Assembly (NCBI GenBank): GCA_018267875.1
Contig: JAFDXP010000020.1
Span: 1-64,000, forward strand
Direction: 5' to 3'
From: Bacteroidota bacterium
GTDB taxonomy: Bacteria > Bacteroidota > Bacteroidia > Chitinophagales > Chitinophagaceae
DNA: 64,000 nucleotides
The notes beneath the pieces are model-generated. The model saw nothing but the letters and a program-made list of their open reading frames with translations, ran no database searches and was not told where the DNA came from. Positions within the stretch are counted from its first letter, which is position 1; the number at the start of each line of letters is the position of its first letter. This document shows, piece after piece, positions 1 to 64,000 of the stretch. Made by a program: the position numbers and the translations under genes.

Positions 1-2
1 CA

Positions 3-326
3 GAACCGCAAACGCCCAAAGCCGGCATTAACGATATGGTTGCAATTGTTTACCAAATGCCATCTTCATTTAGCTTTATTCCTGCCTCCGGTTTTAAGCT
101 GAAAATAGATCCACGTATGCCTTCTATGGGAAATCATTCTTCACCCAACAACCAAGATCTTTCTCAAGGAGTTGATCAAAAATATTATGGTAAGCTGTCT
201 CTTACAATGACGGGTCAATGGCGCATCAACATGCAGTTGTTAAACGCTGCAGATTCTATCATCATGGGAGAACAAGTTACACCTTCCAACGAAAGTAGCA
301 GTTTGTATTTTGACATTAGTTTCTAA
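3..326 (+). CDS. YtkA/FixH-like domain protein, C-terminal part (5' end outside window)
   Basis: The frame is open from base 3, so the gene begins before the window; the first internal ATG (36) is not taken as the start. The visible 107 residues contain a motif rich in Met and His (PRMPSMGNHSSPNN) followed by YYGKLSLTMTGQWRINMQL, the pattern of YtkA-like/FixH-like beta-sandwich domains, which are periplasmic or membrane-anchored and often sit near copper or cytochrome oxidase genes. The stop lies 20 bp before the GTG of the receptor downstream, so the two are probably one operon. A role in handling copper beside the receptor is inference. Any lipobox or membrane anchor would be upstream and cannot be seen. 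Confidence 0.6.
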   Translation, partial: EPQTPKAGINDMVAIVYQMPSSFSFIPASGFKLKIDPRMPSMGNHSSPNNQDLSQGVDQKYYGKLSLTMTGQWRINMQLLNAADSIIMGEQVTPSNESSSLYFDISF

Positions 327-346
327 TCAAATCGCTACAAACTATC

Positions 347-2353
347 GTGTTTACAAAGCTTTTCGGAAAGTTATTAATTGTAACTCTTTTTAGCGGATAC
401 TCGTTGTGTGCGCAAAAACAAACAGATCATGAAGTAGATAGCCTTGCACGACATTTAGAGGAAGTGATTATTATCACAAACAAATCGGCTGCTCAAAAAT
501 ATGAGAAACCATTAGGTTCTATTGAAAGCTATTTGGAAAAATCTGAGTGTGTCAATATGGTTCGGCGTGGTGCTTATGCTTGGGAGCCTTATGTAAATGG
601 AATGGCTTCAGAGCGTAGTATTACAACAATTGGAGGTATGCGGATTTATGCAGCTTGTACCGATAAAATGGATCCGGTTACTTCTTATGTCGAGGTTTCA
701 AATCTTTCGAAAGCTGCTATTCATAATGGACCTTCGGGTTCAGCTACCGGTTCTACCATTGCCGGCAGCATTGACTTACAACCCACTAAAGCCGGATTTG
801 GTGAACGTCAAATGAAGGGTAGGGGTTTGTTAGGATTTGAATCGAATAATGCTCAAAAAATTTTAGGAGGCGGTATCTCATTTAGTCATCCAAAGTGGTA
901 TGTAGATGTGAACACTACTTTCAGAAATGCTTCAAATTATCATGCCGGTGGCGGGCAAGAAATTCTCTACTCTCAGTTCACTAAGTGGAATTTTGCTGCC
1001 AATGCAGGCTATAAATTAAGTGAACATAAAGAGATAGAAGCATCGTTGATTTATGATAAGGCCACTAACGTAGGATATCCGGCATTGCCAATGGATGTAG
1101 CACTGGCAAAGGCTTTCATAGGATCGATAAGTTATTCTCAACACCATATTTCTCCAATTATCCATCTTTGGGAAACTAAGTTTTATCACAACGACATTAC
1201 GCATAAGATGGATGATTCAAAACGTCCTTTTGTAGCTATACGTATGGATATGCCAGGAAAAAGCCGGACTACCGGTTTCTACTCTAAACTTGTTGGCGAA
1301 TCAGGAATCAATCATTGGATAGCTACCTTGAGTGGACACCAAAATCAATCGCGTGCAGATATGACCATGTTTGCCAATGCACCCGGTCAAAAGGATATGT
1401 ACATGCTGACTTGGCCGAATGTTTTCACCAACTATTTAGATGCTTTTTTAACTGATGATAGAGCGCTGTCTGAAAAATTTTCTCTCAATTTTAGTGCAGG
1501 CATTGCAGCGCATAATAATGTGGTAAAAGACACTTTTGGACTGGAGAGTTTGCAAATTTTTTACCCCGATATGGAACGTAGCAGAACAAGAATCTTAACT
1601 CGTGCCTCCATCGCTACACAATATGTTCAAAAAAGTTGGGTGTACAAATTGTCTGTTTCTTTTGGAACTCGTGCCCCTAGTGTTTCTGAAGGCTATGGCT
1701 TTTATTTGTTTAATAGCTTCGATGGTTATGACTACATCGGCAATCCGATGATGCACAATGAAAAATCAACTGCACTTTCCACTGGGCTTTCATATTCTAA
1801 TGGAATGTTGATGACAAAAATTAATGGTTCAATCTTCTATATTTCTGACTATATAGTTGGCATCCCTAATCCTCAATTAAGTGGAATGACAATTGGTGGA
1901 AATGGAGTGAAAGTATATCAACAAGTAAGCTGGGCAAGGATTGCCAATGTGGTTGCTGATGTTAACTTGCGTCTTTCTGATCATTGGCAATGGAATAATA
2001 ACTTCGGTTATCGGCGTGGTGTGGCTGCTTTAATTGGCAACATCCCATTCATCCAACCCTTTAGTTATAGTTCAGACATTGGGTATAAGTATAAAAGTTT
2101 GGGTGTTAATTTTTCAATGTTTGGAAATGCGCGTCATAACCTTATTAACCCACAATTTGGCGAGCACAATTTACCTCCCTTTGTAATCTTCAATCTTTCA
2201 GCTTCCAAACAATTTCAAATAAGAAAACTCCCTCTTATTGCTAAGGCGGGAGTTGAAAATTTAGCTGATTCTTATTACGCTACTTTCTCAGATTGGAATG
2301 CTATTCCTCGTATGGGGCGCAATTTCTACATCAATCTTATTGTTAGCTTTTAG
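347..2353 (+). CDS. TonB-dependent outer-membrane receptor, OprC/NosA-like (probable copper receptor)
   Basis: A 668-residue protein with an N-terminal signal peptide (hydrophobic to about residue 20, then CAQ), a plug region (about 40-150) and a long beta-barrel ending in an aromatic-rich strand closing in F. The start is GTG at 347, chosen because the signal peptide begins there. Two motifs match the copper site known from Pseudomonas OprC, CxxxM and HxM: here C104-T-D-K-M108 in the plug and H286-K-M288 in the barrel. Their spacing (182 residues) is close to the roughly 180 recalled for OprC. There is no N-terminal carboxypeptidase-like domain of the SusC type. The YtkA-like gene 20 bp upstream fits metal handling. 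Copper as ligand is inference from motifs; the TonB receptor assignment is firm. Confidence 0.8.
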   Translation: MFTKLFGKLLIVTLFSGYSLCAQKQTDHEVDSLARHLEEVIIITNKSAAQKYEKPLGSIESYLEKSECVNMVRRGAYAWEPYVNGMASERSITTIGGMRIYAACTDKMDPVTSYVEVSNLSKAAIHNGPSGSATGSTIAGSIDLQPTKAGFGERQMKGRGLLGFESNNAQKILGGGISFSHPKWYVDVNTTFRNASNYHAGGGQEILYSQFTKWNFAANAGYKLSEHKEIEASLIYDKATNVGYPALPMDVALAKAFIGSISYSQHHISPIIHLWETKFYHNDITHKMDDSKRPFVAIRMDMPGKSRTTGFYSKLVGESGINHWIATLSGHQNQSRADMTMFANAPGQKDMYMLTWPNVFTNYLDAFLTDDRALSEKFSLNFSAGIAAHNNVVKDTFGLESLQIFYPDMERSRTRILTRASIATQYVQKSWVYKLSVSFGTRAPSVSEGYGFYLFNSFDGYDYIGNPMMHNEKSTALSTGLSYSNGMLMTKINGSIFYISDYIVGIPNPQLSGMTIGGNGVKVYQQVSWARIANVVADVNLRLSDHWQWNNNFGYRRGVAALIGNIPFIQPFSYSSDIGYKYKSLGVNFSMFGNARHNLINPQFGEHNLPPFVIFNLSASKQFQIRKLPLIAKAGVENLADSYYATFSDWNAIPRMGRNFYINLIVSF

Positions 2354-2389
2354 CTAAATTGACAAAGACTATTGATTAATAAGCTTCCA

Positions 2390-3103
2390 CTATTTCAGTT
2401 TTTCTACAACAGCTGCTTTTTCAATAAAGCCTGAATTGTTCCAAGTTAATTTTCCTTTCTTATAAACTTGCAAAACAGGTAAAGCATCAATATGCAGTTC
2501 CTTGCAAAGCTGTTGATTGTCGTCGGCATTGATGCGCGTTACTATAACCGTTGCGTTCATGTCGCGCGAAATCTCATCTAAGTAAGGTTTCATTTTTTTG
2601 CATGGTGCACACCAATCTGCATAAAAATCTATTAAGACGACTTTATCTGTAGCTAATAATTGTTGAAATTGAGCTAAAGACATGCCATTTGCTGCAACTT
2701 TTGTATCTGTTGTTTCTGGTAAATTGGCACCTCTCCATTTCATGATGCCGCCATCCATTTCAAAAACTTGGGTAAATCCCATTTTACGCATGGATCTTGC
2801 CGCAGAACTACTTCTACCGCCACTCAGACAATACACCAATACGGGTTTTGTTTTGTCGAGTTTGGCAATTTCTTGATCAAAATTGTCACCATTCCAGTCA
2901 TAATTCAACGAATTAGCTAAGTGTCCTTTGCTGTATTCATCAGGAGTACGAACATCCAAAATAGGCGCATTGGGCAGTTCTTTAATTTTTTCTGCAAATT
3001 GTGTTGCCGATAAATTGGTATTTGAATTTTGAGATTGAACATTGGTGCAACTTGATAGTAGGAGCAATAAAACAAGTTGAATAGACAAGAAATTTCTAAG
3101 CAT
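2390..3103 (-). CDS. Rhodanese-thioredoxin fusion lipoprotein
   Basis: A 237-residue protein combining two redox/sulfur domains. It starts with a lipoprotein signal (LLLLLSSC, lipid Cys19). A rhodanese domain follows (about 31-130) with active-site loop CLSGGRS (Cys92), then a thioredoxin domain (about 140-237) with WCAPC (Cys165, Cys168) and the cis-Pro segment ALPVLQ. ATG at 3103 is preferred to an upstream in-frame codon at 3169 because it gives a clean lipoprotein signal. The protein should sit in the envelope, where it could pass sulfane sulfur or electrons between its domains. It is convergent with the receptor upstream in the map and stands alone. Substrate and partner are unknown. Confidence 0.85.
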   Translation of the reverse strand: MLRNFLSIQLVLLLLLSSCTNVQSQNSNTNLSATQFAEKIKELPNAPILDVRTPDEYSKGHLANSLNYDWNGDNFDQEIAKLDKTKPVLVYCLSGGRSSSAARSMRKMGFTQVFEMDGGIMKWRGANLPETTDTKVAANGMSLAQFQQLLATDKVVLIDFYADWCAPCKKMKPYLDEISRDMNATVIVTRINADDNQQLCKELHIDALPVLQVYKKGKLTWNNSGFIEKAAVVEKLK

Positions 3104-3292
3104 TTTTTTAAAAAAATTTAAGATTGGTTTGGTAATTCGATTGGTTAATGTATTGAGTGCAAAGTACATTCTGTAAACAAAAAACTCTGTAACTTTAGTT
3201 ACTTAATTTGTTGAAAAGAAAACCAAAAAATGAATTAGAAGGTCATTTTTACAAAAGTTTTTAAAGCTACTTTTAAGAAATTTTCGTTTTTA

Positions 3293-4138
3293 ATGGAAAG
3301 TAACCAAGCAATAGATAAATATTTGAACGTTGGCTGCGGACATAAATATCATAGTAGTTGGACCAATCTTGATATGGTTCCGGATTCAGATGAGGTAACT
3401 TATGCAAACCTAGTAAAAGGTATTCCGTTTCCCGAAAACTATTTTGATGTTGTTTATCATTCACAGGTACTTGAGCATATTCCAAGAGATAAAGCGGCCA
3501 GTTTTTTAAAAGAATGTTGCCGCGTTTTAAAACCCGGAGCTATTATTCGTGTTGTAGTTCCTGATTTAGAAAATATAGTGGACGAGTACAAGAAGTGCTT
3601 ATTGGAGAACCTAAATAATCCTTCTGTTTTGTCTGAAGCAAACTATGAATGGATAATGCTGGAAATGTTAGACCAAATGGTACGCAATAAAAGTGGTGGT
3701 GATTTTGTTACCTATTTGAAACGCCCTGAAGTTCCCAATGAATCCTATGTAATTGGGCGTGCAGGATACGTCGCAGATTCTGTGCGTAAAAAATTCTTAA
3801 AACCTAAGTCAGAACAAATTCGGGATAATATAAAGAAAGTACTTTCTTCACGTGCTATGATGAAACGAGGATTATTATATGTCTGGAATAAAATCATACC
3901 CCAATCTCGCGCTAAAAAGGTTGGAAAATTTAGATTAGGAGGAGAAGTACACATGTGGATGTACGATCGTTATTCTTTAAGTAAGTTACTCAGAGAATGT
4001 GGTTTTGGAGATATTTCAATCAAAACTGCTTTCCAGAGCGAAATTCCTAACTGGGAACGCTATGAATTGGATGTAAAAGACAACAAAATACTTGATCCTA
4101 CTTCATTATTTATGGAAGCCAAAAAAATAATAGTGTAG
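3293..4138 (+). CDS. Class I SAM-dependent methyltransferase
   Basis: A 281-residue protein with the glycine-rich SAM loop near the N terminus (YLNVGCGHKYHSSW), an acidic residue in the next strand (NLDMVPDSDE), the motif YHSQVLEHIP typical of type 11 methyltransferases, and a post-motif LKPGAIIRVVVPDLE. There is no signal peptide or membrane segment, so it is probably cytoplasmic. Relatives of this form often occur in glycan or surface-polymer loci, but here it stands alone between a redox lipoprotein and mltG, so the substrate is not predictable. Start is the ATG at 3293. Confidence 0.75.
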   Translation: MESNQAIDKYLNVGCGHKYHSSWTNLDMVPDSDEVTYANLVKGIPFPENYFDVVYHSQVLEHIPRDKAASFLKECCRVLKPGAIIRVVVPDLENIVDEYKKCLLENLNNPSVLSEANYEWIMLEMLDQMVRNKSGGDFVTYLKRPEVPNESYVIGRAGYVADSVRKKFLKPKSEQIRDNIKKVLSSRAMMKRGLLYVWNKIIPQSRAKKVGKFRLGGEVHMWMYDRYSLSKLLRECGFGDISIKTAFQSEIPNWERYELDVKDNKILDPTSLFMEAKKIIV

Positions 4139-4158
4139 TAATTGGTTTCATAGCAGAC

Positions 4159-5208
4159 TCATTTGATTCCCCTTTTATTTAATGCCGCCTGAAACAATCG
4201 TGCATTTTTTTGGTGTTCGGCAAAACTGGATGAAAAACTATGTGTACCGCTAAAGTCAGCTTTGGCACAAAAGTATAAGTAGGTTGTTTTAGGTGCTTGC
4301 AATACGGCATCTAAAGAGCTTTTAGCTGGTGTACAAATAGGTCCTGGAGGCAATCCGCTTACTTGATATGTGTTGTAGGGAGAATGAACGGAAAGCACCT
4401 TCCCGGTGATTCTACGGATGGAAAAATCACCCATGGCAAAACGTGCGGTGGGATCTGCTTGCAGCTTCATTCCTTTGTGTAAGCGGTTTAGATAAACGCT
4501 GGCAATGGTTGGTTTTTCTGGATTGTAATTTGTTTCTTCATCTACAATGGAAGCGATTATGCTGACTTGAACCGGTGTTAAATTTTTGGCTTGAGCTTGT
4601 TTGATTCTGGTGTCATTCCAAAAGTTCTTATAGTAGTGGGCAAACCGTCTGAAAGCGTTATCAGCATTGGTATTCCACCAGAATTCATAAGTGTCGGGAA
4701 TTAAAACACAGAGGGCAGTATTGCTGTCTAAACCAAATTGAGAGAGATATACGTTGTCATGCAGCATGTGCCGAAACACTAAGGTATCTGCTTCCAAATT
4801 GGCAGCTATAAGATTGATAAAGTCTGTTTGGGTTCGAATTTTATTGATGGTAATTTTTACCGGTGTTTGTTTTCCGGAACGCAAAATTCTCAAAATTTGA
4901 TAGTTGCTCATACCCGGCAAAATTTGATATTTACCTGGTTTAACTCTCTGGGGATAGTTGGCTCGTCGAGCCAGAAAGTCGAAACTATTTATGTCTTTTA
5001 TGAATCCTTCGTTTTGTAAGTTTTTTAGGGTTTGTTCATAGTTGCTCCCGGTCGGAATAAAGAGGAAATTTCCTTTCCGAAAGCCATCTGTATTGGAACC
5101 AAAAATCTTAAATAAAGAGTAAGCTAAAATCAAAAGCAGAACTAAAGAAATAATTACTGCAAACTGCTTCCCTTTGGACTGTTTTTTCTTTTTTCTTTTG
5201 GTCGCCAT
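4159..5208 (-). CDS. mltG: Endolytic murein transglycosylase MltG
   Basis: A 349-residue MltG (YceG family), which cuts nascent peptidoglycan strands and helps set glycan length at the inner membrane. It has a lysine-rich cytoplasmic N terminus (residues 3-14), one transmembrane helix (about 17-35), a LysM-like region (about 45-115) and the catalytic domain. The family motif IVxxET is present as IVDEET (candidate catalytic Glu225), followed by SVYLNRLHKGMKLQADPT and the late motif VSGLPPGPIC. The length is normal for the family. It lies 72 bp downstream of secG on the same strand and is probably the last gene of the lptE block. Confidence 0.93.
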   Translation of the reverse strand: MATKRKKKKQSKGKQFAVIISLVLLLILAYSLFKIFGSNTDGFRKGNFLFIPTGSNYEQTLKNLQNEGFIKDINSFDFLARRANYPQRVKPGKYQILPGMSNYQILRILRSGKQTPVKITINKIRTQTDFINLIAANLEADTLVFRHMLHDNVYLSQFGLDSNTALCVLIPDTYEFWWNTNADNAFRRFAHYYKNFWNDTRIKQAQAKNLTPVQVSIIASIVDEETNYNPEKPTIASVYLNRLHKGMKLQADPTARFAMGDFSIRRITGKVLSVHSPYNTYQVSGLPPGPICTPAKSSLDAVLQAPKTTYLYFCAKADFSGTHSFSSSFAEHQKNARLFQAALNKRGIK

Positions 5209-5280
5209 TCTTTTCTGCTACATAAAACAATACCTGCTCACAAGGAACAGGTATTCAAAGTTTATTTCAATAAGTAGAGC

Positions 5281-5580
5281 TTATTTAGCCGGTGTAGATT
5301 GCTTAGCCGGTGCGCTGGATTTAGCGGGCTGTTTACTTTGTTTCAACTCCTTAGGGGTTGTGTAAAACATAATGGCAATGATGCACAATGCAGCAATGAC
5401 TCCCATTGAAGTCCAAGTGCCTTTTTCCATCACATCACCGCTTTGTTTTACGCCCATTACTTGCGATCCGATACTACCAAATGTTCCGGAAAGCCCACCA
5501 CCTTTAGGGTTTTGTACTAAGATGAAAAATCCGAGTACTACAGACAATAAAATAATAGCAATGGTTATAATCCAAATCAT
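5281..5580 (-). CDS. secG: Preprotein translocase subunit SecG
   Basis: A 99-residue protein with two transmembrane helices (about 2-21 and 55-75) separated by the conserved loop NPKGGGLSGTFGS, then a lysine/alanine/serine-rich tail. SecG is the small auxiliary subunit of the SecYEG channel and aids SecA-driven export. Its ATG overlaps the stop of the upstream gene by four bases, indicating translational coupling. The charged low-complexity tail is common in Bacteroidota SecG proteins. Confidence 0.92.
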   Translation of the reverse strand: MIWIITIAIILLSVVLGFFILVQNPKGGGLSGTFGSIGSQVMGVKQSGDVMEKGTWTSMGVIAALCIIAIMFYTTPKELKQSKQPAKSSAPAKQSTPAK

Positions 5581-7052
5581 GAGTCTTTATCTTTTTGTAA
5601 ATCTTCTATTTTGCGCGCAAAGTAAGTCTTTTTCTGAGGATTGCGCAAACTTAATTTTCGATACATGTCAATAGCCTTATCCTGCTTGCCTTGTCTTACT
5701 AAGATTTCTGCTAAAGGTTCGCTGGCTAAATCGTCTTCTTTGGCAATAGAGTTTACCGCCATTTCAAATACGGTTTCCGGAATCTCTTCATTTTCTTCTT
5801 CTAATGCAGCAGCTAATTTTTCTTTTTGCCACATGGTTTTCAACGCTCGTTGATCTTCTTGTTCTTCTTTTTCCCGTTCACCTTTAGTTTTAAAATGCAC
5901 TAACCATTCTGAAAAGCTCATGACTACCATCAATGATTTGTCTTTGGTGTCGTGATGATGATCTATTTCAGATGGTATTTTTTCAGAAACATGTAATCCT
6001 TGATGCAAAAAATAGTCTTCAGAAAAAATAGGTTGAATCAATGAATCCATTTTTCTGTTTTGGTAGAAAAGAGGTATTTCTTCTTTAGTCGGTTGATCTT
6101 TTTCTTTTGGCTCAGGAGAAGTTGGTACACCTGCTATAGGCACTGCTTCTACAGGGATTTCAGGTTTTTTTGCTTCAGTGGAACTTGTGTTTTCCGAAGT
6201 TTGTTTTAGCGTAATAGATTCTATTGTTGTTGTTTCTTTTTGCTCATCAATTTCATCCGAAGCTTTGGTAATTATTGGTTCTTCTTTTTTAGGTAAAGGC
6301 GAAGTATGAATCACTGATTCAGGAACCGAAGTAGGTTCAAATGGTTCAATAGGAAGCGTTGCTGTGGTTTCAGCAGTATTCGTTTCAGTTGTTGAGATTG
6401 GTGTTATATGAGGCTCACTAATGACCGGTTCGGGAATTGTTGTAGGTGGTAGTGCTTCGTGTGTTAGGATAGGTTCAATTTTTGGCTCAATAGTAGGGGA
6501 AGGTGTAGAAAGTGTTGGTGAAGCAATAGTATCCTTTATAGAATCAGATACAATTGCTGGCGGAACTATATTGGATTGAATATTTTCTGTTTTCTCAATA
6601 AAAGAGAAAGGTTCTTCGCCTTCTTCCAATTGTGTTTCTTCCTCGCTCAATTCGTTTTCATCAATGGCAGCACCGGTTTCTGAATAATTGCCAAATGGAA
6701 TGTCGTTATCAATATAAGTGTCATTATCTTCAAATTCATCTTCAAAAACATCCATACTTTCCGGTGTTTCTTGTGTGTCGGAAATGAATGCAGTGCGCGG
6801 TTTTGCAGCTATTGTGCCTGTCGCAGTTTGTAAATACTCATGAAATAACAACCAATCGCCTCTATAAAGCAACATCATATTCATCATGGTCGGAGCAAAT
6901 GCTTCTTTCTTGTGATGTTCTGCGGCTTCAATAAAACGAGCAGGTACAAAAAAAGGGTAGGATTTAATAATCGCAGCTGCCTCTTTTCGATCGTTATCCG
7001 AAAATTTTTCAGGCTCGGTCAGCCAATTGGTAATGGTGGATGGTTTTGTCAT
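5577..7052 (-). CDS. Conserved protein with Pro/Thr/Glu-rich linker and C-terminal TPR-like helices
   Basis: A 491-residue protein without signal peptide. The N terminus (1-95) is a compact region rich in Phe and Tyr. Residues about 95-340 are a long low-complexity segment of Pro, Thr, Ser, Ile and Glu with repeated TxEP/IEP elements, presumably disordered. The C terminus (about 375-491) is charged and helical, ending in a tetratricopeptide-like unit (LAEILVRQGKQDKAIDMYRKLSLRNPQKK). It lies between lptE (13-bp gap) and secG (4-bp overlap), an order seen in other Bacteroidota, which suggests an envelope-linked function. The function is not known to me. Confidence 0.75.
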   Translation of the reverse strand: MTKPSTITNWLTEPEKFSDNDRKEAAAIIKSYPFFVPARFIEAAEHHKKEAFAPTMMNMMLLYRGDWLLFHEYLQTATGTIAAKPRTAFISDTQETPESMDVFEDEFEDNDTYIDNDIPFGNYSETGAAIDENELSEEETQLEEGEEPFSFIEKTENIQSNIVPPAIVSDSIKDTIASPTLSTPSPTIEPKIEPILTHEALPPTTIPEPVISEPHITPISTTETNTAETTATLPIEPFEPTSVPESVIHTSPLPKKEEPIITKASDEIDEQKETTTIESITLKQTSENTSSTEAKKPEIPVEAVPIAGVPTSPEPKEKDQPTKEEIPLFYQNRKMDSLIQPIFSEDYFLHQGLHVSEKIPSEIDHHHDTKDKSLMVVMSFSEWLVHFKTKGEREKEEQEDQRALKTMWQKEKLAAALEEENEEIPETVFEMAVNSIAKEDDLASEPLAEILVRQGKQDKAIDMYRKLSLRNPQKKTYFARKIEDLQKDKDS

Positions 7053-7065
7053 AAGGCTTGAACTG

Positions 7066-7566
7066 CTACCAATTTACGAAAGCTTTATTAAAAATATCAT
7101 CAGCCAGTTGAGTGGCAATGGTTTCTATTAGGGCAGACTCTGCTGCCTGAAGGGTTTGCGTAGCGGGAAAATCTGCAAATCGAGTAAAGCTTTGATCAAA
7201 GTTTGCTTTCTCATTGAGCCGATTTTTAAAACTGATTTGAACAGCAATCGTCAACCTGTTTTGTGATGCTTGCTGTGTGTTTTGTACACCTGAAACAGTT
7301 ACCTGATACATGCTTATGCTTCCAGATATATCGTAGTCGGTTTGTAAATTGTTTTGTGGTGCTAATCCGGTTTGAGACAATATCCTGTTTCTGATTTTAT
7401 CAGTTAAAGTAGCACTAAGGGTTGGAACAACATTGGGGGCATGGTTTTCCAACACATGTATGTTGATCGTTTTGCCGGCAATAGAGGCTCCCGTAAAGCT
7501 ATAAACGCCACAGCCACAAAAAGCAAAAAAAAATAGAAAGATGAAATTTGGTATCCGTTTGGGCAT
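7066..7566 (-). CDS. lptE: LPS assembly lipoprotein LptE
   Basis: A 166-residue lipoprotein of the LptE family, the partner that plugs the LptD barrel and delivers LPS to the outer leaflet. The N terminus is hydrophobic with a Cys-containing lipobox (FAFCGC, lipid Cys probably 19) followed by the family signature GVYSFTGASI. A strand-helix pattern typical of LptE follows (INIHVLENHAP, LTDKIRNRILSQTGL, DYDISGSI). It is the first gene of the run lptE-TPR-secG-mltG and has a good Bacteroidota -7 element just upstream. Confidence 0.88.
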   Translation of the reverse strand: MPKRIPNFIFLFFFAFCGCGVYSFTGASIAGKTINIHVLENHAPNVVPTLSATLTDKIRNRILSQTGLAPQNNLQTDYDISGSISMYQVTVSGVQNTQQASQNRLTIAVQISFKNRLNEKANFDQSFTRFADFPATQTLQAAESALIETIATQLADDIFNKAFVNW

Positions 7567-7574
7567 ACAATGTG

Positions 7575-7582
7575 CAAAGTTA
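7575..7582 (-). promoter_or_regulatory. -7 promoter element for lptE operon
   Basis: On the minus strand this reads TAACTTTG, a perfect TAnnTTTG Bacteroidota -7 element, with only 8 bases between it and the lptE ATG. The transcript would have a leader of a few bases at most. No convincing -33 TTTG is seen at the usual 19-21 bp spacing. Confidence 0.5.
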
Positions 7583-8239
7583 GTAAGTGAAGTCGTAAGG
7601 TTGACGGATTGGGCAATAGTTATTTTTAAAGCAGTTCTAAATTTCAGTTATTTTCATTTGTTTAATTTGACGGGCTGGAAAATATCTTGTAATATGTTGT
7701 GTCGTTTATTTTTCAAAATAAATAATATAAAAACACTAACATGTTTTTTTAATCCTTAAATTTTATCCCTAAATTGGGTATTTTTATCACGATTTTAAGA
7801 ATGAAATAAATGCGATTAGCAACTTTACTATAATTATTAAAAAATATAAAGTTGAATAATGTTTAGTCAAAAATTGGATTGAGTATTTGATTTGGATTGA
7901 GTTATTTTTGCTTTAAAAATAACACAGATATTATTATAAATATAACAACAATTTGTTAGGTTTGAAATATAAGTATATCCACTGAAATGTCTCTATTTGA
8001 ATTGATTGTAAAATGGGTTAGTCATTGTTGTCTAACCTAATTTAGGAAAGTATATTTTTTGTTTACGTTAAAGATATTGGCACATGAATTCAGATGGAAA
8101 ATTATCTATTGATTAAAATAAATTACATCCTATGAATATGTATTTTTAGCTTGTAGAATTTATTTGAACAATAAATTTTGATTAAAGTGTAAGGTTTATT
8201 GTTTTTATTCGTGATTTTGTTGCATGTTTGTTTTATTAA
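7583..8239. other. Long AT-rich intergenic region with no gene seen
   Basis: About 650 bp between the divergent lptE and the sensor kinase. It is extremely AT-rich with many homopolymer runs and stops in all frames, and no convincing coding region, RNA gene or transposon end. It is far longer than other gaps in the window, so it probably holds the kinase promoter and possibly regulatory sites. No clear TAnnTTTG element was found close to the kinase start. Confidence 0.4.
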
Positions 8240-9964
8240 TTGAAAAACACTATTCTAATTTTTTTTCTTTTATTTATTTGCCGCATTTCTGTGGCCCAAA
8301 TGCTTGATGTTCAGAAAGAAGTAGAGCGGATTGATACCTTAATGGACAAATATTTTGTAAATTTTAAGCAGGCGGAACATGCAGCGAATTATTTATATCA
8401 AATGCTATCTGAAAAGCCACAATTAAATAAAAATATAGTATATTTAATAGATGTAATGCTGCAAAAAGCAATACTTTATTCTTTGAAAGAGGATCATCAT
8501 AAAGCATTGAAGATTTCATTAGAAGCCTTAGACGCAGCAGAAAAGTATAATTTTCCAGATAGAGCTTATCGAAGTTGTTGGATAATAGCCATTATGTATG
8601 AAAATGGTAACTCATACGACATGTGTAAGAAGTATTTGGATAAAGCCAATGAATTATACAGGCAATACAAATTAGATAGTGTATATAGTATATACTGCGT
8701 GCGTATGTCTTCTTATTTGATTAAAGTTCACCAGCGTGATTCAGCTACAAGTATGGCTTATAAAGCTTTAGATTACGCTATGAAATATAATAACAAACGA
8801 GAGATTCGAGATGCTAATTTATTATTAGGTTCTTTATTAGTTAAAAAGAATTATGAAGAGGCAATTAAGTATAGGTATTTTGCTGCTAATCAATTTTTAG
8901 ACATTGAAGATTTTTCGTCAGCTTCTATTCAGTTGTCACTTGTAGCATCTACTTTTCTAAAAAATAAAAAGATTGAAAATGCTTTTCGCCATAGTGATTC
9001 TGCACTTCAGATATCACAAATGAACCATGTAGCCATCAACCCTATTATATATAGAATTAGAAGTGAGCTTTTTGAGGCAATTGGAAACGCGGATTCTGCT
9101 TTTTTTTATTTTAAAAAATTCCATGAATCATATATTACAGGTCAAGGAGCTGCACAAAATGCTAAAATAAAGCAGATTAGTGAACAGTATCAAAATGATA
9201 AGAAGGAAGCAATTATTAAAAGTAAAGATCAATTAATATTATTTATTGCAAGTTTGTTTGCCATTATTGTAGTCGGGACAATTATCTTAATTAAAAAAAA
9301 CAGAGAAATAAGGAAAAAAAGCAAAACTATCAGTCAACAAGTAGCAGAGCTTTCCAAAACACTTCATCAAAAACAAGTGCTTTTATCGGAATTGCAGCAT
9401 CGTGTAAAAAACAACCTACAACACGTAATCAGTATATTAGAAATTCAGAAAGAATCCGTTGATTTCAACAACATTGATGAACTAATTCGGGGAAACCAAA
9501 ACCGTATTCATTCAATGGCTTTGTTGCATAAAAAGTTGAATGTTACAGACAATGTACAGGAGGTAAATTTGAAAAGGTACATTGCTGAATTAGCTGAATT
9601 GGTAAAGGAATCGTATGATAGCTATGATAAAAAAATCAACCTTCAAGTAAATTGTACAATTGGAAATATTTCTTTGGAAAAGGCTCTACCCTTAGGATTA
9701 ATTATTGTTGAACTGGTCAGTAATAGCATGAAGCATGCTTTTAAAAAACGGCATGTAGGCATTATCAATATTGATTTTACCAGAGAGGAAAAACAGAATC
9801 GAAATGAATTAAGTTATTCCGACAATGGAATTGGGTTTGATTTTAATAAAATTTGTGATAAGGGCTTGGGGCAGGAAATCATAAAGGGATTGATTGACCA
9901 ATTAGGCGGAAGTACTGAAAGTCATTGCAACAACGGTTTTGAGTTAATTGTTTACTTCAAATAA
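8240..9964 (+). CDS. TPR-containing sensor histidine kinase (HisKA_2 type)
   Basis: A 574-residue kinase. A signal peptide (residues 1-20, ending SVAQ) is followed by helical tetratricopeptide-like repeats (about 25-300) that should lie in the periplasm, a transmembrane helix (about 325-345), a short coiled coil, then the phosphoacceptor motif LQHRVKNNLQ with His387, typical of HisKA_2 rather than classical HisKA. The ATPase domain follows, with N-box VELVSNSMKHAF and G-box DNGIGFD. Start is TTG at 8240: an in-frame stop lies directly upstream and the signal peptide begins there. The LytTR regulator starts 10 bp after its stop, so the pair is one operon and probably one phosphorelay. The sensed signal is unknown. 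Confidence 0.88.
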   Translation: MKNTILIFFLLFICRISVAQMLDVQKEVERIDTLMDKYFVNFKQAEHAANYLYQMLSEKPQLNKNIVYLIDVMLQKAILYSLKEDHHKALKISLEALDAAEKYNFPDRAYRSCWIIAIMYENGNSYDMCKKYLDKANELYRQYKLDSVYSIYCVRMSSYLIKVHQRDSATSMAYKALDYAMKYNNKREIRDANLLLGSLLVKKNYEEAIKYRYFAANQFLDIEDFSSASIQLSLVASTFLKNKKIENAFRHSDSALQISQMNHVAINPIIYRIRSELFEAIGNADSAFFYFKKFHESYITGQGAAQNAKIKQISEQYQNDKKEAIIKSKDQLILFIASLFAIIVVGTIILIKKNREIRKKSKTISQQVAELSKTLHQKQVLLSELQHRVKNNLQHVISILEIQKESVDFNNIDELIRGNQNRIHSMALLHKKLNVTDNVQEVNLKRYIAELAELVKESYDSYDKKINLQVNCTIGNISLEKALPLGLIIVELVSNSMKHAFKKRHVGIINIDFTREEKQNRNELSYSDNGIGFDFNKICDKGLGQEIIKGLIDQLGGSTESHCNNGFELIVYFK

Positions 9965-9974
9965 ACTCTTTCAG

Positions 9975-10679
9975 ATGGAAGAACAGACAATCTTATTAGT
10001 AGAAGACGACTTTTTAAATAGGCGATTATGTAGAAAGGTACTTGTTGATAATGCCTATCGGGTTTTGGAAGCAAAAAATGCTTCAGAAGCAAGATCAATT
10101 TTAAACAAAGAAAAAATTGAGTTAGCTATTCTGGATATCAATTTAGGCGAAGGTGAACGTAGTGGAATAACCATAGGGCAAGAGCTTGCAGAACAATATG
10201 GCGTTCCATTTTTATATCTGACGGCTTATGACAATCCTGAAATTATCAATCGAGCTATTGCTACTACGCCTTATGCTTATGTTACAAAACCCTTTAAGAG
10301 TACAGATCTACTGACAAGTGTAGCTTTAGCTATCAGACAGGGCACAAAACCTAATCGAGGAATCCTAACAATAATGGTTAAAGACGGTGAATTCAATGTG
10401 GATTTGCCTTTAGCGGATATTAACTATATAGAATCTGATGGGAATTATTTGCGGTTTTATACGAACAAAATGATGTACAAAAGTCGCTCAACTGTACAAC
10501 AAATTTTGGAAATTTTACCGCCAACTACTTTTATCAGAACACATCGAGCATATATTGTCAATAAGAATAAAATTGATAAATGGTCAGCCAAAAAACTTGT
10601 AGTGAATCAAATGGAAATACCCGTATCAGCTAACTATGTGCCGGACATCAATTTTATTGGTAAAAACACCGAAGAATAA
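9975..10679 (+). CDS. LytTR-family response regulator
   Basis: A 234-residue regulator: receiver domain (1-120) with acidic pocket VEDD, phosphoacceptor Asp54 in LAILDINLG and the conserved Lys in YVTKPFKS, followed by a LytTR DNA-binding domain (about 135-230: INYIESDGNYLRFYT, FIRTHRAYIVN). LytTR domains usually bind short direct repeats upstream of targets. ATG at 9975 is preferred to an in-frame TTG at 9948 inside the kinase gene because the receiver begins right after it. Pairing of a LytTR regulator with a HisKA_2 kinase with TPR sensor is common in this phylum. Targets are not evident here. Confidence 0.92.
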   Translation: MEEQTILLVEDDFLNRRLCRKVLVDNAYRVLEAKNASEARSILNKEKIELAILDINLGEGERSGITIGQELAEQYGVPFLYLTAYDNPEIINRAIATTPYAYVTKPFKSTDLLTSVALAIRQGTKPNRGILTIMVKDGEFNVDLPLADINYIESDGNYLRFYTNKMMYKSRSTVQQILEILPPTTFIRTHRAYIVNKNKIDKWSAKKLVVNQMEIPVSANYVPDINFIGKNTEE

Positions 10680-10777
10680 AAATTTCTGAACACCTTTCTT
10701 TATTTGATTTTCAATACAATTTATTTTGAAAATATGCCCTTATTTCTATGATATATCTACAAGTTTAATTTTAATGA

Positions 10778-11338
10778 TCAGACTGTATTTGCTTTTCCTT
10801 CTTCAATTTTTATCAAAGCAAATAAAGCATAGTTCACTATATCTTCAAAGTTGGCATCCATCCCTTCAGACACTTGTGTTTGTCCATCATTAGTTAGGAT
10901 TTGCTTGATGCGCATTAGTTTTACTAATATTAAATCAACAAAAGATTGTTGGCTCATGTCGCGCCAGGCTTCGCCATAGTCATGGTTTTTTTGCAGCATC
11001 AAAGCTTCAATTTTTTTTGCTTGTGCCTCATATTTTCTATTTGCTTCAGTGGCACTCCATTCTATATTTTCGTTGTCTGTTTCTTGCAGTTGAATCAGTG
11101 CAATAATTCCATAGTTTACTATGCCAATAAATTCACTTTCAATACTATCAGAAATTTTTTGAAAACCGGTTTCCTGAATTTGTCTGATACGCCAAGCTTT
11201 GATGTAGATTTGATCTACAATAGAAATTGTGCGAAGCACTCGCCAAGAAGTGCCATAGTCTTGTGCTTTACGCGAAAAAAGTTCCTTACATAAAATTGCA
11301 ACGGAACGATATTGTGCTAAGGTATTTGTAGCTGTCAT
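10778..11338 (-). CDS. DUF1599 protein with tandemly duplicated domain
   Basis: A 186-residue all-helical protein built from two copies of one unit. Copy 1 (about 14-90) has AQDYGTSWR, a segment ending AWRIRQI, and EFIGIVNYGIIALIQL; copy 2 (about 105-182) has NHDYGEAWR, KLMRIKQI, and NFEDIVNYALFALIKI. The shared DYGxxWR and IVNYxxxALI motifs identify DUF1599, described as a nucleotide-modification-associated domain. The ATG at 11338 is chosen over one at 11389, which would run across the folP start. The gene is divergent from folP with 40 bp between start codons. No enzymatic activity is established to my knowledge; a nucleotide-related role is plausible. Confidence 0.85.
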   Translation of the reverse strand: MTATNTLAQYRSVAILCKELFSRKAQDYGTSWRVLRTISIVDQIYIKAWRIRQIQETGFQKISDSIESEFIGIVNYGIIALIQLQETDNENIEWSATEANRKYEAQAKKIEALMLQKNHDYGEAWRDMSQQSFVDLILVKLMRIKQILTNDGQTQVSEGMDANFEDIVNYALFALIKIEEGKANTV

Positions 11339-11378
11339 ATTGCCGGAAAATGCCGGTGTGTTTTTTATTTTGTCAACG

Positions 11379-12242
11379 ATGCGTTTCAAAAGTACATTTT
11401 TACCGGTACAAAATAGTTTGCAAAGTCACGGTCAACTGCTTGATTTGTCCCGCCCAATTGTCATGGGTATTCTAAATGCTACGCCTGATAGCTTTTATAA
11501 TCAAGGTAGAGGAAGTGCTTTGTCTGAATTGCTTTCTTCTGCCGAGAAAATGATTGCAGATGGTGCAACTATTTTAGATGTTGGAGGTGCTTCAACAAAA
11601 CCCGGCGCCACCATGATAAATCCTTCTTTAGAAATTAATAGAGTGTTGCCCTTAATCAAAGAATTGCATAATGCTTTCCCTGAAGTTTGGCTGTCAATAG
11701 ATACCTATCATGCACAAGTGGCAATCGAAGCAGTGAAATCCGGAGCGTTTATAGTCAATGATGTAAGTAGTGGTCGTTTTGATCCATATATGATGAAAGC
11801 AGTTGCTCAATTGAAAGTGCCTTATATAGCCATGCACATGCAAGGAACACCGGAAACCATGCAAAGAGACCCACTGTATAATGATGTGGTTTTTGAAGTG
11901 CAAGCTGTTTTGAAAGAAACCGTAACCCGTTGTCATCAATCGGGCATTTTAGACATCGTCATTGATCCGGGATTTGGATTTGGAAAGACAGTAGTGCAAA
12001 ATTTTGAGATACTACAAAATATGCACTCCTTTAGAATCCTTGGGAGACCAATATTGGCGGGCATTTCCAGAAAATCTATGATCTGTAAAACACTATCCCT
12101 AACACCGGATGAAGCTTTAAATGGCACTACTGCATTGCATATGATTGCTTTGCAACAAGGCGCATCAATATTACGGGCACATGATGTGCGAGAAGCTATG
12201 CAAGCAATCAAGCTTTTTGAATACTTACAAATGGTAGATTAA
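11379..12242 (+). CDS. folP: Dihydropteroate synthase
   Basis: A 287-residue FolP, which joins 6-hydroxymethyl-7,8-dihydropterin pyrophosphate and p-aminobenzoate to form dihydropteroate in folate synthesis, and is the sulfonamide target. The family motifs are in order: IVMGILNATPDSF, the loop ILDVGGASTKPGA, VWLSIDTYHAQVA, FIVNDVSSG, IDPGFGFGKT and GISRKSM. Start is placed at ATG 11379 rather than an in-frame ATG at 11340 that would lie inside the divergent DUF1599 gene region. It ends in a convergent overlap with prmC in which the two stop codons share a TTAA. Confidence 0.95.
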   Translation: MRFKSTFLPVQNSLQSHGQLLDLSRPIVMGILNATPDSFYNQGRGSALSELLSSAEKMIADGATILDVGGASTKPGATMINPSLEINRVLPLIKELHNAFPEVWLSIDTYHAQVAIEAVKSGAFIVNDVSSGRFDPYMMKAVAQLKVPYIAMHMQGTPETMQRDPLYNDVVFEVQAVLKETVTRCHQSGILDIVIDPGFGFGKTVVQNFEILQNMHSFRILGRPILAGISRKSMICKTLSLTPDEALNGTTALHMIALQQGASILRAHDVREAMQAIKLFEYLQMVD

Positions 12243-13096
12243 TCAAGCCTTTTGGTTGCTTTTACCATACGATTGTTTTGATGAATGTCTTTTCTAAGTG
12301 TTACTTCAAAATTCATTTTTTGCAGCATAAGCACAGTGGCTTCAGCAAAATCTTGATGCACTTCAAAATATATTTTCCCACTCGATTGTAAATGCGTTAA
12401 CGCAAACTTCGCAATGACTCGATAGAATAGTAGTGAATCTTCTGATGGCACAAACAAAGCAAGTGAAGGCTCAAAATCGCGAACGTTTTGATCAAGTAGT
12501 TCGCTTTCAGATTCAGGAATGTATGGCGGATTTGAAACAATTACATCAAACTTTCCTAATTGAGCCGTCTGTTGAGAGTCAAGAAAATTAAGGACTGAAA
12601 AGTAAATTTGAGTGTTGAGTTTTATTGCATTTTCTTGTGCTATTTCAAGAGCTTCGTTACTGATGTCGCAGGCTGAAACTGTAGAAAATGGCATCTTGGT
12701 TTTAAGAGAAATAGCAAGGCATCCACTACCTGTACCTATATCCAGAATGAATAAATTTTGAGGTGTATTATTGTCGGCAACAATCCAATCAACCAACTCT
12801 TCAGTTTCTGGACGTGGAATTAAGACATGCTTATTTACTTTGAATAAATTTCCGGCAAACCATTGTTCACCAGTAATGTATTGAAGAGGCTCGCCAAGAG
12901 CCAACCGATTCGTGCAAGCATTGAGCAATTCTGTTTGAGAGGAAGAAAGAAAATTTTCCTTTTCAATAAGCCTTTGCAGTTTGCTTTTTCCTGTAATAAA
13001 GTCAAGTAGTTCGTGAGCAATGGCAGCAGATTCTCGATCAGAATATAATTCCAAAAGTGTGTTTCTTACTTGAAAAAAAGCTTCGTTTAAAGTCAT
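12239..13096 (-). CDS. prmC: Peptide chain release factor N5-glutamine methyltransferase
   Basis: A 285-residue PrmC/HemK, which methylates the Gln of the GGQ motif in release factors RF1 and RF2. It has the helical N-terminal domain (1-80), a SAM loop FILDIGTGSGCLAIS, the acidic motif ACDISNEALEIA and the catalytic NPPY in IVSNPPYIPESE. ATG at 13096 is preferred to a TTG at 13108 since the promoter -7 element covers that codon. It is convergent with folP and divergent from sbcD. Confidence 0.94.
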   Translation of the reverse strand: MTLNEAFFQVRNTLLELYSDRESAAIAHELLDFITGKSKLQRLIEKENFLSSSQTELLNACTNRLALGEPLQYITGEQWFAGNLFKVNKHVLIPRPETEELVDWIVADNNTPQNLFILDIGTGSGCLAISLKTKMPFSTVSACDISNEALEIAQENAIKLNTQIYFSVLNFLDSQQTAQLGKFDVIVSNPPYIPESESELLDQNVRDFEPSLALFVPSEDSLLFYRVIAKFALTHLQSSGKIYFEVHQDFAEATVLMLQKMNFEVTLRKDIHQNNRMVKATKRLD

Positions 13097-13105
13097 GAAT
13101 TGAAG

Positions 13106-13113
13106 CAAAGATA
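13106..13113 (-). promoter_or_regulatory. -7 promoter element for prmC
   Basis: Minus-strand TATCTTTG, a perfect TAnnTTTG, ends 9 bases before the prmC ATG. It overlaps the alternative TTG start, supporting the ATG at 13096. No matching -33 TTTG was identified. Confidence 0.45.
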
Positions 13114-13181
13114 AGTAGTGGCAGCATGAGAGAAACGCGCTGGAGGAAAAGACGGAATTTGTTTTCCATCACATTAAAGCC

Positions 13182-13226
13182 TGAAAATTTAGTGTTTAAT
13201 CATTTGGCTTTTGAAAATTTAGTGTT
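13182..13226. repeat. 15-bp direct repeat, 30-bp period, upstream of sbcD
   Basis: The word TGAAAATTTAGTGTT occurs exactly at 13182-13196 and again at 13212-13226. The start-to-start distance of 30 bp is nearly three helical turns, so a protein could bind both on one face of the DNA. The pair sits between prmC and sbcD, 55 bp before the sbcD start. No regulator is identified. Confidence 0.45.
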
Positions 13227-13280
13227 GGGCTTATCTTTAGTAAATTGCTTTGAATTCAAGTTAGACTGTAAATTTAGAAA

Positions 13281-14492
13281 GTGAAAATATTACACACTTC
13301 CGATTGGCATTTAGGCAGAACACTCTATTCAAAGAAGGAACGACAAGAGGAGCATACTGCATTTTTAGAATGGCTACTTCACACTATTCAAGACCATGCA
13401 ATTAACCTATTGCTTATTGCTGGCGATGTTTTTGATACGGCATCTCCAAGCAGCACTTCCCAAAAAATGTATTACGACTTCCTCGTAAAGGTTAGAGCCA
13501 TAGGCTGCAATAATGTAATTGTTGTGGGCGGCAATCACGATTCTCCCAGTTTTTTAAATGCCCCTAAAGATGTTTTAGCAGCATTAAATGTTACGGTAGT
13601 TGGCAACGTAAGCGAAAACTTGGAAGATGAAATTAAAGTGGTGAACGATAGCCATGAGAAACCGGCAGTTATCGTTTGTGGTGTCCCCTTTTTGCGCGAA
13701 AGAGATATTAGCCGTTTTGCAGAAGGCGAAAGCTATTCCGACCGATCAAAACGTATAAACGAAAACATAAAAAAGCACTACGAAAAAATTGCAGAATTGG
13801 CAGCAAGAAAGCGAAAATACTTGGGCGATAATATTCCGATATTGGCAACCGGACATTTATCCGTTGCGGGCGGCAAAAGAAATGATGATGATGGAGTGCG
13901 CGAAACTTACATCGGAAATATTGAAGCCATTGGCAGCGACATATTTCCTGATACATTTGATTATGTAGCACTGGGGCACTATCACATTCCTTCAAAAATT
14001 AAAGAACACATTCGCTACTGCGGCTCTCCAATCCCAATGGGGTTTGGCGAAGCAGGTCAAAAAAAATTGGTGTATGTAATTGATTTTTCGGCTGAAGAAA
14101 AATTTACCGGCATAGAAATTCCCGTATTTCAAAAGTTAGAGTCAATAGTTGGCGATAAAGCATTTATCGAAAACCGCCTAACAGAAATGAAGAAGGAAAA
14201 TACATCAGTTTGGGTTGAAATAATTTATATCGGCAACGAAATTTTCCCCGACTTTTCTGCCTGGATAAACCATCAAACCGATAACTCCAATATTGAAGTT
14301 TTAAAACAGCAAAACCGCCAATACTTGAATCAGGTTTTAACAGCAAACGATATTGCTGATGCTCTTGAAACACTTACTGCCATTGATGTTTTCGACAAAT
14401 TGCTTGAAAAAGCAAAAGTTTCCGAAGAGCAGCAAGCCGAGCTAAAAGAAACGTACCAAGAAATTATTGATGAGCTAAATATTGCGGGATAG
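13281..14492 (+). CDS. sbcD: Exonuclease subunit SbcD (Mre11-type nuclease)
   Basis: A 403-residue metallophosphoesterase, the nuclease half of SbcCD, which cuts hairpins and processes blocked DNA ends. All phosphoesterase motifs are visible: HTSDWHLG (metal-binding Asp and His), LIAGDVFD, VGGNHDSP, ATGHLSV and ALGHYHIP. The C-terminal region (about 290-403) provides the helices that contact SbcC. Start is GTG at 13281, since the family begins exactly MKILHTSDWHLG. Four bases separate its stop from sbcC, so the two form an operon. Confidence 0.95.
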   Translation: MKILHTSDWHLGRTLYSKKERQEEHTAFLEWLLHTIQDHAINLLLIAGDVFDTASPSSTSQKMYYDFLVKVRAIGCNNVIVVGGNHDSPSFLNAPKDVLAALNVTVVGNVSENLEDEIKVVNDSHEKPAVIVCGVPFLRERDISRFAEGESYSDRSKRINENIKKHYEKIAELAARKRKYLGDNIPILATGHLSVAGGKRNDDDGVRETYIGNIEAIGSDIFPDTFDYVALGHYHIPSKIKEHIRYCGSPIPMGFGEAGQKKLVYVIDFSAEEKFTGIEIPVFQKLESIVGDKAFIENRLTEMKKENTSVWVEIIYIGNEIFPDFSAWINHQTDNSNIEVLKQQNRQYLNQVLTANDIADALETLTAIDVFDKLLEKAKVSEEQQAELKETYQEIIDELNIAG

Positions 14493-14496
14493 TTCT

Positions 14497-17400
14497 ATGA
14501 AAATACTAAAACTGAAATTCAAAAATATAAACTCGCTATCCGGTGAAAACGAAATAGATTTTACACAACCTGTTTTTACAAACGATGGGCTTTTTGCCAT
14601 AACCGGAAAAACAGGGTCCGGCAAGAGTTCTATACTTGATGCCATTTCATTAGCTCTTTACGGAAGAACACCACGTGTAGAAATTTCCGGCAACGAAAAT
14701 GCAGTAATTACTAAAGGTGAAAAAGATTGCTATGCAGAAATAGTTTTTGAAGTTGGCGAAAAAATATGGAAATCATCGTGGAAGCAGGAAGTGAATAGAA
14801 ACGGAAATTTAAGACCCGTTAATCGGGTAATTGCTGATTCTAACGATCAAATAATTGCAGACCAAGTTCGCACTTGCAACGAAAAAATTGTTGAAATTAT
14901 TGGGCTAAAATTTGAACAATTCACAAAGGTAGTAATGCTTGCGCAAGGCAGTTTTGCCGCATTTCTGCAAGCCGGAAAAGATGAAAAAGGCGCGCTCTTG
15001 GAGCAAATTACCGGTACCGAAATTTATGGGGAAATTTCAAAGCAGGTACATGTAAGAAATAGAAGTGAAAAGGAAAAACTGAATAATATTGAAATTGAAA
15101 TTCAAGCAATAAAAATTTTCACGGAAGAAGAAATTGGAAACCTTATCAACGAAAACACATTTCTTGAAAAAGAAAAAAAACAAGTTGATGATGAATGGCA
15201 GAAAATAGAAGTTGCCAAAAAATGGCTCACTGATATTGCTATTTTTCAAACTCAAATTCTTGAAGCAAAGCAACAATTACCTTTATTAGAAAGCAATGTA
15301 AACTCAGCACTCAAGGCTTTAGAAAGCGCACAAACAAACCTACAAGCCGCAAAGGAAGAACTGAAAAATCAAGAACCTGTTTTTAAAAAAGTAAGAGAAA
15401 CTGATACCAAAATTTCGGAAAAGGAAAAGTTGCTCCAACCGCTTATTCAAAAAATTTCTGAGTTACAGGAGTATAATAATCGTATTGACCAATCTCTGAA
15501 AAAGCAACATTTTGATTATGAAAAAGCACAGCAGTTGCAGGCTGAAAACCAGCGTTGGTTAAATGATCATAAACAATACGAAAGCCTTGTTACTACTTAT
15601 TCAGCCATTGAAAAAGAAAGTGAATTGTTGCGGGTATCTTCAAATGAAATTTCACAGTTGCAAAAAGATGTAGCAAGCCTACAATCCAATTTAGAACAAA
15701 AGAAAGGAGCAACTGAAAAGGAAACTGAAAACTTCACCTTTAAGAGCAAGAGCCTACAAGCAAAAGAGAAGGAGCTACAAGATGAAAGAACTCAATTAAC
15801 AAGCCTTTTAAAGGGAATTGAATTGCCAGAACTGCTAATAAGAAAGGAACGTGTTTCAACCTTTGGCATACAATTAAAAAACCTCATCGAACTTGAAACA
15901 ATCCTCGCTTCTGGAAAAAACGAAATTGAAAAGGATACTGAAAATATTCAGCAGTTTGAAAAATCTGCTAAGGAGTTTTCAGAAAAAATGGAAGCCTATA
16001 AATCCACAAAAATCTTGCTTGAAAAGCAAATGGATATTCTAAATGAAAACATCAAGCTATCACAAACGATTTTGAGTTTAGAAGAACATCGTAAGCATTT
16101 AAAAGATGGAGAAGAATGTCCGCTTTGCGGCTCTAAAGTACATCCATTTGCACATGATAATATTCCGCAAATAGAAGAGAAGGAAAACGAATTAACCATT
16201 CTAAAAGCAAAGATTTCCGAAATAAGCATGTCTATACAGAAAGGCTTGGAAATGCTTGCTACACTTCACTCTAAGCGCGATAGTGCGTTTTTAAACAAAC
16301 AAAAGGAGGAAGTTAGATTTGCAGAGAATATAGAAAAGCGAAACACCGTTTTAGCTGAAATAAAAGTGCTTGAATCTGAAATTTCTATTCCTGTTGAAGT
16401 ATCTAAAATAGAACAGCTAAACGAGATATTAACTCAAAAGCGAAAAGAGTTAAAAGAGCTAAATGCACTCATTCAGCAAGCTACAAATAATGAGCAAAAA
16501 TTAGCCACACTTCGCGATATAGAAATACCAGCTTTGCAACGCGAAAAGTACACAGCCGAGCAGTTAGTAAATGCTGCCGAAACAGAACAAAAATTAGCTG
16601 CGCTACAGCTTGGAACAAAACAAAGTTTATTGGAAGAAAAGCAAGCCAAGTTTGCAGCAGAAAGCAAAAATTTTGTAAGCCGCCTTAAAGTATATTCGGT
16701 AGAAAATATTGAAGCACTGAAAGCTTGTTTGGAAACATGGAACAACAATAAAAAGCAGGCTGATGATTTAGCCAATCAATTAACTTCACTAAAGAACAGT
16801 ATAGCTATCAATCAAAAAGAGTTTGATACGCAAATAAAGCTACTTGCCGGCAAGCAGGACGAAAGGCAAAGCATAGCAAATGAAAAGCAAGAATTAAGCG
16901 AAGAACGAGCAAAAATATTTTCAAACCAATCGGTTGAAGAACAAGAAAATCGCTTAAAAAAAATGATTGAAAATGCTGAGGCAACTAAAGCTACAGCTCA
17001 ACAAGCAAGCGTAGAATCCAACACAGCATTTGCACAAACAATGGCAATTATTACCGAAAAGGAAAAAGAACTTTCCCATTTAAACCAACAAAAAATCACT
17101 GAAAAGTTACCGGAAACACTTCAAGCAGAATTAGATGAAAAGAAAGTAAAGGCTGAAGAACTTTCTCAAAAAATAGGAGCTAATAAACAGGCTTTAAAAG
17201 CAAATGAAAACAATTTAAAAGCATACGGCAGCAAGATAAAAGAAAAGGAAAAACAAAAAAAAGAAAGCCAAAAATTGAGTAACCTAAACGTACTGGTTGG
17301 GTCGGAAGATGGAAAGAAATTCCGCAATTTTGCTCAAGCATTAACTTTCGAGTATTTAATAGGATTATCAAATACGCAGCTTCAAAAAATGTCGGAGCGT

Positions 17401-17778
17401 TATATTTTAAAGCGCGTTGGAGATGCCACTAATCCATTTGAATTGTCGGTTATTGATAAATTTCAAAACAGCGAAGAGCGCACGGCACAAAACCTTTCGG
17501 GTGGTGAAAAGTTTATAGTGTCGCTATCGTTGGCACTTGGCTTGGCAAATATGGCAAGCAAAAACATGCGCATTGATACCATGTTTATTGATGAAGGCTT
17601 TGGAACACTCGATACCGATTATTTAGATATTGCATTGAATGCTTTAGCCAACTTGCAAAGCGAAGGCAAAGTAATAGGTGTAATTTCGCACCTCTCAGAA
17701 CTTAAAGAGCGAATAGCTACCCATATTGAAGTAATCCCGAGCGGCAACGGACATTCAAAAATTCAGATAACTTGCTGA
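14497..17778 (+). CDS. sbcC: Exonuclease subunit SbcC (Rad50-type ATPase)
   Basis: A 1093-residue SMC-like ATPase, partner of SbcD. The N-terminal Walker A (GKTGSGKSS) is followed by the Q-loop region (MLAQGSFAAFL), two very long charged coiled-coil arms, a central zinc hook CPLC (Cys541, Cys544) through which two molecules join, then the C-terminal signature LSGGE and Walker B MFIDEGFGTLD. ATG at 14497 is preferred to a TTG at 14482 within sbcD. Length and order are normal for the family. SbcCD works on palindromes and protein-blocked ends. Confidence 0.95.
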   Translation: MKILKLKFKNINSLSGENEIDFTQPVFTNDGLFAITGKTGSGKSSILDAISLALYGRTPRVEISGNENAVITKGEKDCYAEIVFEVGEKIWKSSWKQEVNRNGNLRPVNRVIADSNDQIIADQVRTCNEKIVEIIGLKFEQFTKVVMLAQGSFAAFLQAGKDEKGALLEQITGTEIYGEISKQVHVRNRSEKEKLNNIEIEIQAIKIFTEEEIGNLINENTFLEKEKKQVDDEWQKIEVAKKWLTDIAIFQTQILEAKQQLPLLESNVNSALKALESAQTNLQAAKEELKNQEPVFKKVRETDTKISEKEKLLQPLIQKISELQEYNNRIDQSLKKQHFDYEKAQQLQAENQRWLNDHKQYESLVTTYSAIEKESELLRVSSNEISQLQKDVASLQSNLEQKKGATEKETENFTFKSKSLQAKEKELQDERTQLTSLLKGIELPELLIRKERVSTFGIQLKNLIELETILASGKNEIEKDTENIQQFEKSAKEFSEKMEAYKSTKILLEKQMDILNENIKLSQTILSLEEHRKHLKDGEECPLCGSKVHPFAHDNIPQIEEKENELTILKAKISEISMSIQKGLEMLATLHSKRDSAFLNKQKEEVRFAENIEKRNTVLAEIKVLESEISIPVEVSKIEQLNEILTQKRKELKELNALIQQATNNEQKLATLRDIEIPALQREKYTAEQLVNAAETEQKLAALQLGTKQSLLEEKQAKFAAESKNFVSRLKVYSVENIEALKACLETWNNNKKQADDLANQLTSLKNSIAINQKEFDTQIKLLAGKQDERQSIANEKQELSEERAKIFSNQSVEEQENRLKKMIENAEATKATAQQASVESNTAFAQTMAIITEKEKELSHLNQQKITEKLPETLQAELDEKKVKAEELSQKIGANKQALKANENNLKAYGSKIKEKEKQKKESQKLSNLNVLVGSEDGKKFRNFAQALTFEYLIGLSNTQLQKMSERYILKRVGDATNPFELSVIDKFQNSEERTAQNLSGGEKFIVSLSLALGLANMASKNMRIDTMFIDEGFGTLDTDYLDIALNALANLQSEGKVIGVISHLSELKERIATHIEVIPSGNGHSKIQITC

Positions 17779-17853
17779 CGTACTTTTTTGTCTAAAGTCT
17801 ATATTTTAACTGTAGCATAATAGATGTTTTAGTTTCCTCCAAAGCAGAAAAAA

Positions 17854-18264
17854 ATGCCTGAGCTAACAATTCAAACTAATATATTTTCTCGATTTCGCAA
17901 GATTGAAAATGCGCATATTGTTCTATGGTTGGTAAAAGATACTTGTTGGGCAACATTTTGGAAACTTGGTGGTGTTTTAATGATATTTCCCACTTTGTCT
18001 GTTGCCCTTTATTTGCTTTGGAAGTTGAGAAGTTTACGATCGGAATTTTTTCACAATTTGGCAGTTTGTATTTGGATATTGGCAAATAGTATTTGGATGT
18101 TGGGTGAATTTTTGGGAAAGGAAACCAGACCCTTCGCTGTTTGTCTTTTTGTAGTAGGGTTGGGGATTTTAGGCTATTTTCATTTTTCAAAATTCTTTAT
18201 TAGGAATCAATTTGCAATACCACAAATAGAACCAGAACCGATAGAAAATTCTATTTCGGAATAA
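17854..18264 (+). CDS. Small integral membrane protein, unknown function
   Basis: A 136-residue protein with three to four hydrophobic helices (about 40-57, 67-82, 92-108) connected by short basic loops and a Glu/Pro-rich C-terminal tail. No catalytic motif is seen. The length, membrane topology and ATG start support a real gene. It follows sbcC by 75 bp on the same strand, but a functional link is not indicated. I do not recognise the family with certainty. Confidence 0.65.
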   Translation: MPELTIQTNIFSRFRKIENAHIVLWLVKDTCWATFWKLGGVLMIFPTLSVALYLLWKLRSLRSEFFHNLAVCIWILANSIWMLGEFLGKETRPFAVCLFVVGLGILGYFHFSKFFIRNQFAIPQIEPEPIENSISE

Positions 18265-18519
18265 AGATAATCTTCATCCAATTTTTGACAATGCGACTCT
18301 TATTTTACCTTTTAAAAATTAGACTATATAGTTTAACCGGATTTCGTCCATTGTTATAAAATAGTTTATTTAAAAGGTGTCAATTTTGAATCATACTATT
18401 ATTTTGTTATCTTCACTAAAAGCTCAGTACTCTTAAAATTACAGGCAAGGAAATACGTTCGAATGCTTTTAAATAGAAACAATGTTTTTTAAAATCAATG
18501 ACCCATTAATTGTTAAATC

Positions 18520-19236
18520 ATGAGCAATCATATTGTTACTGAAAAATTAGCAATTACACTCCAGGTTTATGATCCTGCGACAACAGTCAATTATAGGCAG
18601 TATGATGATAAATTTATTCAAACCAAAGCATACCTTCATCTGGCAGGTAAATTGAGTAATTTATGCCAATCTTTTGAACGACCAATTGCCATGTTGGATG
18701 TCGGATGCGGCACCGGTCGCTATTTTCATGTACTTACCAATGTTGATCGTTTGTTCGCTATGGATTATTCTGAAAACATGCTTGTACAAGCACAACATCC
18801 ATTTCGTGAAGCAGAAATTTCTATGGATAAAATTGTTTTCAAGCAAGGGAATTTTTATGATTTTGATTTTGAGAATCAGTCGTTTGATTTCATATATTCT
18901 ATTGGGGTACTGGGTGAGCATACGGTGTTTGATCGGCATGTATGTAACAAACTTTTTGAATTGCTTCGCCCCGGCGGAAAATTATTTTTTACGGTAGTTG
19001 ATTTGGAAGCTCGAAAGACTTTCAAAAGAAAAATTATGGAATCACTTTATCCATTTGTTCCTACATCCATTAAACAAATATTAGACAAGCGTTGGGAAAC
19101 CTGCTATCTGACTTGGAATCAGCTTGAAAATATTGTCAGTAAACAAGGCTTTAAGACCTATCAAATAGAACGGTATGCAAGCGAAGACCCTAAATGGAAA
19201 GGGGTTCATTTAGAATGTATAGCTACAAAAAAATAG
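18520..19236 (+). CDS. Class I SAM-dependent methyltransferase
   Basis: A 238-residue soluble protein with a clear SAM fold: AMLDVGCGTGRYFHVL (motif I), LFAMDYSENMLVQA (acidic motif II), FDFIYSIGVLGEH, and LLRPGGKLFFTVVD (post-motif). It resembles ubiquinone/menaquinone or small-molecule methyltransferases of the type 11 group but has no feature that fixes the substrate. No neighbouring biosynthetic genes are present. The 255 bp upstream are AT-rich and contain no gene. It ends 2 bp before the convergent 78-residue gene. Confidence 0.8.
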   Translation: MSNHIVTEKLAITLQVYDPATTVNYRQYDDKFIQTKAYLHLAGKLSNLCQSFERPIAMLDVGCGTGRYFHVLTNVDRLFAMDYSENMLVQAQHPFREAEISMDKIVFKQGNFYDFDFENQSFDFIYSIGVLGEHTVFDRHVCNKLFELLRPGGKLFFTVVDLEARKTFKRKIMESLYPFVPTSIKQILDKRWETCYLTWNQLENIVSKQGFKTYQIERYASEDPKWKGVHLECIATKK

Positions 19237-19238
19237 GT

Positions 19239-19475
19239 TTAGGGATAGGATGGGGGAGACTTTTGCTGAATCGTTAATTGCATAACCTCATTGTCCAAAA
19301 AATGGTATTGAATGGACATAAAAGGATACTGTCGTTGCAATCTTTGTTGCAATTCATTTTCTGGCGGCCATCCTGAATGAATATCCATTTTTAGTACAAA
19401 ACCTTCGTCAAAATGGGTTGAATAAGTTGAGATTTTATATTCAATTGTTGATACCGCTTCGTTTAATTCCATCAT
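19239..19475 (-). CDS. Small hypothetical protein (78 aa)
   Basis: A 78-residue soluble protein that begins MMELNEAVSTIEY and has a mixed alpha/beta appearance with several aromatic residues (YPFMSIQYHF). No signal peptide or membrane segment. The start codon directly follows the stop codon of a 33-codon membrane ORF, which suggests the two are co-translated. No family recognised. Confidence 0.5.
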   Translation of the reverse strand: MMELNEAVSTIEYKISTYSTHFDEGFVLKMDIHSGWPPENELQQRLQRQYPFMSIQYHFLDNEVMQLTIQQKSPPSYP

Positions 19476-19577
19476 TTAGATACTTGCTACAATAACTGCA
19501 AATGCAACTATGGCAAACACAGCAATAAATATCCAAAAGAGTTCTCGATCTGCGCTGTAAATTTTTTTAGATAACAT
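19476..19577 (-). CDS. Very small membrane protein (33 aa)
   Basis: The minus-strand ATG at 19577 opens a 33-codon frame: a charged start (MLSKKIYSADREL) then one continuous hydrophobic helix (FWIFIAVFAIVAFAVIVAS), ending in TAA immediately adjacent to the ATG of the 78-residue gene. The positive-inside N terminus with a single 19-residue helix is the form of bona fide small membrane proteins. The evidence is only composition and the TAA/ATG junction, so this is tentative. Confidence 0.45.
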   Translation of the reverse strand: MLSKKIYSADRELFWIFIAVFAIVAFAVIVASI

Positions 19578-19688
19578 GAGTTTCAAAATTTGGGGGAGGA
19601 CAAAGATATTAATTCATCTTTTATAATAGGTGAATTATTTTATTTTTTTGTTGATTTCTTTAAATTTAAGCTGTTAGCTTTAGACAAT

Positions 19689-22112
19689 ATGATCCTTTTG
19701 AAGGGCAAAAGTTTAATCCGTTTTTTTATTTTTTGTATTACGGCAATCTTATTGCTTTGGATGACTATGGCGGGATATGTTCTTCTTCATAAATCAACGC
19801 TGCTAAATCGAATTTCAACTCAGATAAACACTCAAATTAAAGGTCGGTTGCAAATCAGCAATCTGGAACTTTCGTTTTTTAAAGGGTTTCCCGGAATTAC
19901 GTTTTTGCTGCACGATCTTTCTTTGGAAGACAGTGTATGCAAAGGACAAAACAAACCCATTTTGACAGCCAAAAATTTATTCGTTAAGGTGAACGTTTGG
20001 TCGTTAGTTCATAAGCAAATAAAGATTGAGCGCATTTGGATTTGTGATGCGGAAATAAACATTCATACCGACGAAAATGGAAATGCGCATACCGATATTA
20101 TAAGTAATATTTCGCGGAAAAAAATAGAAACGAAAGCGTTTGTGGTCAATATTGAAAACCTTCGTTTCGTTTATAAAAACCCAACCAGAAGAAAATATTT
20201 CGATATAAATCTAAAAGATGGTGAAGGGCACTTTAAAAAAAATATAAACGGATGGAATGCAAGCCTGTCTTTGGTTTCAAAAATATCAAGCTTGTGCTTT
20301 AATACAGATAAGGGCAGCTATGCAAAGGGTAAAACAATAAAAGGTGAATGGCAAATAAGCTTTGATGATGGTTTGAAAAAATTGACTGTTTCTGATAATT
20401 CTTTGTTGATAGATGAAGACATTATTCAAGGAACTGCTACTTTTTTTCTTGCTGAAAATCCAGTCAAATACGAACTCAAACTCACAAATAAAGCAATTTT
20501 GTATAGAAATGCGACAGCAATTCTACCTGAACAAATGTCTCAAAAGCTTGCTTTTGTAAACCTGAAAAAACCGCTCAGTTTAAAAGTATTATTGGATGGA
20601 CGAATGAGGTATAAAGACACTCCAGCCGTTTTCATAAATTGGCAAACATCAAGCAACATTCTTTCATTGCCTTTAGGTGATATTTTTGATTGCTCTTTAG
20701 TTGGAAATTTTACAAATAAAAATAACCTTGGACAAGGTCGTACTCAGAACAATCCCAGTGTGCAATTATTTCATGTTCACGGAACATGGCAACGCATTCC
20801 TTTTGATGCAGACACACTATTAGTCAGCAATTTGTCCTACCCTATATTGGATGGAAATTTTAGATCAATTTTTAAGCTTTCTCAACTAAATAATGTATTA
20901 GGGAGTAAAAGCTTTCTTTTCCAATCGGGAAATGCAACTGCTCAAATTCGATATCATGGGGGCATTCGTAAGACCGACACTACAAAGGCTTATGTGTATG
21001 GATTTATCAACACGGACGATGCTACGTTTTCTTATGTACCTCGACTCATGCACTTTTCAAAATGCGCTGCAGTGGTGCGTTTTGACGGAAGAGATGTTAA
21101 TGTTCCTAAATTGGAAATTACCAGTGGTTCATCCACAATAATGATGAGTGGCTCTGCAAAAGATTTTCTGAGTTTGTATTATACAGATCCCCAAAAAATG
21201 ATGATAGCATGGGATCTAAGAAGTAACTATTTGAATTTGGCAGATTTTGCCCCCTTGTTTAGTAAGCGAAGACAAACAGCCAATGTTGATTCTTCCAAGC
21301 TGAAAACCTTATCTGACAAGCGAATTGCAAAGATAGCTACAGCAATGGACAGAATTATGGAAGAGAGTAGTGTACACGTCAATATTTCGATAGATAGCTT
21401 AACCTACCGGCATTTTTCAGCCGGTAGAATAGCCGCCGAAATGACACTTCATGATCAGGTTATTGCAATTAAGAAAGTGCAACTACATCATGCAGATGGA
21501 ATATTGTTGGCTGATGCTACTATCAGGCAAGAAGAAGGCCCTAACCCCTTTCACTTGACAACTCAAATAAAGGATGTGAATGTGGAAAAATTTTTTGCTG
21601 CTTTTGATAATTTCCATCAAAAAACACTCAGTGCAGAAAACCTAAAAGGAAGATTTTTTGCCAATGCAGAACTTACTGGAAGCATTTATGACAACGGAAT
21701 TTTGATGCCCTATTCATTGGGTGGAATTGTTTCATTTAATTTTAAAAATGGAAGTCTAAATAATTTTGCTCCACTCATAAAATTGGGTAAATTAATTTTT
21801 CCTAATCGTGATTTTTCGAACATCCGAATTGCCAAATTACACAACACTCTTCAGATAGCCGGCAATAAGATTTTTATTCCCCCTATGTTTCTCGAAAGTA
21901 GTGTGTTGAATGCTCAAATAGAAGGTGTGTATGGATTTAAGTCCGGGACAAATATCAAAATAGATGTGCCGCTACGTAATCCTCAAAAAAATGCCCATGT
22001 TCTTAGTGATAGCTTACGCGAAAGGTTAAGCATGAAAGGAATTGTCCTTCATCTGCAAGCAATAGATGGAAAAAATGGATCAAAAATTCGATTACGAAAT
22101 GCTAGAAAATAA
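19689..22112 (+). CDS. AsmA-like envelope protein
   Basis: An 807-residue protein with an N-terminal transmembrane helix (about 12-36) and a long periplasmic part rich in beta strands. The N-terminal segment (GRLQISNLELSFFKGFPGI, LLHDLSLED) is typical of AsmA domains, and the C terminus (about 640-800, with LKGRFFANAELTG and GSLNNFAPLIKLGKL) matches the AsmA_2 region of Bacteroidota proteins. AsmA-like proteins of the TamB/YhdP group are thought to bridge inner and outer membranes and carry phospholipids. ATG at 19689 is chosen over a TTG at 19590 because it places the membrane helix at the N terminus. Confidence 0.8.
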   Translation: MILLKGKSLIRFFIFCITAILLLWMTMAGYVLLHKSTLLNRISTQINTQIKGRLQISNLELSFFKGFPGITFLLHDLSLEDSVCKGQNKPILTAKNLFVKVNVWSLVHKQIKIERIWICDAEINIHTDENGNAHTDIISNISRKKIETKAFVVNIENLRFVYKNPTRRKYFDINLKDGEGHFKKNINGWNASLSLVSKISSLCFNTDKGSYAKGKTIKGEWQISFDDGLKKLTVSDNSLLIDEDIIQGTATFFLAENPVKYELKLTNKAILYRNATAILPEQMSQKLAFVNLKKPLSLKVLLDGRMRYKDTPAVFINWQTSSNILSLPLGDIFDCSLVGNFTNKNNLGQGRTQNNPSVQLFHVHGTWQRIPFDADTLLVSNLSYPILDGNFRSIFKLSQLNNVLGSKSFLFQSGNATAQIRYHGGIRKTDTTKAYVYGFINTDDATFSYVPRLMHFSKCAAVVRFDGRDVNVPKLEITSGSSTIMMSGSAKDFLSLYYTDPQKMMIAWDLRSNYLNLADFAPLFSKRRQTANVDSSKLKTLSDKRIAKIATAMDRIMEESSVHVNISIDSLTYRHFSAGRIAAEMTLHDQVIAIKKVQLHHADGILLADATIRQEEGPNPFHLTTQIKDVNVEKFFAAFDNFHQKTLSAENLKGRFFANAELTGSIYDNGILMPYSLGGIVSFNFKNGSLNNFAPLIKLGKLIFPNRDFSNIRIAKLHNTLQIAGNKIFIPPMFLESSVLNAQIEGVYGFKSGTNIKIDVPLRNPQKNAHVLSDSLRERLSMKGIVLHLQAIDGKNGSKIRLRNARK

Positions 22113-22282
22113 ATTTAGAAAAAATAGATGAACGTATAATTTCTACACTCTGTAATAGATCGGATGATTAAAGCTTTTTATTTCTCTATGTTTCTAAGGT
22201 TTAATCTCAAGAATAGTTTAAATTATTTATGGCTTTATTACGATGAAACGTTGATTTAAAGTAGCCCTTCCAACTTTTTACT

Positions 22283-24739
22283 TTAAATCGGTACTATTAT
22301 TTTCAGGCTGATATTTTGCCCCATATTGTATATTCCATAATGTCCGGTAGGGGAATAGTTGTAATATTCAAAATATTTAAGTCGGTTTAAATTTGACTGG
22401 TAAGCTCTGTCAAAGAGGTTGTTTGCTTGGAACGTAATTTGAATGGACTTCGTTTCGTTGAATTTAATTTCAGCATTGAGTCCTAAGTTGAAAAGGGTAT
22501 AGCTTGGCGTAGCGGTTTCTGTTTCACTCAATCCTAAATAACGATTTTGGGCATTGTTAAATTCCATTTCAAACCTTGGGGTTAATGATACTAATTTTTC
22601 TTTTTTAGGTTTTATTTCGTACGCTATTTCGCTCATTAGTTTTAGTGGTGGTATCAACGGTAAATATTCACCTTCAACACCTTTGCCTTTGAAAGTAGGA
22701 TTTTTATTTGTTCCATACACAAAACTCAAGCTATTGTCCCAGCGGAATCCTTTTAGTTTTTCCGGATGTAGGGCAAATCCTATTTCAGAACCATACAAAT
22801 GGGCTTCTGCTTGTTGGTATTGATAGGTCCTGTTACCTTGGGCATCCAAAATGGGATTACCTTGGGCATCCGCAACAGTTTCCATATAGATGTAATTTTG
22901 AATATTGTTATTAAAAAAACTTGCTTCTGCCGAAAAGTCTTTATACCTGATACTGATTCCTAAGTCTTCTTGAAATGAAAATTCGGGTTTAAAATTTCTG
23001 TTTCCTAAATAGATGATGTGTGCTCCGGGATCCAATCCGTTACTTCCGATTTCTGTGATATTGGGCGAACGATAAGCTCTCCCAATATTCGCTTTTAGGC
23101 TGATGTGTTGAGATGCCTTAAATGTTGCCCCAATACTTCCACTTACACCGTGAAAAGTCTTTCGGTATTTTGGAAATTGCAATTCGGCAGTGGGGTCGGT
23201 AACAGTGGATTGTTGTTCAAAACCTGTTTCAGGATTTATTCCTACATAAAAGTCATTCCATTGTACGTGTCTTAAATCATAACGAACTCCTCCGCTAATA
23301 CTCCATTTTTCTTTTTTCCATTTTGCATATAAATATAAACCGCCATCGTATAAATCATAATCAGGAATCGGGAAATCGGTGGCGTCTTTACTCTTGTTGT
23401 TTTGCAACATTCCATTGATTCCCATAGAGGTTTCAAAATTGGCAAATTTTGGCGAATTATAGCGTATCCCGTAATTTAATGTGTTTAGTCGCATAGACAT
23501 ACCTGCTTGTTTGGGCGCTGTGGGGTGATTAAATTCTCTTCGGATATTTTGTTGTCCACCTAATATGAAATCTATATCCCCTTTTCCTATTTCATAAAAA
23601 CTGTGCAAATACAGCCTGTAATGCTGTATATGCTGCGCCAAATCGGGAATTTTATATGAATTCAATTCTTTGTCCGAAACAACAGGTCTTGTTGTGATGT
23701 CGTCATCATCGCCTTCAAATATTTGCTTTGTAAATTTTCGGGTTAATGGGTCTCTACTTCCATCCGGAATTCCCTGATGATTGTCATAAAGGGTAAAATT
23801 TAGGTGTGTGTAACCTTTGCTTGATTTGTAACCAGCCAAAGCGGAAAAATTGCTTTCCCTAAAATTGGTCAGATACACTCGCCCATCAATTGGATTTCTA
23901 TAATTCTTCGCCATTCTGTAAGAACCACGCAATGCAAATAAAAAACGGTTGTCAGAATAATTGAGATTCAATCCATTTCCAATCAAATTATTGTTGGTAT
24001 GATATTCAGAAGTGTATTTTCCGTGAATCTTCCCGTCGTTTTCATTGGGTATTTTGGGAAATAAACTGATTACTCCCGCAATAGCATCACTTCCGTACAA
24101 TAAACTTGCGGGACCTTTAATCACTTCGGCTTTGTCAATGTTGTAGTCGTCCACTTCTAAACCGTGTTCATCGCCATACTGCTGGCCTTCCTGACGAATT
24201 CCATCATAAAGTGTGAGTACTCGGTTATAGCCTAAACCGTGAATAAAAGGTTTTGAAATATTGGGTCCTGTTTTAACTGCATTTAACCCGGGAACTTTTT
24301 TTACTAAGGCGTCTATAATGTTACTTTCAGATGTTTTTTCTATTTCTTTTGGAGATACGGCGATAATAGAAATCGGGTTTTCTCTAATCTTAGTTGCCCT
24401 TGTAACCCCCGTTATAACCACATCCTCTAATAATGTACTTTCAGCATGTAAAAACACCTGATAATAATCCTTATTCGGTAATATTTGTAAGCTATCTCTC
24501 TCATATCCTGGGGTTTGGAATATTAAAAATAGGTTATCCTCGCTTTCTGAAATCTGGATTGCGAAGTTTCCTTTTTTGTCTGTAGTTGTTTTGATTTGTT
24601 CTATGGGTTGGAATACGTTACAAAACTCAATGGGAGCTTTCGTATCTGCATCCTGTATGGTACCGAAAACGGTTCTTTGTTGAGCGTAAATATGCGTATT
24701 TGTACAAGCAAACACTAATAGTAAAATTGTATTTTTCAT
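22283..24739 (-). CDS. TonB-dependent receptor, probably metal-regulated
   Basis: An 818-residue outer-membrane receptor: signal peptide (1-19, ending IYAQ), a carboxypeptidase-like regulatory domain (about 21-105: GTIQDADTKAPIEFCNVF), a plug domain (about 115-235: LEDVVITGVTRATKI, VKKVPGLNAV, IHGLGYNRVLTLYDG, VIKGPASLLYGSDAIAGVI) and a 22-strand barrel ending in the aromatic strand before the terminus. The segment GQQYGDEHGLEVD after the DG motif is seen in receptors grouped near ZnuD, but metal choice cannot be settled by eye. It diverges from a DtxR-type regulator, and a DtxR-like box lies within its promoter, so repression by a metal-loaded regulator is likely. Confidence 0.9.
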   Translation of the reverse strand: MKNTILLLVFACTNTHIYAQQRTVFGTIQDADTKAPIEFCNVFQPIEQIKTTTDKKGNFAIQISESEDNLFLIFQTPGYERDSLQILPNKDYYQVFLHAESTLLEDVVITGVTRATKIRENPISIIAVSPKEIEKTSESNIIDALVKKVPGLNAVKTGPNISKPFIHGLGYNRVLTLYDGIRQEGQQYGDEHGLEVDDYNIDKAEVIKGPASLLYGSDAIAGVISLFPKIPNENDGKIHGKYTSEYHTNNNLIGNGLNLNYSDNRFLFALRGSYRMAKNYRNPIDGRVYLTNFRESNFSALAGYKSSKGYTHLNFTLYDNHQGIPDGSRDPLTRKFTKQIFEGDDDDITTRPVVSDKELNSYKIPDLAQHIQHYRLYLHSFYEIGKGDIDFILGGQQNIRREFNHPTAPKQAGMSMRLNTLNYGIRYNSPKFANFETSMGINGMLQNNKSKDATDFPIPDYDLYDGGLYLYAKWKKEKWSISGGVRYDLRHVQWNDFYVGINPETGFEQQSTVTDPTAELQFPKYRKTFHGVSGSIGATFKASQHISLKANIGRAYRSPNITEIGSNGLDPGAHIIYLGNRNFKPEFSFQEDLGISIRYKDFSAEASFFNNNIQNYIYMETVADAQGNPILDAQGNRTYQYQQAEAHLYGSEIGFALHPEKLKGFRWDNSLSFVYGTNKNPTFKGKGVEGEYLPLIPPLKLMSEIAYEIKPKKEKLVSLTPRFEMEFNNAQNRYLGLSETETATPSYTLFNLGLNAEIKFNETKSIQITFQANNLFDRAYQSNLNRLKYFEYYNYSPTGHYGIYNMGQNISLKIIVPI

Positions 24740-24764
24740 TAAGCTAAATGAATTGTTTCAATGA

Positions 24765-24795
24765 CAAAATTAAAAAGTTAGATAAACCTAACAAA
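24765..24795 (-). promoter_or_regulatory. Complete Bacteroidota promoter for the TonB receptor
   Basis: On the minus strand, a -33 TTTG (24792-24795) is followed after 19 bp by the -7 element TAATTTTG (24765-24772), 25 bp before the receptor ATG. Both elements match the consensus and the spacing is within the usual 19-21 bp. The spacer contains the GTTAG-N6-CTAAC palindrome. Confidence 0.65.
24777..24792. promoter_or_regulatory. DtxR/IdeR-like operator
   Basis: A perfect inverted repeat GTTAG-ATAAAC-CTAAC. The half sites match the TTAG...CTAA core of the DtxR/IdeR box. It occupies the spacer of the receptor promoter and lies just upstream of the divergent regulator gene, so one bound dimer could repress both directions. 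Identity is inferred from pattern and context. Confidence 0.6.
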
Positions 24796-24816
24796 TATAA
24801 TTAGTAAAATCCTTTT

Positions 24817-24824
24817 TATCTTTG
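24817..24824 (+). promoter_or_regulatory. -7 promoter element for the DtxR-type gene
   Basis: TATCTTTG, a perfect TAnnTTTG, with only 4 bases before the ATG at 24829, implying a leaderless or nearly leaderless transcript. The region where a -33 TTTG would lie abuts the operator; no TTTG is present on this strand. Confidence 0.5.
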
Positions 24825-24828
24825 CATT

Positions 24829-25485
24829 ATGGTATCACAAACAGAGGAAAATTATCTAAAGGCTTTGTTTCATTTAACTTGTGAATCAGAACATAAAATC
24901 GAAGCTGGCACAAATGAATTGGCTGTTTATTTGGAGGTAAAACCTGCAACTGTCAATGATATGCTTAAAAAATTAAAAGAGAAAAAATTTGTTTCCTATG
25001 AGAAGTATGGAAAAATTACTTTAACTAAAAAAGGGAAAAGCATTGCGGTTGAAATTGTGAGAAAGCACCGTTTGTGGGAAACATTTTTATATGAAACGAT
25101 GAATTTCACTTGGGATGAAGTCCACGAAGTAGCAGAGCAATTGGAGCATATCAAGTCTCAAAAATTGGTAGAGCAATTAGAAAAGTTTTTAGGTTTTCCA
25201 GAAATTGATCCACACGGAGACCCGATTCCTAATGCAGAAGGGGAGATAAAAAAAATAGTTCGGAAATCTCTTTTTGAAATAAGCATTGGAGCTGTTTGTA
25301 AATTGGTTTCTGTAAAAGATGGTAGCGTAGCATTTTTGCAATATGTCGGAAAGTTGGGTATGGGTTTAAACTGTAAAATTAAAGTTATTAGTCGTCAGGA
25401 ATTTGATGGGTCTATGGAAATAGAGGTCAACAGTCAACGTTTTACAGTCAGTCAAAAATTTGCAAATAATTTGTTTGTTGTTTGA
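24829..25485 (+). CDS. DtxR/MntR-family metal-dependent repressor
   Basis: A 218-residue regulator: winged helix DNA-binding domain (1-70: TEENYLKALFHL, VKPATVNDMLKKLKEKKFV), dimerisation domain with metal ligands of the MntR/DtxR type (RKHRLWETFL; the cluster of Glu and His in WDEVHEVAEQLEHI) and a C-terminal FeoA/SH3-like domain (about 150-218). This three-domain form senses Mn(II) or Fe(II). It is divergent from a TonB receptor with an operator between them. Which metal it senses cannot be fixed from sequence alone. Confidence 0.9.
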   Translation: MVSQTEENYLKALFHLTCESEHKIEAGTNELAVYLEVKPATVNDMLKKLKEKKFVSYEKYGKITLTKKGKSIAVEIVRKHRLWETFLYETMNFTWDEVHEVAEQLEHIKSQKLVEQLEKFLGFPEIDPHGDPIPNAEGEIKKIVRKSLFEISIGAVCKLVSVKDGSVAFLQYVGKLGMGLNCKIKVISRQEFDGSMEIEVNSQRFTVSQKFANNLFVV

Positions 25486-25494
25486 TGATTAGGG

Positions 25495-25729
25495 GTGGAA
25501 CTGTGACTTGCCCTACTAAAAGTTGACTCTTTTTTTAGATTATAATTTCAATAGTAACTAAAGATATTGTATAAATATACATGGTAATGAATAGTATTGA
25601 ATGTCTATTATGAGGTAAAAAAAGTTCTAACATTCCCAATGTAAAAGGCTTGTTTACGAATCCCGAACACTTGATACATCCACCTTACTTTAAAAGCTTT
25701 TTCTTTATGCGCTGTATCTCGTTAGCTAA
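25495..25729 (-). mobile_element. Possible IS3-family remnant
   Basis: On the minus strand 25608-25679 encodes MYQVFGIRKQAFYIGN before a stop, close to the start of an IS3-family orfB (pattern xxQVFGxxKQAFY). Upstream, 25685-25729 encodes LANEIQRIKKKLLK, like the coiled-coil end of orfA. Downstream, at about 25495-25531, lies a segment containing AAGTTGACTC and CTTGCCCTACT that resembles a terminal repeat. The catalytic DDE part is absent, so this would be a deleted element. Short matches only, hence low confidence. Confidence 0.35.
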
Positions 25730-26241
25730 GTGTTAGGGTAAAAGCTTTTATGGGAGTTCTATCGCTGTTTCTTTCTCAAATTGAATAATCGCGTGTTCTG
25801 TTGGAAATTCTTGATATACTATAGTTCTTCTATTTTCTCTCAGAGTATTTTGAGATCCTGGTCTTTGCTTATAGATTTTGATTCATAGATAGTTAATTTT
25901 TGCACCAGTAATCTATAGTGTATTTCATTCTGAGAACGACTGCCCAAGTTGGTAAAGACAAAAACACGTCGTTGTTTGTTATTCCAAAAGTGTCAAAATA
26001 TTTGGTGATTTGATTTTATTAGCTTGCTATAAAATGGTCAGAATTAAAACTCGATTTCCTGTTTATAAGTTGATTTAAATCTTTTTCATAGCGTTCTGGT
26101 TATGGATCATAAACGGTTACAAACGCTTATGATCGAGAATAAATACTTTTTATCCGACTCTTGCATGTTGCCAGTCGCATCTTTGCATTGCCAATTCAAA
26201 TAAAGGCATTTTTCAATTAACCATTAAAAAACAGATGAATT
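25730..26241. other. Non-coding stretch within the decayed islet
   Basis: No intact gene is seen. A 46-codon open segment on the minus strand (25840-25980; begins NKQRRVFVFTNLGSRSQNEI) and short frames around it are broken by stops and frameshifts and are not recognised. An inverted repeat lies at 26105-26134. A near -7 element (CATCTTTG, 26178-26185) precedes the ssb gene by 56 bp. Confidence 0.35.
26105..26134. repeat. Inverted repeat 11-8-11 upstream of ssb
   Basis: GATCATAAACG and CGCTTATGATC are complementary over 10 of 11 positions and flank an 8-base spacer, GTTACAAA. The spacer and inner arms also contain the direct repeat AAACG. There is no U tract, so a terminator is unlikely. The layout resembles a dimeric operator or a tyrosine-recombinase core site. 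It is about 107 bp before ssb. Confidence 0.45.
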
Positions 26242-26571
26242 ATGACAACGAAGAACAAAGTACAACTGATCGGACGCATGGGAATGAACCCTGAATTGAA
26301 CACATTACCCACCGGCACGAAAATGACAAAGTTTAGCCTTGCGGTAAACGAAGGGTATAAAAACAGTCAGGGCGAATTTGTAAATCAAACTTTTTGGTTC
26401 AATTTAGTGGCTTGGGGCAAAACAGCCGAAGAAATCGTGAAGAACTTTGAAAAAGGTAACGAAGTAGCAATCGAAGGAAAGTTGCAAAGTCATGAATATG
26501 CCGATAAAGAAGGCATCAAACGTCGTTCTATGGATATATTAGTGAATCAAATTGTAAAACATGATAGTTAA
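26242..26571 (+). CDS. ssb: Single-stranded DNA-binding protein without acidic C-terminal tail
   Basis: A 109-residue OB-fold SSB: MTTKNKVQLIGRMGMNPEL, the strand KMTKFSLAVNEGYKN, TFWFNLVAWGKTAEEIVKNF and the closing strand RRSMDILVNQI. It stops directly after the OB fold (last residues VKHDS), with no linker and no acidic tip of the DDDIPF kind by which chromosomal SSBs recruit partners. Such short SSBs are common on conjugative elements and phages. Neighbouring decayed genes suggest it belongs to an old mobile element and is not the essential chromosomal SSB. Confidence 0.85.
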   Translation: MTTKNKVQLIGRMGMNPELNTLPTGTKMTKFSLAVNEGYKNSQGEFVNQTFWFNLVAWGKTAEEIVKNFEKGNEVAIEGKLQSHEYADKEGIKRRSMDILVNQIVKHDS

Positions 26572-26676
26572 TGGTAAGATGCCATACCATCAATATCAAG
26601 CAACAAATCATTAAATAAAATCAATTATATATAATATACTTTGGAAAATTAAAACTATATAAATTAAGATTTTATT

Positions 26677-27168
26677 ATGCCTGTATGTTTAACATTAGCA
26701 AGTTTAATTATTGACAAAAACGCCATTGATAAGAAATACAAAGGCGGTGTTCATCAATTTCGACATGACTATTTTAACCAACAAGGAGAGGCAAGCCAAG
26801 AAGATGATGAAATTTTTTTGATTGCCAGAATGAATTGGGATGAATATGATTGAGACAATTTTATTAAAATGGGATTTGAGTATGACCAAGTAGCAGAATT
26901 TTCAAACGACTATGTGATACATCAACGAAATTACGGATATTTATGGCAAGTAGATTGGATTGAGGATAATGAGTTTTACGCATAGCATATTAATGCAAAA
27001 GACGAGTTGAAAAGTAAAGCAAATAAATTTGGAGATATTACAATGGATGATCTTGAAAAAATACATAAAAATGGTCAAGAACCCTTTATTCCGCTGACAC
27101 AGAAGAATAGTAATACTCATCCAATTGTACTTTCACTTAAATTATCTAACACCTTATACAATGACTAA
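26677..27168 (+). pseudogene. Pseudogene, one frame of 163 codons with two in-frame stops
   Basis: From ATG 26677 a single frame gives a protein-like sequence to TAA at 27166-27168, interrupted by TGA (26851-26853) and TAG (26983-26985), with no frameshift. Before the first stop it reads MPVCLTLASLIIDKNAIDKK and so on to NWDEYD; between the stops, DNFIKMGFEYDQVAEFSNDY through DNEFYA; after, HINAKDELKSKANKFGDIT. Composition and charged/hydrophobic pattern are those of a real globular protein. A Trp would fit at both stop sites, and both stops arise from TGG by one G-to-A change. Family not identified. Confidence 0.6.
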
Positions 27169-27277
27169 CAAAATAACGAAAGATGACACATCCTTGATTA
27201 ATATTTTCCTGAGCCAAAAAGGTATTGCAAGTGGAATGAATGTAAGGTATTTAATAAATGAACCAATGCCTATGTAA
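27161..27277 (+). pseudogene. Short frame of unknown status (38 codons)
   Basis: ATG at 27161 overlaps the end of the preceding broken frame (ATGACTAA) and opens 38 codons, MTNKITKDDTSLINIFLSQK and so on, ending in TAA at 27275-27277. Too short and without neighbours to judge; it may be the first piece of another decayed gene of the islet. Confidence 0.25.
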
Positions 27278-27296
27278 AAATCCAAAGAGATTTTCA

Positions 27297-27416
27297 ATGA
27301 ATGACTTACCCGTCAACCGTTGAAAGGGTTATCAATTTGGTGAAATTCCGGAAATGGCTAATGAATGATTACGAAAGGAATTTTCACATAAAAAATCAAA
27401 GCTTGATTTTTTATTC
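27297..27416 (+). pseudogene. Gene remnant with two TGA interruptions
   Basis: From 27297 the frame reads MNDLPVNR, TGA (27321-27323), KGYQFGEIPEMANE, TGA (27366-27368), LRKEFSHKKSKLDFL. The peptide is protein-like and Trp would fit both stop sites, as in the broken frame upstream. Where the frame ends is unclear, since it runs on toward the efflux genes on the other strand. Family unknown. Confidence 0.35.
27390..27412. terminator. Hairpin with A/T arms
   Basis: AAAAAATCAA (27390-27399) pairs with TTGATTTTTT (27403-27412) around a three-base loop. The A and T runs would give a U tract in either direction, but the stem is weak. It lies 120 bp beyond the stop of the TolC-family gene on the minus strand and could end that operon. 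Confidence 0.35.
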
Positions 27417-27532
27417 GTAAATAGATGTCTAATATTTATTGGGCATCTACTTTTTTCTCCTCTTCCTTGAAAGAATTATTTGAAATTTTGCTAGTAATTT
27501 ATTTCATTTCAAAGCGGAAAATAGGGCTATAT

Positions 27533-28834
27533 TTATTTGCCTAATTTGCTTTCTAATTCTAACACTTTTGTTTCGTTAATTTTAAGGTTGTATGCGGCAG
27601 TGAACAAACGGTTCAATGCTTGCACATAGCTGTTTTCAGCTTCTCTGGTTTCAATGCTGGTGGCAATACCAGCACGGAAACGAGCTTCTTGAATCATGAG
27701 ATTTTCCTTGGCAAAATGAATGTTTTCTTGCTCTAATTGATAGGCTGAAACGGCTAACTGATAGGCTTTCCAGATAATTCGATATTGGCGAGAAATATCA
27801 GTCCGTTGACGATCTAACAAAAGTTCTTGTCGCTTGGCTTCTAATCCGGCAACTTTCATTTGAGTTCGTAGTGTTCCGCCTTGATAAATAGGAAGATTGA
27901 GGTTTAGCCCGCTGCTGGGTCCGAAACTTCGGTTGAATAAAGCAAAGCCAGCTTGGCTTTGTGAATGACTAAAATTATAGCCTACATTAACGCCAAGCGA
28001 AGGAAGTAGATTGGTATGTGAAATGCGTTCGCTTAGGTGTGCTAACTCAAGATTTCGTTTGGCTATATTAATAGACAAATTGGAATTTGCTAATCTTGAT
28101 GGGTCAGACGGAGTAAGATTGGGATTGAGGTTTAAAGAGTCATCAACTTGATAGGTGTTAAAAGGATCAGCACCCATAAGGAAGTTTAAATCACCAAAGG
28201 CAGCATTTAAGTTGTTCATTAAGGCTAAAGAGTCTGATTGTCTGGCGTTGTAATCCACTCGTGCTTGCAAATAATCTACTTTGGCAGAAAGTCCGGTTTC
28301 ATATTGCATTTGCGTTAGTGACATTCTTGTTTTTGCTAATGACAATGCGGTATCAGTAGCTGCTCGTTGTTGTTGTTGCCAAACAGCATTTGAGTATGCT
28401 TGAATTGTTTGTGAAATGGTTGCCTGCATTTGTTGCTGGAGCTGTATTTGGGCTAATTGGTCCAAAGCTTTCAGTTGGCTACGAATAATCCAAGCACGAC
28501 CAGCTGCAAACAGGGTATAATTGGCCAAAATGCCTGCATTATAGCTTAATGTTTGTGCGCCGGACACATCTTGCACACGTCCGTCTGCAAATTCCATGTG
28601 TGTGTTTGCAGAACTTAGGTTTATTCCGCCACTGCCATTTATAGAGGGTAACAGTCCTGCATTTCCTATCGTATTTCGAGTGCCGGCTTCTTGTGCTAAC
28701 ACTGCTATAATTTTTATGTCATAATTATGTTCCAAAGATCGAGAAACGGCATCTGGAAGGGTGAGTCGTTCAGATTGAGCCTTTGCCAAAAGCACACCCA
28801 TCAATAAGAAGGTAATTAAAAGTGCAATTCTCAT
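27533..28834 (-). CDS. TolC-family outer-membrane efflux protein
   Basis: A 433-residue protein with signal peptide (1-19, ending LLAKAQ) and two repeats of the outer-membrane efflux protein fold: long helices rich in Ala, Gln and Leu (LDQLAQIQLQQQMQATISQ; TRMSLTQMQYETGLSAKVDY; IQEARFRAGIATSIETREAE) alternating with beta segments. It forms the trimeric exit duct of a tripartite pump. Its ATG directly follows the TAA of the RND transporter gene, so the two are co-expressed. Confidence 0.93.
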   Translation of the reverse strand: MRIALLITFLLMGVLLAKAQSERLTLPDAVSRSLEHNYDIKIIAVLAQEAGTRNTIGNAGLLPSINGSGGINLSSANTHMEFADGRVQDVSGAQTLSYNAGILANYTLFAAGRAWIIRSQLKALDQLAQIQLQQQMQATISQTIQAYSNAVWQQQQRAATDTALSLAKTRMSLTQMQYETGLSAKVDYLQARVDYNARQSDSLALMNNLNAAFGDLNFLMGADPFNTYQVDDSLNLNPNLTPSDPSRLANSNLSINIAKRNLELAHLSERISHTNLLPSLGVNVGYNFSHSQSQAGFALFNRSFGPSSGLNLNLPIYQGGTLRTQMKVAGLEAKRQELLLDRQRTDISRQYRIIWKAYQLAVSAYQLEQENIHFAKENLMIQEARFRAGIATSIETREAENSYVQALNRLFTAAYNLKINETKVLELESKLGK

Positions 28835-31800
28835 TTACTCAGCTAATTTTTCGATGGTGGAAATTTGTGTTGGTTTTTTTCTGGATAGCAAACTGTACAT
28901 GACAGGCACTATGAATAATGAGAGAATCAATGAAAATAAAACGCCTCCTACTATGACTATTCCTAACGGAATGCGGCTGGAAGAAGCAGCACCCAATGAC
29001 AAGGCTAAAGGTAAAGCACCAAATGCCATAGCAAGGCTGGTCATCAGAATTGGGCGAAGTCGCATTGAGGCGGCATAAATAGCAGATTGCACCGCTGAAG
29101 TTCCTTTGCTACGAATGTGATTAGAATACTCCACAATCAAAATTCCATTTTTGGTTACTAAGCCGATAAGCATAATCATTCCAATTTCTGAAAAAATGTT
29201 AAGCGTTTGCCCAAAAAGTGATAGCGAGAGCACAGCACCGGCAATAGCTAATGGCACGGTGAGCATAATGATAAAAGGATCAATAAAACTTTCAAACTGT
29301 GCTGCCAGAATAAGATAAATTAAGACTAAGGCAAGTACAAATGCAAATAGGGTATTCGATGAACTTTCTTGATAATCTTTTGATGAGCCGGCTAAAGAGG
29401 TGGAGAATGTTTCATCGGCAATTTTTTGTTTCTGTAATTGTGCATAAATATCATTCATAGCCTTTATGCCATCGCCAATTGTTTTTCCAGGAGCCAAGTT
29501 TGCTGAAATGGTTGCCGATTTATAACGGTTGTAATGGTATATCTGCGAAGGGCTGGTGGTTTCTCTGGTGATGATTACATTGTCTAAAGAAATAAACTGC
29601 CCAATATTGTTTCGCACATAATATTTGGTTAAGTCTTCTGGGCGATCACGATCAGCACGAGCGACTTGTCCCATTACTTGATATTGTTTACCACTTTTAG
29701 TAAAATAACCAAATCGGTGATTGCTTAATGCTAATTGTAATGCTTCAGCAACATCAGCAACATTGATTCCCATGGCAGATGCTTTAGCCCTATCAATAGT
29801 TATCGTTAACTCTGGTTTGTTGAACTTCAAATCAACATCTACACCTTGAAAAGTGTGGTTTTGGTTGGCCAAATCTAAGAATTGGGGTAAAACTTTTGAA
29901 AGCTTTTCAAAGTCAATATTTTGCAAAACAAAAGCAACTGGAAAGGCACTCCCACCCCGTTGAACAGCAATTGTTTGTTCTTGAATGGCAAAGGCACGAC
30001 CGAAGTTGAATTTCATCATATTTCGGTTTACAGACTGTACGATTTCATTTTGGGTTCTTGTTCGTTTGTCAGGGTCTGATAAACGAGTCATTATAAAGCC
30101 GGTATTTACAGCACCACTACCTGTAAAGCCGGGAGCCGTCACTGAAAGAAGGATTCTACGTTCAGGAACTGAATCAACTATAACACCAATTAATTGATCC
30201 ATATATTTGTCCATGGCATCAAAAGAGGTGCCTTCAGGAGCGGTTGCTTGAATACGAAAGCGACTACGATCTTCAAGGGGGGCAAGTTCGCTTTGTAAAT
30301 TTTTCCCTAAAATAAAGATGATGGCAATAGATGAAACCATGCCAACAATAGCCACCCATTTATGACGCATAATCCAAACTAAGCCTTTCTTATAGCTTTG
30401 CTCCAGCCATTGAAAAAAGGGTTCTGTTTTTTTGTAGAAGGTAGAGGGTTTGTGGTTGCTTCTTGTCAAATAGACATTCAGAACCGGAGTAAGTGTTAGA
30501 GATACAAACGCTGATACAAGTACCGCTCCGGCTACTACAATACCAAACTCTCGAAACAGTCGCCCGGTAAAGCCCTGAAGAAAAACGATAGGAAGAAATA
30601 CAACAGCAAGTGTAATAGAGGTGGATATAACTGCAAAATATATCTCCTCACTTCCTTCTTTTGCAGCACGGTGTTTGTCCATGCCAGCCTCTATTTTTTT
30701 ATAAATATTTTCGGTAACTACGATTCCATCATCTACCACCAAACCTGTAGCCAACACAATGGCTAACAAGGTTAGTATATTGATGGTAAAGCCTGCCATA
30801 TACATGATAAAGAATGCTGCAATCAAGCTAACCGGAATGTCTATCAATGGTCGAAATGCTATCAGCCAATCGCGGAAAAAGAGATAGATAATGATGATCA
30901 CCAACACAAATGAAATAAGCAAGGTCTCTTCTACTTCTGAAATTGAATTTTTGATAGTAACCGTGTTGTCCATGGCGATATCAACATGGAAATCGGCAGG
31001 AATATCTTTTTTTAGTGCATCATATCGTTTGTAAAATTCTTTAGCAATAGCTACATAGTTGGAGCCCGGTTGCGGCACAACAGCTAATGCAATCATAGGA
31101 ACACCGCTTTCTTTTAAAACAGTTTCTTCATTTTCAGGTCCCAATAATGCTTGCCCCAAATCGCGTAAATGAATGTCAGTTCCATTTACATTTTTGATGA
31201 TTAAGTTATTGAAATCCTCTTCTGTTTGTAGCCTTCCAAACGTTCGAACGGCAAGCTCTGTATTGTAGCCATAAATTTTCCCGGAGGGAAGTTCAACATT
31301 TTGCTGATTTAAGGCGTTAGAAATATCCGTAAATGATATGCCATACCCCGACATTTTCATAGGGTCAAGCCATAGGCGCATGGCATAACGTTTCTGCCCC
31401 CAAATTTGAATGCTACTTACGCCCGGAATAGTTTGTAATCTTTCTACTAAAACATTTTCTGCATATTCAGTAAGCTGCATCGGGTTTTTAGTGTCACTCT
31501 GCACCGTCATAGAAAGGATAGGCACAGCACTGGCATCCGCTTTAGAAACTACAGGTGGTGCATCTATGTCTTGAGGTAAACTCTTGATAGCCTGGGATAC
31601 TTTATCCCGCACATCATTAGCGGCGGCTTCCAGATTGCTGCTTAGGTCAAATTCAACGGTTATGTTGCTGGTTCCTTGTGCACTGGTTGATGAAATATTT
31701 TTGATGCCCGCAATACCATTTATGGATTTCTCAAGCGGTTCAGTAATTTGAGATTCTATGATATCGGGATTTGCGCCGGCATAGGATGTTTGAACGTTTA

Positions 31801-31933
31801 TGATGGGCGGGTCAATAGAAGGGTAGTCCCGAATACCCAGAAAACTATATCCAATTACGCCAAATATCACAATGATGATGTTCATTACGATAGCCAATAC
31901 CGGACGGCGTAATGAAAGCGATGGTAAACTCAT
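28835..31933 (-). CDS. RND-family efflux transporter (HAE1 type)
   Basis: A 1032-residue inner-membrane proton-driven pump of the AcrB/MexB group. The N-terminal helix and motif RRPVLAIVMNIIIVIFGVIGY are followed by the porter region (GIRDYPSIDPPIINVQT, ANDVRDKVSQAIKSLP), helices 2-6, including the proton-relay helix 4 with two adjacent Asp in ATGLVVDDGIVVTENI, a second periplasmic loop (about 560-860) and helices 7-12 (GLVTKNGILIVEYSNH). Features are of drug or lipophile exporters, not heavy-metal pumps. No periplasmic adaptor gene lies upstream, where one is usually found. Confidence 0.94.
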   Translation of the reverse strand: MSLPSLSLRRPVLAIVMNIIIVIFGVIGYSFLGIRDYPSIDPPIINVQTSYAGANPDIIESQITEPLEKSINGIAGIKNISSTSAQGTSNITVEFDLSSNLEAAANDVRDKVSQAIKSLPQDIDAPPVVSKADASAVPILSMTVQSDTKNPMQLTEYAENVLVERLQTIPGVSSIQIWGQKRYAMRLWLDPMKMSGYGISFTDISNALNQQNVELPSGKIYGYNTELAVRTFGRLQTEEDFNNLIIKNVNGTDIHLRDLGQALLGPENEETVLKESGVPMIALAVVPQPGSNYVAIAKEFYKRYDALKKDIPADFHVDIAMDNTVTIKNSISEVEETLLISFVLVIIIIYLFFRDWLIAFRPLIDIPVSLIAAFFIMYMAGFTINILTLLAIVLATGLVVDDGIVVTENIYKKIEAGMDKHRAAKEGSEEIYFAVISTSITLAVVFLPIVFLQGFTGRLFREFGIVVAGAVLVSAFVSLTLTPVLNVYLTRSNHKPSTFYKKTEPFFQWLEQSYKKGLVWIMRHKWVAIVGMVSSIAIIFILGKNLQSELAPLEDRSRFRIQATAPEGTSFDAMDKYMDQLIGVIVDSVPERRILLSVTAPGFTGSGAVNTGFIMTRLSDPDKRTRTQNEIVQSVNRNMMKFNFGRAFAIQEQTIAVQRGGSAFPVAFVLQNIDFEKLSKVLPQFLDLANQNHTFQGVDVDLKFNKPELTITIDRAKASAMGINVADVAEALQLALSNHRFGYFTKSGKQYQVMGQVARADRDRPEDLTKYYVRNNIGQFISLDNVIITRETTSPSQIYHYNRYKSATISANLAPGKTIGDGIKAMNDIYAQLQKQKIADETFSTSLAGSSKDYQESSSNTLFAFVLALVLIYLILAAQFESFIDPFIIMLTVPLAIAGAVLSLSLFGQTLNIFSEIGMIMLIGLVTKNGILIVEYSNHIRSKGTSAVQSAIYAASMRLRPILMTSLAMAFGALPLALSLGAASSSRIPLGIVIVGGVLFSLILSLFIVPVMYSLLSRKKPTQISTIEKLAE

Positions 31934-31954
31934 TTAGTCGTTTTCAGTGGTGTG

Positions 31955-31962
31955 CAAAGATA
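31955..31962 (-). promoter_or_regulatory. -7 promoter element for the efflux operon
   Basis: Minus-strand TATCTTTG, a perfect TAnnTTTG, 21 bp before the RND start codon. No -33 TTTG is seen at the usual spacing; the inverted repeat at 31981-32012 covers that position. Confidence 0.5.
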
Positions 31963-31980
31963 GGGAGAAGTGTCAGTCTG

Positions 31981-32012
31981 CTACTATTGATTTGCTTATA
32001 CAGCAATAGTAG
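31981..32012. promoter_or_regulatory. Inverted repeat upstream of RND promoter (possible operator)
   Basis: CTACTATTG (31981-31989) and CAATAGTAG (32004-32012) are perfect inverted copies with a 14-base interval; the interior also has TTGCT and AGCAA facing each other. It overlaps where the -33 region of the efflux promoter should be, a usual place for a repressor site. No regulator gene is adjacent. It could also help terminate the short gap region, but it lacks a U tract on the minus strand. Confidence 0.4.
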
Positions 32013-32105
32013 AAAAATGATTAGTCGTAACTCCATGAATGTTCAAAAGAAGAACAATGAGAAAAATATTTCTAATGCTGAAAAAAGCGATTTTCAAGAT
32101 AGAAA

Positions 32106-33947
32106 TTAATACCCTCTTCGCTCTTTTCGTTCTACATAATTCATAAAAGCACGATTAGCAACTCTGTTCCCGCCGGGTGTTGGATAGTTTCCTGTAAAAT
32201 ACCAATCACCTTTGTTTTTAGGACAAGCATCATATAGTCCTTCTATGCTTTGATAGATGATGTCAACACCTGCATGAACGTCATCGGGGCGAAGCATGAT
32301 TGCAATTTTTTTGCTGATTTCTTCGGCAGTAAAAGGTTCGTAAATGGCTTTTACCAAGTTTATGTCAGATAAAGTATTGTCTGCTTCTGCTTGCAGACAT
32401 CGTTGATAGGTTTGCTCTATGATATCTTCTTTATGTCGGTCTTGTAAAAGGGCAATGGCAGCTTGAAAGGCAATAAAATCACCCATTCTGCTCATGTCAA
32501 TTCCATAGCAATCGGGATATCGAATTTGTGGTGCGGATGATACAATGATAATCTGCTTGGGTCCTAATCTGTCGAGCATTTTAATGATGCTTTGACGTAG
32601 GGTAGTGCCTCGCACAATACTATCATCAATTACAACCAATGTATCAACACCGGCATTTACAGTTCCGTAAGTAATATCATAAACGTGTTGCACCATTTCA
32701 TCTCTTGTTGCATCTTCCGTAATGAAGGTGCGCATTTTTACGTCTTTGATAGCAATCTTTTCTATTCGCACTCGTCTGTTCAACAATTCTTTCATCTCGT
32801 CTTCAGAAAGATTGCGAGTAGTGATTTTTTGGATTTTAGTGTTATTTAAATAGTCTTCTAATCCTTTGATAAGCCCGTAGAAAGCGGTTTCTGCTGTATT
32901 AGGGATAAAAGAAACGATGGTATGTTTCAAATTGTTGTCAATGGCATCAAGTACTTTGGGAGCAAGGTTTCTACCAAGTGTCATTCGCTCCCGATAAATC
33001 TCTGCATCGCTCCCACGTGAAAAATAAATGCGCTCAAAACTGCAGGATTTTTGTTCTCGTGCAGGTAAAATTTCCACATCGGAAAAAGTGCCGTTTGCCT
33101 TCACAATAAGGGCATGTCCGGGCGTAATTTCTTTTACTTCTTCAAATGGCACATGGAAAGCAGTCATAATAGCCGGACGCTCAGATGCGGCAACTACCAA
33201 TTCTTCATTTTGATAAAAATAGGCCGGGCGAATACCAGTGGGGTCACGAAGTATGAAACTATCTCCATTGCCAATTAATCCACCACATACATATCCACCT
33301 TCAAAATGGCTTGCAGCTTGTTTTAGAACGCCCTCAAGGTTTAAGTTTTCAGGAGAAGTTTCGTCAGCAAGACAGAGGTAATAATATACCATTTCTATCA
33401 TGGCCCCCAAATCACTTTCTCGGATTGAGGTAGTAGGGTGGGCATCCAATAGCGAAAACATATCGGCGGTATTGACCAAGTTGAAATTCCCCGCCATAGA
33501 TAAATTTCGAGTAGGGTTGATGTTGGTCTTAATAAAAGGATGACAAAACTCTACATTGTTTTTACCCTGAGTGCCGTAACGTAAATGTCCTAACATGACT
33601 TCGCCCATAAAGCGCATGTAGCCTTTCATTAAACCAGGATGCTTATGGAAATCAGGATACAATTTTTCCATCTCAGCCATTTCATTATTTAGGCTTTGAA
33701 AGATTTGGGCAATAGCTCCTGCTCCATTTTGTCTTTGTCGGAACATGAATTGGTTACCAGGAGTAACATCTAATTTTACTGTGGCAATTCCAGCTCCATC
33801 TTGCCCTCGATTGTGTTGCTTTTCCATAAGCAAATACAGCTTGTTCAGCCCAAAAAATGCTGTGCCGTATTTACGGTGGTAATAAGCTAAAGGTTTTAAA
33901 AGACGGATGTATGCAAGCCCGCACTCGTGGCGTATAACGTCAGACAT
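32106..33947 (-). CDS. Amidophosphoribosyltransferase, long Bacteroidota form
   Basis: A 613-residue enzyme with a class II glutamine amidotransferase domain and a phosphoribosyltransferase domain. The nucleophile is Cys9 (RHECGLAYIRL), preceded by eight residues; glutaminase motifs KQHNRGQDGAGIAT and LGHLRYGT follow. The C-terminal domain has the PRPP loop VVIDDSIVRGTT. It would transfer ammonia from glutamine to PRPP, the first step of purine synthesis. It is longer than classical PurF (about 470-510 residues), as known for a second form in Bacteroidota; whether it serves purine synthesis or another route is open. Hence no gene symbol. Confidence 0.88.
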   Translation of the reverse strand: MSDVIRHECGLAYIRLLKPLAYYHRKYGTAFFGLNKLYLLMEKQHNRGQDGAGIATVKLDVTPGNQFMFRQRQNGAGAIAQIFQSLNNEMAEMEKLYPDFHKHPGLMKGYMRFMGEVMLGHLRYGTQGKNNVEFCHPFIKTNINPTRNLSMAGNFNLVNTADMFSLLDAHPTTSIRESDLGAMIEMVYYYLCLADETSPENLNLEGVLKQAASHFEGGYVCGGLIGNGDSFILRDPTGIRPAYFYQNEELVVAASERPAIMTAFHVPFEEVKEITPGHALIVKANGTFSDVEILPAREQKSCSFERIYFSRGSDAEIYRERMTLGRNLAPKVLDAIDNNLKHTIVSFIPNTAETAFYGLIKGLEDYLNNTKIQKITTRNLSEDEMKELLNRRVRIEKIAIKDVKMRTFITEDATRDEMVQHVYDITYGTVNAGVDTLVVIDDSIVRGTTLRQSIIKMLDRLGPKQIIIVSSAPQIRYPDCYGIDMSRMGDFIAFQAAIALLQDRHKEDIIEQTYQRCLQAEADNTLSDINLVKAIYEPFTAEEISKKIAIMLRPDDVHAGVDIIYQSIEGLYDACPKNKGDWYFTGNYPTPGGNRVANRAFMNYVERKERRGY

Positions 33948-33954
33948 GAGGCTG

Positions 33955-33962
33955 CAAAGATA
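33955..33962 (-). promoter_or_regulatory. -7 promoter element for amidophosphoribosyltransferase gene
   Basis: Minus-strand TATCTTTG, perfect TAnnTTTG, ending 7 bases before the ATG; the mRNA leader would be a few bases at most. Confidence 0.5.
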
Positions 33963-34062
33963 GGTATGGTTTGAGAAATTGAAAGTTTCTCATCTTGATA
34001 GTATTGTCAAAATTTATTGGGATATAAATTCATGTTGTGATATCGCTAATCCTAAAATGAAT

Positions 34063-34096
34063 AAAGCGTTGACAAAACTTGTTTTGTCAACGCTTT
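34063..34096. terminator. Strong bidirectional terminator hairpin
   Basis: AAAGCGTTGACAAAAC (34063-34078) and GTTTTGTCAACGCTTT (34081-34096) are perfect 16-base inverted copies; the real loop is probably 6 or more bases. It lies just after the PorG-like gene on the minus strand. A partial third copy of the right arm (34116-34127) overlaps the stop codon of that gene. Confidence 0.65.
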
Positions 34097-34121
34097 AAAA
34101 CATATCAAAGGTTCTGTTTTG

Positions 34122-34913
34122 TCAACGTCTTAGCTGCATTTCTTCCCATACTTGATCATACATTTTTTTGGAATGAAAGCGAAGGCAAAATCCTAAAGAG
34201 TAGGTTGTATATCCATCATATTTGGCTGAGAAAACTGAATATTTATAACCATCTAAGTTGTCTGTAAAGGTGAAACGATAGCCTGCTTCTGCAAATACAG
34301 ATATATGTTTGCTTATGTCATATCGAACGCCAAGACCGGCAGGAATAACAAATACTACACGATCCGGCTTATTGGCTGAGTCTTGCTCAATGCGATCCGG
34401 CGCGTCTAAACGAAAATAGCTACGATCCATTTTCGACCAGTCTCTTTGAGCATTTACAAATGCTACACCTACGCCCAAGTTTGCATATACACTCCAACGT
34501 TGAGAATGGGGCGCATCTAAAATGTATGAAGCAAATTTGCGACGACCCAATAAATCTGCTTCGCCCACAATAGAAAACTCACTAAGGGGTGACCAAAATT
34601 TATAGGCACGTTTTTGTCGCCATTCTTCTTGGAAATCGGCATCATTTCCGCTCAGTTTTCCTTGATAGTAGTTAGCTCGAACGGCAAATGTCGGACTGAT
34701 ATAATACTTTACATATAGACCTCCACCAAAGTTCATGTCTTTAAAATTACCATAAGGCTTGTCTGATAAATCGCCCTGATAAAGAAAACCGCTACCATTT
34801 GCACCGATTTCAATTACGGGTGAAAGCTCCATTGATTTGTGTTGCCCAAAAGAAGCAATGTTGCCTGAAAGGAGTAAAGCAGCAACGGATAGGCATTTTG
34901 TGATCTTTTTCAT
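34122..34913 (-). CDS. PorG-like DUF6089 outer-membrane protein
   Basis: A 263-residue protein with signal peptide (1-23, ending ASFGQ) and an eight-stranded barrel pattern (ELSPVIEIGANGSGFLYQGD, GGGLYVKYYISPTFAVRANY, RWSVYANLGVGVAF, HISVFAEAGYRFTFTDNLDG). It matches the DUF6089/PorG group; PorG is an outer-membrane component needed for type IX secretion. The two T9SS cargo proteins in this window make a secretion role reasonable, but no T9SS core genes are adjacent, and such barrels occur in several copies per genome. ATG at 34913 is chosen because the signal peptide begins there. Confidence 0.75.
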   Translation of the reverse strand: MKKITKCLSVAALLLSGNIASFGQHKSMELSPVIEIGANGSGFLYQGDLSDKPYGNFKDMNFGGGLYVKYYISPTFAVRANYYQGKLSGNDADFQEEWRQKRAYKFWSPLSEFSIVGEADLLGRRKFASYILDAPHSQRWSVYANLGVGVAFVNAQRDWSKMDRSYFRLDAPDRIEQDSANKPDRVVFVIPAGLGVRYDISKHISVFAEAGYRFTFTDNLDGYKYSVFSAKYDGYTTYSLGFCLRFHSKKMYDQVWEEMQLRR

Positions 34914-35033
34914 CTCTCTGATTATTTTACACAAAGGAAGATGTATGCGGAAAGATGAACATTATAAAGTATGCTCAATAACAATTCTTTTACATAAAAA
35001 AGAACGTAAACTATTTCTTCACTATGCCATAAA

Positions 35034-35061
35034 AAAGCACTGGAACATGCTCCAGTGCTTT
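35034..35061 (-). terminator. Rho-independent terminator for RNase R gene
   Basis: On the minus strand AAAGCACTGGA, loop GCATGT, TCCAGTGCTTT, then a run of T (35031-35036 region). Perfect 11-bp stem and T tract 50 bp after the RNase R stop. Confidence 0.75.
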
Positions 35062-35110
35062 GTTTTAATGAAGTACATAAATTGAAATCAAGCTCTTTTA
35101 AGTATCTTGT

Positions 35111-37129
35111 TTATTTCTTTGGTTTTCGATTTTGTTTGTTGCCTTGTTGTTTGTTCTTTTTTGGTTTTGTTTCTTGTTCAGGCATAGATACTAAGGTATA
35201 GTCGAGTTGGCGTTTTTCAATATTAGCAGCCACTACTTTGATACGCACTTTGTCGCCCAATCGAAACCTTAGTCCTGTATGTTGCCCAACCAAAGCATAG
35301 TCGCTTTCAATCAGTTGAAAATCGTCGTATTGCGAAAGGTCAGTAATAGATACCATGCCTTCACATTTATGTTCAATGGTTTCTGCCCAAAAGCCAAAGC
35401 TGGCAGTGCCGCTAATGACAGCATCAAATTCATCTCCAACATAATCTTGAAGGAATTCTACTTGTTTGTATTTATTGGCAAATCGTTCACAGTCCATTGC
35501 TTTTCGCTCCATTTCACTACAATGTCTGCATTGAACTTCTAAGTGCTTAATGGGTTTTATGTTTTGTTGAATACATTCAAATAGTATGCGGTGTACTAAC
35601 ACATCGGGATAGCGACGAATAGGTGATGTGAAATGACAGTAGTAGTCGAATCCAAGTCCATAATGCCCAATATTGTCTGTAGTATAAACTGCTTTAGCCA
35701 TTGTGCGAATACCTAAACTTTCTAACACGTGCTGCTCCGGTTTGCCTTTTACAAATTCCAGCATTTCATTGAAAGAACGAGCAATACTTGCTGGCGTGTT
35801 TAAATCAAAACGATAACCAAAGCGAGACGCAAAGCTGGAAAACAAGCGCAATTTTTCTTCATCTGGAACATCATGAACACGGTACGGAAATGGTAGTGGT
35901 TTTTCCTTTACTGTGATTTTAGAAACATGTGTAGCAACATAACGATTTGCCAACAACATTAATTCTTCAATTAATTGATTGGCTTCTTTACTTTCTTTGA
36001 TGACAATCCCTATCGGTTTTGCATTATCATCTAATTTAAAACGGACTTCTTGCGATGAAAAGTTGATAGCCCCTTTACTGAATCTTTCTTTGCGAAGTTG
36101 CTGAGTTATTTCATACAGTTTCATTAATGATTCTTTATGGTCGCCCTCTGCACCTTCAATCATCGCTTGCACATCTTCATAAGCAAATCGCCTTACGGAA
36201 CGAATGACGGTTTTGCCAAGCCAATAATCTTTTACTTTTCCTTGAGAAGTAATTTGAAAAACGGCTGAGAATGTATAGCTGTCTTCATCCGGACGAAGTG
36301 AACATAGTTCATTAGACAACCGCTCGGGCAACATGGGTAATACCCTATCCGGCAAATACACACTGGTTGAACGCTTATATGCTTCCGCATCTAAAGGAGT
36401 TCCGGGGCGCACATAGTGCGAAACATCGGCAATATGAACACCAACTTCAAATAAGTTGTCTGAAATTTTCTTAAAGGAAATGGCATCATCAAAATCTTTA
36501 GCATCGGCAGGATCAATAGTAACGGTAAGCACACCTCGAAAGTCACGCCGATAGTGCAATTCATCTGAATCAATCCCTTCAGTCATTCGGGCTGTTTCTT
36601 CAATTACCTCATCGGGAAAATGCAAAGGAAATCCGTTGTCAACCAATATGCCTTGCATAGCACGTTCATTGTCGCTGGCATTGGTCAGAATGCTGACTAC
36701 TTCACCTACGGGATTTTTTGTTTTGGGCGACCATTCAATGATTTTTACAATAGCAGCATCTCCATTTTTGCCTTCATGCAGCAAATTCAGCGGAATAAAA
36801 ATATCCACCGACATATTAAGTTTGTCGGGAATCAAAAAAGCAAAATGTTCTTTCTCTTCAAGCCGTCCGGTAAATTCATTTTGATGACGTTTCAATACCT
36901 CTTTTATGATCCCTTCGCGTCTGCCGTTTTTAGATCGGGCAGGCAACAGTTCTATGCGCACTTCATCACCATCTAAAGCCGTACCCAATTTTTCAGGCTT
37001 CACCATGATGTCTTTTTCCTGCCCTTCAACAGACACAAATCCGATTCCACTCTTCACTATCTCTAAAATTCCTTTTAGCTCTGTACTGTGGTCTTGTATC
37101 TTTTTCTTTTTTCCTTTTTTATGTCCCAT
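35111..37129 (-). CDS. rnr: Ribonuclease R
   Basis: A 672-residue 3'-5' exoribonuclease of the RNase II/R family that degrades structured RNA. It has a basic N terminus (GHKKGKKKK), cold-shock-like domains (about 20-170), the RNB catalytic domain with the metal-binding motif TIDPADAKDFDDAI, and a C-terminal S1 domain (about 580-655: GMVSITDLSQYDDF), then a Lys/Asn/Gln-rich tail. ATG at 37129 is preferred to a TTG at 37165. It lies 32 bp downstream of the aminotransferase gene and ends at a clear terminator. Confidence 0.94.
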   Translation of the reverse strand: MGHKKGKKKKIQDHSTELKGILEIVKSGIGFVSVEGQEKDIMVKPEKLGTALDGDEVRIELLPARSKNGRREGIIKEVLKRHQNEFTGRLEEKEHFAFLIPDKLNMSVDIFIPLNLLHEGKNGDAAIVKIIEWSPKTKNPVGEVVSILTNASDNERAMQGILVDNGFPLHFPDEVIEETARMTEGIDSDELHYRRDFRGVLTVTIDPADAKDFDDAISFKKISDNLFEVGVHIADVSHYVRPGTPLDAEAYKRSTSVYLPDRVLPMLPERLSNELCSLRPDEDSYTFSAVFQITSQGKVKDYWLGKTVIRSVRRFAYEDVQAMIEGAEGDHKESLMKLYEITQQLRKERFSKGAINFSSQEVRFKLDDNAKPIGIVIKESKEANQLIEELMLLANRYVATHVSKITVKEKPLPFPYRVHDVPDEEKLRLFSSFASRFGYRFDLNTPASIARSFNEMLEFVKGKPEQHVLESLGIRTMAKAVYTTDNIGHYGLGFDYYCHFTSPIRRYPDVLVHRILFECIQQNIKPIKHLEVQCRHCSEMERKAMDCERFANKYKQVEFLQDYVGDEFDAVISGTASFGFWAETIEHKCEGMVSITDLSQYDDFQLIESDYALVGQHTGLRFRLGDKVRIKVVAANIEKRQLDYTLVSMPEQETKPKKNKQQGNKQNRKPKK

Positions 37130-37161
37130 TCTTTTTTCCTTTTTGATTAAAGCAATCTTTA

Positions 37162-38355
37162 TCAATTGCCTTGACGTGTAAGTTCAATACTTTTTTTGAT
37201 GATTGAGCAGGCCGTAACAATTTCTTCATCCTTAATGGTTAATGGTGGGGCAATTCTTAAAGCATTGGAAGCATAAAGAAACCAATCGGAAAAAATACCG
37301 GCTTCTAAGCAGTGACCAAGTACTTTTAGCACTTGTTCATGATTGTCTAAATATAGGGCTAATAATAATCCGCTACTATTTATCCGCTTAATGTCGGGAT
37401 GCGATAAATGCTGATGAAATAAAGCTTCTTTTGCTTGTACAGTTTCAAATAGTTTGTCTTTCAACAAAAGTTGAAAAGCAGCTTCACCTGCTGCACAACA
37501 TACCGGATGCCCGCCAAACGTAGTGATGTGCCCCAAGACGGGATTTTCCGTCAAGGTTTGCATGATTGTTCGGTCGGAAATAAAAGCACCTAAAGGCATT
37601 CCACCACCCAATGCTTTTCCTAAAAGCAATATGTCAGGCTCAATTTCATATTGTTCAAATGCCCACAGAGAACCGGTTCTGCCAAACCCGCATTGAATTT
37701 CGTCCAGCACTAATAAGGTTCCGGTTTGGGTACATTTTTCTCGTATTTTCTTTAACCAATTATTTTTAGGAGTTAAGACTCCAGCTTCAGCTTGAATAGT
37801 TTCTAAAACAACACATGCAGTTTGGTCATCTATGGCTTGAATAAATTCTTCACTATTGAAGTCGTAATGATGAACACCAGGCATCAATGGTCGAAAGGCA
37901 TTTCGCCAATACTCATCACCCATGATTGCTAATGCACCTGTGGTATTACCATGATAGCTTTTGTTTGCAGCTATAATCTTAGGACGACCGGTAAATCGTT
38001 TTGCCAGTTTTATGGCACCTTCAGTAGCTTCTGCACCGGAATTGGTAAAATAAACACTATTTAAATTTTGTGGTAAATGTTGTGTCAGTTGGGTGGCATA
38101 CAGCACTTGTGGGGACTGAATCAATTCGCCATAAACCATGATGTGCATATAGGCGTTGCATTGATCCTTTACGGCATTCACTACCTCTTCTCGGCTATGA
38201 CCAACATTACAAACACTAATACCACCAATTAAATCCAGATATTTTTTTCCATCCACATCCCAAAGATGACAGTCTTTTGCTTTTGAGATATGGAGGGCAA
38301 TAGGGGAAGGTGAAGTTTGTGCGAGATGTTGCTGAAATAAGGTGCGAATATTCAT
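37162..38355 (-). CDS. Class III (ornithine/acetylornithine-type) aminotransferase
   Basis: A 397-residue PLP enzyme of fold type I. The family signs are SNAGAEATEGAIKLAKRFTG-like phosphate-binding region (here TNSGAEATEG), KSYHGNTTGALAIMG, the PLP Asp in LLVLDEIQCGFGRTG, the Schiff-base Lys in LLLGKALGGGMPLGAF, and TFGGHPVCCAAG. It would move amino groups between an omega-amine donor and 2-oxoglutarate or pyruvate; the donor cannot be told from the sequence, and no arginine genes are adjacent. It starts a minus-strand run with RNase R. Confidence 0.88.
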   Translation of the reverse strand: MNIRTLFQQHLAQTSPSPIALHISKAKDCHLWDVDGKKYLDLIGGISVCNVGHSREEVVNAVKDQCNAYMHIMVYGELIQSPQVLYATQLTQHLPQNLNSVYFTNSGAEATEGAIKLAKRFTGRPKIIAANKSYHGNTTGALAIMGDEYWRNAFRPLMPGVHHYDFNSEEFIQAIDDQTACVVLETIQAEAGVLTPKNNWLKKIREKCTQTGTLLVLDEIQCGFGRTGSLWAFEQYEIEPDILLLGKALGGGMPLGAFISDRTIMQTLTENPVLGHITTFGGHPVCCAAGEAAFQLLLKDKLFETVQAKEALFHQHLSHPDIKRINSSGLLLALYLDNHEQVLKVLGHCLEAGIFSDWFLYASNALRIAPPLTIKDEEIVTACSIIKKSIELTRQGN

Positions 38356-38359
38356 TCAG

Positions 38360-38367
38360 CAAAGTTA
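38360..38367 (-). promoter_or_regulatory. -7 promoter element for aminotransferase gene
   Basis: Minus-strand TAACTTTG, perfect TAnnTTTG, with only four bases before the ATG. It lies in the 26-bp gap after the putative porin gene, so the aminotransferase-RNase R pair may be transcribed separately. Confidence 0.45.
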
Positions 38368-38381
38368 GATGGCTATTCAAT

Positions 38382-40412
38382 TTAGTTTACTAAATTCCAA
38401 CTAAAACCCATACGCAACATGGCATCTTGTATTGGGTAGCCCGGTGCTGCAATGATATTTCTAGCACCAAAGATTTTCTGTAATTGATCTCCCATCAAGA
38501 AAGCACGAAAGCTCTTAACTTTAAAATTGAAAAATAAACCGACTTCAGGTGCATTAGTCAAATTATAAGTGTTTTGAAAATAGAAGCGATTAAAAAAGGG
38601 CTCATATCCGGCCGGTTGATAAGCACTATGCCAACGAAAATCCAATCCTGTCGCTATTTTCAGTGCGTTGCCAAATAATCTGGTTTCAAGGCTCAATTGA
38701 TGCCTACCCATAAAGGTGGGTACATTGATGGGTGCATTAGTTGTTTTTTGTTGAAAAGCTAATTCGTTGTCTAATATCCAATGCTTCCAAGCAAAAATCT
38801 TTTTAGCACTGATTTGAGTCAGATTGAATGCTGGTGCATATTGATCGAATTGAAGATTTGAATTGATGAAGATATAGTTGGCAATAACATAATTGTTCAG
38901 TGTGGCACTTGCATTTAAGGTAGGAATGAATGTAGAAAGTTGGAATCGTGTTTGACTTTCTTTAGAAAATGTTTGGGTTTGTTTGAAATATTGATTGGCG
39001 TAAAGGGTATAGCTATAGGGCGCTGTATTTAACGATTGTTGAAATCCGACTTGCACATTCCCACGCCCGTTATTGAACTCTTTGCCAACTTTAGCATTAA
39101 AATTAAAATCTCCGGCAACAGTTCCCGTAAAAAACAGCTTGGCATTAGCACTATACAGCCATTGTCCGGCTTCTTTTGCTTCTTTTTTTAGCCCACCGAA
39201 AATATAGTTGCTAATTTCGTCTTGCCGTTGTGAGCCGGTAATATATTCGGTTCGAAAGCGATCGAAACGATTGCCTATTCCTGCAAAAAATTGTATTCCA
39301 TTTTGGTCAGAGCCAGCAAAACCTTGTAAGGATAATCCATTGTCAAAATAAAACCAGGTTTGCCTTGAAAAAACGGAATCGCCTGATTGAAAGTTTTGCT
39401 GAAAAAAATAAGCATAACGAAGAGAGTCGGGAGCTAAGTCTTTAAATTGATATTTTTCAGTGCTAAGTCGAAACGTATGTTCAATTCGAAATCGTGGTTT
39501 GAGTACTTTGAAAAATTGTGTAGAATCTTCGTTGTAAATGGTGTCTGTTCTACCTAAAGTATAACTATGGTTTAAAAACAGGGTAAAATCCCTTTGTAAG
39601 GTTGTAACAGAAGATCTTCGTGTACTGTAAGCAGTGTTTTGGAATGCAACAGGAATTGTTCGTTTGTCGCCAAAGCCGGGTGTAGTGAGGAAACTATCAG
39701 TTATTATTCCGCCATTTTCATCATTTTGCAATTTGTTGTACACCAAAGCGAGTTTCAGAGCATAGTGTTGGTTTTTACTGATATAGTTGGTAGTGAGATT
39801 GGCTAAATCATGGTTTGTGCGTTGAATGTTATAGTAGCCGGGGGCATTTATTTTTCGATAGTTCGCTGCAAAATTCCATCGAGGTGAAATGTTTTGCGTG
39901 TGAAATATTTCAGCTATTTGCTCTGCATGGCTGCCCAAGTGATAGGTGAAAATGCTGAAAGGACGAGTTGTGTTGTAGTAACACATACTATCCACTTGAA
40001 AACGATACACATCAAACGTATGATAGCCAAGTGTAGGCGCAACACGGCTTTCGGGGGTGAAAAATAAATTGATTGCAGGTGAGCCTAAGTTACCCAAATT
40101 GCGCATCCAGGGTTGTGAAAATGGTCGGCGATGAAAAAAATGAATGGATGAATCTGGGTAGTCTTTTAGATCACTATTTCCTTTTCTAAAGTAAATTCTT
40201 GCAGGTTCATCACGCCATTGGTTGTTGTTGGTTTTGTTTGTTGTGTCTTTATGTGGTGCATTTTGTAAAGTAACAGGAGTGCCCGTCATGGGTGTAGTCA
40301 TTTGCTGGGCTGAAACATTTGCATATATGATGAATAGTAGCATTGTTAGCAATAGTTGCTTTTCAATAGTTGCTTTTCGTTTATCACAAAATGTTTGCAC
40401 GGATTGACTCAT
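38382..40412 (-). CDS. Putative porin (large outer-membrane beta-barrel)
   Basis: A 676-residue outer-membrane protein. A hydrophobic export signal (about 18-35, ending NVSAQQ) follows a short charged N terminus. The body is a long series of amphipathic strands with alternating aromatic residues (FRIEHTFRLSTEKYQF, FFNFKVKSFRAFLMGDQL) and a final strand ending in WNLVN. It resembles the family named 'putative porin' in Bacteroidota (Porin_10). No TonB plug is present. Transported solute unknown. It is 25 bp downstream of the purine nucleoside phosphorylase gene, so co-transcription is likely. Confidence 0.75.
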   Translation of the reverse strand: MSQSVQTFCDKRKATIEKQLLLTMLLFIIYANVSAQQMTTPMTGTPVTLQNAPHKDTTNKTNNNQWRDEPARIYFRKGNSDLKDYPDSSIHFFHRRPFSQPWMRNLGNLGSPAINLFFTPESRVAPTLGYHTFDVYRFQVDSMCYYNTTRPFSIFTYHLGSHAEQIAEIFHTQNISPRWNFAANYRKINAPGYYNIQRTNHDLANLTTNYISKNQHYALKLALVYNKLQNDENGGIITDSFLTTPGFGDKRTIPVAFQNTAYSTRRSSVTTLQRDFTLFLNHSYTLGRTDTIYNEDSTQFFKVLKPRFRIEHTFRLSTEKYQFKDLAPDSLRYAYFFQQNFQSGDSVFSRQTWFYFDNGLSLQGFAGSDQNGIQFFAGIGNRFDRFRTEYITGSQRQDEISNYIFGGLKKEAKEAGQWLYSANAKLFFTGTVAGDFNFNAKVGKEFNNGRGNVQVGFQQSLNTAPYSYTLYANQYFKQTQTFSKESQTRFQLSTFIPTLNASATLNNYVIANYIFINSNLQFDQYAPAFNLTQISAKKIFAWKHWILDNELAFQQKTTNAPINVPTFMGRHQLSLETRLFGNALKIATGLDFRWHSAYQPAGYEPFFNRFYFQNTYNLTNAPEVGLFFNFKVKSFRAFLMGDQLQKIFGARNIIAAPGYPIQDAMLRMGFSWNLVN

Positions 40413-40437
40413 GAAAGGGATTCTAAGCTATTTGAAA

Positions 40438-41259
40438 TCAAGATATTTGCTGAATTAAATCGGCAACTAATCCGGCAAGCTTTGGCGCAGCGGCATTGGC
40501 AGCTTCTAATACTTCTTCGTGTGAAATAGTATTTAAATCTTCTCGAATGCCGATATCTGTTACTACACTAGCTGCAAAAACTTTCATGTCACCATGGCGA
40601 GCAACTATCACTTCAGGTACCGTACTCATACCCACCACATCTCCTCCTATCACTTGAAGCCAACGATATTCGGCATGGGTTTCAAAAGTTGGTCCTTGCA
40701 AGCCAACATATACACCGGTATGAATTTTTAAGCCTTTGCCTTTCGCTATTTTTTGTGCTGTTTCTATCAACAAACGGTTATAGGGTTCGCTCATGTCTTG
40801 AAAACGAACACCTAAACGTTCATCATTTCGACCCCTTAATGGATGTTCGGGAAATAGGTTGATGTGATCATTGATAATCACCAAATCACCTACTTGATAG
40901 TTTGTATTCATGGCTCCGGCAGCATTAGAAACAATTAAAGTTTCTACCCCCAAAGCTTTCATTACTCTTACGGGAAAAGTAACCGTTTCCATGTCATAAC
41001 CTTCGTAGTAGTGAAAACGGCCGGCCATCAATACCACATTTTTACCGCCTAATTTTCCGAATACCAATTTTCCGGCATGTCCCTGAACAGTAGATACCGG
41101 AAAGTTTGGGATGTCGTGGTATGCAATTTCAACCTCTTTTTGAACAATATCTAAAAGTCCACTCAGCCCGCTTCCCAATATTATTCCTACGCTTGGCTGA
41201 TCTTCAATTTTTTGGCGAATGTGTTGTGCCGTATGCTGTATTTTGTCAAACAGGCTCAT
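40438..41259 (-). CDS. Purine-nucleoside phosphorylase
   Basis: A 273-residue PNP of the trimeric (low-molecular-mass) family that splits inosine and guanosine with phosphate into base and ribose-1-phosphate. Motifs visible: VGIILGSGLSGL, FPVSTVQGHAGKLVFG, the phosphate-binding SNAAGAMNTNYQVGDLVIINDHINL, YVGLQGPTFETHAEYR and VGMSTVPEVIVARH. Length is typical. It serves purine salvage and stands in a run with a putative porin and a membrane protein. Confidence 0.94.
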   Translation of the reverse strand: MSLFDKIQHTAQHIRQKIEDQPSVGIILGSGLSGLLDIVQKEVEIAYHDIPNFPVSTVQGHAGKLVFGKLGGKNVVLMAGRFHYYEGYDMETVTFPVRVMKALGVETLIVSNAAGAMNTNYQVGDLVIINDHINLFPEHPLRGRNDERLGVRFQDMSEPYNRLLIETAQKIAKGKGLKIHTGVYVGLQGPTFETHAEYRWLQVIGGDVVGMSTVPEVIVARHGDMKVFAASVVTDIGIREDLNTISHEEVLEAANAAAPKLAGLVADLIQQIS

Positions 41260-41285
41260 GTTGCTCGATTAGGGACGCAAAATAA

Positions 41286-41867
41286 CTATAAAGAAGCTCC
41301 CGTTTGTAAGGTCTCTGTGGAAGCTTGCTGCGATTGCATAAATTGTTCAACAGCAGCTGGCCCGGCAAAGGAAGGCAAATCCAAGCAATGTCTTTGTTCA
41401 ATGACCTCCATTAATGCTTTTCGCTCCAAGTGCTGCCCAACCAATAATTTCATGTTTTTTCCTGCTAAAAAAAGTACTTTGTTTTTCAAACGAATACGTC
41501 TTGTCATGCGGGCTATCACCAGAAAAAATAGCCCGAGAATAGCCACTAATGTATGAACGGCAATACTCAAAACTTCTGCATCATGAAGTAAGTTTAAATC
41601 GGAAGGGTTGTGCAGATACCGAATACGGCTCAGTTGGTTGAATGGATAAAAAAGATTTAAAGCGATAGTAGCTGCAAATAAACCAATAGCTATTAAGTAG
41701 CAGAATATTTCAGTTGATAGTAGCAGAAATTTACCGGCTAAACGATAAGCTGCCGGCTGCCGCAATGATTTAGCCAAGGGGTCAATCAATTCAATTTGCT
41801 CTATCAATACCCGCTTTTGCTCTTTGAAATCCTTTAGCAAATCATCCTGTAATCGTGGCAGCAGCAT
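41286..41867 (-). CDS. Membrane protein of unknown function
   Basis: A 193-residue protein with a charged N-terminal coil (1-45), two transmembrane helices (about 48-75 and 97-119) and a cytoplasmic C-terminal tail rich in Gln and Ser. No catalytic motif. It is 26 bp upstream of the PNP gene and read with it. I do not recognise the family. Confidence 0.65.
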   Translation of the reverse strand: MLLPRLQDDLLKDFKEQKRVLIEQIELIDPLAKSLRQPAAYRLAGKFLLLSTEIFCYLIAIGLFAATIALNLFYPFNQLSRIRYLHNPSDLNLLHDAEVLSIAVHTLVAILGLFFLVIARMTRRIRLKNKVLFLAGKNMKLLVGQHLERKALMEVIEQRHCLDLPSFAGPAAVEQFMQSQQASTETLQTGASL

Positions 41868-42057
41868 GTTCTTAACTCCAAATTATTTTATTAATGCAGA
41901 AAGTGCGAAAATATAATCAAAGTACATTTTAACAACCAATCAGCAACAATATATTATGCGTGTCATTGTTTTTCTGCAATTTTGCGCGCCCTTATCCATG
42001 TTCTATTCATTTGAATAGGTAAGTTGTAAACAAATTAGTAATTCCAAGTCCAGAGTT

Positions 42058-43653
42058 TTGAAATACGATATAGAAATTAGCCGCCGCAGAACCTTTGCCA
42101 TTATATCTCATCCAGATGCGGGAAAGACAACGCTTACCGAAAAGTTGTTGCTTTTTGGTGGTGCCATTCAAGTTGCAGGTGCCGTAAAAAGCAATAAGAT
42201 AAAGAAACATGCTACCAGCGATTTTATGGAAATCGAACGCCAACGGGGTATTTCTGTTGCTACTTCGGTTATGAGTTTTGAATATGCGGATACGCTCATC
42301 AATTTGTTGGATACGCCCGGTCACAAGGATTTTGCTGAAGACACTTACCGAACTCTAACGGCAGTGGATAGCGTCATCCTGGTGATAGATAGTGTAAATG
42401 GAGTAGAAGAACAAACACGCAAGCTCATGGAAGTGTGTAGAATGAGAGATACACCCGTAATCGTTTTTGTCAACAAGCTTGATAGGGATGGAAAATATCC
42501 ATTCGACTTGATGGATGAAATTGAAAAGGAGTTGAACATTTCTTTACATCCACTATCCTGGCCGATCAATATGGGCAAGGAATTTAAGGGTGTATATAAT
42601 TTGTTCAACAAGAGTTTGAATTTATTTACGGCTAACCAAAAAGCCACAGAAGACAACACTGTGCCAATTTCTTCTTTAACAGAAAAATTGTTGGATGAAA
42701 AAGTAGGAGAGCGAGATGCCAATCAATTGCGCGAAGATGTAGAATTGTTAGAAGGTGTTTATGGTGATTTAGATGTAGAAGCTTATCGAGCTGCTTTGGT
42801 GGCACCGGTTTTCTTTGGAAGTGCTGTAAATAATTTTGGTGTAAAAGAATTGCTCGACACCTTTATTCACATAGCGCCAAAGCCATTGGGACGAGCTACT
42901 GACAAGCGTTTCGTAGAACCGAACGAGGATAAGTTTTCTGGTTTTATTTTTAAAATTCATGCAAACCTTGATCCTCGTCATAGAGATCGGATTGCTTTTT
43001 TACGTGTTTGCTCCGGTAGGTTTGAAAGGAATAAATATTTTTATCACACCCGATTGGATAAGGATATTAGATTTAGTAACCCATATTCCTTTTTAGCACG
43101 TGAAAAAGATGTAATAGATGTGGCATTTCCGGGCGATGTAGTAGGTTTGTTTGATACCGGCAACTTTAAAATTGGTGACACACTAACCGAAGGTGAAGTG
43201 CTTCAATTTACGGGTATTCCCACTTTTTCACCAGAACTCTTTAAAGAACTTGTGAATAAAGATCCTTTGAAGACGAAACAAATGGAAAAAGGCATTCGCC
43301 AGTTAACAGATGAAGGGGTGGCTCAATTGTTTACACAGCATGGTGGCAATAGAAAAATTATTGGTTGTGTGGGCGAATTACAATTCGAAGTGATTCAATA
43401 CCGGTTGTTGCAAGAATATGGTGCTTCTTGTGCTTTTGTGCCACTTAGTTTTTACAAAGCATGTTGGATTACCGGCGACAAAAAGAAGATTGATGATTTT
43501 GTGCGTTTTAAGCAAAGCAATATTATGGAAGACAAAGACGGTAATTTGGTTTATCTCGCGCAAAGCGAATGGTTCTTAAATACAGAAAGACAAAACAATC
43601 CCGATATTGAATTTCATTTTACCAGCGAATTTAAAACAGCACAAGCAGGCTAA
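42058..43653 (+). CDS. prfC: Peptide chain release factor 3
   Basis: A 531-residue translational GTPase that removes RF1/RF2 from the ribosome after peptide release. G1 [13 protein letters not shown]2 region ([12 protein letters not shown]), G3 DTPGHKDF, G4 VNKLDRDG; then domains II and III with the RF3 features FAREKDV-like (here [20 protein letters not shown]). Start is TTG at 42058, since the family begins [23 protein letters not shown] and no in-frame ATG is close. Confidence 0.95.
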
Positions 43654-43854
43654 ACGCCTTTCTATTGTTTGATGATTTTATTTTTTTTGTATTGCACGCT
43701 CATTGAGTCAACCTGATTTTATTTGGCAAATCCAACATTACGTGTGCTTTTTTTTTATTGTTTTTTTATAAAATCTACCAATAATTTCGTATTATTGTAG
43801 TCTGTAAACCCAATACAAAGGAGAAAGTGGGGAAAACAACCTAAAAGTTTTTCC

Positions 43855-45000
43855 ATGTTATTAAGTGTTCAAAAGCAATTAATAGTTTCAGCTAAACGTT
43901 TATTAAAACGCACCTCTGGCTATAATTTTTTCAATAAGGAGCAAACCTTTAATTTCTTATCTCCTTATGAGGTTCATAATTCAGTTTCTGAAAAATATTC
44001 CTTACCCATTGTTGAAGATGTAGGAGATCATAAGTGCTTATTCAACAAAGGTTCGGTTTCAATGAATCGTAACACCACTTGGGTCTTTAAGCAAGATAAG
44101 AGAGCTTGTAATCTTTTGCCAATCGGAAGTTTATCAGTAGATCAACAAGTCCTAAGAACAGATTTTGGCTACCCCAATCCTTTTATTAATGATTTTGGCG
44201 GACGGAGTGCAATTCAAGATTTTATTTTGCCTCATCCCCGAAAAAAACTCAGTTGCCGTACAGTTATTGCACCTTGGAGCCATTATTTTCGAAAAGAGTA
44301 TTATCTCTATTTAATGTTCGTTGCTGCAAAGCTTTGTAGAATTAAACAAACGGTGCCTTCAAAATTGATAGAAGATGCCGTAGTTGCCTATCCCTTATTT
44401 CATACATCCTTCGAGCAAGATTATTTGCGATTACTCGGTTTTAAAGAAAGCCAAATCATAGATACTCGTAAAGTGGAAGTTGATTTTGAAAACTGCATTT
44501 TAGGTAATCAAGACAACTGGTTATATCCTGCTGCTCAAGATGTGATGTGGATGCGAGAATTGATGATAGACAAAATACCTCAGACTAATACCTCAAAGCC
44601 TGAATTAATTTATATTTCGAGAAGCGGAAGAAGAAGGGTTGAAAATGAAAATGAATTGACAAAAACTTTGATGGGCTTTGGTTTTGAAATCATTGAAGAC
44701 AAACAAAGAAGCGTTGAGGAGCAATATCAATTATATAGTAATGCGAAGTTCATTATAGGTCCGCACGGGGCGTCATTCAGTAATATTATATGGGCTAAAA
44801 AAGGAACAAACCTGCTTGAGCTTTTTCCTCAGAGATATGTTTACAATTTTTTTCAGTATCTGTCGAGCATTGTAGGTGTCAACTATGCAGCATATTGTTT
44901 GGGTTCTGTAATTCCTAATCAACCCTATCACGCTGTATCCGATAATCTGAAGGTTTCGGTTATTGATATTGCACGATATTTAGAACAAGTGTTGGTGTAA
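43855..45000 (+). CDS. Family 61 glycosyltransferase
   Basis: A 381-residue protein with the C-terminal signature of GT61 (formerly DUF563): ELIYISRSGRRRVENENEL, then FEIIEDKQRSVEEQYQLYSNA, FIIGPHGASFSNIIWAKKGTNLLELFP. The domain spans about 185-370. It transfers a sugar, often xylose or GlcNAc, to a glycan; the acceptor cannot be told. No signal peptide. No polysaccharide locus surrounds it; it is a lone gene 200 bp after prfC. Confidence 0.85.
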   Translation: MLLSVQKQLIVSAKRLLKRTSGYNFFNKEQTFNFLSPYEVHNSVSEKYSLPIVEDVGDHKCLFNKGSVSMNRNTTWVFKQDKRACNLLPIGSLSVDQQVLRTDFGYPNPFINDFGGRSAIQDFILPHPRKKLSCRTVIAPWSHYFRKEYYLYLMFVAAKLCRIKQTVPSKLIEDAVVAYPLFHTSFEQDYLRLLGFKESQIIDTRKVEVDFENCILGNQDNWLYPAAQDVMWMRELMIDKIPQTNTSKPELIYISRSGRRRVENENELTKTLMGFGFEIIEDKQRSVEEQYQLYSNAKFIIGPHGASFSNIIWAKKGTNLLELFPQRYVYNFFQYLSSIVGVNYAAYCLGSVIPNQPYHAVSDNLKVSVIDIARYLEQVLV

Positions 45001-45207
45001 CTAAGAATAGAGCTTGGGATGTATAGAAAAGTCAATAGAAATCATTGAAAATTGCTCTGCAAAAATTTTAAAAATAAATTCAAATTATTTTATAGTACTT
45101 TTTAATGGTACTTTATATCATTGAAGAAAATACACTTCTCCGATTCACTTTAGCGATCTAATTTTTATCTTGCAAAGGAAAAAATTATTTACCCCAAATA
45201 TCAGGAT

Positions 45208-46452
45208 ATGGATTTGAAAAAGCAGGTGGATGTACTTATTATTGGTGCAGGACCATCAGGAACAGTAGCGGCCGGCATATTACATAAAGCTGGTCTCGGT
45301 GTTCAAATAGTAGAAAAAATGCGCTTTCCTCGTTTTGTAATTGGCGAAAGCCTTTTGCCGCGCTGTATGGAAGCATTAGATGAAGCAGGATTGCTAAAAG
45401 CCGTTGAAGCACATGGGTTTCAACAAAAAACCGGAGCAAAATTTGTTTGGGGAGATCGTGTATGCGACTTTAAATTTTCAAACCAATATACACCCGGTTG
45501 GCAATATGCTTATCAAGTAACTCGTGCAGATTTTGATAAAACCTTGGCTGATACTTGTTTGGAGATGGGTATTCCAATTCATTTTGAAACAGAAGTAACC
45601 GGTGTAACAGTCAGAGAAGATGGATCTTCTTTAACAACAGTTAAAAAATCAGATGGAAGCACTGAAATAATAGAAGCTCGCTTTATTATTGATGGCAGCG
45701 GTTATGGTCGTGTATTGCCAACTCTATTTGGATTAAATCGTCCTTCAACACAACACACTCGTCGAACTTTGTTTGCTCACATGAAAGATCCTTTTCGACA
45801 GGAAGCAGATGAGCCCGATCGTATTACCATCTATGTACACGACCCAAAAACTTGGGTTTGGGTCATTCCATTTGCTACCGGTATTACATCGTTAGGATAT
45901 GTTGGCAGTCCCGATTTTTTCGAAAAATATTCTGGCAATTCTGCGCAACAATTTAAAGCTATGGTTTATGATGAACCTAAGCTAAAGGAACGCTTCCGGC
46001 ATTTTGAAATGATATGGGAGGAGCCTCGACTTTTGCAAGGTTGGAGTGCGACTACCGAAAAATTCTATGGAAAAGGGTTTGTCTTAACTGGAAATGTTAC
46101 AGAATTTTTAGACCCTGTATTTTCTTCCGGAGTTACTTTGGCAACCGTATCGGCACAAGCTGCAGCACACTTAGTGATACGGCATTTGAAAGGCGAACAA
46201 GTAGATTGGCAAAGCGAATATATGGAATATATGCAGACCGGTGTGGACGTGTTCCGAACCTTTGTAGATGCTTGGTATGATGGGACTTTGTACAAAATAT
46301 TTTTTGCAGACGAACGAGAAGAAGATTTACTAAATAAAATCTGCTCTGTATTGGCAGGCTATGTTTGGGATGAAAGTAATCCCTTCGTGAAAAAGTCTGA
46401 AAAATCAGTAAAAGCATTGGCAAATTATCTTTCGCGAAATGTGGTTGAATAA
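45208..46452 (+). CDS. FAD-dependent oxidoreductase with halogenase-type motifs
   Basis: A 414-residue flavoprotein of the single-component type. The FAD-binding GxGxxG is DVLIIGAGPSGTVAA (residues 8-22), followed by GESLLPR. Two motifs recall flavin-dependent halogenases acting on phenols or pyrroles: a lysine in QQKTGAKFVWG (Lys74 or Lys78) and WVWVIP (216-221), the WxWxIP signature. The GD region (VLTGNVTEFLDPVFSSGV) completes the FAD site. Similar genes in Bacteroidota are found in flexirubin-type pigment clusters, but no such genes are adjacent. Halogenation is a hypothesis; a hydroxylase or reductase is also possible. Confidence 0.8.
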   Translation: MDLKKQVDVLIIGAGPSGTVAAGILHKAGLGVQIVEKMRFPRFVIGESLLPRCMEALDEAGLLKAVEAHGFQQKTGAKFVWGDRVCDFKFSNQYTPGWQYAYQVTRADFDKTLADTCLEMGIPIHFETEVTGVTVREDGSSLTTVKKSDGSTEIIEARFIIDGSGYGRVLPTLFGLNRPSTQHTRRTLFAHMKDPFRQEADEPDRITIYVHDPKTWVWVIPFATGITSLGYVGSPDFFEKYSGNSAQQFKAMVYDEPKLKERFRHFEMIWEEPRLLQGWSATTEKFYGKGFVLTGNVTEFLDPVFSSGVTLATVSAQAAAHLVIRHLKGEQVDWQSEYMEYMQTGVDVFRTFVDAWYDGTLYKIFFADEREEDLLNKICSVLAGYVWDESNPFVKKSEKSVKALANYLSRNVVE

Positions 46453-46476
46453 TTTGAGCTTAATTGCTAAAATATT

Positions 46477-46510
46477 AAAAAGCACTCCAAAAATTATAGG
46501 AGTGCTTTTT
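46477..46510. terminator. Bidirectional terminator between convergent genes
   Basis: AAAAAGCACTCC (46477-46488) and GGAGTGCTTTTT (46499-46510) form a perfect 12-bp stem with a 10-base loop, with A and T runs on both sides. It lies between the FAD oxidoreductase and a convergent lipoprotein gene and should serve both. Confidence 0.8.
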
Positions 46511-46523
46511 AATTTTCATCAGT

Positions 46524-47255
46524 TTATAAAGTTCGTTTCCCATTTACAGTTATGGTACTACCATTTGAATCTTGAAAAGTGCCGGAAATCACATCGCCTG
46601 ATAGCGAGACCTTGATTCCTTTATTGTCTGTCATTATACCATTCGCATCAATAGTTCCACTTACATCAGAATTTTTAGTTGAGCCATCTGCTCGGGCTAT
46701 TCCTCCAAACTTTCCTAATGGACGTGAAAGGACAATGTTGAAAGTGCCCGTTTCTGGAAGAGTGCTGTTATAAGTTCCTACAAAACATTCAATCAGGGCA
46801 TTAGAAAGCTCTTTTACTAAGGTGAAAATAGCATTGGGATGACCCGGAATATTGGCTGAGGAAATGATCGGATTCCCCCCATTAACATCTACTGTAAAAT
46901 TGATGGTAACTGTTTGTCCATTCAAAGTGCCTACAAAAGGAGCTGAATATGGTTGCCCACTTATCAATGCAACAGAAGAGGTTAACAAAACGGTTGATCC
47001 ATCAATAACCATAGTTGCAGTGATGGTAGAACTGTCATTGGCTACATTGAATTTAATGGTGCCGGTTGAACCAATTAGCACGCCTTTGTAAATGCCTTTA
47101 CTGGTGGCATCGTTGGCTGAAAGTGCTTCCGGTTTTGTAATACAGGTCGTGCATTTATAAACATTGTTTGGGCTGCTGTCATCACTTTTTTTACAAGCAG
47201 AAAACAAAACAGTTGTTGCCATTAAAACCAAAGTGGAGAAAAAGATCCTTTTCAT
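46524..47255 (-). CDS. Lipoprotein of unknown function
   Basis: A 243-residue lipoprotein: signal with lipobox TVLFSACKK (Cys21). The mature part has a CTTC pair (residues 35-38, TCIT after) and two similar beta-rich halves (about 55-145 and 160-243) with G/T/S/N-rich strands (GTIKFNVANDSSTITATMV; GTFNIVLSRPLGKFGGI), typical of extracellular beta sandwiches. No catalytic residues recognised. A single gene. Confidence 0.7.
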   Translation of the reverse strand: MKRIFFSTLVLMATTVLFSACKKSDDSSPNNVYKCTTCITKPEALSANDATSKGIYKGVLIGSTGTIKFNVANDSSTITATMVIDGSTVLLTSSVALISGQPYSAPFVGTLNGQTVTINFTVDVNGGNPIISSANIPGHPNAIFTLVKELSNALIECFVGTYNSTLPETGTFNIVLSRPLGKFGGIARADGSTKNSDVSGTIDANGIMTDNKGIKVSLSGDVISGTFQDSNGSTITVNGKRTL

Positions 47256-47394
47256 AAAAATTTAATTTGGGTGAACAAAAATTTTTCTTTGTTTCACGAA
47301 ATTATCCAAAGCATGAATCGGCTCAATACCATTTTAGTAGTAAAAAACATTGAATTTTTTTATCAAAAAGAATTAATGAAATTTTTATTTTCTT

Positions 47395-48144
47395 TTAAAA
47401 TGCACGCCCGGATGGATTTTTAGGCAAAAATTTTCGCAATAGCATCATGCCAAAAATAAAACCACCTATATGAGCTGCGTAAGCTACGTTTCCTGCATTT
47501 TCACCCCCCATTGCACCCAGCCCGCTGATTACTTGAAAAATAAACCATAAGCCAACAGCAACATACGCAGGCACGGAAAAAATAAATAGAATAAACCACA
47601 CTCTTACTCGTCGGCGAGGAAACAAAAGAATGTAGCCGCCCAAAACGCCAGAAATGGCTCCAGACGCGCCTAAGGAAGGGATGAGCAAACTTTGTCCTAA
47701 AACAAAACTGCTGATAACATGACTTAACGTTGCAAGAATGCCACAAACTAAATAATAGAGTAAAAAATTAAGATGCCCCAAAGTGTCTTCTACATTATCA
47801 CCAAAAATCCAAAGAAAGAGCATGTTCCCAGCTAAGTGTGCAATGCCACCATGAAGAAATAGGGAGGTGATAAGCGTTAGCCAAACGGGAATTGGCGTTC
47901 GTTGAAGCCCTGGCATTTCAAATGTTTGACCGGAATAGGGATCAACTAAAACTTGGTTGTTTGTAATGACATCATGACCACTTAGTATTTCACGAGGAAC
48001 CGTTGCAAACGCATAAGTAAATGAAAGATTGGATCCGAATTGTTGCCAGAATACAAATACAAAAATGTTTATGGCTATCAACAAATAGGTGATAATGGGC
48101 GTTTCTTTTCTATCGCGGTTGTCGTCACCAATAGGTATGAACAT
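47395..48144 (-). CDS. Rhomboid-family intramembrane serine protease
   Basis: A 249-residue protein with six transmembrane helices. It has the N-terminal MFIPIGDDNRDRKETP seen in short rhomboids, the helix 1-2 region, the motif HGGIAHLAGNMLFLW, the catalytic Ser in LGASGAISGVLGGY and the catalytic His in YAAHIGGFIFGM. It cuts membrane-anchored substrates within the bilayer. The start is ATG at 48144; an upstream TTG gives a non-conserved extension. Substrate unknown. Confidence 0.92.
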   Translation of the reverse strand: MFIPIGDDNRDRKETPIITYLLIAINIFVFVFWQQFGSNLSFTYAFATVPREILSGHDVITNNQVLVDPYSGQTFEMPGLQRTPIPVWLTLITSLFLHGGIAHLAGNMLFLWIFGDNVEDTLGHLNFLLYYLVCGILATLSHVISSFVLGQSLLIPSLGASGAISGVLGGYILLFPRRRVRVWFILFIFSVPAYVAVGLWFIFQVISGLGAMGGENAGNVAYAAHIGGFIFGMMLLRKFLPKNPSGRAF

Positions 48145-48226
48145 ATAGAAGCAGTATGACAAAGATCGTTTCTCTGCCTAAAACACAACATTTTTTTAGC
48201 TAATCAACATTTTTGATTCGTAAAAA

Positions 48227-48805
48227 CTATTTAGGCAAAAGCATTCTGTAATCTACTTTCACTTTGCCATTGCTAATATCTTCTAATCTTTTTTTGATCA
48301 ATCTCTTTTTTAGTGGAGCAATGTAATCTATGAAAAGTTTGCCTTCAATATGGTCGTACTCATGCAAAATAACACGGGCGGTGACACCTGAAAAAGTGTC
48401 TTCATGTACTTCGAAATTTTCGTCTAAATATTGAAGGGTTACTGTTTCTGCACGGCTTACATCTTCACGGACTTTGGGAATACTTAAACAGCCTTCATTA
48501 TATGCCCAAGGTTTTCCAGATTCGTCAATTTTTTCAGCATTGATAAACACTTTTTTTATCGGCTTTTCATTGGGGTAGTCGAGCTTATCTTGTTCGTCAA
48601 AATTTTCAACAATTTGAACTGTATCCACTACAAATAGCCGGATCGGTTTGTTGACTTGTGGTGCTGCAATACCTACGCCATTGGTGTGATACATGGTTTC
48701 CCACATATCAGAAATAAGTTTTTGGAGTTCGGGATAAGATGAAGTTATATCGTCGCACACTTTCCTTAAAACGGGATGCCCATAAGCAACAACGGGTAAT
48801 ACCAT
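48227..48805 (-). CDS. def: Peptide deformylase
   Basis: A 192-residue metalloenzyme removing N-formyl from nascent proteins. The three motifs are present: GVGIAAPQVN, EGCLSIPKV (metal Cys) and HEYDHIEGKLF (HExxH metal ligands and catalytic Glu). Length is normal. It lies downstream of ruvX in the same direction, an order known from other Bacteroidota, but has its own -7 element in the gap. Confidence 0.96.
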   Translation of the reverse strand: MVLPVVAYGHPVLRKVCDDITSSYPELQKLISDMWETMYHTNGVGIAAPQVNKPIRLFVVDTVQIVENFDEQDKLDYPNEKPIKKVFINAEKIDESGKPWAYNEGCLSIPKVREDVSRAETVTLQYLDENFEVHEDTFSGVTARVILHEYDHIEGKLFIDYIAPLKKRLIKKRLEDISNGKVKVDYRMLLPK

Positions 48806-48833
48806 AGTGGATGTAAATTTTAAATGAAAGGCA

Positions 48834-48841
48834 CAAAGATA
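48834..48841 (-). promoter_or_regulatory. -7 promoter element for def
   Basis: Minus-strand TATCTTTG, perfect TAnnTTTG, 28 bases before the def ATG and 4 bases after the ruvX stop, giving def an internal promoter. Confidence 0.4.
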
Positions 48842-48845
48842 CGGT

Positions 48846-49259
48846 TCAATGGCGGCTTTCCAGATATTCTTGCAAAATCAACACAGCACTTGTTTGGTCA
48901 ATCAACCCTTTTTCTTGCCTTTGTTTCTTCCTTATTCCCATTTGGGCAATAGCTGCTGATGCCATTTTCGAACTCATACGTTCATCCACTTTTTCTATAG
49001 ATAAACCAGGAAATACTTTCTGAAATTTAGGAATAAACTTCTCTACTAACGGTGTTGCATCGGTTGGTGTGTCGTCTAAATTAAGTGGATAGCCGATTAT
49101 CACCAATTCCACTGACTCCGAGCGAATATACTGCTTTAAAAATCCAATCAATTCATCTGTAGAAACAGTGTGCAAGGGGCTTGCAATGATTTGAAGGGGG
49201 TCAGTTACGGCAATGCCGGTTCTTTTTTTTCCGTAGTCAAGTGCCAAAATGCGAGCCAT
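48846..49259 (-). CDS. ruvX: Holliday-junction resolvase-like protein RuvX (YqgF)
   Basis: A 137-residue RNase H-fold protein: MARILALDYGKKRTGIAVTDP with the first catalytic Asp (residue 8), the second acidic strand (LVIIGYPLNLD) and EKVDERMSSKMA, then the closing DQTSAVLILQEYL. YqgF family members act in rRNA processing or recombination. ATG at 49259 is chosen over a codon at 49343 that would run into the exonuclease III gene. Divergent from exonuclease III. Confidence 0.93.
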   Translation of the reverse strand: MARILALDYGKKRTGIAVTDPLQIIASPLHTVSTDELIGFLKQYIRSESVELVIIGYPLNLDDTPTDATPLVEKFIPKFQKVFPGLSIEKVDERMSSKMASAAIAQMGIRKKQRQEKGLIDQTSAVLILQEYLESRH

Positions 49260-49341
49260 GTTGCAAAGTAAACTGATATTGTTTGTTAGTTGTGGTTTAA
49301 CCCCAAATGTTGTTCGCAAACAAAGGAATATCTTTACGTCC

Positions 49342-50109
49342 ATGAGATTGATTTCTTACAATGTAAATGGAATTCGTAGTGCTATTAAACGAGGCTTTTT
49401 AGTATGGCTAAAAACAAATCCGGCTGAAATCATTTGTTTGCAAGAAACTAAGGCTGAAAAAGAAAATATTGACCTTCGATTAATAGAGGAACTGGGCTAT
49501 CACACTTATTGGTTTTCGGCAGAAAAGAAGGGGTATAGCGGAGTGGCAATTTTCTCTAAACTTCAACCGGATCAAATTTTTTATGGCAATGGTATGAAGC
49601 AAAGCGACATTGAAGGCCGCATAATTCGTGCTGATTTTGGCAGTGTAACGCTGATAAATGCGTATTTTCCTAGTGGTACAAGTGGTGAATTACGCCAGTC
49701 TTATAAATATCAATGGTTAGACGAGTTTTCAAATTACACCAGTGAGATTCAAAAGGAACGAAAAAAAATAATTATTTGCGGCGATTTTAATATTGCTCAT
49801 CAAGAAATAGATATTCACAATCCTTCCGGAAACAAAAAGTCAAGTGGCTTCTTACCCGAAGAGCGTGCATGGTTTACCCATTTTATTGATTCAGGTATGA
49901 TTGACACTTTTCGAGAGCTTCAAAAGGAACCACATCATTACTCATGGTGGAGTCAACGTTTTCCAACTGTTCGTGCTGAAAACAAAGGTTGGAGAATTGA
50001 TTATTTTATGGTAAGTAAATCTCTTAAAGGTGCGCTACGCAAGGCTGCTATATATCCAGAAGTAGTTCATTCGGATCATTGTCCAGTTTTTATAGATCTT
50101 GATATTTAG
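49342..50109 (+). CDS. xth: Exodeoxyribonuclease III (AP endonuclease)
   Basis: A 255-residue base-excision-repair nuclease cutting at abasic sites. Motifs: SYNVNGIRSA, CLQETKAEKE (metal Glu), the Tyr region NAYFPSG, ICGDFNIAHQEID (Asp and Asn) and VHSDHCPVF (catalytic His). The upstream ATG at 49249 is rejected because its extension overlaps divergent ruvX and adds nothing conserved. It ends in an overlapping convergent stop with the DUF983 gene. Confidence 0.95.
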   Translation: MRLISYNVNGIRSAIKRGFLVWLKTNPAEIICLQETKAEKENIDLRLIEELGYHTYWFSAEKKGYSGVAIFSKLQPDQIFYGNGMKQSDIEGRIIRADFGSVTLINAYFPSGTSGELRQSYKYQWLDEFSNYTSEIQKERKKIIICGDFNIAHQEIDIHNPSGNKKSSGFLPEERAWFTHFIDSGMIDTFRELQKEPHHYSWWSQRFPTVRAENKGWRIDYFMVSKSLKGALRKAAIYPEVVHSDHCPVFIDLDI

Positions 50110-50519
50110 TTGTGGTGTGTCTTCATTCGACTGCCTTTGCCATATTGAACGAACATGTATAGATATAGAACTCGAGACATGCGCATTAACCAAGGCTGAA
50201 GCAACAAAGTGATGCCCACCGCAGCTCCTAAAGCATAAAACACACTGTTGTCTTTATACGATAAACCAAAAATTATGGTGTAAAGAATAAAAACGATGGC
50301 TAAAACACCCAGTGAAAGCCCATAACTTACATATCCTGTGCCATAGTAAAACCCAACTTCTAATTCATATTTTTGATTGCATTCGGGACAGCGATTCGGC
50401 ATTTCAAGCAGCCGACCTAAAGGAAAGATGTGAGGCGTGCAAAACATGTTGCCCTTTCGACAATTGGGGCATTTCATTTTAAAAACACTGGAAAAAAGCG
50501 CAGGTTTTGGGGAGGACAT
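50106..50519 (-). CDS. DUF983 membrane protein with zinc ribbon
   Basis: A 137-residue protein with an N-terminal zinc ribbon (CPNCRKGNMF, Cys15 and Cys18; CPECNQKYELEVG, further down) followed by two transmembrane helices (about 65-85 and 90-107). The tail is basic. DUF983 proteins are found next to many envelope and oxidase genes, but their role is not established. Convergent with exonuclease III. Confidence 0.85.
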   Translation of the reverse strand: MSSPKPALFSSVFKMKCPNCRKGNMFCTPHIFPLGRLLEMPNRCPECNQKYELEVGFYYGTGYVSYGLSLGVLAIVFILYTIIFGLSYKDNSVFYALGAAVGITLLLQPWLMRMSRVLYLYMFVQYGKGSRMKTHHN

Positions 50520-50538
50520 AAATCAGCGAAATTTTGCG

Positions 50539-50546
50539 CAAAGGTA
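50539..50546 (-). promoter_or_regulatory. -7 promoter element for DUF983 gene
   Basis: Minus-strand TACCTTTG, perfect TAnnTTTG, 19 bases before the ATG. No clear -33 TTTG. Confidence 0.45.
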
Positions 50547-50581
50547 AGATTATATTAGAATGAATTTTGGATGCGAAGTGT

Positions 50582-52390
50582 TTATGTATCGGGATGAAAA
50601 AAATGGAAAATGATTCGAGCTTTTGATGCGCCGATCACACGTGTCAATTCTCGTTCCGTTAATTGTTTCATATTGTTGATAGACCTAAAAGTTTTGAGTA
50701 ATTCCGTAGCCGTTTTTTCACCTATTCCGGGAATAGTTTCTAAATCATTTTTAAAGGTCCCTTTACTTCGAGTCTGACGATGAAACGTAATGCCAAAGCG
50801 ATGTACTTCATCCCGAATGCGCCTTATCAACAAGTGAGCAGGATGGTCAAAAGGTAGTTGTAACGGTTCTTTGTCGTTAGGGAAAAATATAGACTCTTCT
50901 CGTTTGGCAAGTCCAATAAGTGTCATTTTCCCTAACAAGTTTAATCGTTTGATGCTTTCTAAGGCAGCTCCTAATTGTCCTTTTCCACCATCAATAATTA
51001 CTAATTGTGGTAAAGATGCTTTTTCATCTATTAGGCGTTTATATCGTCTATAAACTATTTCAGACATGGAGGCAAAATCATTAATGCCTTCCACTGTTTT
51101 GATGTGAAAATGCCGATAACTTTTTTTGTCCGGTTGTCCATTTTTGAAACATACCATAGCCGCAACAGGGAAAGAACCTTGAAAGTTGGAGTTGTCAAAA
51201 CATTCAATGTGTATGGGTGGTGAAGAAAGATGCAATGCTTTTTGTAAGGAGTCTAATATTTTTGTATAGTCTTCTTCTGTTTTTTCTATCAACAATAAAC
51301 TTTTCTTCCTACGCAGATCGTCTCTGAAAATTTGCGCATTGCGAAGGCTCATGTCGAGCAGTTTTTTTTTGTCGCCAGATTTGGGAATTGTAATCTTGAT
51401 TTTTGGGTCGGTAACCTGAACATTCAAGGGTACTATTATTTCTGTTGCTATGCTTTGAAAACGTTCATGTAATCGAGCTATGGCAATTGAAAGAATTTCT
51501 TCATCGCTTTCATCTGCATGTTTTTCAATTTGCACCGTATTTGCACTTATAATGCTACCATTACTCACCATCATAAAGTTTACAAACGCTACATCATGAT
51601 CGCTTAAAATGCTTGCTACATCTGCATTGCCGAGGTGTGTGTTTACAACAGTAGATTTACTTTGGTATTGTAATAAGGACTCAATTTTTTGACGGAGAAT
51701 TTCTGCTTTTTCAAATTTCATTTCAGCGGCAAAGCCCATCATTTCTTGTTTCAAATATCGAATTACCTCGCCGGTATTTCCTTTTAAAACATGACGTGCT
51801 TGTTGAAGTCCTAACGCATAATCAGCTTCAGTTTGTAAACCTTCACAAGGACCTTTACAATTACCCAAATGATATTCTAAACAAACTTTAAATTTTCCTT
51901 TTGCAATATTGGCAGGCGTTAACGAAAGGTTGCATGTGCGAAGCGGAATATTGGTGCGAATAATTTGAAGCAACTCTCGTACTCTTGCTACACTGGTAAA
52001 CGGCCCAATGTATTCTGATCCATCTCGAATCACTCTTCGGGTAATGAATACACGAGGAAATGGCTCTTTTTTGATGACGATATAGGGATAAGATTTGTCG
52101 TCTTTTAAGTCTATATTAAACCGTGGTTGATAATGCTTGATCAATGAATTTTCTAACAAAAAAGCATCATGTTCATTATCGGTAACGGTAAATTCTATGT
52201 GGTGAATGAGAGATACAAGGCGACGGGTTTTATAGTTGTCAACCGTTTTATTGAAATAAGAACTAACTCTTTTTCGCAAGTCTTTGGCTTTGCCTACATA
52301 CAACAATTCGTCTTGAGCACTGAAGTATTTATAGCACCCCGGTGCATGAGGCAAGGATTGGGAGATATCGTGAAACTCCTCTTTGTTCAT
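50582..52390 (-). CDS. uvrC: Excinuclease ABC subunit C
   Basis: A 602-residue nuclease subunit making both cuts in nucleotide excision repair. The N-terminal GIY-YIG domain is APGCYKYFSAQDELLYVGKAKDLRKRV, followed by CxxxxxCKGPC-type cysteines (CLEYHLGNCKGPC), a UVR helix (FAAEMKFEKAEILRQKIESL), the RNase H-like endonuclease domain (IECFDNSNFQG; LVIIDGGKGQLGAA) and C-terminal helix-hairpin-helix motifs (LETIPGIGEKTATELLKTF). Its ATG overlaps the stop of the lipoprotein gene upstream by one base. Confidence 0.96.
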   Translation of the reverse strand: MNKEEFHDISQSLPHAPGCYKYFSAQDELLYVGKAKDLRKRVSSYFNKTVDNYKTRRLVSLIHHIEFTVTDNEHDAFLLENSLIKHYQPRFNIDLKDDKSYPYIVIKKEPFPRVFITRRVIRDGSEYIGPFTSVARVRELLQIIRTNIPLRTCNLSLTPANIAKGKFKVCLEYHLGNCKGPCEGLQTEADYALGLQQARHVLKGNTGEVIRYLKQEMMGFAAEMKFEKAEILRQKIESLLQYQSKSTVVNTHLGNADVASILSDHDVAFVNFMMVSNGSIISANTVQIEKHADESDEEILSIAIARLHERFQSIATEIIVPLNVQVTDPKIKITIPKSGDKKKLLDMSLRNAQIFRDDLRRKKSLLLIEKTEEDYTKILDSLQKALHLSSPPIHIECFDNSNFQGSFPVAAMVCFKNGQPDKKSYRHFHIKTVEGINDFASMSEIVYRRYKRLIDEKASLPQLVIIDGGKGQLGAALESIKRLNLLGKMTLIGLAKREESIFFPNDKEPLQLPFDHPAHLLIRRIRDEVHRFGITFHRQTRSKGTFKNDLETIPGIGEKTATELLKTFRSINNMKQLTERELTRVIGASKARIIFHFFHPDT

Positions 52391-52947
52391 CAGTACAAAA
52401 ATCGGTATTCTGTACGTATGTTTTTACCCTTGCCTAATAAGGTTGCTTTGTATGTTTGAATTTGAATGACCTTTAAAGGTTTGTAGTAAAGTTTTTGCTG
52501 GTCGCCGTTTTTTTCTGTTTCAATGAACAGTGATTTTATTTTTCCTGTAAAAGGATCAGTGGAAATCTGTACACTACGAGTGAAAAAGTTTTTGTCTTTA
52601 GCTTCATAAATATAGGTTTTTGACACTGTAGCATCGTCATCAACTTCTGAAAAATTGTATTGATCTAAATACTTTGGATCGCTTATGTCAGTTTTAAAAA
52701 AAGGATCTAAGACCTTTGCCCAGTCAAGTGTTGAGGCGGAAACGATAGTTGAATCCACCATATTCCCATTTTCAATTTCTATTTTTTCAAATGAAAATGG
52801 TTGACCCCAATAAGTTCGAAATTGATCGTTGGCAAATTGGCGAATAGAGAAATAATGCTGGTCATTTGGGTGCCTTTCTGTTTGGGATTGATGCTTGCAC
52901 CCAAACAAACTACTGAATACAACTATAGTAATTAATTTCCTGAGCAT
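52390..52947 (-). CDS. Lipoprotein of unknown function, coupled to uvrC
   Basis: A 185-residue lipoprotein with lipobox SLFGCKH (Cys17). The mature part has mixed strands (YIYEAKDKNFFTRSVQIST, KSLFIETEKNG) and a basic C terminus. No family is recognised. Its TGA overlaps the uvrC ATG (TGATG), so both are probably translated from one message, though a shared function is unlikely. Confidence 0.7.
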   Translation of the reverse strand: MLRKLITIVVFSSLFGCKHQSQTERHPNDQHYFSIRQFANDQFRTYWGQPFSFEKIEIENGNMVDSTIVSASTLDWAKVLDPFFKTDISDPKYLDQYNFSEVDDDATVSKTYIYEAKDKNFFTRSVQISTDPFTGKIKSLFIETEKNGDQQKLYYKPLKVIQIQTYKATLLGKGKNIRTEYRFLY

Positions 52948-53027
52948 AGAGCGGTCGAAATTACCAATTGGAATTACGAAGCTGAAAAAAACTTTTAAAT
53001 ATTGTTTTCAAAACTATTGTCTTTTTG

Positions 53028-53051
53028 AGTTTAAATTTTTACATTTAAACT
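53028..53051. promoter_or_regulatory. Inverted repeat upstream of the LamG surface protein
   Basis: AGTTTAAAT (53028-53036) and ATTTAAACT (53043-53051) are perfect inverted copies with a 6-base interval, 52 bp before the start. AT-rich, so chance is possible; no -7 element with consensus lies next to it. Confidence 0.3.
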
Positions 53052-53102
53052 GCAAATATTTTTTGCGGAATTTATTTTTTTTTCACCTCCAAAAAACACT
53101 TT

Positions 53103-56100
53103 ATGAAGAAAAGTTTACTGTTGCTGTTAGCCTTAGTATTTTTTGTTCAAAGTAAGGCACAACTCACAACCAACTACCCTGCGACAAACGGTATCATTAC
53201 TGTAGGGACGTATGTTGATCTCGGTACAAATGGTACGGCTATTACAACGGCTAATTATGATGATGCGTTGTCGTCTTCAATTCCTATTGGCTTTACTTTC
53301 AATTTTAATGGAAATGCTTTCACGGATTTTGTTTTTAGCACTAATGGATTTATCAAACTTGGTACAACTGCTCCCTCAACTTCTGCACTTTACTATCCAG
53401 GTCCTCAAGGTACTGCACCGCCAACTGGAGGATTGTTCAATAGCACCAATGCGGCTGACGTGAATATGATTGCTGCGTTTTGCATGGATTTGATTGGTGC
53501 AACGGGTGTAGAATATCGCTATTTTACTTCGGGCTCTGTTGGCTCAAGAGTATGCACTATTCAATGGAAGAATATTACTGAAAAAACATCAACCGTTGCA
53601 ACACAATACAGCAATTTTTCTTTCCAAGTTAAACTTTATGAAGGGTCTAACATGATTGATATTGTTTATGGTGCTGCTACTGCTTCAACCAACAATAGTG
53701 CCTTCAAATCAGCGATTGTAGGAATTAAAGGAGCTTCAAATGCTTCAACGGAAATAGTTTCGGTTACAAAAGGTTCTGTTACTGCTTGGAATGGAGGATC
53801 ATTTGCAGCTGGCAATTACACAGGAAATTCATTTAATTTTGGAAATAATGTTGGTGCCAGCCGCCCTTTACCGATTCCCGGTGTGACTTATACTTTTGTC
53901 CCGGTTTATGCAAATGATATAGCTGTCCTTACTATTTATACTTTAGGTAAGCTACCAAAGCAATATGTAACTCCACAGTATATAAGAGCTAGGGTTAAAA
54001 ATTCTGGAACCGCTATTCAGACCAATTTTAAAGTTTATCTACAAGTTCGAGGTGTTAATCCTTTTGATGATTCTGTTACGATTGCTTCATTAGCAAGCAA
54101 TACAGACATTACTGTTTCTTTCGCCGGATATACTTCTTATATTGATGGTATTGATACAGTTAAGGTTTTTGTTAATCCTGATAACAATAACTTAAATAAC
54201 CTCCAGAAGAACATTCAGTTGGTAAATGATGTAATATATGCGTATGCAGATCCAACCATACCTGCTGCTGGTGGTGTAGGATTTACCGGTGGAACAGGAC
54301 AATTCTGTGCTAAGTTTCCATATTCGGGCATAACTAACAGTGTCAATCAAATAGGTGTAAATTTTTTTGGTGGAGGTATTCCATTACAAGTTGGTATTTG
54401 GGGTAAAAATGCTACAAATGGTGGACCTGGCACTTTGCTTTGGTCATCAGCACAGTTTACCAGTGTTACCGGTTTAAATACCGTTCCTGTCAATCCCCCC
54501 GTGTCTGTAAGTGATACTTTTTTTGTAGGTGTGCTTCAACCAACAACCAATAACTCCAATTTTGCTTACCAACCCGAAATTCCTGTCAGGGATAAAACTT
54601 TTTTTTATGGAGCATTAAACACAACTACCTGGACTGATTTTTCTACTGCATCCAGCAATTTTCGTTTTATGATAGAACCAAGGTTCCAATCTCCTAATGA
54701 TGTAGGGGCAACCAGTATTGATTATCCTTGCCAAATTGTACCATTAGGTCAAGGAAGTCTTTACCCATTCGTAACAATTTTTAACTACGGGTTATTATCA
54801 CAAACGAATGTGCCGGTAACTTGTCAAATTTATTTGAATAATACGGCTGTTTATACTTCAACTACTACGGCAACCTCCTTAGCCTCAGGTGCTTCAACTC
54901 AGGTAAATTTCCCTACACTTTTTGCACCCACTCAAGCCGGTATTTATACCATAAAGTCTTGGACAAATTTGACAGGCGATGCATCAGCGGGAAACGATAC
55001 CGCATCTTCAACGCTACAAATGGTAGATTATAGTGGTATTACGGATGCCGGAATCAGAGTACAATTTGATGGAGTAGATGATCACATCACCGTTCCTAAT
55101 ACGCTAGCATTTACACCTGGTTCAATGTTTACCATTGAAGGCTGGTTTAATCCAACCGTAATAGGTAGTTCAAGAGTGTTAGTATCTAAAGATTCGAGCG
55201 CAACAGCTTTGTCTTACAATTTAACGCTTTCTCCCGCAGGAAATATTGTGTTTACTGTATCTACTGCTGTTGGTGTAGTTTCCGCCACTTCTTCATCCGT
55301 ATTATCTGCCGGAAATTGGTATCATATTGCAGCCACGTATGATGCTGCAAACATCAACGTTTATATCAACGGCTCCTTGGTTGGAACCGCTCCTCAAACT
55401 GGATTTCTGACAAGCAATAATGGTCCTTTATATTTGGCAAGAACCGGTGGTGCAGCTCCTCAATATTTTAACGGAGGCATGGATGAATTCAGGTTTTGGA
55501 CAGTAGCAAAATCTGCTGCTGATATTCGTGCCGGAATGCACACACGTGTAACCCCATTCTCTGACCCTAATCTTGTATGCTATTTCAGATTTGATGAAGG
55601 TACAGGAACATATTACACAGCCGATGAATCGGGAAATTGTAACAATGGTACTTTGGTAAACATGGACATAAATAATACCTCAACATCGCCTGTTTGGTAT
55701 TTGTCCACAATTCCATTAGGTGCTCCGGCAATAGATACATTGTTGGTAACGGGTTCTGGTGCTGTAACCTTTCCAAACACTAATCTTAGTGTGAATTTTT
55801 CCAATTATGTTGGAGGTGCTACGTATTATGTACACATGTTTAATAAAGCGCCAACCGGTACACAGCCTTCTACTACTCCCGGTGGTATCAGTGCTGTACA
55901 CCCAAGAACGTGGATAATTTATCAATACGGCACACCAACGTTTACCAGCGCAGATGCTACTTTTAATCTAATAGCTAACACATTGTTGCCTACAGCGGTT
56001 AATTCTGATGTGAAATTGTTTAATCGTGCAAATGGTGCCGGCTCAGGATGGGCTTTGACTCAAAATGCAGCTACGGCACTCAATATTTCGCCTGCACAAG

Positions 56101-56723
56101 CAACATTTACATTTGGAAATGCCGGACAGTTTAATCAACAGTTTGTAATAGGTGGAAATAATAATCCACTTCCTATTAAATTAGTTTCTTTTGTAGCTAA
56201 GGCTTCCGAAAATAATTCTTTACTCCAATGGCAAACTTCAAGTGAAGAAAATACGGAGCATTTTGTTATTGAACGCTCTGATGATGGAGTTAATTTTGAG
56301 CAAATAGGAACGCAAAAAGCATTTGGTAATCACAGCGACTTTAACAACTACGCTTTTGTTGACAAAGGAGTGGGAGTGAGCCATAGTAAGGTGTTCTATC
56401 GTCTTAGAATGGTTGATTATGATGGACGCACAAACTTTTCGAATGTGCAAACTATTCGTTTTGGTCGGGATGCTGTTTCTGTATCTACTCAGCCCAATCC
56501 TTTCCACGATAAATTGATGATTTCTATCTATTCTCGCGAAGGAGGAAGTGCCAAAATAACTCTTACTGATTTACAAGGAAAAGTAGTGCATTCTACTTCC
56601 GTAATCACATCCATAGGTCAAAATGATCTTACTATTCAACCAACTAATCTAGCAGCAGGTATGTATGTGTTGCGTGTCAGTAACAATGAGGGCTTCTTTA
56701 CTCAAAAAATTGTGAAGGAGTAA
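53103..56723 (+). CDS. Large secreted protein with LamG domain and T9SS type A sorting domain
   Basis: A 1206-residue secreted protein: signal peptide (1-19, ending QSKAQ), N-terminal beta-sandwich (about 20-265), CARDB-like Ig domains (about 280-370 and 540-645), a LamG/concanavalin-like domain (about 650-855: FDGVDDHITVPNTLAFTPG, GWFNPT, GNWYHIAATYDAANINVYING, GGMDEFRFWTVAKS), a linker, an FN3-like domain (about 1020-1115) and a C-terminal type IX sorting domain (about 1130-1206: QPNPFHDKLMISI, ITLTDLQGKVV, LAAGMYVLRVSN). The T9SS should export it and anchor or release it at the surface. Role unknown; probably adhesion or glycan binding. Confidence 0.85.
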   Translation: MKKSLLLLLALVFFVQSKAQLTTNYPATNGIITVGTYVDLGTNGTAITTANYDDALSSSIPIGFTFNFNGNAFTDFVFSTNGFIKLGTTAPSTSALYYPGPQGTAPPTGGLFNSTNAADVNMIAAFCMDLIGATGVEYRYFTSGSVGSRVCTIQWKNITEKTSTVATQYSNFSFQVKLYEGSNMIDIVYGAATASTNNSAFKSAIVGIKGASNASTEIVSVTKGSVTAWNGGSFAAGNYTGNSFNFGNNVGASRPLPIPGVTYTFVPVYANDIAVLTIYTLGKLPKQYVTPQYIRARVKNSGTAIQTNFKVYLQVRGVNPFDDSVTIASLASNTDITVSFAGYTSYIDGIDTVKVFVNPDNNNLNNLQKNIQLVNDVIYAYADPTIPAAGGVGFTGGTGQFCAKFPYSGITNSVNQIGVNFFGGGIPLQVGIWGKNATNGGPGTLLWSSAQFTSVTGLNTVPVNPPVSVSDTFFVGVLQPTTNNSNFAYQPEIPVRDKTFFYGALNTTTWTDFSTASSNFRFMIEPRFQSPNDVGATSIDYPCQIVPLGQGSLYPFVTIFNYGLLSQTNVPVTCQIYLNNTAVYTSTTTATSLASGASTQVNFPTLFAPTQAGIYTIKSWTNLTGDASAGNDTASSTLQMVDYSGITDAGIRVQFDGVDDHITVPNTLAFTPGSMFTIEGWFNPTVIGSSRVLVSKDSSATALSYNLTLSPAGNIVFTVSTAVGVVSATSSSVLSAGNWYHIAATYDAANINVYINGSLVGTAPQTGFLTSNNGPLYLARTGGAAPQYFNGGMDEFRFWTVAKSAADIRAGMHTRVTPFSDPNLVCYFRFDEGTGTYYTADESGNCNNGTLVNMDINNTSTSPVWYLSTIPLGAPAIDTLLVTGSGAVTFPNTNLSVNFSNYVGGATYYVHMFNKAPTGTQPSTTPGGISAVHPRTWIIYQYGTPTFTSADATFNLIANTLLPTAVNSDVKLFNRANGAGSGWALTQNAATALNISPAQATFTFGNAGQFNQQFVIGGNNNPLPIKLVSFVAKASENNSLLQWQTSSEENTEHFVIERSDDGVNFEQIGTQKAFGNHSDFNNYAFVDKGVGVSHSKVFYRLRMVDYDGRTNFSNVQTIRFGRDAVSVSTQPNPFHDKLMISIYSREGGSAKITLTDLQGKVVHSTSVITSIGQNDLTIQPTNLAAGMYVLRVSNNEGFFTQKIVKE

Positions 56724-56748
56724 TCCTGATTTCAATTAGTTTAAATAA

Positions 56749-56778
56749 AAGACAGGCACGGAAATCCGTGCCTGTCTT
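56749..56778. terminator. Terminator after the LamG protein gene
   Basis: AAGACAGGCACGGA (56749-56762) and TCCGTGCCTGTCTT (56765-56778) are a perfect 14-bp inverted repeat, followed on the plus strand by CATTTTT. It can serve the LamG gene and, with its A run, probably the convergent sodB. Confidence 0.75.
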
Positions 56779-56862
56779 CATTTTTGACGTAAGTTGTAAA
56801 AGGAAAAATTCATTGTGCTTTTTATGGTTTCAAATTGTGAAACATAAAAAGGGATAGATTTT

Positions 56863-57465
56863 TTACAAGGCAGCCTTATATCTTTTTTCTACTTCATTCC
56901 AATTGATCACATTCCATATTGCACCAAGATAGTCTCCCCGACGGTTTTGATATTTTAGGTAATAAGCATGTTCCCAAACGTCAATTCCTAAGATCGGTGT
57001 TCCATTACATTCAACAACATCCATCAATGGGTTATCTTGATTTGGTGTAGAGCATACAACCAATTTCCCTTCTTGCACACAAAGCCATGCCCAGCCACTA
57101 CCAAAGCGAGTTGCGCCTGCACTGTTTAGCTTTTCTTTCAGTCCGTCTAAAGAGCCAAAAGTATCATTGATAGCAGCAGATAAATCGCCGGAAGGCACGC
57201 CACCATTGGGTCCTAATATGCTCCAGAAAAGAGTATGGTTAAAATGCCCGCCACCATTATTGCGAACAGCCGGTGTGTATGAAGAAATGTTTGCCATTAA
57301 TTCTTCCAAAGTTTTATCACTATCACCTGTTCCCTCTAAGGCTTTGTTTAAATTGTCAACATAGGCTTGGTGGTGTTTGGTGTAGTGGATTTGCATGGTT
57401 TGTGCATCAATATGCGGTTCTAATGCATCATAAGCGTATCCTAATGCAGGAAGTGAATGTGCCAT
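56863..57465 (-). CDS. sodB: Superoxide dismutase, Fe/Mn type
   Basis: A 200-residue enzyme converting superoxide to peroxide and oxygen. The N terminus ALPALGY-like ([29 protein letters not shown] in outline) carries metal His27 and the [10 protein letters not shown] helix; [10 protein letters not shown] gives the second His; [19 protein letters not shown] gives the metal Asp and His. The metal cannot be decided by eye. A full promoter is readable upstream. Confidence 0.96.
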
Positions 57466-57488
57466 AATAATTATGATTTGGTTTTGTG

Positions 57489-57520
57489 CAAATTTACCTA
57501 AGGATTATCCGGTAACCAAA
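57489..57520 (-). promoter_or_regulatory. Complete Bacteroidota promoter for sodB
   Basis: On the minus strand -33 TTTG (57517-57520), a 20-bp spacer, then -7 TAAATTTG (57489-57496), 23 bases before the sodB ATG. Both elements and the spacing match the consensus of the phylum. Confidence 0.65.
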
Positions 57521-57562
57521 CTGATGCTCTTTATTGTCTAATAGTCCACAGCTATTATCTCC

Positions 57563-57570
57563 TACCTTTG
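57563..57570 (+). promoter_or_regulatory. -7 promoter element for the rRNA methyltransferase-like gene
   Basis: TACCTTTG, a perfect TAnnTTTG, 114 bp before the ATG at 57685; a leader of about 105 bases would result. No TTTG at -33 spacing. Moderate support only. Confidence 0.35.
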
Positions 57571-57684
57571 AAATCTTATACTTACTAAAGCATCATTTGC
57601 TTGAAATTTTATGACCAAATTGCTGCTTGAATAAAAGCAGGGAAGTAACTAAAATTAGAATTCTAAAATCCCGCTTACTTGCAA

Positions 57685-58848
57685 ATGCGCTATATACTTT
57701 TACACGTTGAAACCATAATAAATTCTTATGACGGCAGCTTACCAATGTCGCATTTTTTGAAATCATTTTTTTCAACCAAACCTAAGCTGGGTAGCCGTGA
57801 TAGAAGGATAATTTCAGAAATGGTTTATTGCTGGTATCGGGCAAGTAAAGGCTTTTCTGATGTATTGAACTTTGATGAAAAACTTCGAGCATCGCTATTT
57901 ATTTGTGAAACATCCGTTCCTCAAATTCTGTTTTTTCTTCCTGAGGAGTGGAAAGATATCAAACAAAAATCATGGAATGATCGAGTAGGTTTTTTGCTTG
58001 AACAAGGAATTCATTTTCATCTTGATCATTTACTGGTTGACAACATGACCTTTTCGGTTGGAATAAGTCAGTCAGCTTGGTTACAATCTATGTTTCGTCA
58101 ACCGGTTTTTTTTGTTCGTTTACGAATTTCATCAAGCCGCGTCATAGAAATTTTAGAAAAGGAGCATATCAATTACACAGTGGTTTCTGACAATTGCTTA
58201 GCCTTGCCTATGGGGATTGCTATTGACAAATTTTTGCCATTGAACTACTATGTAGTGCAAGATGCCTCATCGCAATTGACAGGTAAAAAATTTAAGGCAA
58301 AAGTAGGTGAAGCATGGTGGGATTGCTGTTCTGGTGCCGGTGGGAAATCTTTGCTTTTAAAAGATCAACAACCCCATGTATTATTAACGGTTTCCGATAA
58401 GAGAGTTTCAATTTTAAATAATCTTTTTGAACGTTTTAAAATCTATAAACATTCCTTGCCAAAGAGAATTCAAGTAGATGTAACTAAAATGGATGAATTG
58501 ATGAAAGTTATGCCCAATCAGCATTTTGACAATATTATCTGTGATGTTCCTTGCTCCGGTTCGGGCACATGGTCACGTACGCCTGAGCAATTGTTTTTCT
58601 TCAATGTGAGCAGTCTGAAAAATTTTCAATTCTTGCAAAAGGCGATTGTTCAAAATGCGCTTTCTTTTTTGAAAGTTGGCGGGCGATTGGTATATATTAC
58701 TTGCAGCGTGTTTCAACAAGAAAACGAAGCAATCATCCACTCTATTTGTGCGGATGAAAAAGTAGAAGTTTTAGAAATGGAATTGATCAATGGAATTGAA
58801 AATAAGGCTGATAGCATGTTTGTGTCTGTAATCAGGAAATTGAGTTAA
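57685..58848 (+). CDS. RsmB/NOP-family rRNA cytosine-C5 methyltransferase
   Basis: A 387-residue RNA methyltransferase. The N-terminal part (1-180) is an RNA-binding region similar in place to NusB/PUA-like domains. The catalytic part has motif I DCCSGAGGKSLLL, the PC motif DVPCSGSGTWSRTPE and the TCS motif VYITCSVFQQENE with the second Cys; the two Cys of these motifs are catalytic in the family. It modifies C5 of a cytosine in RNA, probably rRNA. The start is ATG at 57685. Convergent with the S8 protease gene by stop overlap. Confidence 0.88.
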   Translation: MRYILLHVETIINSYDGSLPMSHFLKSFFSTKPKLGSRDRRIISEMVYCWYRASKGFSDVLNFDEKLRASLFICETSVPQILFFLPEEWKDIKQKSWNDRVGFLLEQGIHFHLDHLLVDNMTFSVGISQSAWLQSMFRQPVFFVRLRISSSRVIEILEKEHINYTVVSDNCLALPMGIAIDKFLPLNYYVVQDASSQLTGKKFKAKVGEAWWDCCSGAGGKSLLLKDQQPHVLLTVSDKRVSILNNLFERFKIYKHSLPKRIQVDVTKMDELMKVMPNQHFDNIICDVPCSGSGTWSRTPEQLFFFNVSSLKNFQFLQKAIVQNALSFLKVGGRLVYITCSVFQQENEAIIHSICADEKVEVLEMELINGIENKADSMFVSVIRKLS

Positions 58849-60452
58849 TATTTTATCAGTTTGATTGACTGAATTCCGTAACTGCCTTGCATTTTACAGA
58901 AATAGATTCCACTTGCCAGTGCTTCAGTATTTAATTCCATTGATGCGCCTTTCTTTGTGAAAATACCTACTATTTTTCCGGTTGCATCATATAAGCTTGC
59001 ATGTAGCAACTCATCTTTTGAGAAGGATAAGGTGAGGTGATTGGAAAAGGGATTGGGAAATGCCCATGTCGTTGTTTCAGACAGAACTTGAGGTATATCA
59101 ACAGCCAAATAAGCATTGCAAAAGTTAGGAATCCCATATCCTAATTGGGGCATTTGTGGAGTAGGGTAAAGGCTGGAAGTTTTTAAAATGACTTGTTTTA
59201 TTTCGCTGTTCGTTTTGTTTAATAACCCTTGCCACAAACAAGCTGCAAAGCCCGCTACTTGGGGCGTTGCAATGGATGTGCCAGAAACACCAAAAGGAAT
59301 TTGTGCGGATGTAATCACAAAGCCAGGTTGCCCTAATGCGCAGATGTCAGGCTTAATAATAGTAGCAGCATTAGGCCCATAACCACTATTGCCGGCAGGA
59401 ATTTTAGATGCATCAACATTGCCAACTGTAATGGCACTGTCTGCATCGCCCGGGGTTAGCAAACCTCCGCTTCCTTCATTGCCAGCCGTCATCACTACCA
59501 AAATTCCTTTTTGAGCAGCCGTGTTTACGCCAATAGCGGCCACGGTTGTTTTTCCGTCCATTTGAGCAGCCGTAATGTTTTGATTTTGATAAGGAGCATC
59601 AAATGTATTATAGCCGGTTGAACTGCTAATGACATCCGCACCAATGCTATCTGCACGTTCCATAGCGGCAACCATGTTGTACATTTCAATTGGCCATTCA
59701 TGTTGCGTGTCTTCTGTTACATAAAGAGCAAACTTTGCTGCCGGTGCAGCGCCTACAAAGGTATTGGGTAGATTGGCAGAAATAGTACTGAAAACTTCTG
59801 TACCATGTATATGAAAATCAGAATAAACATCGGTGCCCCCAAGAACAAAATTGCGAGTATCAACTATTCGCCCGCTGTTAAAGGCACTATCAAATGCCGG
59901 TTGAGAATTTACATAATAAAAACCATCGTCTAAAACGGCTATCAACATGTTTTGTCCACGAAATCCATGATCGTGCAAACAATCTCCATGCACTAAATTT
60001 GTTTGTGTCCAAGCATTACCATAATACGTAGCATTGCCGGATGTTTTTGCCCTATTTGGTTGGCTTGAAAATTGTTTTGAAGTATTATAACCAATGGGAG
60101 TGATGGAAGTAACAAAAGTAGCATCGGTTAGTTGAGAAAAATTGGAACTGTCTGAAGTAGAAACCATACAAGCATTCAACCACTTTGATGTGTAAAGCAG
60201 ATGAACTCCAGAAAGCGAAGTTATTTTTTCAACATAAGGTTGAAAGATCGGAACATCAGAAAATGTAAGTCCGATTTTTTGGCGATCACGCCGAGCTAAT
60301 GAGCGTGCTGATAGCGAAAGTCGTGCTGATTCGATACTTTGAGTTCCCTTATCCCGAAAGACAACACAAAACACTACTTCTTCCTTTGCCGAAACTTGAA
60401 ATGAAATCAGCCCCAATAACAAAATCCACCAAGCTCGGCAACTTATCAACAT
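58845..60452 (-). CDS. S8 family serine protease with T9SS sorting domain
   Basis: A 535-residue subtilisin-like protease. Signal peptide (about 1-22, ending QVSAKE), a propeptide-like region (25-130), then the catalytic domain with Asp175 (AVLDDGF), His216 (HIHGTEV), oxyanion Asn325 (AGNEGSGG) and Ser393 (GTSIATPQ). The C-terminal 75 residues are a type IX sorting domain (FPNPFSNHLTLSFS, LYDATGKIVGIFT, LASGIYFCKM). It should be secreted and act outside the cell. ATG at 60452 follows the lipoprotein stop by 7 bp, so the two are one operon. A GTG at 60479 is possible but overlaps the lipoprotein gene. Confidence 0.92.
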   Translation of the reverse strand: MLISCRAWWILLLGLISFQVSAKEEVVFCVVFRDKGTQSIESARLSLSARSLARRDRQKIGLTFSDVPIFQPYVEKITSLSGVHLLYTSKWLNACMVSTSDSSNFSQLTDATFVTSITPIGYNTSKQFSSQPNRAKTSGNATYYGNAWTQTNLVHGDCLHDHGFRGQNMLIAVLDDGFYYVNSQPAFDSAFNSGRIVDTRNFVLGGTDVYSDFHIHGTEVFSTISANLPNTFVGAAPAAKFALYVTEDTQHEWPIEMYNMVAAMERADSIGADVISSSTGYNTFDAPYQNQNITAAQMDGKTTVAAIGVNTAAQKGILVVMTAGNEGSGGLLTPGDADSAITVGNVDASKIPAGNSGYGPNAATIIKPDICALGQPGFVITSAQIPFGVSGTSIATPQVAGFAACLWQGLLNKTNSEIKQVILKTSSLYPTPQMPQLGYGIPNFCNAYLAVDIPQVLSETTTWAFPNPFSNHLTLSFSKDELLHASLYDATGKIVGIFTKKGASMELNTEALASGIYFCKMQGSYGIQSIKLIKY

Positions 60453-60459
60453 AATACCA

Positions 60460-61203
60460 TTAGTTGTTGTCAACAGCACGCATTACTACACTGTAACCAC
60501 GACGATAGCTGGTCATGTTTGGTTTGCCATCGTAAGTCCAGTGAGTAACTTCACGATAAACCATTCCAACGTTATAACCATACACTTCTTTGGCAAAAGT
60601 GCGATAAGCATAAGCATTGGGCATAGTTTCCGGGTTGTTTAAAGAGTCATTTACTTCATTAACGGTAATAGTGTTGTCATAAAAAACTTTACCATTATTA
60701 AACGATTTTTCTTGGTCGGAATAGCGATAAGTCCAATCTTGGAAATAAGTATAGTCTTGATCGCCTGAAGGAATCAGTGAATTTCCTTTCCACTCCAAAG
60801 CGTTGGCTACAGGGAAAATCATTTTTATGAAACGAAGGTTCAGTTCTTTGTATTCAAGCGTGGTAGTTGTTGGTGTTACTTCAATGACGCGGTGTGGAGT
60901 CCAAGAAAAGGTATCGTTGTTTCTAATGTCCACATCTAATCGGTAAGAAAGACGCTTGGTATTGTCGAAAAAGGTATCGGCAACGGTATAGCGCATTTGA
61001 TATTTATGCAAGGTTTTCACTTGACGAAAGTCGTCCCAAATAATGGAATCAACGTCATATACAACATACTTGCCAATCTGTAGCGGATAGTAACCTCGGC
61101 TTAAATCGCTGCCATATTTATTGTCGGTTATTTTTTTGCAAGCAGTAAAAGTTACTACAAAAGCACCCAATAAAAGCAATACGGATAAAACGTTTTTCTT
61201 CAT
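60460..61203 (-). CDS. Lipoprotein of unknown function, upstream of S8 protease
   Basis: A 247-residue lipoprotein: lipobox TFTACKK (Cys22), mature part with many aromatic residues and strands (YYPLQIGKYVVYDVDSI, QMRYTVADTFFDNTKRLSYR, GYNVGMVYREVTHWTY). This pattern, LQIGKYVVYxVDS, occurs in a group of Bacteroidota lipoproteins without known function. It precedes the protease gene by 7 bp. It could act as an outer-membrane partner of the protease, but this is only inferred from linkage. Confidence 0.75.
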   Translation of the reverse strand: MKKNVLSVLLLLGAFVVTFTACKKITDNKYGSDLSRGYYPLQIGKYVVYDVDSIIWDDFRQVKTLHKYQMRYTVADTFFDNTKRLSYRLDVDIRNNDTFSWTPHRVIEVTPTTTTLEYKELNLRFIKMIFPVANALEWKGNSLIPSGDQDYTYFQDWTYRYSDQEKSFNNGKVFYDNTITVNEVNDSLNNPETMPNAYAYRTFAKEVYGYNVGMVYREVTHWTYDGKPNMTSYRRGYSVVMRAVDNN

Positions 61204-61347
61204 AAGAATTATAAGTGTCGAAACTATCGGGTAAATATAGGCAAAGAATAGTAAAAGTTAAAAGTACTATGCTCCTTTTCTTCTGATCTTTTTCTCAACG
61301 TATTGTATGAATAGGATTGTTTTTGTTTTAAAGCCTAATTACTTTTT

Positions 61348-62556
61348 TTAAAAGACTTCGCCAAGGTTGACAAAAAATCCTCTTGAACCATCAGCTCCAA
61401 AGCCATAATCAATGCACAAATTTGTCTTTGAAAATTTATTGAGTTTGATTCGTAACCCTAATCCATATCCCGGTGCTAATTGTTCTAATTTTCCAGTGTT
61501 TATGGAAGATACACCTTGCATGTTTCCAAAAATTACTGCTCCAAACAGCCCATTATGAGTAAGATTGAAACGGTATTCCGTTTCTAAATATAAAATGTTC
61601 CGACTTCGAAATCGCCCTTGAATATAGCCTCTCCCAAAATTGCTAGATGGATCACTTCCCGTGTTTGGAAGCATTAAGTAGGGGGGCTTTCCGTCTAAAG
61701 TGATCCAATTGTAAGACCAAAAAGCAAGTGTATTTTTACTGTCCTGAGGAAAAGGAATGTATTTGCGTGCATCTATTTGCAAAGACTGCCAATTATTGTC
61801 GCTTCCAAATGCTGTGTTATTATTTCGGTAAGTTAAAAAAAGAAAATTCCCGCGATGGGCATTAATGGCGTTTAGCCGATCATCATACAATGCATGAAGC
61901 GTGATGCCCGATGACAAAGATGTTTCTGAAAATCCATAAGCTTGAAAGTCTGACTCTGGTTGAGGTGGGTCATCCTCTTCAATGTTCCAAAAATAATCGA
62001 AAGCATATCCCGCCCCTAAATATAAGTTAGGCGTGATTTCACGTAGAATAGATTCATGAACACGAATAGCATTATAGTCAATGGTGTATTGATCGTCAAG
62101 GGTTGTGTAGCCGCCTAAACCATAAGTGTAGCTGGGATATTTTACGAATTTCCAATCACCTATAATGTTGTACCGATTTTTTTTTAACCAAATACTGCTG
62201 AGAACCGGAATGATAATTTGTTCGCGTTGAGAATAGGTAAGACTGGCACTAACAGTTGAAATTTTTGTTTGAGTAAGATTGTCTTTATTCGTGTAAAAAC
62301 CTGCATTGGCAGCTAAAATGCCAGCTGCACCTGTTTGTAATGTATATCCTACTGCAGGCACTAAAGAAATGTGCAATTTGCGGGATATAGATAAGGTGTC
62401 TTCTGAATTTCTTACCAATGGATTCCCGCGAAACCAATGATACACATCAATAATGTCCCATTCTTTCAAGTGTTCAGTAGTATCTACTACGGAATGTTGA
62501 GCTGCTACTTGTTGGCTGCAAAATAAAAGAGTGATTATTGAATAAAATAGTTTCAA
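61348..62556 (-). CDS. Omp85/BamA-type outer-membrane barrel protein without POTRA domains
   Basis: A 402-residue protein with signal peptide (1-19, ending VAAQ) and an N-terminal part (20-75) too short for POTRA repeats. The C-terminal half has the surface-antigen barrel of the BamA/TamA family, including the loop FGRGYIQGRFRSRN (the VRGF-like lid motif) and final strands GYGLGLRIKLNKFSKTNLCIDYGFG ending in F. Start is TTG at 62556, because the signal peptide begins there and no ATG is nearby. Such short forms are common in this phylum; their role is unclear, perhaps with phospholipases or patatins elsewhere. Confidence 0.8.
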   Translation of the reverse strand: MKLFYSIITLLFCSQQVAAQHSVVDTTEHLKEWDIIDVYHWFRGNPLVRNSEDTLSISRKLHISLVPAVGYTLQTGAAGILAANAGFYTNKDNLTQTKISTVSASLTYSQREQIIIPVLSSIWLKKNRYNIIGDWKFVKYPSYTYGLGGYTTLDDQYTIDYNAIRVHESILREITPNLYLGAGYAFDYFWNIEEDDPPQPESDFQAYGFSETSLSSGITLHALYDDRLNAINAHRGNFLFLTYRNNNTAFGSDNNWQSLQIDARKYIPFPQDSKNTLAFWSYNWITLDGKPPYLMLPNTGSDPSSNFGRGYIQGRFRSRNILYLETEYRFNLTHNGLFGAVIFGNMQGVSSINTGKLEQLAPGYGLGLRIKLNKFSKTNLCIDYGFGADGSRGFFVNLGEVF

Positions 62557-62707
62557 AGGCGATGATATCTTTAGCAGAGTGCTTTTTCTTTGCGAAGTTT
62601 AAAAGGATGTTGTTAAAAAAAGTACATTTCCTAAACTTCATTGAAGTAGGGGGGAAATAACCGGTAGTTTGATTTCATTTAAATGACTTTGTAGGTGCTT
62701 TTACAGT

Positions 62708-63421
62708 TTAAAAGAACAAGTAAAACGGCTGCATTAACTCTATAAAATTAGTGGTATAATTTCCTTCAGAGTCTCGAATGGTCAAAATTGTTGTTTGAAC
62801 AGGTTCAACAAACTGCTTACAACAAATACTAACTATCCTATTAGGCTCTTGACCTTCTTTAGGGCAAATTAATAACTGTGATTGGAAAAACCATTTTTGC
62901 TTGAGAACTAATGCTTCCCACAATTTGTGTTCAGAAGCAGGAAGTAGGACTGACGCAACGCCAGATGGTTGCAAGTTTTGGTTTAAAAACGAAAAAAGAT
63001 CAAGAAGTGAAAAACTATCATTATGGCGAGCCGTAGTACGTGAAGGGTTGGGACTTTTTAAGCTATTTGAAAAAAACGGCGGATTACAAATGATCAGATC
63101 TACTTGTTCATTTGTTGTAAAGTTTCGAGCATCAGCTAAAATACAGGATAGGCGCGAGCTCCAAGGGCTAAGTGAAAAATTTTCAGATGCTTGAAAAAAT
63201 GAGGATTCATTCACTTCCAAAGCTTCTACTTGAGCTTGTTCACACCGTTGCGCCAGCATTAATGCTAACAATCCGGTTCCTGTTCCAACATCTACAATTC
63301 GTTTGGTTGGATCCGGAATGTGTGTCCATGCACCTTGAATACACGCATCAGTACTCACTTTCATGGCACAATGATCTTGCTCAACTGTAAATTGTTTAAA
63401 CTGAAAATAATTGTTTCTCAT
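62708..63421 (-). CDS. trmN6: tRNA1(Val) adenine-37 N6-methyltransferase
   Basis: A 237-residue SAM enzyme of the YfiC/TrmN6 family: FKQFTVEQDHCAMKVSTDACIQGAW at the start (typical), motif I VDVGTGTGLLALM, motif II VEALEVNE, and the N6-methyl motif NPPFF in LIICNPPFFSNS followed by RTTARH. It methylates A37 of tRNA-Val. Its ATG directly follows the tsaD stop (TAA|ATG); both modify residue 37 of tRNAs, which fits the pairing. Confidence 0.93.
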   Translation of the reverse strand: MRNNYFQFKQFTVEQDHCAMKVSTDACIQGAWTHIPDPTKRIVDVGTGTGLLALMLAQRCEQAQVEALEVNESSFFQASENFSLSPWSSRLSCILADARNFTTNEQVDLIICNPPFFSNSLKSPNPSRTTARHNDSFSLLDLFSFLNQNLQPSGVASVLLPASEHKLWEALVLKQKWFFQSQLLICPKEGQEPNRIVSICCKQFVEPVQTTILTIRDSEGNYTTNFIELMQPFYLFF

Positions 63422-64000
63422 TTACCAACTTGCTCTTGCCGATGGTGAGATGTCTAACCCGCAAGTTTGCCCTGCAAGAAATTTATAATAGCCTGCTATG
63501 CCTATCATGGCTGCATTGTCTGTACAATATTCAAACTTTGGAATGAAAATTTGCCATCCTTTTTTTGACCCTAATTCTTCCAAAGCCTTTCTCAGTTCAC
63601 TATTTGCCGATACTCCACCAGCAATACCAACATTTTTAATGCCAAGTGTAGTAGCCGCCAACTCTAATTTTTTCAATAAAGTTTTTATGATGGTTGATTG
63701 CACAGAAGCGCAAATATCATTGAGATTTTGTTCAACAAAATGAGGGTTTTGCTTTTTTTCTTTTTGTAAAAAATAAAGAATAGCTGTTTTGATTCCACTA
63801 AAACTAAAATCGTAGTTTACCATGTCTGTAATAGGAAAAGAGAAACGGAGCGGATCACCATCCTTGGCATATTTATCAATAAGTGGCCCACCCGGATAGG
63901 GTAATCCCAACATTTTTGCTGATTTGTCAAAAGCCTCACCCGCTGCATCATCAATAGTTTCTCCCAAAACAGTCATATCCAAATGGCTTTTACATAAAAC
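63422..64000 (-). CDS. tsaD: tRNA threonylcarbamoyltransferase TsaD, C-terminal part (5' end outside window)
   Basis: The frame is open to the window edge, so the gene is cut by it; about 192 residues remain. Visible are the Kae1/Qri7 features VLCKSHLDMTVLGETIDDAAGEAFDK, the loop LPYPGGP, FSFSGIKTAILY and the late motif GIAGGVSANSELR, CTDNAAMIGIAGYY. TsaD makes N6-threonylcarbamoyl-adenosine at position 37 of ANN-decoding tRNAs. It is directly upstream of trmN6 in the same direction. Confidence 0.95.
   Translation of the reverse strand, partial: VLCKSHLDMTVLGETIDDAAGEAFDKSAKMLGLPYPGGPLIDKYAKDGDPLRFSFPITDMVNYDFSFSGIKTAILYFLQKEKKQNPHFVEQNLNDICASVQSTIIKTLLKKLELAATTLGIKNVGIAGGVSANSELRKALEELGSKKGWQIFIPKFEYCTDNAAMIGIAGYYKFLAGQTCGLDISPSARASW

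Follow-up and report, generated by a model that had tools for sequence, protein, structure and literature searches.

A conserved palindrome as the predicted operator of a DtxR/MntR-family regulator divergent from a TonB-dependent receptor in a Bacteroidota genome

The locus and its divergent promoters

The window, the whole stretch of 64,000 nucleotides that was analysed, carries a gene for a TonB-dependent receptor and, divergent from it, a gene for a DtxR/MntR-family regulator, separated by a short intergenic region in which the following features can be recognized or predicted.

22283-24739, minus strand: TonB-dependent receptor, 818 aa, with CarboxypepD_reg_2, Plug and barrel domains
24765-24772, minus strand: predicted -7 element of the receptor promoter, TAATTTTG, within a conserved block of the alignment described below
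24777-24792, no strand: palindrome GTTAG-ATAAAC-CTAAC, the putative operator, conserved in the orthologous loci L003, L006 and L009
24792-24795, minus strand: predicted -33 element of the receptor promoter, TTTG, overlapping the palindrome by one base
24817-24824, plus strand: predicted -7 element of the regulator promoter, TATCTTTG, its position kept in L003, L006 and L009
24829-25485, plus strand: DtxR/MntR-family regulator, 218 aa, with HTH, metal-binding/dimerisation and FeoA domains
24937-24960, plus strand: recognition-helix codons 37-44 (VKPATVND) of the regulator, containing Asn43, the residue that co-varies with the outer base pair of the operator

A direct read of 24740-24831 places the palindrome GTTAGATAAACCTAAC at 24777-24792. 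The primary-sigma consensus of the Bacteroidota comprises TAnnTTTG at -7 and TTTG at -33 (PMC2483708, PMC7366714), of which the -33 TTTG is not essential (PMC2483708). Both elements are present in the receptor promoter, which reads TTTG-N19-TAATTTTG on the minus strand from 24795 to 24765, with the receptor ATG 25 bases beyond the end of the -7 element, and the palindrome occupies its spacer just as an earlier note on this DNA had proposed. The same note had described a full circuit in which both promoters could be read; this stands for the complete receptor promoter and for the -7 element of the regulator, which is separated from the end of the palindrome by 24 bp, but a -33 element of the regulator promoter is not recognisable, no TTTG having been found at the expected place in the direct read. 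The regulator ATG lies at 24829 and TATCTTTG ends 4 nt earlier, a spacing that is nearly equal in L003, L006 and L009, and the regulator mRNA is for this reason probably leaderless or nearly so.

The pattern GTTAG-N6-CTAAC has a single match in the window, where shuffling gives an expectation of 0.05 and produced a match in 5 of 100 shuffles. The promoter pattern of TTTG, N19 and a -7 element is not significant by itself, with 2 matches in the window versus 4.65 expected. The significance of the palindrome comes from its conservation across four loci and not from any rarity of the promoter pattern.

Conservation of the palindrome

A search for the regulator in public genomes recovered three more loci with the divergent receptor/regulator pair, in Candidatus Parvibacillus calidus (L003; regulator 85% and receptor 75% identical), in a same-genus genome (L009; 75% and 64%) and in Niabella ginsengisoli (L006; 74% and 65%, with the receptor frame broken in the assembly). 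In each of these the distance between GTTAG-N6-CTAAC and the regulator equals that in the window. When the four intergenic regions are aligned, the palindrome and both -7 elements are the blocks that have been kept and the remainder has diverged; the -33 TTTG of the receptor promoter is kept in three of the four. There is thus good reason to see in this region a conserved operator of the DtxR-family regulator next to it, the site being kept at all four loci with this gene pair. Both the receptor frame and an Nramp frame are broken in the Niabella ginsengisoli assembly (L006, L136), perhaps through sequencing errors.

Farther out in the family, regulators from the order that are 42-50% identical are preceded by TTTAG-type palindromes. 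A paired palindrome is found within 150 nt upstream of 16 of 34 regulators, against 0.03 in shuffles, and among loci from a class-wide draw TTAG-N6-CTAA lies within 200 nt of 21 of the 29 top regulators. The association is not universal: two close orthologues (L004, and L010 in genome G028) have no box before the regulator, and the strict site is absent within 250 nt in 44 of the 122 regulators examined, about a third. The palindrome is real and conserved, and is a local variant, with outer G..C in place of T..A, of a class-wide operator TTTAG-rynnry-CTAAA. Neither these exact operator strings nor any mapped operator for Bacteroidia MntR-type repressors was found in the literature searched.

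Co-variation of the outer base pair with residue 43

Of the 122 distinct regulators, 78 have a site no more than 250 nt away, and among these the identity of the outer operator base pair seems to follow that of residue 43 in the protein. Regulators with Asn43 have G..C in six of seven cases and G..T in the other, those with Thr or Ser43 have T..A in 60 of 68, and the three with Val or Ile43 all have A..T. Residue 43 presumably occupies the position of Ser42 in IdeR. In IdeR, Ser42 contacts the DNA backbone and adjoins Gln43 (PMC8464063). One hypothesis, good in pattern and weak in independent events, is that residue 43 reads or accommodates the outer base pair.

It is quite conceivable, if somewhat doubtful, that shared ancestry accounts for the co-variation with no contact involved. 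A tree built without the helix has three changes of Asn43 and two of the outer G, numbers with which no test can reach significance, and there is one clear exception, L258, in which Thr43 accompanies a G..C site. Against ancestry as the whole explanation, two separated Asn43 clades both have an outer G, a Val/Ile clade has A..T, and the promoters of orthologous receptors match the regulator of their genome, with T-type outer bases alongside Thr43 and G..C alongside Asn43. The sister regulators L258 (Thr43) and L213 (Asn43) have the identical site GTTAGATTAGACTAAC.

The regulator and the genes behind the box

The regulator belongs to the DtxR/MntR family, with PF01325 (Fe_dep_repress) and PF02742 (Fe_dep_repr_C) above cut-off in addition to FeoA, and its best solved relatives are 5zr4 (a metal-dependent transcriptional regulator), SloR, 8pvt and ScaR. 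Its metal-site residues are Asn8, Lys11, His80, Glu84, His99, Glu103, Glu106 and His107. The manganese-type carboxylate Glu103, found likewise in all aligned relatives, is at what we take, from the alignment and from family knowledge, to be the position of DtxR Cys102 and of Glu99 in the Bacillus subtilis MntR. In place of the B. subtilis-type binuclear ligands Asp8 and Glu11 the regulator has Asn8 and Lys11; judged by these residues it is not a B. subtilis-type MntR and resembles DR2539 of Deinococcus radiodurans, which has Lys11. None of the NCBIfam equivalog MntR models reaches its cut-off with this protein, the best being NF047407 with 153.7 bits against 350. The metal may be Fe as well as Mn, because DR2539, also with Lys11, responds to both (PMC3327659).

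In relatives TTTAGRYNNRYCTAAA occurs 75 times in 61 genomes, versus 31 for the reversed pattern. The non-regulator genes just behind a box in the order, which were picked for that closeness while sites in genes or before unrelated genes also occur, include those for Nramp (7, three of them from Asn43-group genomes), ZIP (3) and ZnuA-type binding proteins (3), an ABC-3 permease, TonB-dependent receptors (10 by Pfam among those scanned), the Phenol_MetA_deg outer-membrane family (4) and an OprB porin. In Niabella ginsengisoli the Nramp gene is preceded, at 48 bp, by a site in the GTTAG form, GTTAGGTTTGTCTAAC. Since the box precedes Nramp, ZIP and metal-ABC genes and accompanies regulators with Glu at the DtxR Cys102 position, we infer that within the Bacteroidia it is an MntR-type box, autoregulatory and of manganese type (possibly Mn/Fe), and not specifically an iron IdeR box. 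The earlier note had likened the palindrome to the DtxR/IdeR box and called it untypical of MntR sites; the likeness holds for the half-sites (TTAGr-N4-yCTAA) and the spacing, whereas the second part is not supported, since the box accompanies MntR-type regulators and targets.

Judged by the strict motif, the genome of the window itself does not share this regulon. The genome-wide search that the note had proposed as a check yielded only two strict matches in 2.76 Mb versus 5 for a control pattern, hence no enrichment; the second match falls where a dnaK-like gene and another gene converge, between their 3' ends, no other metal gene has the strict motif in front, and the only Nramp gene has no box in the 1.5 kb upstream. 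Other matches to TTAGRYNNRYCTAA in this genome, inside a Cas9-like gene and an exonuclease-like gene, were rejected as a regulon, as were the one-mismatch sites examined, all of which lie inside genes. Operators before Mn-uptake genes (Nramp, ZIP, metal-ABC), as expected of a Mn-responsive regulon, were seen in the relatives and not in this genome.

Several further gene arrangements accompany the box. Small Phenol_MetA_deg outer-membrane proteins with an RPDQTE motif lie directly behind it at four loci (L123, L126, L134, L155) and are candidate outer-membrane manganese channels. A lipoprotein-like protein of about 320 aa (GDDPV..DFIEFFP) is recurrently divergent from a boxed regulator or a boxed Nramp gene (L064, L069, L070, L072, L073, L076, L078, L085, L086, L087, L165, L166). 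At L158:2307-3788 a metal ABC permease is fused to a DtxR-type regulator with a FeoA domain, and a box lies 71 bp upstream.

An alternative is that the circuit resembles those of the iron regulators IdeR and DtxR, the regulator being the iron sensor of a Fur-less genome and the receptor importing an iron complex. The half-sites of the box match the IdeR core TTAGG..CCTAA (PMC8464063), and a response to Fe is known from DR2539, whose metal site is similar (PMC3327659). The receptor is weakly similar to receptors for heme and siderophores, and a feoB gene is located near a GTTAG-type regulator in genome G102. A role in iron control is also conceivable because no Fur-family match (PF01475) was detected in the window's genome (G000), nor in five of the six other same-genus genomes, in a search that detected the family in 13 of 14 control genomes. 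Nevertheless, this alternative is unlikely: the box-controlled genes in relatives are those for Nramp, ZIP and metal-ABC transporters, FeoB is never directly behind a box among the box-associated genes of relatives, relatives that possess Fur carry the same box, and the regulator has Glu at the DtxR Cys102 position. In addition, the promoter of a Mn transporter is bound by PgMntR (PG1044) of Porphyromonas gingivalis, also one of the Bacteroidia, with a strength that Mn raises and Fe lowers (PMC4805248).

The TonB-dependent receptor

The receptor has PF07715 and PF00593 above cut-off, as expected of a TonB-dependent receptor. Orthologues with 50-64% identity and no adjacent regulator have a T-type palindrome in front in four genomes (G013, G032, G016, G001) and a box with one mismatch in a fifth (G025), and receptors at 44% identity or less have no palindrome in front. 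The boxed receptors form a single clade, with support of 1.000. Its members have in common an acidic insertion, EGDDDD, located near 342-347 in the window receptor, and D570/H574, whereas the non-boxed receptors have a conserved His at 570. A CxxC motif in the plug is absent from the window receptor and from the boxed clade, and is present in most other box-associated TonB receptors. Considering both its regulation and the clade-specific acidic loop (EGDDDD), the receptor is a likely candidate for an outer-membrane importer of manganese, or of Mn/Fe. TonB receptors with the plug CxxC (e.g. NCNVCNTGDIHINGLEGPYT), lying behind a box or divergent from the regulator, were noted at 16 loci (L071, L081, L083, L124, L125, L127, L133, L161, L174, L176, L182, L186, L191, L192, L195, L198).

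A broader proposal is that residue 43 sets the outermost base pair in the MntR-type repressors of the Bacteroidia, operator and repressor having co-evolved, and that the receptor defines a manganese-dedicated, non-CxxC family of TonB-dependent receptors. As a whole this is tentative, with odds that fall slightly short of even.

Proposed mechanism and its implications

The reading favoured here, to which we assign a probability of roughly 0.8 on the strength of comparative sequence evidence, is that the palindrome serves the adjacent DtxR/MntR-family metalloregulator as its operator, through which both the receptor and the regulator are shut off when metal suffices. With sufficient intracellular Mn2+ (possibly Fe2+), a dimer of the regulator would bind the one copy of the site, fill the spacer between the -33 and -7 elements and so block the receptor promoter. 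With 24 bp between the end of the site and the -7 element of the regulator, the bound dimer would also overlap the -33 region of that promoter and shut off the regulator. The earlier expectation that occupancy would block the receptor promoter, and probably that of the regulator as well, agrees with this placement. A drop in metal would release the repressor, and the TonB-dependent receptor and the regulator would then be made. It is very improbable that the palindrome is instead the site of another transcription factor or a chance inverted repeat, a reading with which the lack of enrichment of the strict motif in its own genome would agree, but one that does not account for its fixed position in the four orthologous loci, for the TTTAG form found upstream of regulators throughout the class and of receptor orthologues without a linked regulator, or for an outer base that varies with the recognition helix of the regulator.

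The operator predicted here for Bacteroidia MntR-type repressors is concrete enough that manganese-type regulons could be read from sequence. It also points to a TonB-dependent receptor family as a likely outer-membrane manganese importer, and the co-variation offers a specificity hypothesis of one residue and one base pair.

Comparison with known systems

The closest characterised member of the class is PgMntR, which is likewise a DtxR-family protein with a C-terminal FeoA domain. It controls the FeoB-type transporter FB2, however, carries a second FeoA domain and has Cys at the primary site, where the window regulator, with its single FeoA domain and its divergent TonB receptor, has Glu (PMC4805248). 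DR2539, a Mn(II)/Fe(II)-dependent repressor of mntH that binds an inverted repeat, shares the DtxR family, an SH3-like domain, His98 and Lys11 (PMC3327659). It comes from another phylum, and its target is mntH and not a TonB receptor.

In the IdeR/DtxR box TTAGGTTAGSCTAACCTAA the half-sites are TTAGG/CCTAA, and those of one dimer site are spaced at 14 bp, as they are here. That 19-bp box, however, consists of four overlapping repeats for two dimers and serves iron genes, whereas the window operator is a single dyad, TTAG-N6-CTAA, with an A/T-rich centre, with Mn-type targets in relatives and with a regulator that has Glu and not Cys. Among receptors, MnoT of Burkholderia and the CQNC-type receptor of Stenotrophomonas maltophilia are TonB-dependent and linked to manganese, the latter under the control of MntR (PMC13217887). 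The window receptor differs in lacking a plug CxxC, and the CxxC of the other box-associated receptors is similar in kind to the CQNC motif.
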